Shown: in pieces, positions 1 through 64,000 of the stretch | Layout of the letters: each line of letters opens with the position of its first letter | Position numbering within the stretch: the stretch's first letter is position 1 | Source of the DNA: Clostridia bacterium | Lineage (GTDB): Bacteria > Bacillota_A > Clostridia > Oscillospirales > CAG-272 | Assembly: GCA_017467205.1 (NCBI GenBank) | Contig: JAFTSQ010000010.1 | Location: 8,729 to 72,728 of the forward strand | Direction: 5' to 3' | DNA: 64,000 nucleotides | Made by a program: the position numbers and the translations under genes | Notes under the pieces: model-generated | Told to the model about the DNA's origin: nothing | Seen by the model: the letters and a program-made list of their open reading frames with translations, nothing else | Database searches by the model: none

Positions 1-1393
1 CACGGAACTCTTCGCCGTAGCCTTGGTTTTTGCCGTTGATTATCGGAACGCTATGCCCACTCGACGAGCAGGCAAACACGTCGTAGCGATGCTCCGGCTT
101 GAAATAGGTTTTTGTATAGACACCCGAACCGATATCGGATATGAGGTTTGCTCCGTTTTTGTAGATATGGAAGCTACCTATATCGTTATGGTTATGCGGC
201 TCTATCCGCTCGAAATTGACACCCGCCTTTGCGGCAATGCCGATACCGCCCTCCGAGGAGGAAAGATACCACTGTGCGTCCGGGAAAAGATGCGTTTGCG
301 CTCCATTCGACTTTGCCCCGTCGAAGCTCTCGGGCATCCAAAGAAGGATGCGGAATATATGAGCAAAGGACATCGCGCCCTTGCCCTTGTTGTACTCGAT
401 TACGGAAATCGAGCGCTCGGGGAGCGGTACGTCGGGACAAAACTCGCGAAGCCTTGATAAGAGAGATACGTTCAGCTTTGCGGTGTCTGCCGTACCGGAG
501 TCGGAGAAGGTGACTATCTTGCCGCCGCGGAAGAAGCACTTCGTTGGGAATGAGGCTATATTCTTCACCTTTTCCTCAGCAAAGAGGTTTATCTCGCCGC
601 CCGTTCTCTTATAAAGAAGGTCGCTGAAATAGGTGAAAAGACCGAAGCCGAAGCCCCAATAGCCAAGTCCCTCTCGGCAAGCGCCGTCAGCCTCAAAGCC
701 CGAAAGATAGCATTCTATCGTTTCGAAGCACTGGTAAATCATTTCCGCAAGATCGGCAGGATCGCGCTTCATATAGATAGCGGTAATTCCGACAGAGCCT
801 GCGCAGACAGCCGCCCAGTTGTTAGTACACTTCTTCCACCAGAACGGCTTGTGATAGATATCAAAGCAGCGCTGATTGATGAGCCGCCTTGCGCGCTCGG
901 TGATTATAGGCTCTATCTTATCGCCGAGGAGTGCGAGTACCTCTGAGATACCCGCGCAGGTTTCAGCCGAATAAAGATCGATATAATAATCGTCCGGCTG
1001 ATAGTGGGTAAGTCCCGTTCCGAAGACATGCGCGGGGGTATTCCACATATACTCGTCCATTATTGCCCAAAGAATGTCCTCAAGCTCTTCGAAATATTCC
1101 TTTTTCTGATAGAGCCACGCCATTATTGCAACGGCGTACATCTTACGGCGCTTATCAAAATAGAGGATATCGTTTCGCCTGCCCTCAATGAAGAAGGTCT
1201 TGAAGTGCTTGAACGGAACACAGGGTGTCAGCTCGGCGGTGTATTTTTCATACGTTTCGGAGAGCCCGTCAAGATATTCCTTTGCAAGCGGGTTATTCAG
1301 AACACGCTCTCTGTCTTCCTCGGTAGCGACGCACACGTGCGCGTCGTGGCGGGCAAATATCTCTGTCAGCTCTTTGATGGTATATTTTTTCAT
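1..1393 (-). CDS. heparinase II/III-like protein, 3' part beyond window (paralogue 1)
   Basis: This reading frame stays open from an ATG at 1391-1393 to the left window edge, giving 464 codons without a stop. The protein closely follows the complete neighbour at 1396-3195: the shared blocks include KPFWWKK, FWWKKCTNNWAAVCAG, REGLGYWGFGFG and the C-terminal HNHNDIGSFHIYKNG block. The HxHND motif and the preceding alpha-helical half match heparinase II/III-type polysaccharide lyases, which cleave uronic-acid-containing glycans by beta-elimination. The start lies only 2 nt after the stop of the upstream paralogue, so the two are almost certainly co-transcribed and coupled. No signal peptide is visible, so it probably acts in the cytoplasm on imported oligosaccharides. 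The C-terminus is missing because of the window edge, not because of mutation. Confidence 0.85.
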   Translation of the reverse strand, partial: MKKYTIKELTEIFARHDAHVCVATEEDRERVLNNPLAKEYLDGLSETYEKYTAELTPCVPFKHFKTFFIEGRRNDILYFDKRRKMYAVAIMAWLYQKKEYFEELEDILWAIMDEYMWNTPAHVFGTGLTHYQPDDYYIDLYSAETCAGISEVLALLGDKIEPIITERARRLINQRCFDIYHKPFWWKKCTNNWAAVCAGSVGITAIYMKRDPADLAEMIYQCFETIECYLSGFEADGACREGLGYWGFGFGLFTYFSDLLYKRTGGEINLFAEEKVKNIASFPTKCFFRGGKIVTFSDSGTADTAKLNVSLLSRLREFCPDVPLPERSISVIEYNKGKGAMSFAHIFRILLWMPESFDGAKSNGAQTHLFPDAQWYLSSSEGGIGIAAKAGVNFERIEPHNHNDIGSFHIYKNGANLISDIGSGVYTKTYFKPEHRYDVFACSSSGHSVPIINGKNQGYGEEFR

Positions 1394-1395
1394 TT

Positions 1396-3195
1396 TTATT
1401 CAAAGGTTACCTTTACGGTAAATTCTTTCGTGGGGTTTATCACCTCAAGATCCACGATATGCACCTTGAAGCCGGGAGCCTGACGAACACGGCAGTCAAC
1501 GTCTTCAAAAACGTGAAGGTTAGGCTTTACAACCGATTCGTCGAACGAAATAGTTATAGCTTCGCCGCCTGCGGTAATGGTTACCTTACCGCCCTCAAGC
1601 TTCGGCTCGTGGTAGGAGATAAATCTTTCGGTGACGGACTTTGGAGCTTCCTTGAAGCGATAGGTGTCGGTAAGGTATACCCTCTCCTCGCCCTTGTTGA
1701 GATATACGTTACGGACGAGGCTTTCAAGATTCGGCTCGTCGTACGCGCCTGCGATATCCGAGGTTATTCCACTCTCCTCGGTGATAACCGTTCCGCTTGA
1801 TCTGAAGCGCTCGCCGTATTTCTGCACGCCGCCGTCTATAATCGGAAGGTTATGTCCCTCCGAGGAGCAGGCGAAGTTAGAGTAACGGTACTCGTGATTG
1901 AAGTAGGTTGCGCTGTAAACGCCCGCACCGATATCGGATATGAGGTTAACGCCGTTCTTATAGATATGGAAGTTTCCGACGTCGTTATGGTTATGCGACT
2001 CGAACGCCTCCCAGTTATATCCCGCCTTTGCGGCAAGACCTATACCGCCCGTCGAGGAGGAGATATACCACTGTGCGTCCGGGAAGATATACGTATTTCC
2101 GACCTCGAGCGAGCGTCCGTCAAAGCTATCGGGCGCCCAAAGAATTGTGCGGAGTATGGGTGCGAAGGAGTTTGCTCCTACCTTTCTGTACTCAAGGCCT
2201 ACGAGCTCACGCTCGGGAAGAGTTATATCGGGATAGAACTCGTGAAGCTTCATTGTTATCGGAATATTGAACTTCGAGGAATCGCTTCCGCCGCAGTCGG
2301 AGAAGGTGACTATCTTGCCGCCCTTGAAGAAGCACTTCTTCTGGAATGCGGCGATGTTCTTTACCTTTTCGTCGTCAAAGACGTTAATCTCGCCGCCCGT
2401 TCTCTTATAAAGAAGGTCGCCGAAATAGGTGAAGTAGCCAAATCCGTAGCCCCAATAGCCAAGGCCCTCACGGCAAGCACCGTCGTTCGGGAAGCCTGAA
2501 AGGTAGCACTCCATAGTTCCAAGGCATTCGTGGATAATCTTCGCAAGCACGTCGGGGTCTTTTTTCACGTAAATAGCCGTCATACCGACCTCGCCTGCGC
2601 AGACCGCCGACCAGTTGTGCGTCGCCTTCTTCCACCAGAACGGCTTATCAAGCACGGCAAAGCACCTCTCCTCGATAAGACGGTGAGCACGAACGGTAAT
2701 GATAGGCTCGATTTTATCGCCTACGAGGGCGAGTATCTCGGCTACTGCGTGGCAGGTTTCCGCCGAGAAGAGATCTATGTAAAAATCGTCCGGCTGATAG
2801 TGGGTAAGTCCCGTTCCGCCAACGTGCGCGGGGATATTCCACATATATTCATCCATTATTGCCCAAAGAATGTCCTCAAGCTCCTCGAGCTGCTCCTTTT
2901 CCTGATAGAGCCACGCCGCAAGAGCGCACGCGTGGAGCTTGCGCCTATTGTAGTAGTACCAATATTCGCCGTCCTGCCTGTTGCCGTCCTTAAAGAAGCG
3001 CTTGAATTTACTAAACGGGAGCGCGACGGTTTGGCGCGTCTTATAATCCTCATACTGCTCTCTCATACCTTTAAGATAGGGCTCGATTGCCTTGTTGTTG
3101 AGGACGCGCTGCCTATCCGCCTCGGTATAATAGCAGGCACTGTCATCGTGCCGCCTCAAAATCTCGGCAATTTCTTCAACCGTGTACTTTTTCAT
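1396..3195 (-). CDS. heparinase II/III family protein (paralogue 2)
   Basis: A 599-residue protein with an N-terminal all-helical region (roughly residues 1-330, including FWWKKATHNWSAVCAG and CREGLGYWGYGFG) and a C-terminal beta domain carrying HNHNDVGNF, the signature of the heparinase II/III C-terminal domain. These enzymes are polysaccharide lyases or, in short cytoplasmic members, oligo-uronide lyases. No signal peptide is seen, which suggests an intracellular role. The ATG at 3193-3195 is preceded by GGAG and by a small hairpin that also precedes two other genes in this window. It is the promoter-proximal gene of a pair with the near-identical downstream gene. Exact substrate (heparin, alginate, other uronan) cannot be told from sequence. 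Confidence 0.85.
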   Translation of the reverse strand: MKKYTVEEIAEILRRHDDSACYYTEADRQRVLNNKAIEPYLKGMREQYEDYKTRQTVALPFSKFKRFFKDGNRQDGEYWYYYNRRKLHACALAAWLYQEKEQLEELEDILWAIMDEYMWNIPAHVGGTGLTHYQPDDFYIDLFSAETCHAVAEILALVGDKIEPIITVRAHRLIEERCFAVLDKPFWWKKATHNWSAVCAGEVGMTAIYVKKDPDVLAKIIHECLGTMECYLSGFPNDGACREGLGYWGYGFGYFTYFGDLLYKRTGGEINVFDDEKVKNIAAFQKKCFFKGGKIVTFSDCGGSDSSKFNIPITMKLHEFYPDITLPERELVGLEYRKVGANSFAPILRTILWAPDSFDGRSLEVGNTYIFPDAQWYISSSTGGIGLAAKAGYNWEAFESHNHNDVGNFHIYKNGVNLISDIGAGVYSATYFNHEYRYSNFACSSEGHNLPIIDGGVQKYGERFRSSGTVITEESGITSDIAGAYDEPNLESLVRNVYLNKGEERVYLTDTYRFKEAPKSVTERFISYHEPKLEGGKVTITAGGEAITISFDESVVKPNLHVFEDVDCRVRQAPGFKVHIVDLEVINPTKEFTVKVTFE

Positions 3196-3197
3196 TT

Positions 3198-3225
3198 TGA
3201 TCTCCGTTCCGTCGCCTGTCGGCGA
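3198..3225 (-). repeat. 5'-UTR hairpin plus RBS cassette (heparinase copy)
   Basis: Read on the minus strand this is TCGCC-GACA-GGCGAC followed by GGAACGGAG and then the ATG at 3195. The same arrangement, T(C/T)GCC, 2-4 nt, GGCGAC, (A/G)GAANGGAG, precedes the second serpin (9577-9600) and rhaD (58323-58345). Confidence 0.6.
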
Positions 3226-3476
3226 GCTTAGCCCCTCACAGCATTTATTTTTTCGTACACACCCGTAATACGAGCGGTTTTCAAAAGAGGGGTGCGACTA
3301 TGAAAATTTAGGGGAAAATCATTGATTTTCAAGCACTTTTCACAATCGCTTTTATTTTATCACAGTGAGGTAGAAAAAGCAATAAATTCGCGCGCAAAAT
3401 ATTTAGTTAAAAGTCCCAAAAAATCTTCGCGTTTTTTATCATAAAAATAAAATTAAAAAAAGTTTTCAAAAAGGGG

Positions 3477-3505
3477 TTGACAAATCGAAATCGGTGGTGT
3501 ATAAT
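3477..3505 (+). promoter_or_regulatory. sigma-A promoter of tRNA-Leu
   Basis: TTGACA at 3477-3482 and TATAAT at 3500-3505 are both perfect consensus boxes with a 17-nt spacer. The tRNA begins 12 nt after the -10 box. Confidence 0.93.
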
Positions 3506-3517
3506 AGTTAACGTTCT

Positions 3518-3601
3518 GCGGGAGTGGCGGAACTGGCAGACGCGCACGTTTGAGGGGCGTGTGATTTCATCGTACGGGTTCAATTCCCGTCTCCCGCACC
3601 A
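3518..3601 (+). tRNA. tRNA-Leu(GAG)
   Basis: An 84-nt cloverleaf. The acceptor stem GCGGGAG (3518-3524) pairs with CTCCCGC (3591-3597), followed by discriminator A and an encoded CCA (3599-3601). The anticodon stem CACGT/GCGTG encloses the loop TTGAGGG, giving anticodon GAG for leucine codons CTC/CTT. A long variable arm, as expected for a class II tRNA, precedes the T stem ACGGG/CCCGT with the TTCAATT loop. Confidence 0.95.
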
Positions 3602-3603
3602 AC

Positions 3604-3640
3604 AAAAAGAGAACTTTTGTCTACCAAAAGTTCTCTTTTT
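3604..3640 (+). terminator. terminator of tRNA-Leu
   Basis: A 16-bp perfect inverted repeat (3604-3619 with 3625-3640) with a 5-nt loop; the A-rich left arm gives a U-rich right arm, so it would work in either direction. Confidence 0.85.
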
Positions 3641-3642
3641 GT

Positions 3643-3790
3643 TTATCCATTGCGAAAGCAATGGCATATCATCGCCGTTAGGCGTATATCATCACCGAAG
3701 GTGCATATCATCAGCCGCAGGCTGTATACTCTTTCGCAATGATGATATACAACACTCCGTGTTGATGATATACACGCCTCTGGCGTGATT
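3643..3790 (+). repeat. array of short hairpins separated by TATCATC/GATGATA
   Basis: Small 3-6 bp hairpins (GCC/GGC, ACC/GGT, AGCC/GGCT, AACAC/GTGTT, ACGCC/GGCGT) are joined by the linker TATCATC three times on the left and by its complement GATGATATAC twice on the right. The outer unit CCATTGCGAAAGCAATGG is itself a hairpin, and CTTTCGCAAT at 3731-3740 is complementary to its first half. The block therefore forms a larger symmetric palindrome. It lies directly upstream of the four-helix-bundle gene at 3865. It is not a CRISPR: the unit is about 20 nt and the variable parts are themselves palindromes. Confidence 0.75.
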
Positions 3791-3814
3791 AGGACGCGAG
3801 AATTCGAAAAGTTC

Positions 3815-3843
3815 TTGAATTGATTTTCAAAATATGATACAAT
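3815..3843 (+). promoter_or_regulatory. promoter of the four-helix-bundle gene
   Basis: TTGAAT (3815-3820), 17 nt, TACAAT (3838-3843), followed by an AAAGGAG ribosome-binding site before the ATG at 3865. Confidence 0.7.
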
Positions 3844-3864
3844 ACGCTTGAAAGGAGTGATATT

Positions 3865-4209
3865 ATGGCTGAAAATTATTTATTGATATATTCCGAGCAG
3901 CTTGCAACCAAGACAGAACTGCTTTGCCAAAACATAAAAGCTCCGTCTAACACTCTTTTTCAAATCCGCAAAAGCTCAAGTAGTGTGTATGCGAATATCA
4001 GAGAAGCAAACTACGGACAGAGTAAAGCGGATATGCTTTCAAAGTTCGAAATAGCTCTCAAAGAATGTAGTGAAACGGAAGGTTGGCTACAATTGTTATT
4101 CAACACAAACGGTATTGATGAAGAAACATATAAAACCCACAGAAATCTTTGCGGACGAATTAGACGAATGTTGATTGCAAGCTGTAAGACTCTTAAGGAA
4201 AATGTGTGA
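3865..4209 (+). CDS. four-helix-bundle protein (23S rRNA intervening-sequence-like / Avd-like family)
   Basis: A 114-residue, almost entirely helical protein with the pattern of the small four-helix-bundle family first found in 23S rRNA intervening sequences and related to the diversity-generating-retroelement accessory protein Avd. Recognisable blocks are SSSVYANIREANYGQS, DMLSKFEIALKECSETEGWL and the C-terminal LCGRIRRMLIASCKTL. No reverse transcriptase or template repeat is present nearby, so a DGR role is not supported. The gene follows a hairpin array and overlaps a membrane-protein gene downstream by one base, so the two form an operon. Function is unknown; nucleic-acid binding is plausible from the basic surface of the family. 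Confidence 0.85.
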   Translation: MAENYLLIYSEQLATKTELLCQNIKAPSNTLFQIRKSSSSVYANIREANYGQSKADMLSKFEIALKECSETEGWLQLLFNTNGIDEETYKTHRNLCGRIRRMLIASCKTLKENV

Positions 4210-4610
4210 TGAAGAAAATCGATATTAAGGAAATTCCATTATCAACACTTATAATTGTTGGTATTTTAGCATCTGCTATATCTTTTATTTACTATTTTGC
4301 GCTAAAAAATCCTTCCGAAATTATTTTTTGGTTAATCTGCATTGTAGATTTTCTGCTGTTTACTTTGAATGCATATCGTTTAATAGAGCCACTTGATCTA
4401 ACCAAAGCAAAAACCGTCATCTTTACGATCATAACAATGGTTGCTTTCTTTGCGTTTTGTGAAATCGTAGTTCTCGCATTCACGGAAGGAACGCGTTTTG
4501 AGTATAATTTTGAGTTGTTTCTTAATGTCTTGAGATTTAGTCTGTTTTTGTCTCCGTCGTTAATTTTATTACTTCCGATAATATTGTTGATTGCCGAAAT
4601 TTTAAGTTGA
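4209..4610 (+). CDS. small four-TM membrane protein of unknown function
   Basis: About 133 residues with four hydrophobic stretches (LSTLIIVGILASAISFIYYF, IIFWLICIVDFLLFTL, TVIFTIITMVAFFAF and LFLSPSLILLLPIILLIA) and short hydrophilic loops. I do not recognise a family. The ATG at 4209 overlaps the last base of the preceding TGA stop (TGATG), so translation is probably coupled to the four-helix-bundle gene. A GTG at 4206 is an alternative start. The base composition is AT-rich relative to the biosynthetic operons further along, consistent with accessory DNA. Confidence 0.7.
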   Translation: MKKIDIKEIPLSTLIIVGILASAISFIYYFALKNPSEIIFWLICIVDFLLFTLNAYRLIEPLDLTKAKTVIFTIITMVAFFAFCEIVVLAFTEGTRFEYNFELFLNVLRFSLFLSPSLILLLPIILLIAEILS

Positions 4611-4637
4611 ATGGACACCTTTTTACTGCTCTTTCGC

Positions 4638-4672
4638 AAAAAATAAGCAACCCAACTGGGTTGCTTATTTTT
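4638..4672 (+). terminator. intrinsic terminator
   Basis: AATAAGCAACCC pairs with GGGTTGCTTATT, flanked by A and T tracts, directly after the membrane-protein gene; it can serve both strands. Confidence 0.85.
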
Positions 4673-4762
4673 TATCCAAGTCTTTGGCTTGATTTTGGCT
4701 CGACACTTGGTCAAGCCTTTTTATTTTGTATGTTCCTTTTATCACATCTTTCATTTTTGCGA

Positions 4763-4909
4763 TTAGAACCAATATTTGTTCATTTCATCGATTACTTGGC
4801 TATTTAATTCAAATTCTATGGCATCGGGAATTATTGAATCTATCTGACAGTATGGGCATAATGCAGTTGTATCACTATCTATGTACCGTTCGATTTCATT
4901 TGAATTCAT
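4763..4909 (-). CDS. 48-residue CPYC-motif protein, coupled to the zinc-ribbon gene
   Basis: A short frame of 48 codons starting at the ATG at 4907-4909, which overlaps the stop of the upstream gene (ATGA). The translation contains DSDTTALCPYCQIDSII and ends EMNKYWF. I recall this ALCPxCGIDSVI...F-L-E-M-(H/N)-K-YWF tail from small uncharacterised Firmicutes proteins that carry a single CxxC knuckle, which supports it as a real gene rather than chance. No function is known. It is co-expressed with the 213-residue membrane zinc-ribbon protein, and the two may share a metal or partner. Confidence 0.7.
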   Translation of the reverse strand: MNSNEIERYIDSDTTALCPYCQIDSIIPDAIEFELNSQVIDEMNKYWF

Positions 4910-5547
4910 TTTCTTTTTACAGCAACAGAGTAACATTGGTCGGAGCTTTCTATCAATTTTCTGTTGTTTGTTGCGTATGTGTGCAGCTGCTCCATCTGTG
5001 ATATTTTTTCATAAGAATAGCTCTGCTTAAACCTTATAAGATTTCCCCCGTAAAAGCCCCTGATGCTCATAATAACGCTATATGCAACAAGAACTAAATA
5101 CACTATGGAAATAGGCAATAAATTGTCTTTTGTTTTATCAAAGCGAAAAAGGAAAAATGCCCCAAAGCAAAGCGTTATAAGCAGGATTGGCACAATAATA
5201 CTTACAGCTTTATCTTTTCTTTCTTCCCTTGTTTTTGCTTCATAGTACAGCTCTTTTATTTCGGAAGAGGTGATTATTTTCTTTCCGAGCTTTTTTTGAA
5301 TTCTGTTTATTATACATTGCTCTTTATAAGAAATTCTTTGATCGCAGTTTGGGCATTTGAACTGATAACTATATACGTCATAGTCATATCTTGGATAATT
5401 ACCGATTTCGTGATATTGATAGTAATCTATATCATCCTTTGAAACAACACGGTGAGTCTGCTCTTTATTAAGACGATTTCCACAGCAAGAGCAATAGTAT
5501 TTTTTGAAAATCATCCCTATCGGAATGGAATGTGATTTGCCTCTCAT
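4906..5547 (-). CDS. zinc-ribbon protein with two transmembrane segments
   Basis: A 213-residue protein. The N-terminal part carries two Cys pairs, YYCSCCGNRL and FKCPNCDQRI, arranged as a zinc ribbon interrupted by a Tyr-rich stretch. A helical linker is followed by two hydrophobic segments (VSIIVPILLITLCFGAFFLF and LLPISIVYLVLVAYSVIMSI) and a cytosolic tail. Such proteins are common and unnamed in gut Clostridia. The ATG at 5545-5547 follows GAGG. The gene overlaps a 48-residue CPYC gene at its 3' end. No enzymatic motif is seen; a membrane-bound adaptor or sensor is possible but unproven. Confidence 0.7.
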   Translation of the reverse strand: MRGKSHSIPIGMIFKKYYCSCCGNRLNKEQTHRVVSKDDIDYYQYHEIGNYPRYDYDVYSYQFKCPNCDQRISYKEQCIINRIQKKLGKKIITSSEIKELYYEAKTREERKDKAVSIIVPILLITLCFGAFFLFRFDKTKDNLLPISIVYLVLVAYSVIMSIRGFYGGNLIRFKQSYSYEKISQMEQLHTYATNNRKLIESSDQCYSVAVKRK

Positions 5548-5580
5548 TTCAACCTCACATATTAACTTGGTGACACCGTT

Positions 5581-5609
5581 ATTATATCACGAAGAGATTT
5601 GAGTGTCAA
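5581..5609 (-). promoter_or_regulatory. promoter of the zinc-ribbon gene
   Basis: On the minus strand TTGACA (5609-5604), 17 nt, TATAAT (5586-5581): full consensus. Confidence 0.85.
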
Positions 5610-5638
5610 TACGCGCCACTCACCCGATTAATTTACTA

Positions 5639-5667
5639 TTGCTTTTCATCGCTTTATGTGCTAAACT
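5639..5667 (+). promoter_or_regulatory. promoter of the TPR gene
   Basis: TTGCTT (5639-5644), 17 nt, TAAACT (5662-5667); weaker match than the divergent promoter. Confidence 0.5.
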
Positions 5668-5728
5668 AAAATTAAGGACAGCGTTCTCTAAACTTTAGAC
5701 CGCAAACGCACCCCGGACGGAGGCACAT

Positions 5729-6604
5729 ATGAAAAAAGGAAATTTGGCAAAAATAATAGCTGCAACGATTTTGATTCTGCTCATCATTGCATCTATCACG
5801 CTTTACGTTGTTGACATCATAATCAATCAAACGCCGCCCACGGAAAACCTCTTCAAAGCACTTGCGGCGATATTCATTTGCTCGGGCTCTCTCGTTCGCA
5901 TTTTCGTTCGCAGAGGCAGACGAAGCCTTGAGTACTACGAGAGCGCATACGCCAACGATATCAATGGCGCTTTTGAAAGCTCTGTTCTGAACAGAAAAAA
6001 GCTTCTGTGCGCCTTGCGCCTTTATAACGAGGACAATCTCGGAAAAGCGCTGAAATATCTTGGCGAGTTAAGACCTGCTTGCCAAACGCGCGAGGACGTT
6101 TACGCCGTCGGGCTTTTCACGGGTATAGTTTTCACCGATATGGGATATGACAATGATGCAATTGCCATATACAAGCAAATGATACAAATGAACGTGACCT
6201 CGGCTACTATATACGGAAATCTCGGAAGCATTTATTCCTCAAGAGGCGACTACGAAGACGCTATCGCCAATATGCGACTGGCGATACAGAACGACGAAAA
6301 GAATCCGGCATCGTACAACAATCTTGCAAAGCTCTATTTTGATACGTTTGATTTGGAAAATGCTAAAAAATACGCGCTTCAAGCCCTGAATATCAATCAT
6401 AAGATGCGCCAGCCCGCATCCTTGCTTGCAATTATATACTCTATTGAGGGCGATACCGCCAATGCGGAAAAGTATTCGCACATCTCGGTTGCGAGCGGAG
6501 AAAGCCCCGATAGGCTTAACACGGCAATACAGCGCTACCTTTCCCTTAAAAATCAAAACGAATCCGATGAAACCGAAGATTTTGAAGAAGAGATAGACGA
6601 GTAA
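5729..6604 (+). CDS. membrane-anchored TPR protein
   Basis: 291 residues. Two hydrophobic stretches near the N-terminus (IIAATILILLIIASITLYVV, and FKALAAIFICSGSLVRIFV) are followed by a soluble region with tetratricopeptide-like repeats, clearest in ATIYGNLGSIYSSRGDYEDA and SYNNLAKLYFDTFDLENAKK, and an acidic tail (DETEDFEEEIDE). TPRs scaffold protein-protein contacts. The ATG follows CGGAGG. It has its own promoter and terminator and is not in an operon. Partner is unknown; neighbouring genes also encode TPR or zinc-ribbon proteins. Confidence 0.8.
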   Translation: MKKGNLAKIIAATILILLIIASITLYVVDIIINQTPPTENLFKALAAIFICSGSLVRIFVRRGRRSLEYYESAYANDINGAFESSVLNRKKLLCALRLYNEDNLGKALKYLGELRPACQTREDVYAVGLFTGIVFTDMGYDNDAIAIYKQMIQMNVTSATIYGNLGSIYSSRGDYEDAIANMRLAIQNDEKNPASYNNLAKLYFDTFDLENAKKYALQALNINHKMRQPASLLAIIYSIEGDTANAEKYSHISVASGESPDRLNTAIQRYLSLKNQNESDETEDFEEEIDE

Positions 6605-6618
6605 AACAAAATAATCTC

Positions 6619-6656
6619 AAAAGCCTAAATTGAGCTTCGGTTCGATTTAGGCTTTT
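6619..6656 (+). terminator. terminator of the TPR gene
   Basis: AAAAGCCTAAAT (6619-6630) pairs with ATTTAGGCTTTT (6645-6656). Confidence 0.85.
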
Positions 6657-6680
6657 GCCTTAATTTCTGCAAATAAACAG

Positions 6681-6709
6681 TAGACAAGTCGCTACAAATT
6701 TGATATAAT
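6681..6709 (+). promoter_or_regulatory. promoter of the zinc-ribbon/TPR gene
   Basis: TAGACA (6681-6686), 17 nt, TATAAT (6704-6709), then AAGGAG before the ATG. Confidence 0.7.
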
Positions 6710-6738
6710 ATTTCTATCAAGGATTAAGGAGAATAAAA

Positions 6739-8142
6739 ATGTCATTTGTTCCTGCTATATGCACTCAATGCGGTGCGCAAATTGAAGTTGATAACGCGAA
6801 GGACGCAGGCATATGCTCTCATTGCGGAACGGCGTTCGTTACAGAAAAGGCTATTAAAAATTACGTTACCAACTATAACAACACCTATAACGTGGTGGAA
6901 AACGTGACTAAAATCATTTACGGAAACGAAAAGGATGAAGGTGACGATTTTCTTAAAAGAGGTCTTGCACATTTAAGTCTTGAAGAGTTTTCCGAGGCAG
7001 AAGACTGCTTTTCCAAAGCAATCAAGCTTTCCCCCTCGAATTTCGAATATAGGTTTTATAAATACGTTGTCCTGACCCGTAATTTTACTTATCTTCAACA
7101 CCTGCTTGACGATAACGAGCAGGATTTTAAGAAAATAATACGCCTTATGCCGAGTGACGTTAAGGAAAACACTTTTTCGCGCTACGGCTTAGATGCGACC
7201 GATGAGATATCCTGTGAGCTTTCTTTAATTGAAAGAGCTATTTCGATTATCAAAGAAAATGGGTACGTAAATACCGCTTTTCTGGGAAAAATCGAAAAAC
7301 TCAACGAAGAGGATGGAAAACGGCTCGCACTCGCCTTATACGAAACCCTTATCAGCGTTAAGGAAATCGCTTCTACGGACTCCGCTTTTGCGCTGACGCG
7401 CAACATTTATGAAAACGATATCGGATACGCTTTTAAGGTTATAAGAAAAATTATTGCAAGTCGTTTGCCTGAGCGAGAGCTTGATTTCGTTAAGCACGCC
7501 GACCGTCTTATAAATAAGGTCGTAAACGGTGTTTTACAGCTTTGCGATTTGTCCTACGCTGAAAGGAATAAACGCGAAAATTATTCGGAAATATCTATAA
7601 GCAACGGCATAACCTCGGTAAACGTGACAGCTCGCGCCCAAGCAGGATGCGTTTTCATTTTACCGCCTTCTGTAAAATCTTTCAAAATCTCTTTCAGCTG
7701 CACGCTAAAATTTACAGAGGGCTGCAGCGAGGAGCAAATTATCGGTCTTTTGAAAAGCGGAAGTGCTGCCGGCGGCGTATTCATATATTTCATATTGCCG
7801 AGCAACATAACGTCGCTTATATGCGATACACCGCTGACGTACGGACCGAGCATTATAAGCCCTGTCAAATTCCGTTGCTCATTAAAATATTTTCAATTTC
7901 TCTTGGTTATGGATGATTACGTCTTTTTACGCCAGAAAGAAGACGACGCTAAGGTGTATATAGATGCCTTAAAAAGACTTATGGGCGATGACTTTTTGAT
8001 TGGCAAAAAAATCCTTTATAATACCCTGGGCTTGCCAAACTTCAAGCCGTACGAGTATGCCGTCAACAAAGAAAATCAAGAAAAAAAGCGAGAAGAGAGA
8101 CGCAACAAGGGATTTTTTGGAAGGCTATTTGGCAAAAAATAA
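6739..8142 (+). CDS. zinc-ribbon/TPR protein of unknown function
   Basis: 467 residues. The N-terminus holds a zinc ribbon, CTQCG at about residue 8 and CSHCG at about residue 27, followed by an Asn-rich linker (YVTNYNNTYNVVENVTK) and a TPR-like pair (FLKRGLAHLSLEEFSEAEDC, FSKAIKLSPSNFEYRFYKYV). The middle is helical, the C-terminal part is beta-rich, and the protein ends in a basic tail, EERRNKGFFGRLFGKK. The zinc ribbon plus TPR start resembles that of the TIR protein at 12414-15785 and of many unnamed gut Clostridia proteins. No catalytic motif is recognisable. Confidence 0.7.
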   Translation: MSFVPAICTQCGAQIEVDNAKDAGICSHCGTAFVTEKAIKNYVTNYNNTYNVVENVTKIIYGNEKDEGDDFLKRGLAHLSLEEFSEAEDCFSKAIKLSPSNFEYRFYKYVVLTRNFTYLQHLLDDNEQDFKKIIRLMPSDVKENTFSRYGLDATDEISCELSLIERAISIIKENGYVNTAFLGKIEKLNEEDGKRLALALYETLISVKEIASTDSAFALTRNIYENDIGYAFKVIRKIIASRLPERELDFVKHADRLINKVVNGVLQLCDLSYAERNKRENYSEISISNGITSVNVTARAQAGCVFILPPSVKSFKISFSCTLKFTEGCSEEQIIGLLKSGSAAGGVFIYFILPSNITSLICDTPLTYGPSIISPVKFRCSLKYFQFLLVMDDYVFLRQKEDDAKVYIDALKRLMGDDFLIGKKILYNTLGLPNFKPYEYAVNKENQEKKREERRNKGFFGRLFGKK

Positions 8143-8266
8143 TTTCACTTCTCTTGCAGCCTCCACATTTTACAGTTTATTAAAGGATTGTTAAATATTG
8201 TTATAGTGAATAGCACGCACGGAGATACTATACTATAATCAGAAAGTTGCGAAAGGAGCATTTTGT

Positions 8267-9526
8267 ATGAAACGGTCAAGAACTACCCTTATCGCTATTA
8301 GCCTTTTACTTATTTGTGCCATCACGCTGAATATCACCGGCTGTATGACGGTCAGCGCAGAGAATCTGATGGACGGTGTTACGCCTGAGCGGGTTTCGGT
8401 TACTGCCGACCTTGATGGCGGTAACGCGGCACTTGCTGATTTTGCGGTACGGCTTTTCCGCGCGAGTGTTACCGACGGTAAGAACACTCTCATCTCTCCC
8501 CTTTCGGTTATGTGCGCACTTGCAATGACTATGAACGGCGCGGAGGGCGAAACGCTCGCTGAGATGGAGGCGACGCTCGGTATGACGAAGGATGAGGTGA
8601 ACGCCTACCTTTATACCTACATTAACGCGCTTGCACAGGGTGAGAAATACAAGCTCTCGGTTGCGAACTCGATATGGTTCACAAGTGACGAGAAATTCAG
8701 CGTTAATCAGAGCTTCTTACAAACTAATGCAAACTACTATTCAGCCGATATATACAAAGCTCCCTTTGACCGCACCACATTGCGCGACATCAATCTTTGG
8801 GTCAAGGAAAGAACCGACGGAATGATACCGAAGATACTCGATGATATTCCCGACAGTGCCGTGATGTACCTCGTTAACGCTTTGGCGTTCGAGGCGGAGT
8901 GGGCATCTGTTTACGAGAAAAATCAGGTGCGCGACGGCGTGTTTACCACCGAGGACGGCAAGACTCAAAACGTCAAAATGATGTACGACACGGTTGGCAG
9001 ATATCTTGAGGATGAATACGCTACCGGCTTTATAAGGTATTACAGCGGCGCAAAATACGCCTTCGTAGCACTGCTGCCAAACGAGGACGTTTCGGTTTCG
9101 GAATATATAAGCACCCTCGACGGCGAGAGCCTTTATTCTATGCTTTCGACACCGAACTATCAAACGGTAGTAACCTCGCTGCCGAAGTTCGAGAGCGAAT
9201 ACTCCCAAGAAATGAGCGACATCCTTGAAAGCCTTGGAATGACGAGCGCTTTCGACCCCAAGACAGCCGACTTCAGCGAGCTTGGCTCATCGGCGGAAGG
9301 CAACGTATTTATCTCGAGAATACTGCACAAGACCTACATCTCGGTTGGAGAAAAAGGCACGAGAGCGGGAGCGGCAACGGTAATTGAGATGGATGGCGCG
9401 GCAGCACCGGATTCTCCCGAGGAGATTAAGTACGTTTATCTTGACAGACCCTTCGTTTATATGCTAATCGACTGCGAAACGAACACGCCGTTCTTTATCG
9501 GAACGACGATGAGCGTTGCCAACTAA
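8267..9526 (+). CDS. serpin, lipoprotein (paralogue A)
   Basis: 419 residues. A signal peptide ends in a lipobox (ITGC, Cys at about residue 26), so the mature protein should be tethered to the outer face of the membrane. The serpin fold is clear: NTLISPLSVMCALAMTMNGA, VANSIWFT, VNALAFEAEWASVYE, FVALLPNE, SLPKFESEY and the C-terminal RPFVYMLID. Serpins trap proteases by a conformational change. The hinge GTRAGAAT keeps small residues at P12-P9, which supports an inhibitory type; counting from it puts P1 near Ala in the segment DGAAAP. RBS AAAGGAG precedes the ATG. A second, similar serpin follows 81 nt downstream. Probable target: a host or competitor protease, which is inference. Confidence 0.92.
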   Translation: MKRSRTTLIAISLLLICAITLNITGCMTVSAENLMDGVTPERVSVTADLDGGNAALADFAVRLFRASVTDGKNTLISPLSVMCALAMTMNGAEGETLAEMEATLGMTKDEVNAYLYTYINALAQGEKYKLSVANSIWFTSDEKFSVNQSFLQTNANYYSADIYKAPFDRTTLRDINLWVKERTDGMIPKILDDIPDSAVMYLVNALAFEAEWASVYEKNQVRDGVFTTEDGKTQNVKMMYDTVGRYLEDEYATGFIRYYSGAKYAFVALLPNEDVSVSEYISTLDGESLYSMLSTPNYQTVVTSLPKFESEYSQEMSDILESLGMTSAFDPKTADFSELGSSAEGNVFISRILHKTYISVGEKGTRAGAATVIEMDGAAAPDSPEEIKYVYLDRPFVYMLIDCETNTPFFIGTTMSVAN

Positions 9527-9555
9527 AAATTGCAAAAGGTAGTATTCAGCGCGAA

Positions 9556-9600
9556 ATTTCAATTATAACTTGTGCAGTTGCCACAGGCGACAGAAAGGAG
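9556..9600 (+). repeat. 5'-UTR hairpin plus RBS cassette (serpin B copy)
   Basis: GTTGCC (9577-9582), ACA, GGCGAC (9586-9591), then AGAAAGGAG. The preceding 25 nt, beginning GAAATTTCAATTA, also resemble the stretch before rhaD (58298-58322), so the shared element is roughly 45-50 nt long. Confidence 0.65.
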
Positions 9601-9607
9601 ATTTTGT

Positions 9608-10870
9608 ATGAGGCGGTCACGGTTAATGCTTTCTCTTATAAGTATTATGCTCGTCCTGTCTTTTTCCCTTCAGCTCAGCGGCTGTATGACGGTCAGCGCA
9701 CAGAGCCTGATGGAGGGGATTGAGCCCGAAGAGATTTTCCCGATCGACGATATGACGGGCGGTAACGCGGCTCTTACCGATTTTGCAGTGCGGCTTTTGC
9801 GCACGAGCACGGCAGACGGCGGCGAGGTGCTCCTCTCTCCCCTTTCGATTATTTGCGCTCTTGCAATGACTATGAACGGCGCAGAGGGCGAAACGCTCGC
9901 CGAGATGGAGAGCGCGCTCGGCTTGTCGAAGGATGAGCTTAACACCTACCTTTACACATACCTGAGCAGACGACCGGAGAACGAAAGATACAAAATTTCG
10001 GTGGCTAACTCAATTTGGTTTACCGACGACGAGCGGTTCTCTGTTAACAAGAGCTTTTTGCAGTCGAACGCAAACTACTACTCTGCCGAGATTTACAAGA
10101 CTCCGTTCAACAGGTCAACTCTTAACGACATCAATCGCTGGGTCAATGACGAAACCGACGGGATGATACCGAAAATCCTTAAAAGCATTCCCGAGGAAGC
10201 CGTTATGTATCTTGTCAACGCGCTGGCGTTTGAGGCAACGTGGGAGTCTACTTACGAGGAAGACCAAGTGCGAAACGGCACTTTCACGACCGAGGACGGC
10301 ACCACAGAGAATGTCAAAATGATGTATGACGAGGCTTATTCCTACCTTGAGGACGAGTACGCAACCGGTTTTATAAGATATTACAAGCAAAAAAGGTACG
10401 CCTTTGTGGCAATGCTGCCTAATGAGGGTGTGTCCGTTGCGGAATATATCGGAACGCTTGACGGTGAGAGCCTTCACGAAATGCTTTCAAACCCCTCTCG
10501 CGAAACGGTAAAAACAGCTATACCGAAGTTTGACGGCGAATATTCGGCGGATTTATCGGGGCTACTGAAATCCCTTGGTATGACGAGCGCCTTTGACCCC
10601 GATTTTGCCGAGTTCGGAGGCATTGGCTCTTACGACGTTGACGGAAATATATATATCTCGACGGTGCTTCACAAGACCTTTATATCGGTAAGCGAGCGCG
10701 GAACGCGCGCCGGTGCTGCTACGTCCGTCGGGATGGCGGGCAACGCCGCAGGCGCTCCGCCCAGAGAGCCGAAGAAAGTTTATCTTGACAGACCGTTTGT
10801 TTATATGCTAATCGACTGCGAAACGAACACGCCGTTCTTTATCGGAACGACGATGAGCGTGAAAAATTAA
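9608..10870 (+). CDS. serpin, lipoprotein (paralogue B)
   Basis: About 420 residues from the ATG at 9608, which has AGAAAGGAG 8 nt upstream; an in-frame ATG at 9572 lacks a good RBS. The signal peptide ends LQLSGC, a lipobox. The body matches paralogue A throughout. The hinge is again GTRAGAAT, but the reactive-centre loop differs completely (SVGMAGNAAGAPPREPKK here), so the two should have different protease specificities. By contrast the last ~60 nt of the two genes are virtually identical, pointing to recent duplication or gene conversion. P1 by counting lies near Asn-Ala. Confidence 0.92.
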   Translation: MRRSRLMLSLISIMLVLSFSLQLSGCMTVSAQSLMEGIEPEEIFPIDDMTGGNAALTDFAVRLLRTSTADGGEVLLSPLSIICALAMTMNGAEGETLAEMESALGLSKDELNTYLYTYLSRRPENERYKISVANSIWFTDDERFSVNKSFLQSNANYYSAEIYKTPFNRSTLNDINRWVNDETDGMIPKILKSIPEEAVMYLVNALAFEATWESTYEEDQVRNGTFTTEDGTTENVKMMYDEAYSYLEDEYATGFIRYYKQKRYAFVAMLPNEGVSVAEYIGTLDGESLHEMLSNPSRETVKTAIPKFDGEYSADLSGLLKSLGMTSAFDPDFAEFGGIGSYDVDGNIYISTVLHKTFISVSERGTRAGAATSVGMAGNAAGAPPREPKKVYLDRPFVYMLIDCETNTPFFIGTTMSVKN

Positions 10871-10888
10871 GCTTTAGCTTATAATAGC

Positions 10889-10921
10889 AAAAAGGAACAG
10901 ACCGCGTCTGTTCCTTTTTTT
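10889..10921 (+). terminator. bidirectional terminator after the serpins
   Basis: AAAAGGAACAGAC pairs with GTCTGTTCCTTTT around CGC, with T tract; it also lies just past the stop of the convergent gene at 10923. Confidence 0.85.
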
Positions 10922-10922
10922 A

Positions 10923-11618
10923 TTACTGTTTTTTGCTAACCGTGTGGTAGAAAATTCTTTTTACATCCGCGCTTGAAAGGTAGGGATAGAATGTGTCGAT
11001 ATCAATATTTGCATACCTACCGTCTATATATCCGTCGACCACGGCGGTAAGGCATTCGCGACTTACGAACGGAACTATCTCGGAGGGAACGAGCTTCTTG
11101 TTCCCCGCCTCAATAGCAATGAGGAAGAGGGCGTCGCAATCCTTTGCTGATAGGAACGGGAGCATTGCCTGAACGTCAAGTTCGCGGATAGCGTCGCTAT
11201 CATTCATCAGTTCTTCGAGAACCTCGTGGATATCATCCTCGTCCATATACGGCATCATTTTCAAGACCTTTGCGCATTTGGATTTAGGGTTGGAGGACTG
11301 CTGGTTGAAGAAGGTGCTCACGTTATCGAACATTGCCTTTGAGCGCTCGACAACGTCGTTCATTAAAACGCCCGCGTCACGACCGAGCTTATCGCAGAAT
11401 TTTTTGACGTTTTCGCCAAAGCGTGCAGGAGCTTCACCCTCTTCGGCGCTCGCGGTATTTTCGTCGGTTTCACTCGATTCGCTTGCTTCTGCCTTGTTTT
11501 TTTCATCCTTTTCTACAAATTCAGCTTCTATCACCGTTGCATCCGCGGCTATGTTTTCGTTGTTTTCGATTTTTTCGTAGTATTCCTTGCCGTCTACTGT
11601 AACCTTAACGAATTTCAT
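10923..11618 (-). CDS. acidic helical protein partnered with an XRE regulator
   Basis: 231 residues from the ATG at 11616-11618, which has AGGAGGAG upstream and overlaps the stop of the XRE gene by 4 nt; a longer frame from further upstream lacks support. The N-terminus (MKFVKVTVDGKEYYEKI) is followed by an acidic, Glu/Ser-rich linker, an amphipathic helical section, and helical repeats near the C-terminus of the form LPFLSAKDCDALF and FYPYLSSADVKRIFYH. I do not recognise the family. Translational coupling to a DNA-binding regulator suggests a co-regulator or a target of control. Confidence 0.7.
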   Translation of the reverse strand: MKFVKVTVDGKEYYEKIENNENIAADATVIEAEFVEKDEKNKAEASESSETDENTASAEEGEAPARFGENVKKFCDKLGRDAGVLMNDVVERSKAMFDNVSTFFNQQSSNPKSKCAKVLKMMPYMDEDDIHEVLEELMNDSDAIRELDVQAMLPFLSAKDCDALFLIAIEAGNKKLVPSEIVPFVSRECLTAVVDGYIDGRYANIDIDTFYPYLSSADVKRIFYHTVSKKQ

Positions 11619-12064
11619 ATTTCTCCTCCTAAAAATCTCTGTTCGGACGGTGTGAGCTTCACCCACAATTCACCCCTGTCAACCGCGAGCTCACCGTCCT
11701 TGATGCTCCTCAAGATATATATACGCTCAATGGGTGAAAATTGATAAAATACGTCCGAAAGCTTTACGTCAAGCTTGCCCTCTGCCACCATTTTGACGAT
11801 ATAATCCCGAGTGTGACCTCGGAAGATATCCTCGGGGTCTATATCCGGCGGCTCTACGCCGAGGCACAGTATCTCGTCTATCGACACCGAGAAAAGCCGC
11901 GACACCTCTACGAGCAAATCAATCGAGGGGATAGAGCTGCCGTTTTCCCATTTCGAGAGGGCTTGGCGAGTTATGTAAAGGCGAGAGGCGAGCTCTTCCT
12001 GCGAGAGCCCTTGCGAGCGCCGCAGCTCGCATATTTTCGCGCCTATTCTGACCATATCGAGCAT
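11615..12064 (-). CDS. XRE-family transcriptional regulator
   Basis: 149 residues. An N-terminal helix-turn-helix of the Cro/C1 type (residues about 6-62) contains LSQEELASRLYITRQALSKW and SIPSIDLLVEVSRLFSVSIDEIL. The C-terminal 85 residues are helical and without a known ligand-binding signature; the stretch FSPIERIYILRSIKDGEL loosely resembles the repeats of the downstream acidic protein. Promoter and RBS (AAAGGAG) lie just upstream. Likely autoregulatory, which is inferred only from family habit. Confidence 0.9.
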   Translation of the reverse strand: MLDMVRIGAKICELRRSQGLSQEELASRLYITRQALSKWENGSSIPSIDLLVEVSRLFSVSIDEILCLGVEPPDIDPEDIFRGHTRDYIVKMVAEGKLDVKLSDVFYQFSPIERIYILRSIKDGELAVDRGELWVKLTPSEQRFLGGEI

Positions 12065-12088
12065 AGCTATATCTCCTTTCTTGATTAT

Positions 12089-12117
12089 ATTATAGAAGTT
12101 TTTTGTTTATGCGTCAA
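12089..12117 (-). promoter_or_regulatory. promoter of the XRE operon
   Basis: Minus strand TTGACG (12117-12112), 17 nt, TATAAT (12094-12089). Confidence 0.8.
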
Positions 12118-12413
12118 GCAACCGTTAGTTGCGCAAAAGAGATGGTGCATTTGGGCGCAACCGAAAATGACTGAAAAATGACAAAGAAGTTCAAAAACCG
12201 CAAAGAGCTGAAACTATGTGTCATAAGGTTGAAATTCTGCGAATTTCTCCTTCAAATTAAAGTCATTTTCTATTCGCGTTTCCCTCCCTCGACATATTCA
12301 TATATGCCTCGCGGTCGGGAGAACCCGAATTTCCGTTCCAAATCCCCCTATCCCTTTATCGCATTCGGGGGTAGCTAAAGTTTTGCAACTTGAGCTACCC
12401 CCTCTTTTGTGAG
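12118..12413. other. intergenic region without a recognisable gene
   Basis: About 300 nt between the XRE promoter and the 3' end of the TIR gene. Short open frames here show no codon bias or RBS. The only structure seen is the hairpin at 12367-12402, described separately. Confidence 0.6.
12367..12402. repeat. hairpin related to the one at 40619-40658
   Basis: GGGGGTAGCT pairs with AGCTACCCCC, continued by AAGTT/AACTT after one mismatch. The core GGTAGCTCAAGTT/AACTTGAGCTACC is shared with a hairpin 28 kb away. The flank TCTTTT on the plus strand is only a weak U tract, so a terminator function for the minus-strand TIR gene is uncertain. Confidence 0.65.
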
Positions 12414-15400
12414 TTAGTCTATATCGCTTTCACAACCAACAACCTCGCCGCCGTGGTTATAGCCGCAGATGCCGCCAAGCTCGGGAGCTTTGTTCGTATA
12501 TGTACTATCGTAATCCTGCGTATAGGTTATTCCGTAGTCTTCGTCGGTGGCGTTCACTCGCTTGAATGATGAGTCTTCAATTTTTCCGACATTCAGTCCG
12601 ACGATGCCACCAAGGCAAGAATATTCGTGAGGATCGTGCCAGGTGGTAGCGTGCACGGTTTTTGCGTTTACCGAGCAGTCTAAAAGATGGCAATTTGTGA
12701 CCGTTCCGTAGTTTCTTCCTACAAGCACGCCTATCTTTGAATGCCCTGCGTTTTCAACGTCTAAGCTACAGTTCTCAAGTGTCAGGTTGCGTATAACGCC
12801 GCCTTCTGCAAGAGTAGTAAACAAGCCGACGTAATAGGTGAAATAATTATACCTGTCGTATCTCAACTCAAGATTGTAGTCAATATTTTTTATCGTGTGT
12901 CCGTTGCCGTCGAAGGTTTTGCCGTAGCCTATAAAGGTTGCCCAGGTCGAAGAAAATCTGCCGCCGAAGTCAAGGTCGGATGCGAGGGTGTAATTTCTTT
13001 CGGCTGCTGACGGGATATTCGGTATCAGCTCAAACTCATCGACCGAGCTGACGTAGACGGTTTCGGGAACGGAATTGTAGGCATACACGAGCGAGAAGAT
13101 AACGAGGGCGAAGAAGAGGACGAATAGAGCCGCCTCAAGATAGAAGGTTTTTCTATGCTCGTCGTACTTCGATTTCGCGGCGGAAAGGAATGCCCCGACA
13201 GCAAGCCCTGCAAGAGAGAGGGCTATCAGAACATACCAGCCGATCCCCCACGACTTCAAGAAGCTTGCAATTGCAAAGGCGTTCCCTGCTATGAAGAAAG
13301 CAAAGAAGGTGGGAACAGCGCCGAGGATAGCTATCAGGACGCCGTAGAGGATCGAAAGCGACTTTTGCGAATTGAAGCTATCGCCCTCAAGCACCTTGGC
13401 TGTAAGCGCCTCTGCGGTAAGCACGGAGCTTTGATAATCCGTGCCTGCGAGCGCGCGCTTTTCACTCTCGGTCATACGGTAAGTGCCGTTATAGACCGCG
13501 GTATAGTGCTCAAGCAGTCTTCCCGATGCGCAGTTGCGCGCGTTCAGGAATTCGCGCTTCGTTAAGAGATTTTTATTGTTTTTTGCAAGCTCCTCGTCGT
13601 CTGCCGCCTTCATCGTGCACTTGAGAAGTCCCCAATGCGCGCGAGGATTTTCGGTATTATAATGAAGAAGCTCGTCAAAGTAAATTCTGGCGAGGTCAAA
13701 GCGCTTTGCGTAAAGATATGCGTTAGCGCACCTTTCCGCAAACTCCTCTGCGGACTCTTGGAGTCCAAGCTGAACGTAGCAGTTAATAACCGTGTCGACG
13801 AAGGGGCGAGAGGCGTTCGAGTTATTTCTCACCTGATGAAGAACTACCGCCTCGATTCTTTCCGTATATCGCTTATCGGCATCGTCACCGTCGCCGGCGC
13901 AGATATAGATTCTCTCGATTATCTCGTCAAGGTCGAGCTTGTCGGGAGTTTTGCTTGCGGAATCGTCGTTTGGATTCGGGGATATGGTGAAGCTCTTTTT
14001 CGTCAGGTCGTACGCGCCGACGCGAGCGGAGAGCAGACCGTAATAATAGGACGCGCGCTTGCCTGCCGACGCTAAAAGCTCGTAGTATTTTCTCGCGCTC
14101 TTAAAGTCGCCGACGCCGAGCATAAGATTGGCGTGATTTTCGATAACCGAGAGGTTATAGTCCATATTCTCCTCGAAGAAGAACCTCTTCATCTCGCCTA
14201 TTACCTCGTCGCACTTTGAGTACTTACGCACCTTTGCGAACTCGGCTACGATGCCCTGCATATTTTCAACGAGCATCCTTGCGCGCTCCGCGTCGGAATA
14301 CCTCGCAAGAGTCGGAAGGAATTTCTTATAGGACTCCCATTCAGCCGATTTTTTAACTACGCCTATGAGCGTTTCGACCGCTTCCCAGGCAAAATCGGAA
14401 TCGATAGCGTGCTCTATTGCCGCCTCAAAGTCGGAAAGAGTCTTTTTATTTATCTTTGCGGGGTCGATATTCGCGTTTGAAGGGTGACCGCCGCGGCGCA
14501 TCTGACTGAAATCCTGTGCGGCAAAGCGGGCGTATGCGTTCTCATCGCGACTTTTGCCCTTAGGAGCTGCCATAACGGTGGAGAGGAATCTGCCGAAATA
14601 CGCCTTTGCGCTATCCGGATGATTTGAAATTATTCCGGAATAGATGAGCTCTGCGTCGGCAAACTTTCCGGCGTTCATCGACTGCTGCGCGAATTCGAGC
14701 TCGCGCTCCTCGCTTGCCGATATTTCTATCTTGTTATGGTGCTTGCCGGTTATCTTAATCCGCTCAACGTCGCTGCCGAAGCCTATTTTCGCACTGTCGG
14801 TCGCGAAATTGCGGGAAATCTTTTTTTCGCTGATATGAGATTTGATTCCTCGGCTTGTTTTTACGAAGGAAAGCTTGGCCGAGAGCTCTTCAAGGTAGGA
14901 GCTTTTGAACATATCGACCGAGGGTAGCTGAATCTCGCGAAGCGCGGGCGGCAGCTTGGGCATATTGCCGATGTAGGCAAGGATAAGAGAATCCTTGCGC
15001 TTAATGCCCTTCTCGGTGAAATATCTGTACCTGCGCCACTCGTTTGCAACCCAGCTCGATTCTATATGCTGTGCCGTCGTTCCGACGAGTACCATAGCCT
15101 GCGCGCTCTGGAGCGCCTTGAGGATTCTCGGCTCGTACTTCTCGCCTGCGATGCCGGTATCCGAGCCAATGGACACGGGCGAGAAGAAGACCCTATACCT
15201 ATCCTTTAAGGATTGGTATATTTCCTCAGCCTTTTTATAATCGTCGGTATCTACCGTTCTCTCTCTTCCCTCCGAGTCAGTAACCACCTCACTCTTTTTG
15301 AAGGAAATGAAGATATCGTAGGAGTTCTCCTTCGATACGAGGTCGAAGAACTCCGAAAGGAGCTTATCGAGCGCCTCACCCTGTGACTGATAGAACTCGC

Positions 15401-15785
15401 GGTCGTGGGATGACTTTGCGTACTTGAGTGCGTTCTTATAGCTCTCGTTGTTCGCAATCTTCTCCTTTTCGTCATAGTTATAGCTGAAGAAGGTAGGCTT
15501 TGCCTCCTTGCCGTCGTTTACGTAGACCACGCCGAGCGAGGAGAGCAGCTGCTGCCACCAAGCCTCGCAGCTCTCGGGATGCTTTGCGAGCAGCTCGCGG
15601 CAGAGCTCCTCCGCCTGAATGAACTCGCGCATCTGACGGCGGGATACTATTTCCTTTAGCTCGTAGGAAAATTCGTCGAGAGTATCCTTATATTCCCTAC
15701 GGCAATATTTACAAGTCAGAATACCTGTTTTCGGATGCGATGCAAGCGTTCCTCCGCAATGCAGACATTCGGTAAGATTGCTCAT
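12414..15785 (-). CDS. membrane-spanning TIR-domain protein with zinc ribbon, helical repeats and GLUG-like repeats
   Basis: 1123 residues from the ATG at 15783-15785 (AAGGAG upstream); an ATG seven codons earlier lacks an RBS. Order: zinc ribbon CLHCG/CKYC (residues 7-28), helical linker, TIR domain about 155-290 beginning YDIFISFKK, with RVFFSPVSIG and the helix GEKYEPRILKAL that would hold the NADase Glu (E215 or E218), MVLVGT, and SSWVANEWRRY. A long helical, TPR/SEL1-like region follows to about 790. Then three hydrophobic segments, including ILYGVLIAILGAVPTFFAFF and ALFVLFFALVIFSLVYAY, and a C-terminal ~200 residues of GLUG-like beta repeats (GVLVGRNYGTVTNC, GGIVGLNVGKIEDSSF, GGICGYNHGGEVVGC). 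An odd number of TM segments would put the repeats outside and the TIR inside. TIR domains of bacteria often cleave NAD+ in immunity; signalling or defence here is inference. Confidence 0.85.
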   Translation of the reverse strand: MSNLTECLHCGGTLASHPKTGILTCKYCRREYKDTLDEFSYELKEIVSRRQMREFIQAEELCRELLAKHPESCEAWWQQLLSSLGVVYVNDGKEAKPTFFSYNYDEKEKIANNESYKNALKYAKSSHDREFYQSQGEALDKLLSEFFDLVSKENSYDIFISFKKSEVVTDSEGRERTVDTDDYKKAEEIYQSLKDRYRVFFSPVSIGSDTGIAGEKYEPRILKALQSAQAMVLVGTTAQHIESSWVANEWRRYRYFTEKGIKRKDSLILAYIGNMPKLPPALREIQLPSVDMFKSSYLEELSAKLSFVKTSRGIKSHISEKKISRNFATDSAKIGFGSDVERIKITGKHHNKIEISASEERELEFAQQSMNAGKFADAELIYSGIISNHPDSAKAYFGRFLSTVMAAPKGKSRDENAYARFAAQDFSQMRRGGHPSNANIDPAKINKKTLSDFEAAIEHAIDSDFAWEAVETLIGVVKKSAEWESYKKFLPTLARYSDAERARMLVENMQGIVAEFAKVRKYSKCDEVIGEMKRFFFEENMDYNLSVIENHANLMLGVGDFKSARKYYELLASAGKRASYYYGLLSARVGAYDLTKKSFTISPNPNDDSASKTPDKLDLDEIIERIYICAGDGDDADKRYTERIEAVVLHQVRNNSNASRPFVDTVINCYVQLGLQESAEEFAERCANAYLYAKRFDLARIYFDELLHYNTENPRAHWGLLKCTMKAADDEELAKNNKNLLTKREFLNARNCASGRLLEHYTAVYNGTYRMTESEKRALAGTDYQSSVLTAEALTAKVLEGDSFNSQKSLSILYGVLIAILGAVPTFFAFFIAGNAFAIASFLKSWGIGWYVLIALSLAGLAVGAFLSAAKSKYDEHRKTFYLEAALFVLFFALVIFSLVYAYNSVPETVYVSSVDEFELIPNIPSAAERNYTLASDLDFGGRFSSTWATFIGYGKTFDGNGHTIKNIDYNLELRYDRYNYFTYYVGLFTTLAEGGVIRNLTLENCSLDVENAGHSKIGVLVGRNYGTVTNCHLLDCSVNAKTVHATTWHDPHEYSCLGGIVGLNVGKIEDSSFKRVNATDEDYGITYTQDYDSTYTNKAPELGGICGYNHGGEVVGCESDID

Positions 15786-15827
15786 AAAAATCTCCTTAAG
15801 TGTCAATTGAAGGTTTCATTTATGTCA

Positions 15828-15856
15828 ATTATAGCACACGCGAGTGGAAAAATCAA
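15828..15856 (-). promoter_or_regulatory. promoter of the TIR gene
   Basis: Minus strand TTGATT (15856-15851), 17 nt, TATAAT (15833-15828). Two TTGACA-like repeats lie in the leader between it and the start. Confidence 0.75.
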
Positions 15857-15989
15857 CATTTTTTGCGCGCTTAGCGAGAAGAAAAAGTGCCAACCGTTTT
15901 ATGCGCTTCCGCCTCATAATTATGCAGAGCGCGATGAGTTTTATGCAAAAAAAGAGTTTATTCTCCCTTAATAATTATGGGTGCGGGAG

Positions 15990-16022
15990 AAAAAATGCAT
16001 TTTTTCAAAAAAATATTCAAAA
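15990..16022 (+). promoter_or_regulatory. possible ArgR operator upstream of argG
   Basis: An 18-nt palindrome GAAAAAATGCATTTTTTC is followed by TTCAAAAAAATATTCA, whose complement TGAATATTTTTTTGAA resembles the ARG-box half sites of Firmicutes ArgR. It sits just upstream of the -35 box. No argR gene is in the window. Confidence 0.35.
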
Positions 16023-16027
16023 AAGGC

Positions 16028-16056
16028 TTGACATTTCCCTCTCAAAGCATTACAAT
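16028..16056 (+). promoter_or_regulatory. promoter of the arginine operon
   Basis: TTGACA (16028-16033), 17 nt, TACAAT (16051-16056), then AGGAGG before argG. Confidence 0.88.
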
Positions 16057-16098
16057 AGGTAGCGTTATTACTTTCAACCGTAAGAGGAGGAATATAAA

Positions 16099-17328
16099 AT
16101 GGATAAGAAAAACATCAAGAAGGTAGTTCTTGCGTACTCGGGAGGTCTTGATACCTCTATTATAATTCCGTGGCTCAAGGAAAACTATAACAACTGTGAG
16201 GTCGTTGCGGTTTCCGGCAACGTCGGTCAGGCTGACGAGCTTGAGGGCCTTGAGGAAAAGGCGCTTAAGACCGGCGCTTCGAAGCTCTATATCGAGGACC
16301 TTACCGACGAGTTCGTTGACGAATACGTTATCCCCACCGTTAAAGCAGGCGCGCTCTACGAGGAGTATATGCTCGGAACGTCGTTTGCACGCCCCGTTAT
16401 TGCAAAGAGGATAGTTGAGATAGCTCTCGCCGAGTGAGCTGACGCTATCTGCCACGGCTGCACCGGTAAGGGCAACGACCAGGTTCGCTTTGAGCTTGCT
16501 ATCAAGGCGTTTGCTCCCGATATGCCTATTATCGCACCCTGGCGCGAGTGGGATATCAAGTCCCGCGAGGAAGAGATAGATTACGCAGAGGCACATAACG
16601 TTCCTCTTAAGATAAATCGCGAAACCAACTACTCCAAGGATAAAAACCTCTGGCACTTGAGCCACGAGGGTCTTGACCTTGAGGATGCCGGAAACGAGCC
16701 GCTTTACGAGAAGGAAGGATTCCTTGAGATGGGCGTTTCTCCCCTTCAAGCGCCTGACACCCCCACCTACATCACCCTTGATTTTGAAAAGGGCGTGCCG
16801 GTTGCATTCAACGGCGAAAAGATGAGCGCGAAGGAAATTATCCTTTCACTCAACAAGGTCGGCGGAGAGAACGGTATCGGTCTTCTTGACATAGTTGAAA
16901 ACCGCCTCGTCGGTATGAAGTGCCGCGGCGTTTACGAGACCCCCGGCGGAGCTATACTCTACTTCGCACACAACTATCTTGAAACCCTCTGCCTTGACAA
17001 GATGACTATGCACAAAAAGCAGGAGCTCGCTATCACCTTTGCAGACCTCGTTTACAACGGTCAGTGGTACACTCCCCTTCGCGAAGCGCTCTCCGCCTTC
17101 GTTGACAAGACGCAGGAGAACGTTACGGGTAAGGTTAAGCTCAAGCTCTACAAGGGCAACATAATCAAGGCGGGCGCTTGGAGCGACTATTCGCTCTACT
17201 CCGAGGAGATTGCTACCTTCGGTGAGGACAACGTTTACAATCAGGCTGACAGCGCAGGCTTTATCAACCTCTTCGGTCTTCCCATCAAGGTGCAGGCTCA
17301 GGTAAACGCAAAGAACAAGAATAAGTAA
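16099..17328 (+). pseudogene. argG: argininosuccinate synthase interrupted by an in-frame TGA
   Basis: The frame encodes a full-length ArgG of 409 codons but codon 113 (16435-16437) is TGA. Upstream is the ATP-pyrophosphatase P-loop [10 protein letters not shown] and [15 protein letters not shown]; immediately downstream, in the same frame, is [20 protein letters not shown]. ArgG homologues read EGA at this junction, so TGA replaces a Gly, most simply GGA to TGA. The rest, including [15 protein letters not shown] and the C-terminal domain, is intact with no other lesion. ArgG joins citrulline and aspartate using ATP. It is the first gene of an otherwise intact arginine operon. TGA ends many other genes here (argH, for example), so general recoding is unlikely. 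Without suppression or sequence error, arginine synthesis would stop at citrulline. Confidence 0.9.
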
Positions 17329-17349
17329 TTCAGACAAAAGGTTACGGTT

Positions 17350-18720
17350 ATGGAAAAAATGTGGGCAGGAAGGAGCGACGGTGCGACCGACAAGATTGCG
17401 GACGACTTCAACTCTTCCATTCATTTCGACAGTAAAATGTATAAGCAGGATATCCGCGGCTCGCTCGAGCACGCGGCTATGCTCGCAAGGTGCGGTATAA
17501 TAAGCGCGGAGGACCTTGGCAAGATTACCGAGGGGCTCGGCTCGATACTCGCGGATATAGATTCGGGAAGCCTTGAATTTGATATGAAGGCTGAGGACAT
17601 ACATATGTTCGTTGAGTCCGAGCTTACGCGTCGCATCGGAGATGCAGGCAAAAGACTGCATACCGCGAGAAGCAGAAACGATCAGGTGGCACTCGATCTT
17701 CGCCTTTATGTGAGAGAGCACACGGTTGGTATTCTCAAGAATATTACCGAGCTTATCGGTGCTATCCTCGAGGTTGCGAAGGAGAATATCTACACTATTA
17801 TGCCGGGATATACTCACCTTCAGCGCGCACAGCCCGTAACCTTTGCCCATCATTTGCTCGCATACTGTATGATGCTCCTACGCGACCGCTCGCGCCTTGA
17901 GGACGCGCTTCTGCGTATGAACTACTCACCTCTCGGCTCTTGCGCTCTTGCGGGAACTACCTACCAGACGGACAGAGATTCGGTTGCCGAGGCTCTCGGC
18001 TTTGACGGAATTACGATGAACTCGATAGACGGAGTTTCGGACAGGGACTACTGTGTTGAGCTTGAGGCGGCGTTCTCGATACTGATGATGCATCTCTCGC
18101 GCTTCTCCGAGGAGATCATTCTCTGGTCGAGCTGGGAGTTCAAGTTCGTTGAGCTTGACGACGCTTACACCACCGGCTCGTCCATTATGCCGCAAAAGAA
18201 AAATCCCGATATGGCAGAGCTCGTAAGGGGCAAGACCGGAAGGGTTTACGGCGACCTCATTGCAACGCTTACTATGCTGAAGGGTCTGCCGCTTGCATAT
18301 AACAAGGATATGCAGGAGGACAAGGAGGCTGTCTTCGACGCGGTTGAAACGGTCGAAAAGTGCATTGAGATATTCATACCTATGGTGAGGACGATGAAGC
18401 CCATCAAGGAGAATATGTACGCGGCGGCAAAGCGCGGATTTATTAACGCGACCGACCTTGCGGACTATCTCACGAAGCGCGGAGTTCCCTTCCGCTCGGC
18501 TTACAAGATTGTCGGCACTATCGTCGGAAGATGCGTCAAGGAAGGCATTACGCTTGACGAGCTATCCCTCTCGGAATACAAGAGCTATTCCGAGGTGTTC
18601 GACGCCGACCTTTATAGCGAGATATCGCTCGAGGCTTGCGTCGGAAAAAGAATATCGAGAGGCAGCACGGGCTACGACTCCGTGATGGAGCAAATTGCTT
18701 ACGTTGAAGGTGCTATTTGA
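17350..18720 (+). CDS. argH: argininosuccinate lyase
   Basis: 456 residues, the usual family length. It splits argininosuccinate into arginine and fumarate in the cytoplasm. Diagnostic blocks: an N-terminal MWAGRS, HTARSRNDQVALDLRLY, YTHLQRAQPVTFAHH and the signature loop GSSIMPQKKNPDMAEL with the catalytic Ser region. The start at 17350 lies 21 nt after argG. The stop TGA overlaps the argC start (TGATG), indicating coupling. Confidence 0.97.
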   Translation: MEKMWAGRSDGATDKIADDFNSSIHFDSKMYKQDIRGSLEHAAMLARCGIISAEDLGKITEGLGSILADIDSGSLEFDMKAEDIHMFVESELTRRIGDAGKRLHTARSRNDQVALDLRLYVREHTVGILKNITELIGAILEVAKENIYTIMPGYTHLQRAQPVTFAHHLLAYCMMLLRDRSRLEDALLRMNYSPLGSCALAGTTYQTDRDSVAEALGFDGITMNSIDGVSDRDYCVELEAAFSILMMHLSRFSEEIILWSSWEFKFVELDDAYTTGSSIMPQKKNPDMAELVRGKTGRVYGDLIATLTMLKGLPLAYNKDMQEDKEAVFDAVETVEKCIEIFIPMVRTMKPIKENMYAAAKRGFINATDLADYLTKRGVPFRSAYKIVGTIVGRCVKEGITLDELSLSEYKSYSEVFDADLYSEISLEACVGKRISRGSTGYDSVMEQIAYVEGAI

Positions 18721-19649
18721 TGAAGAAAAAGGTTTTTATAGACGGAAGAGCCGGCACTACGGGGCTTCGAATTGAGGAAAGGCTTTCGGGCAGAGATGAC
18801 ATCGAAATGATATCCCTCCCCGACGAGCTTCGCAAGGACCCCGATGCAAGACGAAGGATGCTGAACGAGGCTGACATCGTTTTCCTCTGCCTGCCCGACG
18901 CGGCGGCAACTGAGGCGGTCGGAATGATAGAAAACAGCAACACGGTGGTCATCGACGCGTCGACCGCGCACAGAACTCGAGAGGATTGGGCTTACGGTCT
19001 GCCGGAGCTTGACGGCTCGTTCGAGGAGAAGATACGCGGCTCGAAGAGAATAGCCGTTCCCGGCTGCCACGCAAGCGGATTTATTGCGCTCATCTACCCG
19101 CTTATCAAGTGCGATATACTCGACAAGGGAGCGAAGCTTTCCGCTTTCTCGATAACCGGATACAGCGGCGGCGGAAAGGCAATGATTGCCGACTACGAGG
19201 CTGACGAGCTTGACCCGTATCTTACAGCTCCGCGCCAATACGGCATAACTCAGATGCATAAGCATCTGCCCGAGATGGTGAAGATAACAGGTCTTGATAC
19301 TGCGCCGATATTCTCCCCTATCGTATCAAGCTTCTACTCCGGAATGGAGGTCACCGTTCCGCTCTTTAAGTCGCAGCTGAAGTGCGGCGGAATTGAAGAG
19401 ATTAAGGCAGTGTACAAGAGCCTTTACAACGACGAAATAATATATTACAAGGAATGCGACGAGTCGGGATTTCTCTCTGCGGCGGCGCTTTCCGGTAAGG
19501 ACTCTATGCAAATAGAGGTCAGAGGCAACGAAGAGCGCATACTTTTAGTTGCAAGATACGACAATCTCGGCAAGGGCGCATCGGGCGCGGCAGTTGAGAT
19601 GCTTAATATAAAGCTCGGATGCAATAAGTCCGAGGGACTCGAGGTTTGA
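18720..19649 (+). CDS. argC: N-acetyl-gamma-glutamyl-phosphate reductase (short type)
   Basis: 309 residues from the ATG at 18720. NADPH-dependent reduction of N-acetylglutamyl phosphate to the semialdehyde. The N-terminal KVFIDGRAGTTGLRIEERL is the nucleotide-binding start of the short (type 2) ArgC, and the catalytic Cys lies in VPGCHASGFIAL. GYSGGGKAMI and QYGITQMHKHLPEM match the family. It overlaps argH by one base. Confidence 0.95.
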   Translation: MKKKVFIDGRAGTTGLRIEERLSGRDDIEMISLPDELRKDPDARRRMLNEADIVFLCLPDAAATEAVGMIENSNTVVIDASTAHRTREDWAYGLPELDGSFEEKIRGSKRIAVPGCHASGFIALIYPLIKCDILDKGAKLSAFSITGYSGGGKAMIADYEADELDPYLTAPRQYGITQMHKHLPEMVKITGLDTAPIFSPIVSSFYSGMEVTVPLFKSQLKCGGIEEIKAVYKSLYNDEIIYYKECDESGFLSAAALSGKDSMQIEVRGNEERILLVARYDNLGKGASGAAVEMLNIKLGCNKSEGLEV

Positions 19650-19683
19650 AGCGAGCCTCGCAAGAAAGGACAAATCAGTTATA

Positions 19684-20907
19684 ATGGTTAAGATTATTGA
19701 CGGCGGCGTTTGCGCCGCTTCGGGATTTTCGGCAAACGGTATTCACGCCGGAATAAGACATAATAAGCAAAAGCGCGACCTCGCGCTCATATATTCGGAT
19801 CGCGAGGCGAGCGCAGCGGCGGTCTATACAACCAATAAGGTAAAGGGCGCGCCGCTTACCGTTACCAAAAACAACATCGCAAACGGCAAGGCTCGCGCGG
19901 TCATCTGCAACAGCGGAAACGCGAACACCTGCAACGCTAACGGCGTTGAGATAGCTGAGTCGATGTGCAAGCTTCTTGCAAATGAAATGAATATCGACCC
20001 GACCGACGTCGTTGTGGCTTCCACCGGCGTTATCGGTCAGCCGCTCTCTATTGAGCCCATCGAACGCGGAATCCCCTCGCTCGTTTCGGGTCTTCTTTCG
20101 ACAAAGGAGGGCTCGTGTGCCGCGGCAGAGGGCATTATGACCACCGACGTAAAGAAAAAAGAAATTGCGGTTTCCTTCACGGTTGGCGGAAAGGAATGCA
20201 AAATCGGCGGCATTGCAAAGGGCTCGGGAATGATTCATCCCAATATGGCGACTATGCTCGTTTTCATCACTGCCGACTGTAATATATCCCCCGCTATGCT
20301 CAAGGCAGCGCTTGACTCGGACATCAAGAACACCTTTAATATGATAAGCGTTGACGGCGACACTTCTACCAACGATATGGTTACCGTCCTTGCAAACGGA
20401 GCGGCGGGCAACGAAGAAATCTGCTCGGAGGGTGAGGATTTCAACGCCTTTATGGAGGCGCTCAACACGGTTACCGTTCACCTTTGCAGATGCATTGCGG
20501 CTGACGGCGAGGGCGCAACCAAGCTTCTCGAATGCTCGGTTACCGGTGCAAAGGACGACAATGCAGCGAAGACGATAGCAAAGAGCGTTATCTGCTCCTC
20601 ACTCGTCAAGGCGGCAATGTTCGGTGCGGACGCAAACTGGGGACGCATTCTCTGCGCTATCGGTTACAGCGGCGCAGATGTTGACGTTTCGGGCGTTTCG
20701 GTAGCGTTTAAGTCTGAAAAAGGCGAGATATACACCTGCAAGGGCGGCGCGGGAATTGATTTTTCCGAGGAGCTGGCAAAGGAAATTTTGCTTGAGGACG
20801 AGATCACCATCAAGGTCGAGCTTTCCGACGGAGATTCAGCGAGCACCGCTTGGGGCTGCGATCTCACCTACGACTACGTTAAGATAAACGGCGATTACAG
20901 AACCTAA
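19684..20907 (+). CDS. argJ: bifunctional ornithine acetyltransferase / N-acetylglutamate synthase
   Basis: 407 residues. ArgJ recycles the acetyl group from acetylornithine to glutamate and so replaces ArgA and ArgE. The autocleavage site is visible in GSGMIHPNMATMLVF, where Thr of MATML becomes the N-terminal nucleophile of the beta subunit. DGDTSTNDMV and GADANWGRI are also conserved. AAAGGA lies about 11 nt before the ATG. Whether it keeps the acetyl-CoA-dependent first activity cannot be told from sequence. Confidence 0.96.
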   Translation: MVKIIDGGVCAASGFSANGIHAGIRHNKQKRDLALIYSDREASAAAVYTTNKVKGAPLTVTKNNIANGKARAVICNSGNANTCNANGVEIAESMCKLLANEMNIDPTDVVVASTGVIGQPLSIEPIERGIPSLVSGLLSTKEGSCAAAEGIMTTDVKKKEIAVSFTVGGKECKIGGIAKGSGMIHPNMATMLVFITADCNISPAMLKAALDSDIKNTFNMISVDGDTSTNDMVTVLANGAAGNEEICSEGEDFNAFMEALNTVTVHLCRCIAADGEGATKLLECSVTGAKDDNAAKTIAKSVICSSLVKAAMFGADANWGRILCAIGYSGADVDVSGVSVAFKSEKGEIYTCKGGAGIDFSEELAKEILLEDEITIKVELSDGDSASTAWGCDLTYDYVKINGDYRT

Positions 20908-20924
20908 TTCACAAGGAGAGAAAA

Positions 20925-21803
20925 ATGCCACTCAAGATAACCAACGCACAGCGCGCACAGGTGCTTACGCAGGCGCTTCCCTACATACAAAAATACTACG
21001 GCAAGGTCATCGTTATCAAATACGGCGGAAACGCTATGGTCAGCGAGGAGCTGAAGGAGCAGGTGATGGAGGACGTCGTTCTTCTTCATCTTATCGGAGT
21101 TAAGGTCGTGCTCGTTCACGGTGGCGGACCTGAAATTACCGAAACGCTTACCAAAATCGGTAAAAAATCAGAATTCTATAACGGTCTTCGCGTGACCGAT
21201 AAGGAAACGGCAGACGTCGTTCAGATGGTTCTTGCCGGCAAGATAAACAAGACGCTCGTTAATCTTTTAGAGATTAACGGCGGCTCTGCCATAGGTCTTT
21301 CGGGTCTTGACGGACATATGATAGAGGCTGAGATGAAGGACGAGAGGCTCGGCTACGTCGGTCGCATAACGAAGGTTGACGTGACCCCTATCACAGACCT
21401 TCTCGAGAAGGATTATATTCCCGTTATCAGCACCGTCGGATGCGACAGGCTCGGAAACGTATACAACATCAACGCCGATACGGCGGCGGCACAAATCGCC
21501 GGCGCTATGAAGGCGGAGACTCTCATCACAATGACCGATATCGCGGGAATTTTGCGCGACAAGGACGACCCTTCCTCTATTATCGATTGCATCGATATAA
21601 GCGAAGCGAAGGAGCTCTTTGACAGCGGAGTTATCTCGGGCGGTATGGTGCCGAAGGTCGAGTGCTGCATTGAAGCTATCGAGCACGGCGTTAAAAAGGT
21701 CACGATACTCGACGGAAGAGTTCCGCATGCTATTCTGATAGAGCTTCTCACCAACGAGGGTGCGGGTACTATGGTCATAAAGGATAAGAAAAATGTCAAC
21801 TGA
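20925..21803 (+). CDS. argB: acetylglutamate kinase
   Basis: 292 residues. Phosphorylates N-acetylglutamate with ATP. Conserved features: VIKYGGNAM with the phosphate-binding Lys, VLVHGGGPEI, and a C-terminal GGMVPKVECCIEAI. The RBS AAGGAG precedes the ATG. The 3' end overlaps argD by 11 nt. Confidence 0.97.
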   Translation: MPLKITNAQRAQVLTQALPYIQKYYGKVIVIKYGGNAMVSEELKEQVMEDVVLLHLIGVKVVLVHGGGPEITETLTKIGKKSEFYNGLRVTDKETADVVQMVLAGKINKTLVNLLEINGGSAIGLSGLDGHMIEAEMKDERLGYVGRITKVDVTPITDLLEKDYIPVISTVGCDRLGNVYNINADTAAAQIAGAMKAETLITMTDIAGILRDKDDPSSIIDCIDISEAKELFDSGVISGGMVPKVECCIEAIEHGVKKVTILDGRVPHAILIELLTNEGAGTMVIKDKKNVN

Positions 21804-22962
21804 AAATATTAAGGCGCTCGACCGCAAATTCGTTGCGCCGACCTACAACCGATTCGACCTTTTGCTCGTTTCGGGCAAGGGATCGCGGGTTAAGGGCGAG
21901 GATGGTAAGGAATATATAGATCTTGGAACGGGTATTGCGGTAAACACCTTCGGCGCTTGCGACGAGGAATGGATAGGAGCGGTCACGGAGCAGCTCTGCA
22001 AGCTTCAGCACACCTCAAACCTCTATTATTCCGAGCCCTGCGCTCGCCTTGCCGGAATGCTTTGCGATAAAACGGGAGCAAAAAAGGTCTTCTTCTCCAA
22101 CTCCGGTGCAGAGGCAAACGAATGCGCAATTAAGGTTGCGAGAAAGTGGGCATCGGACACAAAGGGCGCGGGAGATTACAATATCATCACCCTCAAAAAC
22201 AGCTTTCACGGCAGAACCATCACCACCCTTGCGGCTACCGGGCAGGATGTTTTTCACACCGACTTCGGACCGTTTCCCGAAGGATTTTTGTACGCCGAGC
22301 CGAACTCGCTCCAAAGCGTTGAGGAATTGATAAAGGGCAGCAGATGCTGTGCCGTTATGATGGAGCTCGTTCAAGGCGAGGGCGGCGTTATAGCTCTTGA
22401 CGAGGAGTTTGTCCGCGGTGTGAGAAAGCTTTGCGACGAGCAGGATATGCTTCTCATATTCGACGAGGTTCAGACGGGTAACGGAAGAACGGGCACGCTT
22501 TATGCCTACGAGCAGTACGGCGTGACACCCGATATCGTTACTACCGCAAAGGGTCTTGGCGGAGGTCTTCCGATCGGTGCGACTATGCTTTTCGAGCGGG
22601 TTGAGTCGACCCTCACTGCTGGCTCTCACGGCTCTACCTTCGGCGGAAACCCCATTGCAGCGGCGGGGGCGTGTAACATTATTTCAAGAATCGACGAGAA
22701 AACGCTCGCCGGTGTGAAAGAGCGCGCGGAATACATAAGGCGCGAGCTTACGGGTGCTGCCGGCGTTAAGGGTATAAGCGGACTCGGACTTATGATAGGA
22801 ATTGAGCCGGAGCGTGATGTGGGCGAGGTCATCTCGCAGTGTATGATGCGCGGCGTTCTTCCCATAAAGGCAAAGAATAAATTAAGACTGCTCCCTGCCC
22901 TCAATATTCCGATGAGCGACCTTGAATACGCAATAAAGGTTATCAAGGAGGCTCTGGCGTAA
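21793..22962 (+). CDS. argD: acetylornithine aminotransferase
   Basis: 389 residues, class III PLP aminotransferase converting the semialdehyde to N-acetylornithine with glutamate. Recognised by FSNSGAEANECAIKVARKW, SFHGRTITTLAATGQ, LIFDEVQTGNGRTG and the PLP lysine in TTAKGLGGGLPIGA. Its start overlaps argB. Confidence 0.96.
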   Translation: MSTENIKALDRKFVAPTYNRFDLLLVSGKGSRVKGEDGKEYIDLGTGIAVNTFGACDEEWIGAVTEQLCKLQHTSNLYYSEPCARLAGMLCDKTGAKKVFFSNSGAEANECAIKVARKWASDTKGAGDYNIITLKNSFHGRTITTLAATGQDVFHTDFGPFPEGFLYAEPNSLQSVEELIKGSRCCAVMMELVQGEGGVIALDEEFVRGVRKLCDEQDMLLIFDEVQTGNGRTGTLYAYEQYGVTPDIVTTAKGLGGGLPIGATMLFERVESTLTAGSHGSTFGGNPIAAAGACNIISRIDEKTLAGVKERAEYIRRELTGAAGVKGISGLGLMIGIEPERDVGEVISQCMMRGVLPIKAKNKLRLLPALNIPMSDLEYAIKVIKEALA

Positions 22963-23019
22963 GGGCGATGACCCGTCCTTAATTCACACCGAAAAAATTC
23001 TCACAGAACGGAGATTACG

Positions 23020-24015
23020 ATGAAAAATATTGGTTTTTTGAAGGGCAAGGATTTCCTTAAGCTTTTGGATTTCACGCCTGAGGAGATAGAGGCGCTCATA
23101 GACCTCGCCGCAGAGCTCAAGTCGGCAAAGAAGAACGGCATTCCGCACAAGCTTTGCGAGGGAAAGAATATTGCGCTCATATTTGAGAAAACGAGCACGA
23201 GAACACGTTGCAGCTTTGAGGTTGCGGCGTACGACCTCGGAATGCACGTTACCTACCTCGATCCCACCGGCTCGCAGATAGGAAAAAAGGAAAGCATTGC
23301 CGACACGGCGAGAGTTCTTGCGGGAATTTACGACGGAATTGAGTACCGCGGCTACGGTCAGGAAATAGTTGAGGAGCTTGCAAAATACTCGAAGGTTCCC
23401 GTTTGGAACGGTCTTACCAACGAGTTCCACCCCACCCAGATACTTGCCGATTTCCTTACGGTGCGCGAGCATTTCGGTCGTCTTAAGGGAATAAAGTTCG
23501 TTTATATGGGCGACGCCCGCTACAATATGGGCAACTCGCTTATGGTAGGCGCGGCAAAGATGGGCATGGATTTCGTTGCCTGCGCACCGAAAAAGTACTT
23601 CCCTTCAGACGAGCTCGTAGCGGAGTGCAAAAAAATTGCAGAAAAGACCGGCGCTACAATAACTCTTGAGGAAGACCCGAAGGCAGCACTTGCGGGTGCG
23701 AACGTCGTGTACACTGACGTGTGGGTTTCTATGGGTGAGCCCGACGAGGTATGGGAGGAAAGAATACGCGAGCTTACCCCCTATCAAGTCAACAGCGCGG
23801 CTATGGCCCACGCAGCAGAGGGCGCGGTTTTTATGCACTGCCTCCCCGCCTTCCACGACCTTAACACCAAAATAGGCAAGGAAATGGGCAAAAAATTCGG
23901 CATTGAGGCTATGGAGGTCACGAACGAGGTGTTCGAAAGCGATGCCTCGATAGTCTTTGAGGAAGCCGAAAACAGAATGCACACTATTAAGGCAGTTATG
24001 GCTGCTACTTTGTAA
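23020..24015 (+). CDS. argF: ornithine carbamoyltransferase
   Basis: 331 residues. Makes citrulline from ornithine and carbamoyl phosphate. The carbamoyl-phosphate loop is [22 protein letters not shown] and the ornithine-binding [10 protein letters not shown] are present. It ends the operon; carAB is not in the window. Confidence 0.97.
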
Positions 24016-24017
24016 AT

Positions 24018-24061
24018 AAAAAATGCGTTTCACCGACTTTACGCGGTGAAACGCATTTTTT
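24018..24061. terminator. shared bidirectional terminator between argF and hisIE
   Basis: An 18-bp perfect inverted repeat (24018-24035 with 24044-24061) with A and T tails. Its right arm touches the hisIE stop codon at 24061-24063, so the convergent operons share it. Confidence 0.9.
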
Positions 24062-24705
24062 TATTTAGTCATTTTCTCCTGTTTGACCTTCTTGTCAATT
24101 ATGTGGCGGGAGGCAAGCTCGTTATGGATATCCTCGAGGGAGATTCCCATTTGTATCATCAAAACGAGGGTGTGGTAGGCAAGGTCGGCTATCTCGTAAA
24201 CCGTTTCCTTTTTATCGTCTGCCTTTGCCGCGATTATTACCTCAGTGCACTCCTCACCGACCTTTTTGAGAATCTTATCGATACCCTTTTCGAAAAGGTA
24301 GGTTGTATAAGAGCCCTCGGTCTTCTCGCGCTTTCGTCCCTCGATAAGCTTGACGAGCTTTTCAAGCGAGAAGTCCTCGCGCTCAACGAAGACGGGATTA
24401 TAAAAGCAGCTCTCCTCGCCCGTGTGGCAGGCAGGGCCGTCGCATACGACGGACACGACGAGCGCATCCTTATCACAGTCGGCGACAATCGACTGAACGT
24501 GCTGATAGTTTCCGCTCGTTTCGCCCTTCAGCCAAAGCTCCTGCCTTGAGCGGCTAAAGAAGCAGGTGAGCTTTTTTTCCATAGTTATCTCAAGGCTTTC
24601 GCGGTTCATATACGCGAGGGTGAGAACCTTCTTACTCACCGAATCGATGACTATTGCGGGAATAAGTCCGTTTGAGTCAAATTTAAGTTCGTCTATATTA
24701 ATCAT
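24061..24705 (-). CDS. hisI: bifunctional phosphoribosyl-AMP cyclohydrolase / phosphoribosyl-ATP pyrophosphatase
   Basis: 214 residues, HisIE fusion catalysing the second and third steps of histidine synthesis. The cyclohydrolase domain (about 1-115) carries [17 protein letters not shown], the Mg site DCDKDA and zinc Cys in ACHTGEESC. The pyrophosphatase domain (about 120-214) carries [14 protein letters not shown]. It is the last gene of the his operon. Confidence 0.96.
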
Positions 24706-24717
24706 CAGTCTTTCCTT

Positions 24718-25479
24718 TCATATTAACCTGACGGGGATATTTTCGCGCTTAAGCTCCTCTTTGAGGTCGGATATTTTGACCTCGCCGAAGTGGAATATCG
24801 ACGCGGCAAGACCTGCATCCACCTCGGGAAGCGCCTTAAAGAGCTTTACGAAGTCGCGAGTGCATCCTGCACCGCCCGATGCTATCAGCGGTAGCTTTAC
24901 CGCCTCCGATACTGCACGGAGCATCTCGATATCAAAGCCGCCTCTGACACCGTCGGTATCAATGGAATTGAGAACAATTTCCCCTGCTCCGTTATCCGCG
25001 CCGCGCTTTATCCATTCTATCAAGTCCATACCCGTGTCAATTCTTCCGCCGTTTGCATAGACTCTGAAGCCGCCACTTGCGCGCTTTGCGTCGACCGAAA
25101 GAACGACGCACTGGTCACCGTATCTCTTTGCCGCCTCATATATAAGGTCGGGATTTTTGATAGCGCCGGAGTTGACGCTGACCTTATCAGCACCACAGCA
25201 AAGGACGCGCTCAAAATCGGCAAGCGTTCTGATTCCGCCGCCGACGGTCAGGGGAATGAATACCTCCTTGGCGACCTCGCGAAGAACATCTGTAAAAAGG
25301 TTTCTACCCTCCGCCGAGGCGATTATGTCGTAAAAGACGAGCTCGTCAGCACCCGATTCGGTATAATATTTTCCGAGCTCGACGGGGTTGGCAACTGTTG
25401 CGAGCCCCTCGAAGTTCACACCCTTCACCACGGCGCCGTCCTTGACGTCGAGACACGGGATTATTCTTTTAGTTATCAT
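24718..25479 (-). CDS. hisF: imidazole glycerol phosphate synthase cyclase subunit
   Basis: 253 residues, a (beta/alpha)8 barrel that uses ammonia from HisH to form IGP and AICAR. CLDVKDGAVVKGVNFEG, PLTVGGGIRT and SVDAKRASGGF are typical; the catalytic Asp pair is in CLDVKDG and NSIDTDG. The start overlaps hisA by 11 nt. Confidence 0.97.
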   Translation of the reverse strand: MITKRIIPCLDVKDGAVVKGVNFEGLATVANPVELGKYYTESGADELVFYDIIASAEGRNLFTDVLREVAKEVFIPLTVGGGIRTLADFERVLCCGADKVSVNSGAIKNPDLIYEAAKRYGDQCVVLSVDAKRASGGFRVYANGGRIDTGMDLIEWIKRGADNGAGEIVLNSIDTDGVRGGFDIEMLRAVSEAVKLPLIASGGAGCTRDFVKLFKALPEVDAGLAASIFHFGEVKISDLKEELKRENIPVRLI

Positions 25480-26188
25480 TTGCCACCTCTATTGCCTCTC
25501 TCAGCGATATTGCGCCGGTGTAGTATGCCTTTCCGATTATTGCGCCGTAAAGCTTCATATCGCGAAGACGCGTTACGTCGGATATATCCGATACGCCGCC
25601 CGATGCTATGACATTCATACCGACCTCGCACGAGAGGCGCTCGTAGAGCGAGTGGTTAGCACCCTGCATTGCTCCGTCGCGCGATATATCGGTGGAGATA
25701 ATAGTCCTTACGCCGAGCGAATCAAGCTCACGGCAGAAGCTCATAGCCTCAACAGCCGTTCTCTCGCGCCAGCCGCTGACGGCGACGAAGCCGTCCTTAA
25801 TATCAACGCCGACGGCTACTTTATCCCCGTATTTCGAAAGAGCTTCTTCAAGGAAGGCGCGATTTTCCACCGCCGCCGTACCGAGTATCACCCTGCCGAC
25901 ACCTACGGATATATATTTTTCAATGGTTTCGATGCTTCTTATACCGCCGCCAACCTCGGCAAACAGGTCGGTCGACTTGACTATTTTTTCTATGGTTTCA
26001 AGGTTTTTCGTGCTACCGTCCTTTGCTCCCTCAAGGTCGACGAGGTGGATATATTCAGCCCCCTGCGCCTTAAAGTCGCGCGCGACGTCGACGGGCGAGT
26101 CGCTGTACACGGTCATTCTGTCGTAGTCGCCCTTATAGAGCCTGACCGCCTTTCGAGAATAAAGATCTATTGCGGGAAATATTTTCAT
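25469..26188 (-). CDS. hisA: ProFAR isomerase
   Basis: 239 residues, a paralogous barrel to HisF performing the Amadori rearrangement. IFPAIDLYSRKAVRLYKGDY, VGGGIRSIETIEKYISVG and STDISRDGAMQG hold the two catalytic Asp residues. Both ends overlap or nearly abut neighbours. Confidence 0.97.
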   Translation of the reverse strand: MKIFPAIDLYSRKAVRLYKGDYDRMTVYSDSPVDVARDFKAQGAEYIHLVDLEGAKDGSTKNLETIEKIVKSTDLFAEVGGGIRSIETIEKYISVGVGRVILGTAAVENRAFLEEALSKYGDKVAVGVDIKDGFVAVSGWRERTAVEAMSFCRELDSLGVRTIISTDISRDGAMQGANHSLYERLSCEVGMNVIASGGVSDISDVTRLRDMKLYGAIIGKAYYTGAISLREAIEVANDN

Positions 26189-26202
26189 CCGTACAGCCTC
26201 CG

Positions 26203-26814
26203 TTATATTTCGCAGAAGGCGCGAAGAATTTTCAGTCCGACCTCACCGCTCTTTTCGGGATGGAATTGACAGCCGTATACCCTACCGCTCTCAATCGCTG
26301 CGGTTATCGGTGCACCGTACTCGGTGTAAGCACTAACCGCCCCCTCGCATCCCTTCGCCTGATAGGAATGGACGAAATAGACGAACTCACCGCCCGAAAG
26401 ATACTTGAAAATCTCGCTCTTACGGTCGGTAAATTCAAGAGAGTTCCAGCCTATGTGCGGTATTTTATACCCTATGGGTATAACCTCGCTTATCGAGCGT
26501 ATCTCACCCTTTATGAGTCCGAGCCCCTTATGCTCACCGTACTCGTAGCTTCGCTCAAAGAGAAGCTGCATTCCGAGGCAGATGCCCATAACGGCAGCGC
26601 CGCGCTCTGCCGCACGCGTTACGGCGGCGGCAAGTCCCGACGAGAAAAGCTTTTCTGCCGCGTCACCGAACGCGCCGACGCCGGGCAGGATTATGCGCTC
26701 GGCACTCTCTATTACCGAGGCGTCCGAGGTTACGACGGTTTCTTCACCTATTTTTTTGAAGGATGCGGCGAGAGAAAAGAGGTTTCCTACGCCGTAATCA
26801 ACGATAACGACCAT
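26203..26814 (-). CDS. hisH: imidazole glycerol phosphate synthase glutaminase subunit
   Basis: 203 residues, class I glutamine amidotransferase. The nucleophile elbow GICLGMQLLF carries the Cys and FHPEKSGEVG the His/Glu of the triad; the oxyanion region is VDYGVGN at the N-terminus. It passes ammonia to HisF. The ATG abuts hisB. Confidence 0.96.
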   Translation of the reverse strand: MVVIVDYGVGNLFSLAASFKKIGEETVVTSDASVIESAERIILPGVGAFGDAAEKLFSSGLAAAVTRAAERGAAVMGICLGMQLLFERSYEYGEHKGLGLIKGEIRSISEVIPIGYKIPHIGWNSLEFTDRKSEIFKYLSGGEFVYFVHSYQAKGCEGAVSAYTEYGAPITAAIESGRVYGCQFHPEKSGEVGLKILRAFCEI

Positions 26815-27398
26815 CAGAGAACTCCTTTGGTTGAGGGAATGTCATCCCTTTTCTCGTCACGGCGCGCCGCCTTGGCAAAGGCTCTTGCCACCGCCTTGAA
26901 GACACCCTCGATTATGTGGTGCGCGTTCTTTCCGGCAAGCTGATTTATATGAAGGGTGATGCCGGCGTTTGTCACGAGAGCGCGGAAGAATTCGTCAACA
27001 AGCTCAACGTCAAAATCACCGACCTTATACGGCTTGATATCAAGATTGGATACGTAGTACGCGCGGCCTGATATATCAAGTGCGGCGAGGACGAGCGTCT
27101 CATCCATCGGCAGAGTTATATCACCGTATCTTTCAATACCGCGCTTATCGCCGAGAGCCTCCTTGATTGCCGCGCCGAGCGAGATGCCGATATCCTCGAC
27201 GGTGTGATGATAGTCAACGTATGTGTCGCCCTTGCAGACAAACTCGAGGTCAACGCCCGAGTGCTTTGCAAAGAGGGTGAGCATATGGTCGAAAAATCCG
27301 CATCCCGAATTTATTTTCGCCGTGCCGCTGCCGTCAAGATTTAATTTGAGAGCTATATCGGTTTCAGCCGTTTTTCTCACGATTTGCGCACACCTCAT
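26814..27398 (-). CDS. hisB: imidazoleglycerol-phosphate dehydratase
   Basis: 194 residues, the monofunctional form without a histidinol-phosphatase domain. Metal motifs: FFDHMLTLFAKHS, DYHHTVEDIG and the C-terminal NAHHIIEGVFKA. Because the phosphatase domain is absent, histidinol-phosphate must be hydrolysed by another enzyme; a PHP-type candidate is at 39814-40614. Confidence 0.97.
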   Translation of the reverse strand: MRCAQIVRKTAETDIALKLNLDGSGTAKINSGCGFFDHMLTLFAKHSGVDLEFVCKGDTYVDYHHTVEDIGISLGAAIKEALGDKRGIERYGDITLPMDETLVLAALDISGRAYYVSNLDIKPYKVGDFDVELVDEFFRALVTNAGITLHINQLAGKNAHHIIEGVFKAVARAFAKAARRDEKRDDIPSTKGVL

Positions 27399-28459
27399 AT
27401 TTTTTCCTCCAAAATGCTTTTTACCGTATCGACAAGAACCCTCATTTCCCGAGGTGAGCCGACGGTTATTCTGTTGTATTCCTTTATTCTCTCGCCCGAG
27501 AAATGCCTGACGAGAACGCCGCGAGCCTTAAGAGCAAGATAAAGCTCCTCGCCGCCAATACGCTCGTGCTTTGCGAATATGAAGTTGGCAGCAGAGTCGG
27601 TCAGCGAAAATCCGAGAGCGGAAAGCTCGCGGCTCGTCCACTCGCGCGTTTCGATTATTTCCTTACGGTTTTTCTCGAAATAATCGGCATCCGCCACAGA
27701 GCCTATGCCCGCCGCGGCGGTCATACGGTTGACGTTATAGGGGTTGGTTGAATACTTTATTCGCATAAGGTCGTCGATTATAGCATCGCTCGCCACGCCG
27801 AATCCCAGCCTCGCGCCTGCCATAGAGCGAGATTTCGAGAAGGTGCGGGTGACTAAGAGGTTATCGTACTTACCGATAAGTGATACCGCACTCTGCGAGC
27901 CGAAATCAACGTACGCCTCGTCGACGACGACTATCCGCTCACTATCCGACTTAAGAAGCCGCTCTATTTCGGAAAGCGGAAGATAAAGCCCTGTCGGCGC
28001 GTTGGGGTTTGCAATAAATACCGTGCCGCAAGCGCTTATATAATCCTCGATATTAAGCGAAAAGTCGTCACGAAGGGGGATTTCCCTCATCGGTATTCCG
28101 TTAAGGTCTGCGAAGACCTTATAAAAGCCGTAGGTTATATCGGCAAAGACGGCGGGGGTGCGCTCGTCGCAATACGCCATAAAGGCGAAGTTCAAGACCT
28201 CGTCCGAGCCGTTGGTCAATATGAGCTGTGATGCACTCACGCCGAGGTCGGCGGCAACCGCCCGAAGAAGCTCGGTGCAATCGGGGTCGGGATAGAGCAT
28301 CAGCCGCTCTGCCGCCTCGCTCGCCGCCCTTATCGCCGAGGGAGATGGCGGATAGGGCGACTCGTTGGTATTAAGCTTTATATATTCCCTACCCTTCGGC
28401 TGCTCGCCCGGGACGTAGGGCTTAAGAGCGCTTACTCTTTCGTTCAAAAACCTGCTCAT
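27395..28459 (-). CDS. hisC: histidinol-phosphate aminotransferase
   Basis: 354 residues, class II PLP aminotransferase. KLNTNESPYPPSP near the N-terminus, NPNAPTGLYLPLSEI, VVDEAYVDF and the PLP lysine in TFSKSRSMAGARLGF identify it. It overlaps hisB by 4 nt. Confidence 0.95.
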   Translation of the reverse strand: MSRFLNERVSALKPYVPGEQPKGREYIKLNTNESPYPPSPSAIRAASEAAERLMLYPDPDCTELLRAVAADLGVSASQLILTNGSDEVLNFAFMAYCDERTPAVFADITYGFYKVFADLNGIPMREIPLRDDFSLNIEDYISACGTVFIANPNAPTGLYLPLSEIERLLKSDSERIVVVDEAYVDFGSQSAVSLIGKYDNLLVTRTFSKSRSMAGARLGFGVASDAIIDDLMRIKYSTNPYNVNRMTAAAGIGSVADADYFEKNRKEIIETREWTSRELSALGFSLTDSAANFIFAKHERIGGEELYLALKARGVLVRHFSGERIKEYNRITVGSPREMRVLVDTVKSILEEKI

Positions 28460-28461
28460 TT

Positions 28462-29736
28462 TTATTCCTCAAAACGCGAAACTACGCTCTTTGCGTGCGC
28501 GGTGAGTCCTTCCTTCTTTGCAAAATATTCAACCTCACGGCAAACCGCCCGAAGCGAGGATTTGTCGTAGTATATGTACTGTGTTTTCTTGATAAAGTCG
28601 TCTACCGAAAGCGGACTTGAGAAGCGAGCCGTTCCGCTCGTCGGAAGCGTGTGGTTCGTTCCCGCATAATAGTCGCCGAGTGCTTCGGGACAGTATTTAC
28701 CGAGGAAGACCGAGCCCGCGTGCTTAATGCGGGGAAGATAAAAGAAGGGGTCGTCAACGCATATCTCAAGGTGCTCCGGCGCTATTCCGTTTGCTATATC
28801 GATTGCGGTATCAATACTGTCGGTTACTATTATCTTGCCGTTAGAATCAATTGACGCTCTTGCGATTTCCGCACGCTCAAGCAGGGGTATCTGGCGCTCG
28901 AGCTCATCCGACACAGCCTTGGCAAGCTCCTCACTGTCGGTTACTAAAATTGCGCTTGCCATTCTGTCGTGCTCTGCCTGCGAAAGAAGGTCGCTTGCAA
29001 GATTCTTTGCCGAAGAGCTACCGTCAGCCACTATCATTATCTCGCTCGGGCCTGCTATCATATCTATTGAAACCGCGCCGTATACCTGACGCTTTGCCTC
29101 TGCAACGAAGGCGTTACCCGGGCCGACTATCTTATCGGTTTTGGGTACGGTTTCGGTGCCGTAGGCAAGTGCGGCTATTGCCTGCGCGCCGCCGACCTTG
29201 TATATTTCCGTGACCCCCGCAACGCTCGCCGCCGCCAAAATGACGGGGGAAACCTTGCCGTCCTTGCCGGGAGGGGTGACCATTACTACCCTCTCACAGC
29301 CTGCAACCACTGCGGGAATTGAGTCCATAAGCACGGTCGAGGGGTAAGCCGCAGTTCCGCCGGGACCGTAGATTCCCGCGCACTCGACGGGGATTATCTT
29401 TTCACCGATTATGATACCGTCGGATTTCTTAAGCTCAAATCCGCTCCTCTTTTGCTTTTCGTGGAACTCGCGGATATTTTTTGCCGCACGACCGAGAATC
29501 TCGATAAATTTCGGCTCTACCGAGGCTACCGCCTCAGAAATCTCCTCTTCGCCGACACGAAGGTCGTCAAGCCTTACCTTATCGAATTTTTCGGTGTAGT
29601 ATCTGAGTGCGGAATCGCCGTCCCTCCTGACCGCCGCGATAATTTCGGCAACGGTGCCGCTAACGCTTGGCGAGGCAGTTTGTGCCGAAAAAATTTCCTC
29701 GCGGCGCTCAAGTGTATCCTTTATTATCTTTATCAT
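28462..29736 (-). CDS. hisD: histidinol dehydrogenase
   Basis: 424 residues. Two-step NAD+-dependent oxidation of histidinol to histidine, using zinc. Landmarks: GPGGTAAYPSTVLM, KVGGAQAIAALAYGT, SIDMIAGPSEIMIVAD, LSQAEHD with metal ligands, and TNHTLPTSGTA. Confidence 0.97.
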   Translation of the reverse strand: MIKIIKDTLERREEIFSAQTASPSVSGTVAEIIAAVRRDGDSALRYYTEKFDKVRLDDLRVGEEEISEAVASVEPKFIEILGRAAKNIREFHEKQKRSGFELKKSDGIIIGEKIIPVECAGIYGPGGTAAYPSTVLMDSIPAVVAGCERVVMVTPPGKDGKVSPVILAAASVAGVTEIYKVGGAQAIAALAYGTETVPKTDKIVGPGNAFVAEAKRQVYGAVSIDMIAGPSEIMIVADGSSSAKNLASDLLSQAEHDRMASAILVTDSEELAKAVSDELERQIPLLERAEIARASIDSNGKIIVTDSIDTAIDIANGIAPEHLEICVDDPFFYLPRIKHAGSVFLGKYCPEALGDYYAGTNHTLPTSGTARFSSPLSVDDFIKKTQYIYYDKSSLRAVCREVEYFAKKEGLTAHAKSVVSRFEE

Positions 29737-29761
29737 CGTTCATTTCCTCTTTTGACGCTTG

Positions 29762-30394
29762 TCAGCCATCCGTTTTCTCGGAGAGCTTTTTTCTCACGTC
29801 CTCGATTATTGCGTTTTTGAATTTGAAGCTTGATTTGTTGCAAATCAGCCTTGCGCTGATTGAAGCAAAGCGCTCAACTACCTCAAGGTCGTTTTCCTTG
29901 AGCGTTTTTCCCGTTTCCACGATATCAACGATAACGTCGGAAAGCGAGAGAATGGGTGCGAGCTCTATCGAGCCGTTGAGGTGAATGATATCAATATCAC
30001 GGCCGAGCTCGGAATAGTGCTTTTTCGCTATGTTAGTGAACTTGGTTGCGACGGTTAAGGTGCGGTTTCTGTTATCAACGAAGCCGCGCTTTGCCGCAAC
30101 CGCCATACTGCATTTGCCTACACCGAGGTCCAAAAGCTCGTATACGTCGGGCGAATACTCAAGGAGAATATCCTTGCCGACAACACCGATATCTGCCGCG
30201 CCGCGCTCAACGTAGATTGCGACGTCGGAGGGCTTTACCCAGAAGTATCTGACCCCTGCCGCCGCATTCTCAAATATCAGCTTTCGCCCGGGCTCTTTTA
30301 TCGACGGGCAATCGTAGCCCGACTCCTCAAACATCTGATAGACCCGCTCACCGAGCCTTCCCTTCGGCAGTGCTATATTCAAAATCTTATCCAT
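29762..30394 (-). CDS. hisG: ATP phosphoribosyltransferase, short catalytic subunit
   Basis: 210 residues, the short form that lacks the C-terminal regulatory domain and needs HisZ. ALPKGRLGERVYQMFEESG and the PRPP-binding ADVIVDIVETGKTLKEN-like stretch (here SDVIVDIVETGKTLKEN) are characteristic. It lies 3 nt after hisZ, its required partner. Confidence 0.96.
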   Translation of the reverse strand: MDKILNIALPKGRLGERVYQMFEESGYDCPSIKEPGRKLIFENAAAGVRYFWVKPSDVAIYVERGAADIGVVGKDILLEYSPDVYELLDLGVGKCSMAVAAKRGFVDNRNRTLTVATKFTNIAKKHYSELGRDIDIIHLNGSIELAPILSLSDVIVDIVETGKTLKENDLEVVERFASISARLICNKSSFKFKNAIIEDVRKKLSEKTDG

Positions 30395-30397
30395 CAG

Positions 30398-31330
30398 TCA
30401 CACCTCCGAAAGCCTTGAAAGCTCGTCAAGATAAACAGCAAATCCAATTGCCGAGGAGCGCTTGTTCATCTTACGCATAAGCTTATCGTATCTACCGCCG
30501 CCGAGAACACCCGTGGGGATTCCGTTCACAAATCCCTTGAAGGATATTCCGCTGTAATAATTCATATTGTTGACGACCGAGAAATCAACGACGACTCTAT
30601 CCGAAATATTAGCCAAGGTAAGAGCGGAAAGGAGCTTTTTGAAGCTTTGCACAGCGACGGAGCTATTCTCGTCAAGCGCGAAGGCGTCAAGCTCACCTGT
30701 CACACTCTCAACACTGCCGTAAAGCGTTGAAAGGCGCTCAAGCGCCGATGCGCACGGCTCGCAAATTTCCTCATTTTTGATTATTTCTTTTATTCTGCCG
30801 AGGTTTTTCTCCCCAAGAGCAGAAAGGAGCTCAATTCTTGCTTCGGAAGAAGCTCCGGATGCATCTAAAACCGAGGACACTATATCGAGGTCGGATATCT
30901 CAAGGATGCTGTCAGTTGATATCAGCTCAAGGCTCTTTGCGGCAAGACTTAAAACCTCAAGGGTCAGCTCGTCAGTTATCTCGCCGAGGCACTCAAGACC
31001 CACCTGCATAAACTCCTTGAAGAAGCGAGTTCCCTTCGCAACTCTGTATACGCTCTCGTTATAATAGACCTTCATAAGCGAGTCCGGCTCGTCCTTGGAG
31101 TTCTTGATTATAGAAAGCGTTACGTCCGGCTTCAGGGCAAGAAGCTTACCGTCGGTATCCGTGAAGGTTATTACGTTCTCCGAGAGAAGAAAGTCCTTAT
31201 TCGCGACGTAAAGGTCGTATTCCTCGAATTTGCTCATTTTGTATTGGCGGTAGCCCGCGTCCTGATACATTGAGCGCAAAAGAAGCGATATGCGCTCCTC
31301 ATAATTCAGTATGTCAAGCGGATTATTCAT
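30398..31330 (-). CDS. hisZ: ATP phosphoribosyltransferase regulatory subunit
   Basis: 310 residues from the ATG at 31328-31330 (GGGGAAAGAG upstream), overlapping yerC by 8 nt; a longer frame has no RBS. A histidyl-tRNA synthetase paralogue without aminoacylation function: LKPDVTLSIIK, FFKEFMQVGLECLG and GGGRYDKL are retained. With HisG it forms the hetero-octamer that is feedback-inhibited by histidine. Confidence 0.94.
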   Translation of the reverse strand: MNNPLDILNYEERISLLLRSMYQDAGYRQYKMSKFEEYDLYVANKDFLLSENVITFTDTDGKLLALKPDVTLSIIKNSKDEPDSLMKVYYNESVYRVAKGTRFFKEFMQVGLECLGEITDELTLEVLSLAAKSLELISTDSILEISDLDIVSSVLDASGASSEARIELLSALGEKNLGRIKEIIKNEEICEPCASALERLSTLYGSVESVTGELDAFALDENSSVAVQSFKKLLSALTLANISDRVVVDFSVVNNMNYYSGISFKGFVNGIPTGVLGGGRYDKLMRKMNKRSSAIGFAVYLDELSRLSEV

Positions 31331-31616
31331 TCTCTTTCCCCTTTTTGTTAAGCACAACCTCGTATCCCCCAGCACCGTAATGCAGGCACTTATTTACACG
31401 GCTTATGGTTGCGGTGCTCGCTCCGGTTTTCTCCGAAATATCGTTATAGCTGCACCCTTCGTTCAAAAGCGCCGCTACCTGAACGCGCTGACAGATAGCT
31501 TCAAGCTCGTTGACGGTAAAGGCGTCCTCAAAGAACCTGCGGCACTCGTCAATATTATCGAGCTTCAGAACTGCCGAAAACAACTCGTCGTACTTTTCGA
31601 TTTTGAATTCTGACAT
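31323..31616 (-). CDS. yerC: YerC/YecD family TrpR-related regulator
   Basis: 97 residues. TrpR-like helix-turn-helix: TVNELEAICQRVQVAALL and YNDISEKTGASTATISRVNK. This family often stands at the head of his operons in Clostridia, and here it is the first gene and overlaps hisZ, so it probably regulates histidine synthesis. The gene family is clear; the ligand is not. Confidence 0.9.
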   Translation of the reverse strand: MSEFKIEKYDELFSAVLKLDNIDECRRFFEDAFTVNELEAICQRVQVAALLNEGCSYNDISEKTGASTATISRVNKCLHYGAGGYEVVLNKKGKENE

Positions 31617-31663
31617 ATGTAAACCCCCGCCGCTTTTTTTCGGCTGTCATATATAATGATGAT

Positions 31664-31692
31664 ATTTTAGCACGCTAAAGCGATAAAGTCAA
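31664..31692 (-). promoter_or_regulatory. promoter of the histidine operon
   Basis: Minus strand TTGACT (31692-31687), 17 nt, TAAAAT (31669-31664). The leader to yerC is about 45 nt, too short for a T-box; a small GC-rich hairpin lies within it. Confidence 0.8.
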
Positions 31693-31766
31693 TAGGTTTT
31701 TCTATATTTTTTAAAAATTTTACATAAATATTTCCGTTCACCTATGCTTCCGATTCTAAAGACAGC

Positions 31767-31806
31767 AAAAAGCCGATATGGAATTATCTCCGTATCGGCT
31801 TTTTTA
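31767..31806. terminator. bidirectional terminator
   Basis: AAAAAGCCGATA(T)GGA pairs with TCCGTATCGGCTTTTTT; it lies downstream of the aminotransferase gene (minus strand) and upstream of the his promoter. Confidence 0.75.
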
Positions 31807-31814
31807 TCTAACGC

Positions 31815-31910
31815 ATTCTCTCAGTCGCCTGCGGCGACAGCTCCCTCCCGGAAGGAGCCTCCGGAGGAAGTCGCTTGGTTTAACTGCTCTACCGTTAAAC
31901 CAAGCTATCC
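31815..31910. repeat. palindromic intergenic repeat
   Basis: Three nested hairpins: TCGCC-TGC-GGCGA, CTCCCGGAAGGAG with CTCCGGAG, and GCTTGGTTTAAC/GTTAAACCAAGC (31875-31907). The TCGCC/GGCGACAG part recalls the 5'-UTR hairpins elsewhere in the window. Confidence 0.6.
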
Positions 31911-31945
31911 TTATGAGTACATCCTATCGCGAGTAGGTATCTTTA

Positions 31946-33220
31946 TCAGTTAGTTGCTTTTTCAATTGCCGCTATCCTCACCGCAAGCTTGAGTATGTCG
32001 ACGGCTACAGAAAGATCAGCGTCAGAGGGGTAGGTTGGAGCTATGCGAAGGTTCTTATCCTCGGGGTCTTTTCCGTAAGGATAGGTTGCTCCGACGGGAG
32101 TCAGAGTAACGCCTGCTGCCTTCATTAAGTTAAATACGCGCGTAGCGCATCCCGGAAGAACGTCGAGCGAGATGAAATAACCGCCGTTCGGGGTGGTCCA
32201 CTCGGCTACGCCGTCCCTTTTGAGAGAGGCGAGCTTATTTAATACTATACTGAACTTTCTGCTTATATACTCGCCGAGCGACTTCATATGTGCGCTGACG
32301 CGCTCGCTGTTCTTGAAATACTTGATGTGGCGGAGCTGGTTTATCTTATCGTATCCTATCGTCTGCACCGACATTTCGGATATTATCCTATCGCGGTTCT
32401 TGGGGCTCGCCGCTACCATAGCAACGCCTGCACCCGGAAAGGTTATCTTTGAGGTGGAGGAGAAATAAAGTACTCTATCCTCCGTGCCGTATTCCCTTGC
32501 GGCAGAGAATATATCAAGTAGCTCATCCTTGCCGCCTGCAAGGTCGTGGATTGCGTAGGCGTTATCCCACATTATTCTGAAATCGGGGGCGGCACACTTC
32601 ATTGAAACGAGGCGGCGCACGGTTTCGTCGGAATAGGTGTTACCCGTGGGGTTCGAATATTTCGGCACGCACCAGATACCCTTGACCTTCGGGTCAAGTG
32701 CGAGGCGCTCTACCTCGTCCATATCCGGTCCTGTGGGGGTCATCTTCACCGACACGAGCTCAAAGCCGAGCTTTTCGGTTATTGCAAAGTGCCTGTCGTA
32801 GCCGGGGGTGACGCAAATCCACTTGAGCCCCTCCTCGCGACACCAAGGGCGCTCCGAATCGGCGTTGCCGAAGAGCATTGCGCGAGAGAGGGTGTCGTAC
32901 ATAAGCTGGAGCGAGGAGTTGCCTCCCACTACTATATATTCCTCGGGAATGCCGTAAACCTCCGAGAAAAGCTTTTTCATCTCGGGAAGTCCATCAAGCA
33001 TACCGTAGTTGCGGCAGTCAAAGCCGGAGCGCGAGAAGCATTCCTCACGCGAAAGAGCTATCTCTGCGATACCCTGCGTTATATCAAGTTGCTCGGAGTT
33101 CGGCTTTCCGCGCGAGAGGTCGAGCGAAAGCTTTTTCTCGCAATATTCATTATATTTTTTCATCAGTGAGGAGTATTCTTCCGAAAGCTCCTCTTTTTTC
33201 ATTCTGCTGTAAACGTTCAT
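31946..33220 (-). CDS. aspartate aminotransferase (class I/II, MocR-type-lacking subgroup)
   Basis: 424 residues. PLP aminotransferase of the aspartate aminotransferase subgroup with DLSRGKPNSEQLDIT, NYGMLDGLPEMKKLF, VGGNSSLQLMYDTLSRA, WCVPKYSNPTGNTYS and the PLP lysine in FSSTSKITFPGAG. Such enzymes exchange the amino group between aspartate and glutamate. The start at 33220 follows AAAAGG; a second ATG six codons in is possible. Single-gene transcription unit with its own promoter. Confidence 0.88.
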   Translation of the reverse strand: MNVYSRMKKEELSEEYSSLMKKYNEYCEKKLSLDLSRGKPNSEQLDITQGIAEIALSREECFSRSGFDCRNYGMLDGLPEMKKLFSEVYGIPEEYIVVGGNSSLQLMYDTLSRAMLFGNADSERPWCREEGLKWICVTPGYDRHFAITEKLGFELVSVKMTPTGPDMDEVERLALDPKVKGIWCVPKYSNPTGNTYSDETVRRLVSMKCAAPDFRIMWDNAYAIHDLAGGKDELLDIFSAAREYGTEDRVLYFSSTSKITFPGAGVAMVAASPKNRDRIISEMSVQTIGYDKINQLRHIKYFKNSERVSAHMKSLGEYISRKFSIVLNKLASLKRDGVAEWTTPNGGYFISLDVLPGCATRVFNLMKAAGVTLTPVGATYPYGKDPEDKNLRIAPTYPSDADLSVAVDILKLAVRIAAIEKATN

Positions 33221-33293
33221 TTTTTACCTTTTTTGCATAATTTTGCTTGTCAAAATTCAAAAATCCTTCAAATGTGCAAGAAATCACACTTAC

Positions 33294-33322
33294 ATTATAG
33301 TATATTATGAAAGTTTTTGCAA
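33294..33322 (-). promoter_or_regulatory. promoter of the aminotransferase gene
   Basis: Minus strand TTGCAA (33322-33317), 17 nt, TATAAT (33299-33294). Confidence 0.7.
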
Positions 33323-33410
33323 GTGATTTTGCAAAAATAATTTTTATTTTTCCTTTTTTCCCCATTTTCAACAAATAAGTGCCCGAAGAAGAGTTTTTTT
33401 GCCGACGGCA

Positions 33411-33439
33411 TTGACAAATCGCGCACTTTGTTATATAAT
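33411..33439 (+). promoter_or_regulatory. promoter of proS
   Basis: TTGACA (33411-33416), 17 nt, TATAAT (33434-33439). Confidence 0.92.
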
Positions 33440-33483
33440 TTATGCTGATATTTTATAATTTCTATTAATGAGAGGATAGCTTC

Positions 33484-34926
33484 ATGGCAAACAATGAAAA
33501 AAGGTTGGTAGAACAGATAACCCCGATGGACGAGGACTTTGCAAAATGGTACACCGACATCGTGAAGAAAGCCGACCTTATCGACTATTCAAGCGTTAAG
33601 GGCTGTATGATAATCAGACCCTACGGATACGCTATTTGGGAAAACATCCAGAAAATACTCGACGGACGCTTCAAGGAAACCGGCGTTGAGAACGTATATA
33701 TGCCTATGTTCATTCCCGAGTCGCTTCTGACGAAGGAAAAGGAGCACGTTGAGGGCTTTGCACCCGAGGTTGCTTGGGTAACCTCGGGCGGTAGCGAGAA
33801 GCTCGCCGAGAGGCTTTGCGTTCGCCCGACCTCCGAGGTGCTCTTCTGCGAGCATTACGCTAATATTATTAAGTCATACCGCGATCTGCCGAAGGTTTAT
33901 AACCAGTGGTGCTCGGTCGTTCGCTGGGAGAAGACTACCCGCCCCTTCCTTCGCTCGAGAGAGTTTCTCTGGCAGGAGGGTCACACGATGCACAGAACCG
34001 CGAAGGACGCGGAGGAGCGCACCGTGCAGATGCTCAATCTTTATGCAGATTTCTTTGAAAAGGATCTCGGTATGCCGGTTATCCGCGGTCAGAAGACCGA
34101 CAAGGAAAAGTTCGCAGGCGCAAAGGCTACCTACACCGTTGAGGCGCTGATGCACGACGGAAAGGCGCTTCAGGGCGGTACGTCGCACAACTTCGGCTGC
34201 GGCTTTGCCGAGGCGTTCGGAATTCAGTATCTTGACAAGGATAACACTCTCAAACCCTGCTATCAGACCTCTTGGGGCGTTTCCACGAGAATTATCGGCG
34301 GCATCATTATGACGCACGGCGACGATTCGGGACTCGTTCTTCCCCCCTCGGTTGCTCCTATCCAAGTCGTTATCGTTCCCGTTCAGCAGCACAAGGAGGG
34401 CGTTCTTGACGCGGCGGCGAAGCTCACCGAAACGCTCAAGGCGGCAGGCGTCAGAGTTAAGATGGACGACTCCGAGCAGTCGCCCGGCTGGAAGTTCGCA
34501 GAATACGAGATGAAGGGCGTTCCGCTCAGAATCGAGATTGGTCCTCGCGATATTGCGGAGGGCAAGTGCGTTATAGTCAGACGCGATAACAGAGAAAAAA
34601 CCTTCGTATCGATAGACGGAGTTGTAGAGGCGGTTAACTCGGGTCTTGAGGCGCTTCGCGATGCGCTCTATCAGAAGGCGCTCGACAACCGCGAGAGAAG
34701 AACCTGGGATGCTCACACCCTCGACGAGCTCGTTAAAATAGCATCCGAGAACAGCGGCTACATCCGCGCTATGTGGTGCGGCGAGCTTGAGTGCGAAATG
34801 AAGCTCAAGGAGGAGGCGGACGTCAGCTCCCGCTGCATCCCCTTCGGTCAGAAGCCTATTGGCGACAAGTGCGTTTGCTGCGGTCGCGAGGCGAAGAAGC
34901 TCGTTTATTGGGGCAAGGCGTACTGA
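33484..34926 (+). CDS. proS: prolyl-tRNA synthetase, short archaeal/eukaryote type
   Basis: 480 residues, the class II ProRS form without the bacterial editing insertion. [49 protein letters not shown], and [20 protein letters not shown] mark the catalytic core; the C-terminal zinc-binding domain has CGELECE and KCVCCG and ends in KAY, as in this class. It charges tRNA-Pro. Confidence 0.97.
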
Positions 34927-34971
34927 TAATTTACTATATAATACCATATAATACCGAAAGGAGATGTCGCT

Positions 34972-35760
34972 ATGTCAACCGACGGACTCAAGACGGTGAG
35001 CATGCGCGCCTCCGACGGCAACACTGTTCACCTTGAATATCACGAAAGCCTGCGCTCGACCTCCGAGCTCGCGAAAAAATACGCGCTTTCGGGTTACCCC
35101 GACAGATACGCGGTGATTACCGAGGAGCTTACAAATGGCGAGGACGGCAAGACTGCCCAGCACGGAATATACCTTTCGCTCATTCTTCGCCCCTCCTTCT
35201 TCCCCTCTCAAGCAAGGCATCTTGCGCCGCTTGCCGCAGTTTCGCTCGTGAGCGCGCTTGAGGAGCAGACCGAGGCGAGCGTTGGTATCGGGTGGGTCAG
35301 CTCGATATACTGCGAAGGCGAGAGGATAGGCGGCGCGGCTATTGAGGGTAAGCTCGACAGCTTTATGGCTTACGAGTATATCATTGTCAGCTTTGCGGCG
35401 AAAATCGACCCGCAAACCTTCCCGCCGAGGCTCACCGACCTTGTTAAGCGCGTGTTTGAGGAGGACAATTCCTCCCTCGGCTCGATAATCGCGAAGAATA
35501 TAATTAACAATTTCTTTAAGTTCTACATTAATATCAAGAGCACGGCGAAGTTTATGGATATATACCGTAAAAAATCGGTGCTTATCGGTGAAAAGGTCGT
35601 CTATCTTTCGGGCGGAAAGCGCAAAAGATGCACCGCCGTCGGCATTGATGCCGAAACGGGTGCGCTGCTTATTGAAGCAAAGGACGGCAATATCATAAGC
35701 GTCAGCTCCCCTACCGGCATTATCCTGCCGAAAACCGTGAAGAAACAGAAAAGTAAATAA
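34972..35760 (+). CDS. biotin-protein-ligase-like protein with altered active site
   Basis: 262 residues with the biotin ligase fold order: a starting HLEYHESLRSTSELAKKYAL segment, a central strand region and an SH3-like C-terminal domain (VLIGEKVVYLSGGKRKRCT). However the GRGRxGR adenylate loop reads NGEDGKTAQHG, and the KWPNDL block reads GWVSSIYCEGERIGGA, so the residues that bind biotinyl-5'-AMP and the catalytic Lys are missing. It is preceded by AAAGGAG and follows proS by 45 nt. It may be a non-catalytic paralogue or have a different acyl substrate. A functional BirA would be expected elsewhere in the genome. Confidence 0.7.
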   Translation: MSTDGLKTVSMRASDGNTVHLEYHESLRSTSELAKKYALSGYPDRYAVITEELTNGEDGKTAQHGIYLSLILRPSFFPSQARHLAPLAAVSLVSALEEQTEASVGIGWVSSIYCEGERIGGAAIEGKLDSFMAYEYIIVSFAAKIDPQTFPPRLTDLVKRVFEEDNSSLGSIIAKNIINNFFKFYINIKSTAKFMDIYRKKSVLIGEKVVYLSGGKRKRCTAVGIDAETGALLIEAKDGNIISVSSPTGIILPKTVKKQKSK

Positions 35761-35764
35761 AGAT

Positions 35765-35800
35765 CGAGCGTCTGCTGAGAAGCAGACGCTCGTGGTTTTT
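35765..35800 (+). terminator. terminator after the biotin-ligase-like gene
   Basis: GAGCGTCTGCT pairs with AGCAGACGCTC around GAGA, followed by GGTTTTTG. Confidence 0.85.
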
Positions 35801-35893
35801 GTTGGGGTTTGGTTAACGATATGATGTTTTTTACCATAACGGCAACAGATATTTAGCGTGTCGTTTAGTTAAACCGTTATATTCGATTTAATG

Positions 35894-36100
35894 TTACGCC
35901 GTTTGACGAGATTTGATATACAAATCTATGTCGTTGACGATATATCTTGTTCCTGTAGTGTGTAACACCTCATAGAACGATTGAATGTACTCGCATACGG
36001 AATATTGATTAAACAAGTTCATAACCTCCTTGCCCGTCATTCCTTTGTGATGCTTATATTCCTCTACGCAAAGTACCATAAACGGTAATTCTTTACTCAT
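35894..36100 (-). CDS. DUF3791-family small protein
   Basis: 68 residues. The pattern MSKELPFMVLCVEEYKHHKG, GKEVMNLFNQYSVCEYI and YEVLHTTGTRYIVNDIDLYI matches the DUF3791 family, small helical proteins usually found next to DUF3990 proteins. It is the last gene of a four-gene operon. I infer an antitoxin or accessory role for a toxin of ADP-ribosyltransferase fold; the family has no settled function that I know of. Confidence 0.8.
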   Translation of the reverse strand: MSKELPFMVLCVEEYKHHKGMTGKEVMNLFNQYSVCEYIQSFYEVLHTTGTRYIVNDIDLYIKSRQTA

Positions 36101-36103
36101 ATC

Positions 36104-36346
36104 TTATTCCTCCGGAAAAACTATCTCTCCCGTCTTTTTCTCGTGTTTCCACATCATATAGACGGTCATCGGACTGTAATGCCACATTTTAGTTTCTTCC
36201 CTTGACAACAGATCATAGACTTGGGACTGATAAAACTCGTTCATAGCGGTTATATCATCAAGTCCGTCCTTTTCAACTATCAAAGCTACTGTTTGCGGTA
36301 TCAATGCTATACTTAATACAGAGTTGAATTTCTCGTCCATATTCAC
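36104..36346 (-). CDS. small DUF3990-associated protein
   Basis: 80 residues, helical, with [40 protein letters not shown] and [17 protein letters not shown] recall this type as a regular neighbour of DUF3990 and DUF3791 genes but cannot name a family with certainty. Its ATG overlaps the stop of the DUF3990 gene (ATGA), implying coupled, near-stoichiometric expression, as for toxin-antitoxin pairs. Confidence 0.75.
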
Positions 36347-36822
36347 ACCTCTCTTGCTTCAACGAATTTTAAGAGTTCAAGTGCTTCTTTGGTCGCAAAC
36401 ACATATTGATTAAATAACTTCTTGACCTTCAATGCTTCAAGTGCTTGTTCTTTCGTCAACAAACCCGTTGAATAAACTTGAAGTGTTCTATAAACATCAT
36501 CGTTTGCAACTGCACCGATAATCAAGTCGTATCGTTCTCCATCATAAGTTCCGTTTCTATGTGCGGAAACGAAGTCCAACCATTCCTCGTCGGGAGCAGA
36601 AAACCTCTTAATTTTCAGTAGATTAGTCTGTGCATTTTCATCAAGCTCATACACATTTACAATAGGTTTACCACCTCTGCGAGCTATAACCTTTTGAGCG
36701 AAATTCTCCGCTTGCTCTTTATTGGTGGTGGTATAGAACCCGTAACCGAAATCCAAAAATCTGTTTTGTTCAATGAGCTTCGGCTGCTCAACAACCACAT
36801 TACTACCGTGATATAAAATCAT
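36343..36822 (-). CDS. DUF3990 ADP-ribosyltransferase-like protein (putative toxin)
   Basis: 159 residues. The N-terminus [15 protein letters not shown] and the segment [20 protein letters not shown] give the H...Y pattern of the diphtheria-toxin-like ADP-ribosyltransferase fold to which DUF3990 belongs; a candidate catalytic acidic residue lies in the [15 protein letters not shown] region. The protein is cytosolic. It sits in an operon with overlapping ATGA junctions on both sides: an upstream coiled-coil protein and two small downstream proteins. Modification of NAD+, tRNA or protein as a toxin is inference from fold and context. Confidence 0.8.
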
Positions 36823-37124
36823 AATACAGCCTCCAGCTTCCTAATTTGTGCTTTTTCTTCTTTGAGTTTTTTGATTATTTCTTCTACTTGCTTTCTTCTT
36901 GCAAGTTGTTCTCGAATTGGAACTAAAGATTCCTCGTCTTTGCCGACATATTTGGTAATAACCTTATCACCGTCTCTGAAGGTTAAATAATAATAGATTT
37001 TGTCTTTAACTTTCTTTGGTTTTATACTGCCTTTCGGTAAAGCTTCCAACTCACGACTGTACTCGGCAATCATATTTTCATTTCGATTTTCTTCCCTTGA
37101 AAGCAACGCTGCAAGTACGCTCAT
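36819..37124 (-). CDS. DUF6788-like coiled-coil protein, first gene of the DUF3990 operon
   Basis: About 101 residues from the ATG at 37122-37124, chosen because GGTGAT pairs with the 16S tail just before it; ATG at 37128-37130 and GTG at 37131-37133 are alternatives but would start almost at the predicted transcript end. The core [37 protein letters not shown] resembles a small DNA-associated family (DUF6788-like), flanked by helices and ending in a basic coiled coil. A role as DNA-binding autoregulator or antitoxin is plausible but not shown. Confidence 0.7.
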
Positions 37125-37141
37125 TTTCATCACCCATAATT

Positions 37142-37171
37142 ATTATACCCTACAAAAGCAAAAAATGTCAA
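37142..37171 (-). promoter_or_regulatory. promoter of the DUF3990 operon
   Basis: Minus strand TTGACA (37171-37166), 18 nt, TATAAT (37147-37142); the leader would be only about 10 nt. Confidence 0.8.
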
Positions 37172-37248
37172 CAGTTTTTGTTAGATAATTTCAAGAATCG
37201 TATTTTAATTGTAAAACGAGAATTTTGATATTTTTCAAAAAAAAGCTC

Positions 37249-37277
37249 TTGACAGACGGGTGGGATGGTGATATAAT
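37249..37277 (+). promoter_or_regulatory. promoter of the serC-serA operon
   Basis: TTGACA (37249-37254), 17 nt, TATAAT (37272-37277), upstream of the T-box leader. Confidence 0.92.
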
Positions 37278-37283
37278 AAACCA

Positions 37284-37550
37284 TCTTTTATTTTTTCAAA
37301 CCGATGAGGCGGAGATAAAGGTAATTATGGCTCCACAGAGAGCTCGGGTGGCTGAGAGCCGAGCGAAACCCAGATTATCAAATGGACCGCTGAGGGCACG
37401 GTCAAAGGCGGGCGACTGCCGAGTATTCCGTGACGCTCCTTTGGCACGCGTAAGTTGTCTTTTTCAGAGTTATAAAGCAAGGTGGCACCGCGTAATTTGT
37501 TATTTCGCCCTTGACAGAACGCCATCGTTCTGCCAAGGGCTATTTTTATT
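37284..37550 (+). ncRNA. T-box leader, probably tRNA-Ser responsive
   Basis: The leader carries the conserved AGAGAGC of stem I, the GGGTGGCTGAGAGCC arm, the T-box sequence AAGCAAGGTGGCACCGCG (37475-37492), and a terminator GCCCTTG (37507-37513)/CAAGGGC (37534-37540) with CAGAACG/CGTTCTG inside and a T tract. Uncharged tRNA would pair with GGTG in the T-box loop and favour the antiterminator. The downstream genes make serine, so the specifier should be a Ser codon; TCA at 37378-37380 is a candidate, not proven. Confidence 0.93.
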
Positions 37551-37571
37551 TTTATTTGGAGGTCATTTATT

Positions 37572-38654
37572 ATGGCAAGAGTGTTTAATTTTAGTGCAGG
37601 CCCTTCTATGTTACCCGAGGAGGTGCTCAAAACTGCTGCGGCAGAGATGCTTGAGTACGGAAATAGCGGGCAGTCGGTTATGGAGATGTCACACAGGTCG
37701 AAGGACTACCAGGCTATTATAGACGAGGCGGAGGCAAATCTGCGCGAGATTATGCAGATTCCCGACAACTACAAGGTGCTCTTCCTTCAGGGCGGTGCTT
37801 CGACGCAGTTCAGTATGGTTCCGCTCAATCTTATGACCAAAAACGGCAAGGCTGACTACATTATCACGGGTCAGTGGGCGAAGAAGGCGTACAAGGAGGG
37901 CTCGAAGTACGGCAAGGTGCGCGCTATTGCGAGCTCGGAGGATAAGACCTTCTCGTACATTCCGAAGGTAACGGCACAGTATATCGACCCCGAGGCTGAT
38001 TTCGTTCATATCTGCTTCAACAACACTATATACGGAACGAAATATAACTACATTCCCGAGACGAACGGTGTTCCGCTCGTTGCGGATATTTCGAGCTGTA
38101 TTCTCTCCGAGCCGATCGACGTTAAGAAGTTCGGTATTCTCTACGCAGGCGCGCAGAAGAACGTTGCTCCCGCGGGTCTTACGATAGTTATTATCAGAGA
38201 GGACCTTATAGGCCGTGCTATGCCCATAACACCCGTTATGCTCGATTATCAGATACACGCGGACAACGGCTCGATGTACAATACTCCCCCCTGCTACACT
38301 ATCTATATTGCAGGTCTTGTTTTCAAGTGGCTCAAGGAGCTCGGCGGACTTGAGGCTATGGCGGAGCGCAACGCAAGAAAGGCAAAGTTGCTCTATGATT
38401 TCCTTGATTCGTCAAAGCTCTTCCGCGGAACAGTTGTGCCCGAGGATCGCTCGCTTATGAACGTGCCCTTCGTTACCGGCAACGAGGAGCTTGACGCGAA
38501 GTTCGTTAAGGCGGCGACGGCGGCAGGATTTGTTAACCTCAAGGGTCACAGGACGGTTGGCGGTATGAGAGCCTCGATTTACAACGCTATGCCCGAGGAG
38601 GGTGTTCGCGCGCTCGTTGAGTTTATGAAGAAATTTGAAGAGGAGAACGCATAA
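37572..38654 (+). CDS. serC: phosphoserine aminotransferase
   Basis: 360 residues, class V PLP aminotransferase forming phosphoserine from 3-phosphohydroxypyruvate. FSAGPSMLPEEVL, SVMEMSHRSKDY, FLQGGASTQFSMVPLNL and the PLP lysine in AGAQKNVAPAGLT are diagnostic. GGAGG precedes the ATG. Its TAA overlaps the serA ATG by one base. Confidence 0.97.
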   Translation: MARVFNFSAGPSMLPEEVLKTAAAEMLEYGNSGQSVMEMSHRSKDYQAIIDEAEANLREIMQIPDNYKVLFLQGGASTQFSMVPLNLMTKNGKADYIITGQWAKKAYKEGSKYGKVRAIASSEDKTFSYIPKVTAQYIDPEADFVHICFNNTIYGTKYNYIPETNGVPLVADISSCILSEPIDVKKFGILYAGAQKNVAPAGLTIVIIREDLIGRAMPITPVMLDYQIHADNGSMYNTPPCYTIYIAGLVFKWLKELGGLEAMAERNARKAKLLYDFLDSSKLFRGTVVPEDRSLMNVPFVTGNEELDAKFVKAATAAGFVNLKGHRTVGGMRASIYNAMPEEGVRALVEFMKKFEEENA

Positions 38655-39817
38655 TGAAAAACATTAAGGTATATAACAAGATAGCAAAGGTTGGTCTTGA
38701 TATGCTCGGTGCTGACTACGCCGTCAGCGCGGAGTGCGACGCGCCTGTAGGCGCGCTCGTGCGTTCGGCAGATTTGCACGACGAGGTCTTCCCCTCCTCC
38801 CTGCTCGCTATTGCAAGAGCGGGCGCGGGTACTAACAATATCCCCACCGACAAGTGCGGCGAGGCAGGTATTGTGGTGTTCAACACCCCGAGCGCTAACG
38901 CAAACGCGGTTAAGGAGCTCACCCTTCTTGGTCTTCTCATTGCTTCAAGGCGAGTTGTTCCCGCTATTGAATGGGCAAAGACGCTCAAGGGCAACGGTGC
39001 TGCCGTTGGCAGTATGGTTGAAAAGGGCAAGTCGCAGTTCTGCGGACCCGAGCTGCTTGACAAGAAGCTCGGCGTTATCGGTCTTGGCGCGATAGGCGTT
39101 ATGGTAGCGAATGCGGCTTCGCATCTCGGTATGAGCGTTTACGGCTACGACCCCTTCCTCTCGCTTCAGAATGCGTGGAATCTTTCGCGCAGCATTAACC
39201 GCGCGAACGACATTAAGGAAATATTCGAGAAGTGCGACTACATTTCCCTGCACATTCCCTTGAATGCCGATACCAAGAACACGATAAACCGTGACACGCT
39301 CGCGCTTATGAAGGACGGCGTTCGTATCGTGAACTTTGCGCGCGACGGACTTGTAAACAGCGCTGATATGATAGCGGCGCTTGAATCGGGAAAGGTTGCA
39401 AGCTACGTCGTTGACTTCCCGACCGACGAGATGATTGGCGTTGATGGCGTTGTTGCGATACCGCACCTTGGCGCGTCCACACCGGAATCCGAAAACAACT
39501 GCGCTATTATGGCGGCGCGTCAGCTTGCCGACTACATAGACAACGGTAATATCACAAACTCGGTGAACTTCCCCAACATTTCAATGCCGAAGACTCCGCT
39601 CGCAAGAATCTGCGTAATACACAAGAATATTCCCAATATGCTTACCTCTATAACATCTATCGTTGCGAAGGACAACGTCAATATCGAGAACCTTCTCAAC
39701 AAGTCGAAGGGTCAGCTCGCGTACACTATGATGGACGTTGAAAAGTGCGACACAGCGGCAGTATGCGCGCACATCAGCGCGCTCGACGGCGTTATTCGCG
39801 TGAGGGTTATAGAATGA
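38654..39817 (+). CDS. serA: D-3-phosphoglycerate dehydrogenase
   Basis: 387 residues with catalytic, NAD+-binding (VIGLGAIGVMVANAASHLG) and C-terminal ACT domains. The catalytic Arg is in NFARDGLVN and the His in AIPHLGASTPESE. The ACT domain (about 315-387, beginning RICVIHKNIPNMLTSI) gives serine feedback. This is the short Clostridia form without the intervening domain. The stop overlaps the following gene's ATG. Confidence 0.95.
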   Translation: MKNIKVYNKIAKVGLDMLGADYAVSAECDAPVGALVRSADLHDEVFPSSLLAIARAGAGTNNIPTDKCGEAGIVVFNTPSANANAVKELTLLGLLIASRRVVPAIEWAKTLKGNGAAVGSMVEKGKSQFCGPELLDKKLGVIGLGAIGVMVANAASHLGMSVYGYDPFLSLQNAWNLSRSINRANDIKEIFEKCDYISLHIPLNADTKNTINRDTLALMKDGVRIVNFARDGLVNSADMIAALESGKVASYVVDFPTDEMIGVDGVVAIPHLGASTPESENNCAIMAARQLADYIDNGNITNSVNFPNISMPKTPLARICVIHKNIPNMLTSITSIVAKDNVNIENLLNKSKGQLAYTMMDVEKCDTAAVCAHISALDGVIRVRVIE

Positions 39818-40614
39818 GATTTTCAAATCTGCACAATCACACGACCTACTCCGACGGTGTCGGAACGGTCAGGGAGAATATAGAGGCGGCTATTGCCAAG
39901 GGAATGAGCGCTATCGGTTTTTCCGACCATAGCTTTACAGAATGCGACCAAAGCTACTGTATGCCCCTTTCCGACTATCCCGAATACATCCGCGAGGTGC
40001 GTGCGCTGGCGGAAGAGTACAATGGAAAAATAAAGGTCTTTCTCGGAATTGAAAAGGACTATTATTCGAAAATTAACCCGACGGATTTTGACTACTTTAT
40101 AGCATCGGTTCATTACATAAACAAAAACGGAAAATGCTATCCTATCGACCATAGCCTCGCACAGCAGGAAGAGTGCCTCGCCGAAGTTTTCGGCGGTGAC
40201 AAGCTCGCTATGGCAGAGTGCTACTTCAAGATGGTATACGAGCAGGTGAAGGAAACGAAGCCGACCTTTATCGGCCACTATGACGTTATAAGCAAGTTCG
40301 GTTTTATGCCCGAGGACGACGAAGGGTATATCAAAATCGCAAACCTTTATTTACAAAAGTGCCTTGAGATTTGCAAGTACGTTGAGGTAAATACCGGCGG
40401 TATAGCCAGGGGCGTGCGAACTTTTCCCTACCCGCACAAGAAAATACTTGAGTGCATAAAGGAAAACGGCGGCGAGATTCTTCTCTCGGCTGACTCGCAC
40501 AAGTGCGAGAACCTTGATTTCTATTTCAAGGAGTCGGTTGAAATCCTCAAAGATATGGGGTTCTCGCATATCGTCGAGTTTGACGGCGAGGGGTTCAAGA
40601 AAATCGAAATATAA
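39814..40614 (+). CDS. PHP-family histidinol-phosphatase
   Basis: 266 residues from the ATG at 39814, overlapping serA's stop (ATGA). PHP metal motifs: NLHNHTTYSDG at the start, GFSDHSFTE, FIGHYDVISKFG, and DSHKCEN with the late Asp-His. The pattern fits HisK/HisJ-type histidinol-phosphatase, which would complete the histidine pathway since HisB here is monofunctional. Position in the serine operon is unusual; a phosphoserine phosphatase is also missing and cannot be excluded as its role, although PHP enzymes for serine are not established. Confidence 0.8.
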   Translation: MRFSNLHNHTTYSDGVGTVRENIEAAIAKGMSAIGFSDHSFTECDQSYCMPLSDYPEYIREVRALAEEYNGKIKVFLGIEKDYYSKINPTDFDYFIASVHYINKNGKCYPIDHSLAQQEECLAEVFGGDKLAMAECYFKMVYEQVKETKPTFIGHYDVISKFGFMPEDDEGYIKIANLYLQKCLEICKYVEVNTGGIARGVRTFPYPHKKILECIKENGGEILLSADSHKCENLDFYFKESVEILKDMGFSHIVEFDGEGFKKIEI

Positions 40615-40618
40615 AAAA

Positions 40619-40658
40619 TGAGGGTAGCTCAAGTTGTGAAAAACTTGAGCTACCCTCA
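40619..40658. terminator. hairpin after the phosphatase, terminator for both convergent operons
   Basis: A 17-bp perfect stem TGAGGGTAGCTCAAGTT/AACTTGAGCTACCCTCA. On the minus strand it is followed by TTTTTTAT, a good U tract, for transcripts leaving tgt. The core repeats at 12367-12402. Confidence 0.75.
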
Positions 40659-40659
40659 A

Positions 40660-40802
40660 ATTCGTAAAGGGCGGGCAGAAGCCGAGGACAAACGATTTTT
40701 TAGCAGAAAGCGCCGGCTGAGGAACGATATGCGTACGAGCGTACGACGAGTGACGATACGGCGGTAGCCTTTCGTGGCGGTTATGCAAAAAATCGGAAGT
40801 CC
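40660..40802. other. intergenic region between convergent operons
   Basis: 140 nt with CGATTTTTT (40689-40697) and its complement AAAAAATCG (40789-40797) near the two ends and CGTACGAGCGTACG in the middle. Probably a palindromic repeat; no gene seen. Confidence 0.4.
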
Positions 40803-43842
<3,040 letters not shown>

Positions 43843-43857
43843 TTATTTTTCCTCACG

Positions 43858-46485
43858 TTAGTCCGAAATGAGCTTTTTCAGCTCAAAGAGAAGGTTCATT
43901 GCCTCTATCGGAGTTATGGTGTTTATATCGGTTTTTCTTATTTTTTCAAGCGCTTCGTCACCTTTTTTGTCGTTCGCTACAGTGAAGAGGTCGAAGACGG
44001 GCTCGTCACTCGCCGCCCTCTCACACTTCGCGGCGCTTGGCGCGCGCTCAACGGTCGCAAGAACCTCGCGAGCTCTGCGGACTACCTCGTTCGGCACGCC
44101 TGCAAGCTTTGCAACCTCGATACCGTAGGAGTCGTCCGTTCCGCCTCTGATTATCTTGCGTAAGAAGATTATAGAGTCACCGCGCTTTTTCGCGGCGATA
44201 TTGTAGTTGACGACGCCCTCAAGCTCGTCCTCCATCTCCACAAGCTCGTGGTAGTGGGTGGCGAAGAGGGTTTTTGCGCCTATCTTCTTCGAGTGGGTAT
44301 ATTCCACGACGGCGCGTGCTATAGCCATACCGTCGTAGGTGCTCGTTCCGCGACCTACCTCGTCATAAATGATAAGCGAGCGCTTGGTTGCATTCTTGAG
44401 AATGGTTGCGACCTCGCTCATCTCAAGCATAAAGGTCGACTGGCCTGCCGCCAAATCGTCCGACGCTCCGACTCTTGTGAACACCTTGTCCACAATGCCC
44501 ATACGCGCGTCGCGCGCAGGCACGAACGAGCCTATCTGCGCCATTATTACCATAATCGCAACCTGACGCATATAGGTGGATTTACCCGCCATATTAGGAC
44601 CGGTGATTATCATCATACGGTTGTTTTGAGTGTCAAGGTGGGTATCGTTCGGAACAAAATAGCTCTCGGTTACGAACTTTTCAACGACCGGATGCCTGCC
44701 GTCCTTGATTTCAAGGTCTGTCGAAAGGTCGATTTCCGGGCAGACGTATCCGTTCTTGCTCGCAACGGTGGCAAGCGAAAGATAGACGTCAAGCTCGGCT
44801 ATGAGAGCGGCGGTCTTGCGGATACGCTCGCTGTTTTCGGCAACGAAATTGCGTATTTTAGTGAATAACTCGAACTCAAGATTGACGAGCCTGTCCTCAG
44901 CGCCGAGAATGGTGGTTTCCATCTCCTTGAGCTCTTGGGTTATATACCGCTCACAGTTGGTGAGCGTTTGCTTTCTTACATAGCGCTCGGGGACTTGGTC
45001 TATAAAGGACTTGGTTACCTCTATATAATAACCGAACACCTTGTTGTAGGTGACGCGAAGAGTCTTAATTCCCGTGAGCTCGCGCTCGCGCTCCTCCATC
45101 TCTTCCATTATTCCCTTACCGTTTTCCTTGATGGAGCGGTAATAGTCTACGTCCTTATCGTAGCCCTCGCGAATCATTTTGCCCTAGCGCACGCTGAAGG
45201 GGGGATTATCGCATATAGCGTCGGTTATAAGCAAGCATACGTCGCTCATCGGGTCGAGCTCGTTTATTATGTGCTTGACGGTTTCGCTCGAAAGCGCGGA
45301 AAGCTCGTTCTTTATGTATGGTATCGGAGCAAGGCTCTGCGCTATTGCCATAAGGTCCTTTGCGTTTGCCGTGCCGTAGACGGTTTTCGCCGTAAGACGC
45401 TCAAGGTCGAACATCACAGAAAGAAGCTCACGGAGCGAATCTCTCTCACGCGTATTCTCGAAGAGGTCGCGCACCGCCGCCTGACGACGCGTTATATGCG
45501 CGGGATTGACGAGCGGACGGAGCACCCAGGAGCGAAGCATACGCGCGCCCATTGAGGTTTCGGTCTTATCGAGAACCCAGAGCAGCGAGCCGCGCTTTTC
45601 CTTATTTCTCATAGACTCTACGAGCTCAAGGTTGCGGCGGGTATTCATATCAAGGTCGAGATACTGACCCTTTTTATAAATCTCTATCTCCTTTGCAAAC
45701 GACACGTCGCTCTTCTGCATTTCGCGGATGTAGGAAAGAATCGCACCGACTGCCATAAGCGTTTCGGGCTCGCCTATCTTTTCCCTCTCGTCACCGAACG
45801 TCGCTCTCACGCGCTCTCTTGCCGCCTCGTAGGAGAAATGGCGGGAAAGGTCGGTATGCGACATTGTGTTATAGCGCTCCGAAAGGAACTCGGCAACGCT
45901 CTCGGTAAGCTCGTTTTTTACGTTGAAGATAGCCTCGGAGGGCTGATAGCCCGCGAGCTCGTTCTTTACGCGGACGAGCGCGTCCTCACCGTCGATAAAG
46001 GTAGCCGACAGCTCGCCCGTCGTTATATCGGCAAGAGCGAGTCCGACACCGCCGACACCCGCGCATACTGCCGAGAGGAAGTTATTTTTGCCGGAGTTGA
46101 GAAGCTCGCCGTCGGTTACCGTGCCGGGCGTTATTGCTCTCGTTACCTCGCGCTTTACAAGACCTGTCGCCTGCTTCGGATCCTCGGTCTGCTCGCAGAT
46201 TGCGACCTTGTAGCCCTTTTCCACAAGGCGCGCCACATAGACGTCCGACTTGTGAAAGGGGACGCCGCACATTGCCGCGCGCTTTTTATCGCCGCAGTCG
46301 CGGCTGGTGAGAGTTAGCTCTAAAACGCGGGATGCTATCAAAGCATCGTCAAAAAAGCATTCGTAAAAATCGCCAAGGCGGTACATCAGGATATAGTCCT
46401 CGTACTGCTCCTTTATTTCAAGATATTGCTTCATCATAGGAGTGAGGTTGGTAGCCTCGCTCCTCTTTTCTATAATGTCAGCCAT
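43858..46485 (-). pseudogene. mutS: mismatch recognition ATPase MutS interrupted by an in-frame TAG
   Basis: The frame from 46485 spans 876 codons, a normal MutS length, but codon 434 (45186-45184) is TAG. Upstream are the mismatch-binding domain (MMKQYLEIKEQYEDYILMYR, LGDFYECFFDDA, CGVPFH) and connector/core. The junction reads NPPFSVR, stop, GKMIREGYDKDVD; homologues read REG or RDG there, so the stop replaces an acidic residue, most simply GAG to TAG. Downstream the ATPase is perfect: TGPNMAGKSTYMRQVA, SEVATIL, DEVGRGTSTYDG, ATHYHEL. TAG also ends other genes in this window (the gene ending at 55024, and rhaB), so it is a normal stop. Loss would abolish mismatch repair unless suppressed or a sequence error. 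Confidence 0.92.
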
Positions 46486-46528
46486 AAAGACCTCCGTAGG
46501 TTTTTGGAGTTTTGAAAATCGGTCAAAA

Positions 46529-46936
46529 TCAGTGCGAGCATCCGCCGCAGGTCGAGCAATCGTGAGTGCAGCTCACAGGGCGCTCACCGGTAATGCAGAA
46601 CTTTATCTCCGCATTAACAGACGCCATAAGGTCGTTGAGTGCCTTCTGTGCCTCTGCGAAAGTTATATAGCAGGGGTCGGTGCTTATCTCGCCCGTAAGC
46701 TCCTCGATTCTTGCGCGAAGGTCGGCTATTGCGCGCTCGTCGGTCTCCGACTGCGGCTTGCAGAACTCCTCGGTGAGAAGCTTTCTGTCGGTTTCGAATT
46801 CCGAAAGCTTTGCCTGAAGGGGCTTGTTCGATTCGTAAGCACTCTTTGCCGCCTCAAGATTCTTTATTTCGTCGCTCTTGGCAATCTCCTCGCCAAGCAT
46901 ATGTGCAAGCTCGATTATTTTAGTCATTTTTCTCAT
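46529..46936 (-). CDS. YlbF/YmcA-family protein with Cys-rich tail
   Basis: 135 residues from ATG 46934-46936, overlapping the miaB stop (TAATG); an ATG three codons in is an alternative. The helical YlbF/DUF964 region (KIIELAHMLGEEIAKSDEI, CYITFAEAQKALNDLMASVN) is followed by CTHDCSTCGGCSH, a four-Cys tail. YlbF, YmcA and YaaT form a complex with Fe-S clusters that influences RNase Y in Bacillus; the tail here could bind such a cluster. Standard position between miaB and mutS. Confidence 0.85.
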   Translation of the reverse strand: MRKMTKIIELAHMLGEEIAKSDEIKNLEAAKSAYESNKPLQAKLSEFETDRKLLTEEFCKPQSETDERAIADLRARIEELTGEISTDPCYITFAEAQKALNDLMASVNAEIKFCITGERPVSCTHDCSTCGGCSH

Positions 46937-48330
46937 TACCTTTCTTTATCATATATATTTCCGAACAGGTCGAATGCGCCTGCACGGTCGATTTTTACAT
47001 CAACGAATTTTCCGACGAGGTCGTCCGCCCCGTCAAAGTGTACCGCCTTTCCCGATGAGGTTCTGCCGGTATAGGTCGTAGCCTCGCCGCGCTTTGAGGG
47101 CGAATCAACGAGAACGCGAACTACGCGGCCGACGTACTCAAGGTTCTTTTCAAGCGAGATTTGCGTTTGCATCTCAAGCAGGCGCGCCATTCGCGCGTCC
47201 TTGACCTCGTCTGCCACTCTACCCTCCATTTTCGCGGCGCGTGTGCCCTCTCTTGCCGAATAGAGAAATGAATAGACCATATCAAACCTTACGGTGCGAA
47301 GGATATCCATAGTTCTCTCAAAATCCTCGTCGCTCTCCGTCGGGAAGCCTATTATTATATCGCTCGTTATGGCGACGTCGGGATTTTTCGCGCGTATTTT
47401 CTCGACGAGGGAGAGATATCGCGAGGAGTCGTAGGTGCGATTCATAAGAGCGAGAACTCTGTCAGAGCCCGATTGAAGAGGCAGGTGGAATGTGCGCGCT
47501 ATTTTGTCGGGATAGCGGCTCATTACGTCTATAAGGTCGTCGGATGCATCCTTCGGGTGACTTGTCATAAAGCTTATGCGGAAGTCGCCCTCTATTTCGG
47601 CTATTTTTTCAAGAAGCTCGGCAAAGCCGATATCCGAGCGGTAGGAATTGACGTTCTGACCGAGAAGGGTTATCTCGCGAATGCCCGACGAAATAAGCTC
47701 GCGGCACTCGGCAATAACCGCCGCAGAGGCGCGACTGCGCTCTCTGCCCCTGACGTACGGGACTATGCAGTAGGAGCAAAAATTGTTGCATCCGTACATT
47801 ACCGAAACCCACGCCCTGTGCGCGCTCTTTCTTACGGCGGGAATATTCTCGGATATATCACCGGTATCCTTCCCGTATACGAAGCTGCGCCTATGCTCGC
47901 TCATATAGTCGTAGACGAGGCGAGGGATAAGGTGAAGCATATTCGGCTCAACGGTGAAGCTTATATAATGCGAGTCGGTCTTGAGCATATCGGCGATATG
48001 CCCCTCCGCCGCCATACAGCCCGCAACGCCGATGATAAGCGAGGGATTTTTGCGCTTTTGAGCCTTGAAGCGTCCAAGATAGGAGAGCGCCTTTGCCTCG
48101 GCGTGAGCGCGGATTGCGCAGGTGTTTACTATTATGAGCGAGGCATCGTCTGGTGAGTCTGCCACCGTATAGCCCATAGCGACTCCAAGGCCGCGTATGC
48201 GCTCACTGTCCGCCTCGTTTTGCTGACAACCGAAGGTGTGAACGTATATCGACCTATCGAGTCCTTCGTTTTTCTCTCTGACCCGACGGATATATTCCTG
48301 CACCTCGGTTTCGTTTATATCAAATATCAT
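46936..48330 (-). CDS. miaB: tRNA-2-methylthio-N6-dimethylallyladenosine synthase
   Basis: 464 residues. N-terminal UPF0004 domain with HTFGCQQNEADSE and two further Cys; radical SAM motif CNNFCSYCIVPYVRGRERSR at about 165; C-terminal TRAM domain. Adds the methylthio group to i6A37 of tRNAs using two 4Fe-4S clusters. Overlaps dxs by 4 nt. Confidence 0.96.
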   Translation of the reverse strand: MIFDINETEVQEYIRRVREKNEGLDRSIYVHTFGCQQNEADSERIRGLGVAMGYTVADSPDDASLIIVNTCAIRAHAEAKALSYLGRFKAQKRKNPSLIIGVAGCMAAEGHIADMLKTDSHYISFTVEPNMLHLIPRLVYDYMSEHRRSFVYGKDTGDISENIPAVRKSAHRAWVSVMYGCNNFCSYCIVPYVRGRERSRASAAVIAECRELISSGIREITLLGQNVNSYRSDIGFAELLEKIAEIEGDFRISFMTSHPKDASDDLIDVMSRYPDKIARTFHLPLQSGSDRVLALMNRTYDSSRYLSLVEKIRAKNPDVAITSDIIIGFPTESDEDFERTMDILRTVRFDMVYSFLYSAREGTRAAKMEGRVADEVKDARMARLLEMQTQISLEKNLEYVGRVVRVLVDSPSKRGEATTYTGRTSSGKAVHFDGADDLVGKFVDVKIDRAGAFDLFGNIYDKER

Positions 48331-50189
48331 TTTTCAAGTATTCTTTCTGCTATTTTCTCCGCAGAGAGCCCAAGATATGAGTAAAGCTCGCAGGGCTCGG
48401 TGGGAGAGGCAAAGCTATCGTCTATTGCAATAATATCAAATCTCGACTTGAGGTCGGGGTGGCGCTCGTAGAGCTCTGAGCGGCTTATCATTGCCGCACC
48501 GCCGCACTTTATGCCCTCTTCAACGTAGATTATGCGCTCCGCGCCTCTGACGAGGGGATATATCTTATCGACCGCGTCGGCATACGGCTTAATCGACTCG
48601 ACGAGAATGACTCCGACGGACTCGCCGCGAGCGACTGCTATATCGCGGGCTTCAAGAACGGTATCGATTATACTGCCGTAGGTAATAAGCACGCACCTCG
48701 GTGCGTCGGATTCCGAAAAGCTTGCTCTGACGCCAAAGGCGTCAAAGTCGCCGTTCGGGTAAAACTCCCTCACCGCTCTTTCGCTTTCGCTCTTGTTTGC
48801 ATAGCGAACGGCTATCGGACCTGTCGCATCCCTTGCCATATCAAGCGCCGCACGGAGCGAGCCGTAGGTCACGGGGGCGACTATCTTTATATTGGGGATT
48901 TCCGAGAGAAAGGCTACGTCGAATATACCGTGGTGGGTTGCGCCGTCACCTACTGCAAGACCTGCACGGTCTATCATCATTCTGACGGGAAGCGACTGAA
49001 GCGCGACGTCGTGGATGATATTATCGTAGGCGCGCTGAAGGAAGGTGGAATATATTGCGACGAAGGGCTTCATACCGTCAGCCGCGAGAGCCGCCGAGAA
49101 GGTCAGAGCGTGCTCCTCTGCTATGCCGACGTCAAAGTAGCGGTCGGGATAGCTCTTGCCGAAGCTGTCAAGGCCCGTGCCTATGCCCATAGCGGCGGTT
49201 ACGGCAAGAATTCTCGCGTCGGTGGCGGCGAGCTCCTTAAGCTTATCCGCAAAGACCGAATGGAAGGTGGCAGACGACGGCTTTTTAGAGGACACCGAAT
49301 GAAAATCGTCCGGCGAGCGCTCTGCGGGAGAGTAGCCCTTTCCCTTCTTCGTATGGATATGGACCACGACACTCTTGCCGAGGTTCTTTGCTTCAAGAAG
49401 CACCTTGCGAACCGCCTTGTAGTCGTTGCCGTTGACAGGGCCGATGTAATAAAGGCCGAGCTCCTCGAAATAGTTGGTTGAATAAATGAGGTGCTTTATC
49501 TTCTTTTTCGTCCAGGAAAGCGCCGCGCTTATCGGCTTGCCTATCAGGGGGATATGCTCGAGTACCGAGCGCGTTCCGCGCTTGAATTTAACGTAGCTCT
49601 TCGACACGCGGATACGGGAAAGGTAGCGCGCAAATGCTCCCTTGTTCTGCGAAATTGACATTCTGTTCTCGTTGAGAACTATTATGAGAGGCAGCTCGGG
49701 GTTTACGTTATTGAGCGCCTCGTGCACAAGACCGCCGGTGTAAGCGCCGTCGCCCGTCACGGATATGGAATATGCGCGCTTCCCGAGTATAGCGTCAGCC
49801 TCGGCATAGCCGAGAGCGGCGGAAATCGAGGTTGAGCTGTGACCTGCGCCAAAGGCGTCGTGCTCGCTCTCACGCATAAGCGTAAATCCCGAGAGTCCTC
49901 CCGGCTGACGAAGGGTTGAAAAGCGCTCGCGCCTGCCTGTGATTAGCTTATGGACGTAGGACTGATGACCGACGTCGAATATTATATGGTCGCGCGGGGA
50001 ATCGAAAACGCGGTGGAGCGCAACGGTGAGCTCGACTACGCCGAGGTTTGAAGCAAGGTGGCCGCCGTGGAGCTCCGCATTCTCTATGAGAAAGGCGCGT
50101 ATCTCGGAGCAGAGCTCGGCTATATCACGCTCGGAGAGAGCCCTGAGGTCCTCCGGCGAATTTATTTTCTCTAAAAGCGGATAACTCAT
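48327..50189 (-). CDS. dxs: 1-deoxy-D-xylulose-5-phosphate synthase
   Basis: 620 residues, thiamine-diphosphate enzyme making DXP from pyruvate and glyceraldehyde-3-phosphate for isoprenoids. FDVGHQSYVHKLITGR, GAGHSSTSISAALGYA, VTGDGAYTGGLVHEALNN (ThDP/Mg motif), and a transketolase domain with FDVGIAEEHALTF and DRAGLAVGDGATHHG. It overlaps the AraC gene upstream and miaB downstream, both with ATGA junctions. Confidence 0.96.
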   Translation of the reverse strand: MSYPLLEKINSPEDLRALSERDIAELCSEIRAFLIENAELHGGHLASNLGVVELTVALHRVFDSPRDHIIFDVGHQSYVHKLITGRRERFSTLRQPGGLSGFTLMRESEHDAFGAGHSSTSISAALGYAEADAILGKRAYSISVTGDGAYTGGLVHEALNNVNPELPLIIVLNENRMSISQNKGAFARYLSRIRVSKSYVKFKRGTRSVLEHIPLIGKPISAALSWTKKKIKHLIYSTNYFEELGLYYIGPVNGNDYKAVRKVLLEAKNLGKSVVVHIHTKKGKGYSPAERSPDDFHSVSSKKPSSATFHSVFADKLKELAATDARILAVTAAMGIGTGLDSFGKSYPDRYFDVGIAEEHALTFSAALAADGMKPFVAIYSTFLQRAYDNIIHDVALQSLPVRMMIDRAGLAVGDGATHHGIFDVAFLSEIPNIKIVAPVTYGSLRAALDMARDATGPIAVRYANKSESERAVREFYPNGDFDAFGVRASFSESDAPRCVLITYGSIIDTVLEARDIAVARGESVGVILVESIKPYADAVDKIYPLVRGAERIIYVEEGIKCGGAAMISRSELYERHPDLKSRFDIIAIDDSFASPTEPCELYSYLGLSAEKIAERILEK

Positions 50190-51010
50190 TGCCGCTCCTT
50201 TCTGTTCTGCTCGGCGACGGGCGATGTGCCTATCACCTTTATGTATGCGCGGTAGAACGCCGAATAATCACCGAAGCCGACGCGGTAGGCTGCGCCCGAC
50301 GCGGTTTCCCCAGCCTCCATCAGCTGCTTTGCGTACATAACCCGCTTTTGATTCACATAGCCGTGAATGGATATGCCGTTATGCTTCTTGAAGGCGCGGC
50401 AGAGGTAATACTTGCTGACGAAAAAGCGCTTTGCAAGCTTGTCCAAGGTGATATTCGAGGTAATGTTATCGTTGAGGTATCTTATGACCTTCGCTCCGAG
50501 CTCGCCCTCGTCGGCAGATATCTTATCGCCGCCCGAAACCGAGAGAAGCAGGACTATCTCCGACATCAGAATCCGCATATAATCCTCTCTTTCCTTATCC
50601 GAAAGAGCCGCCGCGACCGAGAAGCGCTCGAAGGCGGATATCAGAGTATGCGATATTGCGTCGGGTGAGTAAAAATTGACCTGACCGCCCTCGTGCGCGG
50701 CAAGGTCGGTTAAGCGCTTTGCCATATCGTGCGAGAGTGTGTCGGGGGTGAAATGAATGACGTAGCGCTCGTAGGTGGTGCTCGGGTCGAGCTCGAGGCA
50801 GTGGTAGCAAAGAGGCGGTATGAGCGCAAGAGTCCTGTCCTTCAGCTCGTATTCCGCACCCTCAACTATATATCTTCCCTTTCCGCCGACTACGAAGATT
50901 ATCTCGTAAATCGAGTGGCAGTGCTTTGCACTGAGGCTTTCGGATATTTCGGTATCGGTTCTGTATCTGAAGGTCATACCCTTCGAATTAAGCAAAAGCT
51001 CTCGGTTCAT
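50186..51010 (-). CDS. AraC-family transcriptional regulator
   Basis: 274 residues from the ATG at 51008-51010, which has GGAAGGAGG upstream. N-terminal cupin (HCHSIYEIIFVVGGKGRYIV) and two C-terminal helix-turn-helix motifs (ITLDKLAKRFFVSKYYLCRA, ASGAAYRVGFGDYSAFYRAY). Divergent from the sugar operon at 51215, with TTGCAA repeats in between, so it probably controls that operon. The stop overlaps the dxs start, so dxs may also respond to this promoter. Confidence 0.9.
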   Translation of the reverse strand: MNRELLLNSKGMTFRYRTDTEISESLSAKHCHSIYEIIFVVGGKGRYIVEGAEYELKDRTLALIPPLCYHCLELDPSTTYERYVIHFTPDTLSHDMAKRLTDLAAHEGGQVNFYSPDAISHTLISAFERFSVAAALSDKEREDYMRILMSEIVLLLSVSGGDKISADEGELGAKVIRYLNDNITSNITLDKLAKRFFVSKYYLCRAFKKHNGISIHGYVNQKRVMYAKQLMEAGETASGAAYRVGFGDYSAFYRAYIKVIGTSPVAEQNRKERQ

Positions 51011-51060
51011 AAGCCCTCCTTCCTGCGACAAAAGTCACGAGCGCATAATAATTCTATTAT

Positions 51061-51089
51061 AGTATAGCACGCAAGAGCAATTTTTGCAA
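51061..51089 (-). promoter_or_regulatory. promoter of the AraC-dxs run
   Basis: Minus strand TTGCAA (51089-51084), 17 nt, TATACT (51066-51061). The -35 box is one of the TTGCAA repeats. Confidence 0.6.
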
Positions 51090-51148
51090 TAGTTTTTGCA
51101 ATTGTTACAATAAAAAGTTTTGCGCGCTTAATTGCAAAAATTGCAAAT
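51078..51148. promoter_or_regulatory. TTGCAA operator cluster between divergent genes
   Basis: TTTTTGCAATAG and TTTTTGCAATTG are direct repeats at 51081-51104, and AATTGCAAAAATTGCAAA (51130-51147) carries two more. The core TTGCAA occurs four times, twice overlapping -35 boxes. Confidence 0.6.
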
Positions 51149-51160
51149 ATGTGTTATAAT
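51132..51160 (+). promoter_or_regulatory. promoter of the TIM-barrel/Gfo-Idh operon
   Basis: TTGCAA (51132-51137), 17 nt, TATAAT (51155-51160). Confidence 0.7.
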
Positions 51161-51214
51161 GCGTATTGTAAGGGATAATTTTTCCCAAATAAACGAATTA
51201 CGGAGTGTAATATT

Positions 51215-51967
51215 ATGAAACTCGGTGCACAGTTTTTCACCCTAAGAGAACAGGCGAAGACCAAGGAAGGTCTTAAAAATTGCTTTGAAAAGGTCAAGAA
51301 TATCGGCTATCAGGTAGCGCAGATGTCCTGCATTTGCGAGATAGAGCCGGAGCTCCTTCGCGATTATTCCGAGGAGTACGCGCTTCCCATCACCTGCACG
51401 CACACGGCTTATGACAAAATAATTGAGAATACCGACAAGGTTATCGCCGACCACATAACCTACAAGTGCCCCGTTATCGGTCTTGGCTCTATGCCCGATA
51501 AGTTCAGAGGCTCTGTCGAGGGTGCTCGCGCATTCCTCAAGGAGATGGCTGAGCCTATGAAGAAGATTGAGGCGGCAGGTCTTAAGTTCGCTTATCACAA
51601 CCACGCATTTGAGTTCGACGATATCGGCGGTACTCGCTCCTATGACATACTTATAGAGGAAGCGCCCACTATGAACTTCATTCTCGATACCTATTGGGTC
51701 AGATATGCGGGCGAGGATTATATGAAGTATATAAAGCTCTTCGGCAACAAGAGAATGACCAACATTCACTTCAAGGATATGAAGACCGAGCCCCAGGGCG
51801 CTATCTGCCCCTGCGGCGAGGGCGTTATCGACTTTGCTCCCATCGCGGCGCTCTGCAAGGAGCTCGGCGTTCCCTACGCGCTCGTTGAGCAGGACAACGC
51901 ACCGAGCCTTGGCGACGAGTTCGAGCAGATGGCGACGAGCTACAACAATCTCAAGCATCTGTTTTAA
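51215..51967 (+). CDS. sugar phosphate isomerase/epimerase (TIM barrel)
   Basis: 250 residues of the xylose-isomerase-like TIM-barrel superfamily, as in IolE and related enzymes. Metal-site blocks: FAYHNHAFEF, ILDTYWVRYAG, NIHFKDMK and ALVEQDN, giving Glu/Asp/His/Glu positions. First gene of a four-gene operon with a second barrel and two Gfo/Idh dehydrogenases. The substrate is unknown. RBS is weak (CGGAG). Confidence 0.85.
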   Translation: MKLGAQFFTLREQAKTKEGLKNCFEKVKNIGYQVAQMSCICEIEPELLRDYSEEYALPITCTHTAYDKIIENTDKVIADHITYKCPVIGLGSMPDKFRGSVEGARAFLKEMAEPMKKIEAAGLKFAYHNHAFEFDDIGGTRSYDILIEEAPTMNFILDTYWVRYAGEDYMKYIKLFGNKRMTNIHFKDMKTEPQGAICPCGEGVIDFAPIAALCKELGVPYALVEQDNAPSLGDEFEQMATSYNNLKHLF

Positions 51968-51978
51968 GGAGAGTCGGT

Positions 51979-52860
51979 ATGGCAAGATTTGCACTTTCGG
52001 CATTTGCTGACGAGGCGGGCTCTACCATTGAAGAGCAGATAAGCGCGCTCGTTGACAACGGAATAGGTTACATAGAGCCGAGAAACATCTCCTCAAAGCC
52101 TATACTCACCCTCACCGACGAGGAGCTTTTCGAAATCAAGGCAAAGCTTGACGCGGCAGGCATTAAGGTCGGTTCGCTCGGCTCGCCTATCGGAAAGTAC
52201 CCTATCGACAAGGATTTCGAGCCTCATATCGCGGATTTCCGCCGCGCACTGCGCGTTTGCGAGATTCTCGGAACGAAGAATATGAGAATGTTCTCCTTCT
52301 TCGTCGAACAAGACGAGCTTGAAAAGCATCGCGACGAGGTTATCCGCCGCCTTCGCGAGCTCACCGATATTGCGAAGGAGCACGGCGTTCGCCTCTGCCA
52401 CGAGAACGAGTCGAAAATCTACGGTCAGATGCCGAAGGAAGTTGAAGAGCTTCTTAAGGCTAACCCCGACCTCTACGGAATTTTCGACCCCGCCAATTAC
52501 AGAATGAACGACGCGGATATCATGGACGGTATAAACGCGACCTTCGAAAGATTTGCATATATGCACATCAAGGACGCAATATACGAGTCCCAGACCATCG
52601 TTCCCGCAGGCGAGGGCGAGGGTCGCATCCCCGAGGTCATTGAGATGGTAAACGCTCATACAGACGAGCTCGTTTACCTCACCCTTGAGCCCCACCTTCA
52701 CATCTTCGACGCCTACAAGGGCATTGACGATCACGAGCTTAAGGGCGCTTACACCTTCAATAACAGCAGAGAGGCATTCGACTTCGCAGTCGGAGCTCTC
52801 ACAAAAATTCTTGAAAATAACGGCTACAAAAGGAGCGATGATAACACATGGATAAAGTAA
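51979..52860 (+). CDS. sugar phosphate isomerase/epimerase (TIM barrel), second
   Basis: 293 residues, same superfamily but clearly diverged from the first. RLCHENESKIYG, GIFDPANYRMN, AYMHIKDAIYE and YLTLEPHLH carry the metal ligands. Starts 11 nt after the previous gene with AAGGAG, and overlaps the next gene by 13 nt. May isomerise, epimerise or eliminate a keto-sugar. Confidence 0.85.
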   Translation: MARFALSAFADEAGSTIEEQISALVDNGIGYIEPRNISSKPILTLTDEELFEIKAKLDAAGIKVGSLGSPIGKYPIDKDFEPHIADFRRALRVCEILGTKNMRMFSFFVEQDELEKHRDEVIRRLRELTDIAKEHGVRLCHENESKIYGQMPKEVEELLKANPDLYGIFDPANYRMNDADIMDGINATFERFAYMHIKDAIYESQTIVPAGEGEGRIPEVIEMVNAHTDELVYLTLEPHLHIFDAYKGIDDHELKGAYTFNNSREAFDFAVGALTKILENNGYKRSDDNTWIK

Positions 52861-54005
52861 GATTTGGCATCGTCGGATGCGGAAATATGGGCGCAAGCCA
52901 CGCAAAAAATCTTGCCGCAGGTAAGATTACGAACGGAGTTCTTTCCGCGGTTGCGGACATTAACCCCAAGAAGCTCGATTTTATGCGCAGCACTTACGGT
53001 GACACTATCTCCTATTTCGATACTGCGGAGGATATGTTTAAGTCAGGTCTTTGCGACGTGGTTATGATATGCACGCCTCACTACGACCACCCTACCCTTG
53101 CCATCCTCGCTCTCGACTACAATCTCAACTGCATAGTTGAAAAGCCCGCAGGCGTTTACACCAAGCAGGTCAAGGAAATGATTGCACGCGCAGAGAAATC
53201 CGATAAGATTCTCGGCATTATGTTCAACCAGAGAACAAACCCCGCGTTCAGAAAGATGCGCGAGCTCGTTCAGAACGGAACTATCGGAACGGTTAAGAGA
53301 ACCAACTGGATAATCACCAACTGGTACAGAACCCAGGAATACTACGACAGCGGCGCTTGGCGCGCTACCTGGGCAGGAGAAGGCGGCGGAGTTCTTTACA
53401 ACCAGGCTCCTCACCAGCTTGACCTCTTCCAGTGGATTGTCGGTATGATGCCCTCGAAGGTTCACGCCTTCTGCCATTACGGAAAGTGGCACAACATTGA
53501 GGTTGAGGACGACGTTACCTGCTACTGCGAGTATCCTAACGGTGCGACCGGCGTGTTCATCACCTGCACGGCTGACGCTCCCGGCACTAACAGATTTGAA
53601 ATTACCGGTACGCTCGGAAAGCTCGTTTTCGAGAACAACAAGCTTTACCTCACGCCCCTTGAGATAGACGAGCGCCTTCACTGCTTCTCTACCTACACCG
53701 GATTCGGTGCGCCTCACGCGCTTCCGACGGTTGAGGTTGAGCTTGAGGGCGAGAACAGCCAGCACGTCGGAATCTGCAACAACGTTGCGAACGCAATCCT
53801 CGGTCTTGAGCCTCTCTACGCTCCCGCAAGCGACGGTATTTGCGGCGTTCAGCTCGCTAACGCTATGCACCTCTCGAGCTGGCTTGATCGCGCAGTTGAC
53901 ATTCCGATTGACGACGACCTCTTCTACGAGGAGCTCAAAAAGAGAATTGCTATTTCCAAGCCCCACGCGGCACGCGAGGAAAAGGTAGTACTTCAAGGAC
54001 AGTAA
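52848..54005 (+). CDS. Gfo/Idh/MocA family oxidoreductase, first
   Basis: 385 residues. Rossmann fold FGIVGCGNMGASHAKN, the EKP motif in IVEKPAGVY, and the catalytic region LYNQAPHQLDLFQW with His and Asp. Such enzymes oxidise sugars or cyclitols with tightly bound NAD(P)+. Translationally coupled to the upstream barrel gene. Confidence 0.92.
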   Translation: MDKVRFGIVGCGNMGASHAKNLAAGKITNGVLSAVADINPKKLDFMRSTYGDTISYFDTAEDMFKSGLCDVVMICTPHYDHPTLAILALDYNLNCIVEKPAGVYTKQVKEMIARAEKSDKILGIMFNQRTNPAFRKMRELVQNGTIGTVKRTNWIITNWYRTQEYYDSGAWRATWAGEGGGVLYNQAPHQLDLFQWIVGMMPSKVHAFCHYGKWHNIEVEDDVTCYCEYPNGATGVFITCTADAPGTNRFEITGTLGKLVFENNKLYLTPLEIDERLHCFSTYTGFGAPHALPTVEVELEGENSQHVGICNNVANAILGLEPLYAPASDGICGVQLANAMHLSSWLDRAVDIPIDDDLFYEELKKRIAISKPHAAREEKVVLQGQ

Positions 54006-54010
54006 CTATT

Positions 54011-55024
54011 ATGAACGATAACAAAAAGTTATTCAGGGCGGCTATCGTCGGCTGCGGAACTATTGCACCGAACCACGCCAACGCAATATGCGAGTCGGAG
54101 CACGCAACGCTCGTTGCCCTTTGCGATAAGCGACCCGAGCAGGCTGAAAAATTAGCCAAGAATATTGCCGAAGAGGTTGAAATTTTCTCCGATTTCGACA
54201 CTATGCTTGACACAATAGAGCTTGATGCAGTTCATATCTGCACGCCTCATTTTTTACACGCCCCCATGGCAATCAAGGCGCTGAAGCGTAATATTAACGT
54301 TTTTCTTGAAAAGCCTATGGCTATGACCGCCGAGGAGATTGACGCGCTTCTTGCGGCTGAAAAGGAAAGCTCGGCAAAGATTTGCGTTTGCTTCCAGAAC
54401 AGGAAAAACAAGATTACGAATATCGCCCACAAGGTTGCCGACGAGGACGGCGGCGTGACGCACGCGCACGCGGCGCTCTTCTGGAACAGGGACGAGCGCT
54501 ACTACTCCGAGAGCGACTGGCGCGGAAGATACGCCACCGAGGGCGGCGGAGTTATGATAAACCAGGCGATACATACCATTGACCTGCTCTGCCAGTTCCT
54601 CGGCAAGCCGAAAAGCGTTACCGCTACTACGGCAAACCATCATTTAAAGAGTATTATCGAGGTTGAGGATACCTGCGAGGGAGTTATCACCTTCGAGAGC
54701 GGACGGCAGGCGAACTTCTTCGTTACCACCGCCTTCCGCGGCCCTAATACCACCGATATCTTCCTCAAAACTCCGCACCACAAAATCGATATGAAGCAGC
54801 CGTACATTTACGTTGACGGAGTTGAGGTTCAGGGTGCTGAGGAGGTCGACCATAAGTTCGTTGGTAAGTCCTGCTACGGCAACGGTCACCTTTATCTTAT
54901 CCGTGAGTTCTACGAGGTTCTCGCAAACGGTGGCGACGTCCCCGTTACGCTTGAGAGCGCGCAGTACGCCGTTCGAATTTTGCTTGCGGCTTACCGCTCA
55001 AACGACACGGAAGTGTTGATATAG
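54011..55024 (+). CDS. Gfo/Idh/MocA family oxidoreductase, second
   Basis: 337 residues. AAIVGCGTIAPNHANAI, FLEKPMAMTAEE and MINQAIHTIDLLCQFLG mark the same fold. Ends the operon, with a terminator following. Two dehydrogenases in one operon suggest an oxidation-reduction pair acting before and after a barrel-catalysed step. The stop is TAG. Confidence 0.92.
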   Translation: MNDNKKLFRAAIVGCGTIAPNHANAICESEHATLVALCDKRPEQAEKLAKNIAEEVEIFSDFDTMLDTIELDAVHICTPHFLHAPMAIKALKRNINVFLEKPMAMTAEEIDALLAAEKESSAKICVCFQNRKNKITNIAHKVADEDGGVTHAHAALFWNRDERYYSESDWRGRYATEGGGVMINQAIHTIDLLCQFLGKPKSVTATTANHHLKSIIEVEDTCEGVITFESGRQANFFVTTAFRGPNTTDIFLKTPHHKIDMKQPYIYVDGVEVQGAEEVDHKFVGKSCYGNGHLYLIREFYEVLANGGDVPVTLESAQYAVRILLAAYRSNDTEVLI

Positions 55025-55033
55025 GTTCATAAC

Positions 55034-55071
55034 AAAAAAATCCCTATTGGAAATTCCAATAGGGATTTTTT
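55034..55071. terminator. bidirectional terminator
   Basis: AAAAAATCCCTATTGGAA pairs with CCAATAGGGATTTTTT between convergent genes. Confidence 0.9.
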
Positions 55072-55082
55072 CTGCCCTGTTT

Positions 55083-55925
55083 TTATATATGCGTATATCG
55101 AGTTTTGTATGTAACCGACTCGCCGGGCGCGAGGACTCTGTATCCGTCAGCGATATTGAGTCCGTCAACCTTTCCTGCCTGCGGCTCGATGCAGAGGAAG
55201 TCCTTAAGACCCTTTGCGTTATACATAATCCAGTGGTCGAAGTTATCCGACATTGTGTATAGTATATCGTCTATCCTTGCGGTATAGCCGCACGCCTCGT
55301 AGTAGCCGACGACCTCAACGTTTCTTGAGGGTGAGCCCGTGAGGTAGAGCTTTTCCTGCTCGGTGAGAGGAACGTATCTGCCCGTCGGGATATCTATTTT
55401 ATTATGCTCCTGACGCGAGGCAATGGGGAGCGAGAAGATATCCGGCTGAAGGAAGGTGGAGTGAAGACTGAAGGTATAGGGCATATTCTTTTTGTCGGTA
55501 TTGACTATCTCGTAGGTTTGAGAGAGCCCTTCTTCGTCAAGCGCGTAGGTAACGGTAAGCGCGAAGGTGAAGGGGTATACCTTACCCTCGTTTACAAAGT
55601 GCATTTTAACGAAGCTGTCGCCCGACTCAAGCACCTCGAAGGGCTGACGGTGAACCGTTCCGTGCAGATGAGAGTTGGTTCTCGGCTCGGTTATCGGAAG
55701 GGTGTAATCGACGCCCTCGAAGCTGAATTTGCCAAGGTAGGTTCTGTTCGCGGGAAGAAGAATGGGCGCTCCCTGAAGATAGGGATTTATCTCAAGCTGA
55801 GCCTCGTCGGTAAGCGGGCGAAGGATATCCTTGCCGTCGTAGCGAAGGTAGACGAGGTTGCCGCCAAGCCTTGCGCACGCGCCTGCCTCCCATTTTCCGC
55901 ATTTAATATTGATTATATCGTTCAT
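55083..55925 (-). CDS. aldose 1-epimerase (GalM-like mutarotase)
   Basis: 280 residues from the ATG at 55923-55925, which has GAGG 9 nt upstream; an ATG five codons earlier lacks an RBS. Galactose-mutarotase fold: PRTNSHLHGTVHRQPFEV with a catalytic His, YTFSLHSTFLQP, and FLCIEPQAGKVDGLN with the catalytic Glu. Likely interconverts anomers of a sugar, perhaps L-rhamnose given its neighbours. Has its own promoter inside the deoR 3' end. Confidence 0.88.
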   Translation of the reverse strand: MNDIINIKCGKWEAGACARLGGNLVYLRYDGKDILRPLTDEAQLEINPYLQGAPILLPANRTYLGKFSFEGVDYTLPITEPRTNSHLHGTVHRQPFEVLESGDSFVKMHFVNEGKVYPFTFALTVTYALDEEGLSQTYEIVNTDKKNMPYTFSLHSTFLQPDIFSLPIASRQEHNKIDIPTGRYVPLTEQEKLYLTGSPSRNVEVVGYYEACGYTARIDDILYTMSDNFDHWIMYNAKGLKDFLCIEPQAGKVDGLNIADGYRVLAPGESVTYKTRYTHI

Positions 55926-55959
55926 AGCGTTTATCCTCATTTTCTTGTTTTATGAAATC

Positions 55960-55988
55960 ATTATAGCACGTGCCGCACCTTTTGTCAA
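55960..55988 (-). promoter_or_regulatory. promoter of the aldose epimerase gene
   Basis: Minus strand TTGACA (55988-55983), 17 nt, TATAAT (55965-55960); the -35 box overlaps the deoR stop codon. Confidence 0.88.
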
Positions 55989-56674
55989 TCGGTAACGACG
56001 AGGTCGAAATCCTCGACGGAGGCGAGGCGGTAGGTGCCGTCGGTTGAGAACTTCGAGCGGTCGGCAAGGAGGATACGATGCTTTGAACGGCGGTACGCCG
56101 CAAGCTTTATCTCCTTTTGCTCCAAGGAGCGCTCAAGCACTTCCCCGTCGACTATCGCGGTGCAGGAGGCGAGCATCAGGTCAAAGTTGAATTCCTCTAT
56201 TTGCCGAGCAGTCCAGCTCCCCGTTGAGGAAACCGAGCGGAACTGCACGTTTCCGCCAAGGAGAATGAGGTTTACGTTAGGGTTTTTCGAGAGCTGAAGG
56301 GCGGTTTGAAGATTGTTGGTCACCACCGTTTTGAAGCTCAAATCAAGCCTGCCCGCAAGCGCGAGCGCCGTTGACGAGCTATCGATAAACACACTGTGGA
56401 ACTCCGGAATATGCGGCATCGCGTTGGTTGCGACCTGCTCCTTTGCCTTTGCGTTTTTAGTCATTCTTACGAATATGGAAACCTCCTCGGCGTTATCCTG
56501 CAGTATCGCGCCGCCGTGACTGCGCTCGATAAGACCGAGTGACTGCATCTCGCGCAGGTCGCGCCTTATCGTTGCGTCGCTGACGAAGAGGCGGTTTGCA
56601 AGCTCCTTTACGTTCGCGGTGCGGTTTTGCTTCAAGATATCAAGAATTGCGCTGTGGCGCTCGTTTAAGACCAT
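55985..56674 (-). CDS. DeoR-family transcriptional regulator
   Basis: 229 residues from the ATG at 56672-56674 (AAAGGTG upstream). N-terminal HTH: RHSAILDILKQNRTANVKEL, FVSDATIRRDLREMQSLGLI. C-terminal phosphosugar sensor domain: FIDSSSTALALAG, VTNNLQTALQLSK, ILLADRSKF. It is divergent from rhaB and is the likely repressor of rhamnose use, induced by a phosphosugar such as rhamnulose-1-phosphate. The stop is TGA. Confidence 0.93.
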   Translation of the reverse strand: MVLNERHSAILDILKQNRTANVKELANRLFVSDATIRRDLREMQSLGLIERSHGGAILQDNAEEVSIFVRMTKNAKAKEQVATNAMPHIPEFHSVFIDSSSTALALAGRLDLSFKTVVTNNLQTALQLSKNPNVNLILLGGNVQFRSVSSTGSWTARQIEEFNFDLMLASCTAIVDGEVLERSLEQKEIKLAAYRRSKHRILLADRSKFSTDGTYRLASVEDFDLVVTD

Positions 56675-56684
56675 TTTGTACACA

Positions 56685-56709
56685 CCTTTTGTTCGCTTTT
56701 GTTCATTTA
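56685..56709 (-). promoter_or_regulatory. candidate DeoR operator
   Basis: Two direct repeats of TTTTGTTC (complement GAACAAAA), 11 nt apart, lie at 56686-56706 just after the deoR transcription start. DeoR regulators commonly bind such direct repeats. Confidence 0.5.
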
Positions 56710-56716
56710 CGCTCAT

Positions 56717-56745
56717 ATTATATCATATATATGTTTTTTTGTCAA
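56717..56745 (-). promoter_or_regulatory. promoter of the deoR gene
   Basis: Minus strand TTGACA (56745-56740), 17 nt, TATAAT (56722-56717). Confidence 0.9.
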
Positions 56746-56760
56746 GTTTTTGAGCAGATA

Positions 56761-56790
56761 TAGACAAGGACGCGCCTCGCGTGGTATAAT
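56761..56790 (+). promoter_or_regulatory. promoter of the rhamnose operon
   Basis: TAGACA (56761-56766), 18 nt, TATAAT (56785-56790), ending 28 nt before rhaB. Confidence 0.7.
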
Positions 56791-56818
56791 AATTAAAACT
56801 TACTTTTTTGGAGTTAGT

Positions 56819-58192
56819 ATGAAATATTATTTAGCTATTGACATTGGTGCGTCGTCGGGACGGCACATTTTAGCGCATCTTGAGGACGGACGGATAGTTA
56901 CCGAGGAAATCTACCGCTTTTCCAACGGTGCGAAGCGCTCGGGCGAGAATCTTAAGTGGGATATCACGCGGCTGTTTTCGGAGATACTGAATGGTCTTAA
57001 AGAGGCGAAGGCGATAGGAAAAATTCCCGAATCGGTCGGTGTGGACACCTGGGGTGTTGACTACGTTTTGCTCGACGAGTGTGACCGCGAGATAGACGGC
57101 GCGTACTGCTACCGCGATGCGCGGACGGAGGCGACTATCCCGACGGTGCACGGTATAATTCCCTTTGAGCGCCTTTACGAGAGGACGGGAATCTCCTTTA
57201 ATTCCTTCAATACGGTATACCAGCTCCTTTGCGACAAGAAAAGTGGGCGAATGGCGAAGGCAAAGAGCCTTTTGATGCTGCCCGACTATTTCCATTTTAA
57301 GCTTACTGGAGAGAAGCGGCAGGAGCACACCAACGCCACCACGACAGGTATGGTCAATGCTGTAACGCACGAGTGGGACGGGGAGATAATTGAGGCACTC
57401 GGATATAAAAAAGAGCTTTTCGGTGCTCTTTCGGAGCCCGGCGACACCGTTGGCTATTTTACTGACGAGATAGCAGAAATGGTTGGCTACCGCGCAAAAG
57501 TTATTCTCCCCGCAACGCACGACACGGCGAGCGCGGTTTTGGCAGCACCGCTTCTTGATATGACACCTTATATTTCAAGCGGTACTTGGTCGCTTCTCGG
57601 AGTTGAGGAGCCTTTTGCGCACACGGACGAGGCGGCGCGCGAGTCGGTCTACTCCAACGAGGGCAGCATACATAACACCTTCCGTTTCCAGAAGAACATA
57701 ATGGGACTTTGGATGATACAGGAGGTTCGCCGCGAGCTTGATGGCGCTTATTCCTTTGCCGAGCTTGCAGAAATGGCGAGAAATAATCCCATTGACGACG
57801 AAATAAACGTTAACGACCACCGCTTCTTTGCACCAAAGAGTATGATAGGTGAGATTGAGAGCGCCGTTGGCAGAAAGCTCTCGGTTGGCGAGTGCGCCTA
57901 TTGCATCTTCAATAATCTCGCAAGAGATTACGCGGAGTCGCTGAAAAAGCTTGAGGAGATGACCGGTAAGGTATACCCCACGCTTAATATTATAGGCGGT
58001 GGAAGCCGCAACACCTTCTTAAACGAGCTCACCGCACGCTACACCGGCAAGCGCATAATTACAGGCCCTACCGAGGGAACGGCTATCGGAAATCTTCTGA
58101 TGCAGCTTATCGGCGACGGAGCTATACCCGATATAGCCTGCGGCAGACAGCTCGTCAGACAATCGTTTGATATAAATGAAGTTATAATATAG
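56819..58192 (+). CDS. rhaB: rhamnulokinase
   Basis: 457 residues from the ATG at 56819 (GGAG upstream); longer frames start too early relative to the promoter. FGGY carbohydrate kinase: AIDIGASSGRHILA, VGVDTWGVDYVLLD, LPATHDTASAVLAAPL, SGTWSLLG and the C-terminal IGGGSRNTFLN. Phosphorylates L-rhamnulose. Confidence 0.94.
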   Translation: MKYYLAIDIGASSGRHILAHLEDGRIVTEEIYRFSNGAKRSGENLKWDITRLFSEILNGLKEAKAIGKIPESVGVDTWGVDYVLLDECDREIDGAYCYRDARTEATIPTVHGIIPFERLYERTGISFNSFNTVYQLLCDKKSGRMAKAKSLLMLPDYFHFKLTGEKRQEHTNATTTGMVNAVTHEWDGEIIEALGYKKELFGALSEPGDTVGYFTDEIAEMVGYRAKVILPATHDTASAVLAAPLLDMTPYISSGTWSLLGVEEPFAHTDEAARESVYSNEGSIHNTFRFQKNIMGLWMIQEVRRELDGAYSFAELAEMARNNPIDDEINVNDHRFFAPKSMIGEIESAVGRKLSVGECAYCIFNNLARDYAESLKKLEEMTGKVYPTLNIIGGGSRNTFLNELTARYTGKRIITGPTEGTAIGNLLMQLIGDGAIPDIACGRQLVRQSFDINEVII

Positions 58193-58247
58193 GAGATTAG
58201 CGTGAAATAACATTCATCGAAACCAACCTTTAATTATTCACGCCCAC

Positions 58248-58306
58248 GAATTTTCGCGATTTGGAACCTTAATCCAAATCGTCGCAAGAGCGACAGGCGA
58301 AAATTC
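58248..58306 (+). ncRNA. predicted three-way-junction RNA between rhaB and rhaD
   Basis: GAATTTTCGC (58248-58257) pairs perfectly with GCGAAAATTC (58297-58306), enclosing hairpins GATTTGGA/TCCAAATC (58258-58265, 58273-58280) and GTCGC-AAGA-GCGAC (58281-58294). No known riboswitch is recognised. Confidence 0.55.
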
Positions 58307-58322
58307 AATTACTATTTGAATG

Positions 58323-58345
58323 GTCGCCATAGGCGACAGAATGGA
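58323..58345 (+). repeat. 5'-UTR hairpin plus RBS cassette (rhaD copy)
   Basis: GTCGCC (58323-58328), ATA, GGCGAC (58332-58337), then AGAATGGAG. Same cassette as at 9577 and, on the minus strand, 3198-3225. Confidence 0.65.
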
Positions 58346-58352
58346 GATTGAT

Positions 58353-59165
58353 ATGAAAAACATTTTTGAAGCGCCTTTCGTTAAGGAAATGCGAGAGGCA
58401 ACCGCTAATATGTACAGACTCGGATGGGACGAGAGAAACGGCGGAAACATCAGCTATATGCTCGATGAGAGTGAGGTTTGTGAGTACATAGACACGACGA
58501 AGGTTATTCGCACCATCCCTACCGGCTTTGATGCGAGCGCGCTTATAGGCAAAATCTTCATCGTTACCGGAACGGGCAAATATTTCAAGAACGTGGATAA
58601 AGACCCCGAAACCAATCTCGGCATCGTCAGAATCGGTGCTGACGGTACGACGGCGGAGCTTCTTTGGGGCTATAAGGACGGGGGCAAATTTACCTCCGAG
58701 TTCCCCGCTCATATGATGAGCCACATTGCAAGGCTTTCTGTTGACCCCGATCACCGCGTCGTTATGCATTCGCACCCGACCTACACTATCGCTATGAACA
58801 CCGTTTGCTCGACGGATGAAAAGGAATTTACGCATAAGCTTTGGCAGTCTAACACCGAGTGTATCGTCGTGTTCCCCGACGGAGTTGGCGTTCTTCCCTG
58901 CATGGTTTGCGGAACTAACGAAATAGGCGAGGCTACCGCCGAGAAGATGAAGACCTTCCGCCTCGTAGTTTGGACCAATCACGGAATATACGGCACGGGT
59001 AAGACTATGGACGAGGCGTTCGGTCTTATCGAAACGGTTGAAAAGACGGCACAGATTTATATGCTCACCCTTGGAAACGTTGTCAACGTGATACCCGATG
59101 AGATACTCAAGGGCCTTGCTGACCTTTGGGGACTTAAGCCGCTCGACGGCGTTCTTAACGTATAA
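58353..59165 (+). CDS. rhaD: rhamnulose-1-phosphate aldolase
   Basis: 270 residues from the ATG at 58353. Class II zinc aldolase: DERNGGNISYML, IVTGTGKYFKN, VVMHSHPTYTIAM with zinc His residues, VVWTNHGIYGTGKT with a third His. Splits rhamnulose-1-phosphate into dihydroxyacetone phosphate and L-lactaldehyde. Confidence 0.95.
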   Translation: MKNIFEAPFVKEMREATANMYRLGWDERNGGNISYMLDESEVCEYIDTTKVIRTIPTGFDASALIGKIFIVTGTGKYFKNVDKDPETNLGIVRIGADGTTAELLWGYKDGGKFTSEFPAHMMSHIARLSVDPDHRVVMHSHPTYTIAMNTVCSTDEKEFTHKLWQSNTECIVVFPDGVGVLPCMVCGTNEIGEATAEKMKTFRLVVWTNHGIYGTGKTMDEAFGLIETVEKTAQIYMLTLGNVVNVIPDEILKGLADLWGLKPLDGVLNV

Positions 59166-59180
59166 GGGAGGATTTCGGTT

Positions 59181-60425
59181 ATGACGAGATATAGTGAAGC
59201 AAAAGGCATTTTTGCAAAATACGGTATTGATACCGAGGCGGCGCTTGCACGCCTTGCAAACATCTCCGTCAGCGTTCATTGCTGGCAGGGCGACGACGTT
59301 ATAGGCTTTGACGGCAGTGATTCGCTTGACGGCGGTATTCAGACGACGGGTAACTACCCCGGCCGCGCAAGAAATTCCGAGGAGCTTTTCGCGGATATCG
59401 AAAGAGCCTTTGCGCTTATGCCCGGAAAGAAGAGGATAAACGTTCACGCCTGCTACGCTCTTCTTGGCAGCGACAAGGGCAAGATAGACCGCGACGAGTA
59501 CGAATATAAACATTTTGAGCCTTGGGTTGCTCTTGCAAAGAAAATCGGTGCTGAGGGTATCGACTTCAATCCCACCTTCTTCGGTCACCCGAAAATGAAG
59601 GACGGCCTTTCCCTCTCCTCCCCCGACGAAGAAACGCGTGCCTTTTGGGTAAGGCACGGCAGAGCCTGCCTCAAGATTGCCGCAGAATTCGGCAAGGCGA
59701 TGGGCTCGCCCTCGCTCGTTAACATCTGGATTCCCGACGGATACAAGGATATCCCCGCGGACAGACTCACGCCGAGGCTTCGCCTCAAGAAATCTCTCGA
59801 CGAGATGCTCGAGGGCTACGACAAGGAATGGGTTATTCCGGCGGTCGAGAGCAAGGTATTCGGTATCGGTATCGAGAGCTACACCGTGGGAAATAACGAG
59901 TTTTATCAGAACTATGCGGCAAAGGCGGGCATCTGCTGCCTGCTTGACACAGGTCACTACCATCCGACCGAGGTCGTTTCGGATAAGATATCCTCTCTTC
60001 TCGCCTTTTACGACAAGGTTGCTCTGCACGTTTCGCGCCCTGTAAGATGGGATAGCGACCACGTCGTTATCCTTGACGACGAGCTTCGCGAGATAGCAAA
60101 GGAGATTGTCCGCAACAATGCTGACGAGCGCGTGATAATCGGTCTTGACTACTTTGATGCGAGCATCAACCGCCTCTCTGCTTGGGTGACGGGTGTGCGC
60201 TCTATGCAAAAGGCGCTTCTCTCGGCGCTCCTTATGCCCCACGAGGAGCTTAAGGCACTGCAAAACGAGGCTAACTTCACCAAGATAATGTACCTTAACG
60301 AGAAATTCAAGCTTATGCCCTGCGGCGACGTTTGGGAGGAATACCTCTCGCGTCAGGGTCTTTCGGACGATTGGTTCGAGGACGTCGAGAAATTTGAAAA
60401 AGAAGTTATTGCAAAGAGAAAATAA
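59181..60425 (+). CDS. rhaA: L-rhamnose isomerase
   Basis: 414 residues. HCWQGDDVIGFDGSDSLDGG, INVHACYALLG, DFNPTFFGHPKMKDGLSLS, WIPDGYKDIPADRL and CCLLDTGHYHPTE match RhaA with its Mn/Zn ligands. Converts L-rhamnose to L-rhamnulose. The order rhaB-rhaD-rhaA is complete for entry into central metabolism, but no transporter or lactaldehyde reductase follows. Confidence 0.96.
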   Translation: MTRYSEAKGIFAKYGIDTEAALARLANISVSVHCWQGDDVIGFDGSDSLDGGIQTTGNYPGRARNSEELFADIERAFALMPGKKRINVHACYALLGSDKGKIDRDEYEYKHFEPWVALAKKIGAEGIDFNPTFFGHPKMKDGLSLSSPDEETRAFWVRHGRACLKIAAEFGKAMGSPSLVNIWIPDGYKDIPADRLTPRLRLKKSLDEMLEGYDKEWVIPAVESKVFGIGIESYTVGNNEFYQNYAAKAGICCLLDTGHYHPTEVVSDKISSLLAFYDKVALHVSRPVRWDSDHVVILDDELREIAKEIVRNNADERVIIGLDYFDASINRLSAWVTGVRSMQKALLSALLMPHEELKALQNEANFTKIMYLNEKFKLMPCGDVWEEYLSRQGLSDDWFEDVEKFEKEVIAKRK

Positions 60426-60429
60426 AGAC

Positions 60430-60472
60430 AAAACCTCGGGTGGTGAGCATTTTGCTCACCACCCGAGGTTTT
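60430..60472 (+). terminator. terminator of the rhamnose operon
   Basis: A 20-bp inverted repeat centred on TTT, AAAACCTCGGGTGGTGAGCA with its complement, ending in GGTTTT. Confidence 0.92.
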
Positions 60473-60488
60473 GATATAGAAAAAACTA

Positions 60489-60517
60489 TTTACAAAAGTG
60501 AAAATGCGTGATATAAT
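60489..60517 (+). promoter_or_regulatory. promoter of the large stem-loop RNA
   Basis: TTTACA (60489-60494), 17 nt, TATAAT (60512-60517). The expected start is at or next to 60524, the first base of the palindrome. Confidence 0.75.
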
Positions 60518-60523
60518 AGAAAT

Positions 60524-60686
60524 GCCAAACAAAACCAAATATCATTTTTAGGATAAACGCCCTATTTTTATAGGGGGTTTTATACCCTTTTTCATTTTTA
60601 TATACAAGTCGGATATAATAAGGCAAAAGCGCTTATTCCACTGACTTGTATATGGTGTTTATCCGTAATAGTTGGTTTTGTTTGGC
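60524..60686 (+). ncRNA. 163-nt near-complete stem-loop, candidate structured RNA or small mobile element
   Basis: Three nested inverted repeats: GCCAAACAAAACCAA (60524-60538) with 60672-60686, 15 bp perfect; GGATAAACGCC (60551-60561) with GGTGTTTATCC (60654-60664), one G-T pair; ATATACAAGTC (60600-60610) with GACTTGTATAT (60643-60653), 11 bp perfect. Small hairpins CCTATTTTTATAGG and GGGTTTTATACCC branch from the left arm, and AATAAG/CTTATT caps the tip. A promoter positions the transcript's 5' end in the basal helix. No known family recognised; no U-tailed terminator follows. Confidence 0.7.
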
Positions 60687-60769
60687 GACAATTGGAGTTG
60701 GCGTTTTTCGGTGCGGTGACTTCGGTTGCCGCACTTTTTGATTTTTACAAAAAAGAAAGGACAAATCTA

Positions 60770-61420
60770 ATGAATTACTCAACACTGCTAAAAAACCTGC
60801 TTGCAGAAGTCAAATCACTCAACCGGTACAAAGAGATAAAAAAGCCGTTTAACATCTTGGCGTTTATAGCTGTTTTTCCGTTTGTTACAGCTTCATTTTT
60901 TATCTCTGTTTTTTACATTATATTTGATTTTATCTTCAACGGCATAGCATCCTGCGCAAGATACCTCGAAAAATGGGTAGATGAGAAAAAGAAAGACATA
61001 CATCCCGCATCCGAGGCTGTCCTCTTCTTCATTACGATGCCGACTATATTCTTCTTCAACGTTTTGCTTTCCGGCTTCGCGCTCTTCTATTACTTTACTT
61101 GGTTCGTTTTGCAAATAAATCTATTTATAGCAACTCTCGGCGGAACAAGATGGCAACCGTACATTTCCAATGCGGAGTTTGCGAAAGAAAATGAGTTTGT
61201 CATTGAAACAAGTGAGATGGCATCTCTCGTTTTTTCGGTCGTCGCTTTCGGCTTATTTGTAATCTTTGTTATAATCAGCGTATTCAATTTAGAACTCGGA
61301 GCAACGCTTATTGCGTTATATAACCTCGGCATTTTAATTTCAGTGCCCTTGATTTTCAAAAAAATGAAGGTAAAGTCTTCGGATTTCGAGAGCGCGATTG
61401 ACGCTCCCGGTCAGCAATAA
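60770..61420 (+). CDS. integral membrane protein of unknown function
   Basis: 216 residues from the ATG at 60770, which has AAAGGA upstream; in-frame codons before it fall in the stem-loop region. Hydrophobic stretches (FNILAFIAVFPFVTASFFIS, AVLFFITMPTIFFFNVLLSG, SLVFSVVAFGLFVIFVIISV, LGATLIALYNLGILISVPLI) suggest at least four TM segments with a helical cytosolic start. I do not recognise the family. It lies downstream of the structured RNA, which could be its leader. Confidence 0.7.
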   Translation: MNYSTLLKNLLAEVKSLNRYKEIKKPFNILAFIAVFPFVTASFFISVFYIIFDFIFNGIASCARYLEKWVDEKKKDIHPASEAVLFFITMPTIFFFNVLLSGFALFYYFTWFVLQINLFIATLGGTRWQPYISNAEFAKENEFVIETSEMASLVFSVVAFGLFVIFVIISVFNLELGATLIALYNLGILISVPLIFKKMKVKSSDFESAIDAPGQQ

Positions 61421-61449
61421 TCATAGCCGTAGACCGAAATATCGGCGTG

Positions 61450-61500
61450 ATAAAAGAGCAGCGAGTTGCAAAATGCAGCTCGCTGCTCTTTTATGATTTT
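61450..61500 (+). terminator. terminator of the membrane protein gene
   Basis: ATAAAAGAGCAGCGAG pairs with CTCGCTGCTCTTTTAT, followed by GATTTTT. Confidence 0.9.
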
Positions 61501-61507
61501 TCAAATA

Positions 61508-61536
61508 TTGACACAAGCGACTTTTGTTGATATAAT
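61508..61536 (+). promoter_or_regulatory. promoter of the homocysteine methyltransferase gene
   Basis: TTGACA (61508-61513), 17 nt, TATAAT (61531-61536): full consensus. It fixes the transcription start after an apparent TTG start at 61536, supporting the ATG at 61572. Confidence 0.92.
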
Positions 61537-61571
61537 TGAAGCGAGAAAATGCGCGGAGGAGCGTGGGAATT

Positions 61572-62723
61572 ATGCTTTCACTCGGAAAGAAAATAATGAT
61601 TTTTGACGGCGGTATGGGTAGCGAGCTGGTAAAGACGGGTATACCACACAGAATCCCCGAGGATTTGAACATAACGCACCCCGACGTTATCAAGGAAATC
61701 CATAAAAGCTACGCCGATGCCGATTTCATAACGACTAACACCTTTGGTCTTAACAAATTCAAGTACAAGGGCGACTATGCTATTCCGCTCGTTGCGCAAA
61801 AGGCGATAGAAAACGCTCGCGCGGCAGGCAAAAGGGTGTTCTTTGATATTGGGCCTACGGGGCTGCTCTTAAAGCCGTTCGGCACACTCGACTTTGACGA
61901 TGCGTACGAGGCGTTCCGCGAGGTCGTTCTCGCATCAAGAGAGGCAACCGACGGATACATCGTGGAAACCTTTTCCGACCTATACGAGCTCAAGGCGGCA
62001 CTCCTTGCCATAAAGGAAAATTCGGATAAGCCGGTGTTTGCAACTATGACCTTTGACAAGAGCGGGCGCACTCTTACGGGAACGACGCCCGAGATTATGG
62101 TCGCTTTTCTTGAAGAGGTCGGCGTTGATGCGCTCGGCGTCAACTGCTCGCTCGGCCCGAAGGAGCTCTCGGGCGTTGTGTCACGCATTATAAAAGCCGC
62201 TCACACACCCGTAATCGTTCAGCCTAACAGAGGTCTGCCACGCCTTGTTGACGGCGTGTCGGTCTACGACCTCTCGGTAGAGGATTTTTCAGCGTGTGCC
62301 TATGAATTTGCAAAAATGGGCGTTAGCGTCCTTGGCGGCTGCTGCGGCACTTCCCCGAGCTTTATTTCAGCAATTGCGAAATTCAAGGATATGGACGTGT
62401 TGCCCTTAAAGAATCCAAGGCTTGCCGCCGCTATTTCCTATTCGAAATACGTGGAAATAACAGCTGACACTAAATTTGAATCTCTCGTTTTAGACGGCTC
62501 TGTGACCGAGGACGATGCCGAGGATTTAGCCTACGAGGTGCTTGATTTGGTAGATGACGGCGCTGACGTTGTAAGCCTTGTGCCAGAGGGTGTTACGCCC
62601 GCAACGCTCAAGGCGCTGATAGAAAAAGTGCAGGAGCTCTCAAACATGCCGCTCCGCCTCGACTGCGAGGACGAGGACTTGCAAAAATGCTTCAAGCGCT
62701 ATTATAACGGCGTGGCGGGATAA
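61572..62723 (+). CDS. homocysteine S-methyltransferase family protein with truncated pterin domain
   Basis: 383 residues from the ATG at 61572 (GGAGGAG 11 nt upstream). The Hcy barrel (about 1-285) has IFDGGMGSELVKTG, FITTNTFGLNKF, and zinc Cys in GVNCSLGP and GGCCGTSP. The remaining ~95 residues (LVLDGSVTEDDAEDLAYEVL, DDGADVVSLVPEGV, MPLRLDCEDEDLQKCFKRYY) match the first part of the pterin-binding domain of MetH but stop before its active-site core, and no B12 domain follows. It may transfer methyl groups from a corrinoid partner encoded elsewhere, or be a stand-alone methyltransferase. Confidence 0.85.
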   Translation: MLSLGKKIMIFDGGMGSELVKTGIPHRIPEDLNITHPDVIKEIHKSYADADFITTNTFGLNKFKYKGDYAIPLVAQKAIENARAAGKRVFFDIGPTGLLLKPFGTLDFDDAYEAFREVVLASREATDGYIVETFSDLYELKAALLAIKENSDKPVFATMTFDKSGRTLTGTTPEIMVAFLEEVGVDALGVNCSLGPKELSGVVSRIIKAAHTPVIVQPNRGLPRLVDGVSVYDLSVEDFSACAYEFAKMGVSVLGGCCGTSPSFISAIAKFKDMDVLPLKNPRLAAAISYSKYVEITADTKFESLVLDGSVTEDDAEDLAYEVLDLVDDGADVVSLVPEGVTPATLKALIEKVQELSNMPLRLDCEDEDLQKCFKRYYNGVAG

Positions 62724-62734
62724 TTGGTGCGCCT

Positions 62735-62880
62735 GCTTTATCGCAGGTGTGCCAACTATATTCGCCTTTGGCGAGTGTTATGCACAAGTGCGTGATATTT
62801 GCTTCGCAAGTGATATGCGCTTCGCGCGCTGGAAGTTACGAGGCGAATAGAATATCACTGCGACCGACGGGAGCAATATC
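62735..62880. repeat. hairpin-rich repeat block resembling 3643-3790
   Basis: TTGGTGCGCCTGC pairs with GCAGGTGTGCCAA, then TATTCGCC/GGCGAATA, TGCTTCGCA and GCGCTTCGCGC are separated by GTGATAT spacers, with AATATCACTG copies at the end. The style (short hairpin, TATCA-type linker) matches the first array, but no four-helix-bundle gene follows. Confidence 0.55.
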
Positions 62881-62953
62881 ACTGATTAATTTTCATTACC
62901 GCCCGACAGTACATCGTAAGGCATAACACTATACCTTGCGGGCAAGGCGCACG

Positions 62954-62987
62954 AAAAGGAGTACGAACAAATGTCCGTACTCCTTTT
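62954..62987 (+). terminator. hairpin terminator
   Basis: AAAAGGAGTACG (62954-62965) pairs with CGTACTCCTTTT (62976-62987), then GATTTT. It lies 230 nt after the nearest stop. Confidence 0.75.
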
Positions 62988-63010
62988 GATTTTCGTATGG
63001 TTTGCCCCTG

Positions 63011-63118
63011 CGTGTCATCTTGAGCGGAGTCCGTCCGAGATTCCACCTTCGCTTTGCTCGGTGCTGCTTCGCAGTTCGACTTCGCTACGCTTCGCTCAGA
63101 ATGACACGGACGGACGCA
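63011..63118. repeat. inverted repeat of the TGTCATCTTGAGCG type
   Basis: CGTGTCATCTTGAGCG (63011-63026) and its near-complement CGCTCAGAATGACACG (63093-63108) bracket GCTTCG-rich sequence; flanking CGTCCG and CGGACG extend the stem. This kind of dispersed palindrome is frequent in intergenic regions of gut Firmicutes genomes. Confidence 0.6.
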
Positions 63119-63340
63119 GTCGAAACCCTATGGGCGAACGGCAAAGCCGTTCGGATCTTGCAAGGATGTTAAGCTTTATGGAAGGTGCCTCACGGAATCC
63201 GTCTTTTTGCGTATATTATTTGAACTGTTTTTTGAATAGGAAGATTTTGGATAAGATGGGGCGTTCCGACCGAAGCAATAGTTCCCAATTGCGAGCTTGT
63301 TGGAAAACGGCACATATTGCCAAAAGAGTTCATTCAAAAA

Positions 63341-63412
63341 TTACTTGCTCGCCTCTTCGATAGCAACCGCAACCGCTACTGTCATTCCGACCATAGGGTT
63401 GTTACCTGCTCC
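63341..63412 (-). pseudogene. orphaned C-terminal fragment of a second GGGtGRT gene
   Basis: The minus strand encodes 23 residues plus stop identical to the C-terminus of the intact gene at 63598 (GAGNNPMVGMTVAVAVAIEE, then ASK). About 18 of 69 bases differ, all synonymous. Before the Gly the similarity stops after one residue. This indicates an old paralogue kept by selection that later lost its 5' part. Confidence 0.85.
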
Positions 63413-63557
63413 AGATAATCGACGCAGAGCGAGTCTGCAAGCTTGCTTGTAAGCGAGCCGAGGACGATCGCTCCACTAGCGTTGTGTGCAGCACAACAAG
63501 GTGCGTAGCACCAACATCAAGCACAGCGCAGATGGGGCGAGTAGGAGCATAAGCCCA
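63413..63557. other. hairpin-rich spacer after the pseudogene
   Basis: Small hairpins GTTGTG/CACAAC, GGTGC/GCACC and GCAAGCTTGC, no coding signal. It separates the orphan tail from the terminator of the intact gene. Confidence 0.5.
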
Positions 63558-63560
63558 TCA

Positions 63561-63590
63561 AAAAGAGGTCAAGCGAACTTGACCTCTTAA
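63561..63590 (-). terminator. terminator of the GGGtGRT gene
   Basis: AAGAGGTCAAG (63563-63573), CGAA, CTTGACCTCTT (63578-63588); read on the minus strand it is followed by a T tract. Confidence 0.85.
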
Positions 63591-63597
63591 TAAAAAC

Positions 63598-64000
63598 TTA
63601 CTTAGAAGCTTCCTCTATGGCAACCGCAACAGCAACAGTCATACCAACCATGGGGTTATTTCCGGCGCCGATCAAGCCCATCATCTCTACGTGCGCGGGA
63701 ACGGAGGAAGAACCTGCGAACTGCGCGTCACCGTGCATTCTACCCATAGTGTCGGTCATACCGTAGGAAGCAGGACCTGCCGCCATATTGTCGGGGTGGA
63801 GGGTTCTGCCCGTTCCGCCGCCCGAAGCAACAGAGAAATACTGCTTGCCGTTCTCGTTACACCACTTCTTGTAGGTTCCTGCAACGGGGTGCTGGAATCT
63901 GGTGGGGTTGGTGGAGTTACCGGTGATAGAAACGCCGACGTTCTCCATTCTCATGATCGCAACACCCTCCGGAACACTGTCAGAGCCGTAGCACTTGACC
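63598..64000 (-). CDS. GGGtGRT protein, 5' part beyond window
   Basis: The frame is open from the right edge to TAA at 63598-63600, giving 134 codons. It contains ASGGGTGRTLHPDNMAAGPA, the motif that names the GGGtGRT family, and ends GMTVAVAVAIEEASK. The family is widespread in anaerobes and has no established function that I know of. An ATG at 63952-63954 is internal, since the frame and similarity continue upstream (CYGSDSVPEGVAIMRM). Confidence 0.9.
   Translation of the reverse strand, partial: VKCYGSDSVPEGVAIMRMENVGVSITGNSTNPTRFQHPVAGTYKKWCNENGKQYFSVASGGGTGRTLHPDNMAAGPASYGMTDTMGRMHGDAQFAGSSSVPAHVEMMGLIGAGNNPMVGMTVAVAVAIEEASK

Follow-up and report, generated by a model that had tools for sequence, protein, structure and literature searches.

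The minus strand of the window (the whole 64-kb stretch of DNA that was analysed) carries a gene (12414..15785) for a 1123-aa protein that combines, in this order, a zinc ribbon (ZnR), a helical linker, a TIR domain, a TPR-like region, three membrane segments (TM), and a GLUG-repeat domain. The initial annotation, made from the DNA letters, had described a ZnR-TIR-helical repeat-TM-GLUG gene at this place; the observation is confirmed and its coordinates are right, with all five elements found using alignments, Pfam, hydropathy, AlphaFold2, and Foldseek. The best explanation is an inverted-TLR-like membrane receptor: on sensing damage to the envelope or an attack, its outer domain would prompt the TIR domain to break down NAD+ or to produce a signal derived from it, and we judge the chances of this reading to be about even. 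Its anatomy is well supported by the computed domains, a glutamate at the expected place, the topology, and the exchange of modules within the family; ligand, TIR clustering, catalysis, and outcome are what we infer from it.

The ATG at 15785 follows a putative ribosome-binding site (AAGGAGA; 15791..15797, minus strand) recognized by eye. A sigma-70-like promoter (TTGATT-17-TATAAT, with TG preceding the second hexamer; 15828..15856, minus strand) lies 43–71 bases upstream of the start and is a candidate by consensus match only, in a region where the consensus scan returned seven matches versus 3.8 expected. Past the stop codon, an inverted repeat with no T run (12367..12402, minus strand) was seen by eye and was not reported by the terminator scan. 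argG (start 16099) is divergent from the TIR gene, and the HTH gene downstream on the same strand (at 12064) lies ~350 bases away, so that the TIR gene seems to be transcribed from a promoter of its own. The database version of the protein (P0002) begins at M52 and therefore lacks the zinc ribbon that precedes this residue; 70 of 71 sequences have the ribbon, the sole exception being P0002 itself.

The zinc ribbon (residues 1–38; 15672..15785, minus strand) contains C7, C10, C25, and C28, which are invariant in two alignments (50 and 44 sequences). It is joined to the TIR domain (residues 154–315; 14841..15326, minus strand; Pfam, AlphaFold2, and structure comparison) by a linker that is helical in the secondary structure of the predicted model (residues 39–153; 15327..15671, minus strand). 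When isolated, the TIR domain matches PF13676 (E = 7.4e-8; 33.4 bits, cut-off 28), a profile that was not listed in the Pfam scan of the whole 1123-aa protein and that matches 10/10 TIR pieces of the family at E up to 0.1. The AlphaFold2 model has the TIR fold: its best solved matches were the TIR domains of SPARTA, MyD88, and SARM1, with SPARTA on top, and in a plain Foldseek search of the TIR model, SARM1 and C. elegans TIR-1 were the only two matches that reached E 0.001. Because DNPH1-type and other deoxyribosyltransferases score 12.8–13.4 in the fold list, equal to AbTir and RUN1, fold alone cannot tell a TIR domain apart, whereas the Pfam profile can. The best 50 PDB matches listed for the full-length model were led by TPR superhelices and included no TIR, so the ZnR-TIR part was modelled separately. 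Against PDB sequences, no TIR appeared in the best 60 of 84 matches of the whole-family profile, and the TIR-only profile gave six matches (best E 0.04) comprising plant TIRs and a TLR chimera. The window protein belongs to the TIR superfamily, and the different fold that the initial annotation had allowed for is not supported by either the PF13676 match or the structure comparison.

The position of the putative catalytic glutamate differs from that first proposed. E215 and E218, the two candidates named in the initial annotation, both lie at the BB loop/start of helix B, and E218 is also invariant in both alignments at this different place in the fold. The WxxxE glutamate, the counterpart of the catalytic residue of TIR NADases and kept in 71/71 sequences, is E249 (WVANE; codon 15039..15041, minus strand), which is aligned with RUN1 E100 in the profile alignment. 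The role of E100 and E642 is treated in passages of PMC7282519.

The TIR domain is followed by a TPR-like superhelix (residues ~330–800; 13386..14798, minus strand), recognized by Pfam, the model, and Foldseek. Hydropathy, the model, and charge bias then mark three membrane segments on the minus strand (residues 816–834, 13284..13340; residues 852–870, 13176..13232; residues 885–903, 13077..13133), which were modelled as three long helices. The C-terminal GLUG-repeat domain (residues 906–1123; 12417..13070, minus strand; Pfam, the model, and charge bias), predicted to lie outside, matches PF07581 in two stretches (6.7e-8; 32.9 bits, cut-off 20.5). Topology was compared across 71 sequences, a count that takes P0001 and P0002 (one protein) as two. 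Among the 37 with at least 150 residues after the first block of hydrophobic segments, 35 have one or three membrane segments, one has four, and one has six. The 35 contain 234 Lys and Arg residues on the predicted inner side versus 74 outside, and 33 of them are individually inside-positive, the exceptions being P0022 and P0017, whose segment at 437 is probably false. A second search used the compact relative P0070 as query. The best 120 of its 7992 hits include 56 proteins with TIR and LRR by motif; 33 of these carry a zinc ribbon, with a single segment separating TIR from LRR. All 33 are inside-positive; the remaining 23 showed no such segment in a simple hydropathy scan.

The N-terminus and TIR domain are thus predicted to lie inside and the repeats outside, consistently across a diverse family. 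This is the arrangement that the initial annotation had put forward for the window protein, and it agrees with an odd number of segments (three) and with the charge bias; an even number, which would have spoken against it, did not turn up. The same topology bears on the idea that the protein is an effector, secreted or injected, whose TIR domain interferes with TLR signalling in a host. Bacterial TIR proteins implicated in subverting hosts are described (PMC4938393), but here the TIR domain is predicted to be held inside, and we disfavour an effector as scarcely credible.

The homologue search scored 7995 candidates of 0.55–1.75x the query length and is therefore a sample only. Compared with P0003, the closest full-length relative, the window protein shows 92% identity in the zinc ribbon, 91% in the linker, and 94% in the TIR domain, and 81%, 68%, and 72% in the TPR, TM, and outer parts, respectively. 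Five other relatives share 61–73% identity in the TIR domain and 22–35% in the TPR, TM, and outer parts. C-terminal modules across the family include GLUG-like, BspA-type LRR, and Flg_new repeats as well as polytopic membrane parts, or there is none, and compact members without the long TPR region (P0058, P0059, and P0070) have the order ZnR-TIR-TM-LRR. In a quick tree of residues 1–340 (62 rows, 56 of them labelled; P0002 and P0061–P0068 left out), 18 changes of tail label were needed versus a mean of 31.0 after shuffling, showing that tails are more clustered than shuffled ones, and the starred branches force at least four changes for GLUG and at least five for LRR. The label GLUG in this tree denotes a BLAST link to the outer domain of the window protein, and P0011, which has such a link, was labelled LRR on account of its Pfam domains. 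The inner ZnR-TIR part is kept and the C-terminal module has been exchanged repeatedly.

Expansion within a single genome accompanies this exchange. In G042, there are 19 TIR-profile matches over 16 contigs, and a zinc ribbon is present in 14 of the 15 that were fetched, the exception being located close to the end of its contig. These 15 comprise five with LRR behind one segment, one with a single segment without LRR, four polytopic proteins, and five with no segment. Such a combination of conserved head, varied tails, and expansion is what a sensor family sharing one output head would show. The two relatives that came with a name are annotated as a leucine-rich repeat protein and as a toll/interleukin-1 receptor domain-containing protein; the family is large, mostly from gut Clostridia, and apparently uncharacterised. 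The initial annotation knew of no characterised system with this domain order, and no description of the ZnR-TIR-TPR-TM-repeat architecture was found in open-access titles and abstracts (one may exist elsewhere). The order is not peculiar to the window gene, as a large family has it.

The divergence of the inner and outer parts bears on where sensing takes place. It could reside inside, in the TPR superhelix, with the membrane part serving as an anchor only, given that the TPR part is ~470 aa long and strongly divergent (29–35% identity to the five relatives when taken alone) and that members with no membrane segment as well as polytopic members exist. Tails of 150 to >1000 aa have nevertheless been retained and repeatedly exchanged, and P0058, P0059, and P0070 still have TM and LRR without a long TPR region; we regard inside sensing as quite unlikely. 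A structural tether or scaffold, in which outer repeats would bind wall or surface polymers and the TIR domain would provide protein contact without NAD cleavage, is unlikely as well. GLUG and BspA-type repeats are frequent in surface adhesins, and the NCBIfam adhesin model HupY matches the LRR part of the relative at L007, far under its cut-off. The TIR domains of animal TLRs serve as scaffolds, and MyD88, a scaffold TIR, scored level with SARM1 in the fold comparison. Against this role stand the TIR domain being the most conserved of six regions in 5/6 pairwise comparisons, the WxxxE glutamate present in every sequence, and the best fold matches to SPARTA TIRs.

A genome scan returned 73 loci, by title mostly from Clostridia and other Bacillota, many from animal gut, with outliers such as Acholeplasmataceae (L020) and Myxococcales (L027). 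The weakest of the 73, Proteobacteria among them, match the TIR domain only. Around the genome G007, 15 of 61 genomes (G007 included) have a match. A mobile origin was considered and rejected: a search of 50,697 phage records revealed no relative, none of 206 stretches of viral contigs that fitted a pattern was confirmed as a relative, and 72,556 plasmid records gave two weak matches only, both to the outer domain. PADLOC-DB 2.0 gave a weak match for the TIR protein, in the zinc-ribbon region only (PDC-S64, 4.8e-4).

Gene neighbourhoods were compared among relatives. In seven of the eight best-matching genome loci (L001–L008 except L002), the TIR gene adjoins members of a conserved set that encodes an SPFH protein (Band_7_1) with a double zinc ribbon, a small protein, two coiled-coil proteins (CC1 and CC2), an ATPase with two AAA domains, and a zinc ribbon-trypsin protein. 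Six members are present at L001, L005, and L007, five at L003, three at L004, and two at L006, and L008 has the ATPase alone at a contig edge. The motif GNSGG is present in 4/4 of the trypsin-like proteases examined. No member of the set occurs within the 64-kb window or near the TIR gene of L002, whose genome carries the set elsewhere (L167) with another TIR gene of the same type (match L092). Of the 73 loci, the 40 that match best include 17 with an SPFH gene, and the other 33 have none. Band_7_1 was found in 21 of the 22 genomes that hold 25 of the loci (0–4 each, 47 in all), and this density of ~1 per Mb gives 0.01–0.02 expected per 15-kb stretch, so the SPFH-TIR link at the locus level is far above chance. 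The link of CC2 with this TIR type at the genome level is weak (together in seven genomes versus 3.7 expected, p = 0.03, G007 counted). The ATPase of the set matches the PADLOC model IetA (1.2e-37). IetA is one half of an anti-phage pair, and its partner is a protease. Zinc ribbons are common to the SPFH, protease, and TIR proteins, and we would guess that they could link the three.

The second AAA domain of the ATPase resembles CDC48 and CdvC/Vps4 ATPases, and the closest solved relatives by sequence of the ATPase of L166 are Cdc48/p97. With Vps4_C (cut-off 21.3), the single-AAA ATPase of L167 scored 32.2 bits and the ATPase of L166 19.0 bits, below the cut-off. Among four CC2 proteins, Snf7 was the top Pfam match in two (E 0.008) and the second in a third (0.16), all under the cut-off (best 21.6 bits versus 27.3), and it was not listed for CC2 of L007 in the Pfam scan. 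In a genome scan for Snf7, the best match lay directly beside the tandem-AAA gene in four of seven matching genomes (G001, G003, G005, and G008) and elsewhere in G002, G007, and G042; G004, G006, and G046 had no match, and the same loose search matched 9/14 control genomes, none above the cut-off. MIT matched 5/10 genomes (best 18.0 bits versus a cut-off of 30); only in G002 and G003 did the match fall on the N-terminus of the ATPase, and 12/14 control genomes were matched as well. The CC1 and CC2 profiles gave no ESCRT match against the PDB and are not alike when compared with each other; a search with CC2 over 6703 candidates gave 970 homologues at E up to 0.001. An ESCRT-III-like identity of the coiled-coil proteins of the set is, on these profile matches, suggestive.

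Passages of a 2024 mBio survey (PMC10936438) link SPFH proteins to PspA and report archaeal ESCRT loci that contain SPFH-zinc ribbon proteins. There, these proteins accompany a Vps4-like ATPase and coiled-coil proteins, an arrangement shared with the operon of the relatives. The latter differs in being bacterial, in including trypsin and TIR genes, and in Snf7 and MIT matches that fall under the curated cut-offs. These neighbours (SPFH, Cdc48/Vps4-like ATPase, trypsin-like protease, and weakly Snf7-like proteins) would also suit an envelope-stress receptor, not a defence protein, that signals to an SPFH/ATPase/protease membrane-maintenance system. We consider this decidedly unlikely, given that the operon is missing near the window gene and L002 and that TIR enzymes elsewhere act chiefly in immunity or cell death (passages of PMC7282519).

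The initial annotation had drawn a parallel to Toll-like receptors, and it proves stronger than could be seen from one gene, because relatives have LRR domains behind a single membrane segment. Animal Toll/TLR proteins likewise have the TIR domain inside and a repeat ectodomain outside (here by prediction). The order in the window family is reversed, however, with an N-terminal TIR domain, a C-terminal ectodomain, and a zinc ribbon in front, and the window protein has GLUG in place of LRR and three membrane segments; for these reasons it is not classed as a TLR, and the resemblance gives no sign that the two share an ancestral receptor. The TIR NADases SPARTA, SARM1, and AbTir share the TIR fold and, via RUN1, the glutamate position; unlike the window protein, they and SpbK have different sensor domains and no outer membrane domain. 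BspA-type LRR and GLUG surface proteins have the same C-terminal repeat families (PF13306 and PF07581), but are not fused to a cytosolic TIR and are usually secreted by a signal peptide. The bacterial TIR-TPR group 6 also has an N-terminal TIR followed by TPR in proteins of >700 aa; it comes mainly from actinobacteria and has box motifs of its own, and the passages of PMC7075850 on this group describe no zinc ribbon or outer domain.

If the window protein is a receptor with an NAD-directed TIR output, the signal detected by the outer domain would come from the envelope, either as damage to the wall or membrane or as a molecule of a phage or competitor at the cell surface. This signal would run through the membrane bundle and the TPR region, and the TIR domains would cluster and then cleave NAD+ or make an NAD-derived messenger, upon which the cell would stop or helpers would be switched on. 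In many relatives, the likely helpers would be the adjacent SPFH protein, Cdc48/Vps4-type ATPase, and trypsin-like protease, recruited perhaps via the shared zinc ribbons. To our knowledge, the characterised bacterial TIR defence proteins are soluble and respond to signals within the cell. The interpretation offered in the initial annotation is partly supported.

A wider reading, which we offer tentatively and as rather doubtful, is that gut Clostridia have true surface immune-type receptors that are end-for-end TLRs. They would combine a common cytosolic ZnR-TIR head with freely exchanged ectodomains of GLUG, LRR, and other types and lineage-specific expansion and, in many genomes, be coupled to an ESCRT-III/Vps4-like remodelling and protease module, turning surface perception into NAD-based death or membrane repair as a transmembrane counterpart, in bacteria, to TLR signalling. 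Taken together, the constant head, the changing ectodomains, the expansion, and the link to the operon build a concrete and testable case that bacteria have surface receptors whose output runs through a TIR domain. If true, the Toll-like plan of surface sensing plus TIR would also exist in bacteria, in reversed order, and the operon of the relatives would add a possible ESCRT-like module to bacteria, in which passages of PMC10936438 find no ESCRT homologues except PspA/Vipp1.

A profile of the TIR gene type in the window gave 19 matches on 16 contigs of the 2.4-Mb genome G042, and the C-terminal modules differ among the 15 regions fetched (L150-L164; 15 of the 19 matches). Zinc ribbon-TIR proteins P0061-P0068 form a subfamily with the motif WVRDEW and a long C-terminal part, and no membrane segment was predicted in seven of these eight.

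About 4 kb from the window TIR gene lies another zinc ribbon-TPR protein (6739-8142, + strand; 467 aa), which has a basic C-terminal tail and in which no TIR domain was found. Two tandem serpin genes follow (8267-10870, + strand; PF00079 at 2.5e-84 and 1.8e-83), both with signal sequences that, judged by eye, resemble the lipoprotein type; serpins are uncommon in bacteria. The window argG (16099-17328) contains a single in-frame TGA (16435-16437) in an otherwise open frame, and some relatives have intact copies, e.g., the one adjoining the TIR gene of locus L151. The adjacency of argG/argH to a zinc ribbon-TIR gene in the window (from 16099) and L151 (576-3206), in differing arrangements, may be a coincidence or may reflect an insertion site.

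Near TIR genes of relatives, we found a conserved bacterial operon encoding an SPFH-zinc ribbon protein, a small protein, two coiled-coil proteins, an AAA ATPase, and a zinc ribbon-trypsin protein (L007:2391-7949; L001:2310-7950; L005:12366-17855; L167:1485-6805; and L003:3106-7899, which has no adjoining trypsin gene). The ATPase is Cdc48/Vps4-like with a weakly MIT-like N-terminus, and the second coiled-coil protein weakly resembles Snf7. This operon possibly represents an ESCRT-like system in Clostridia.
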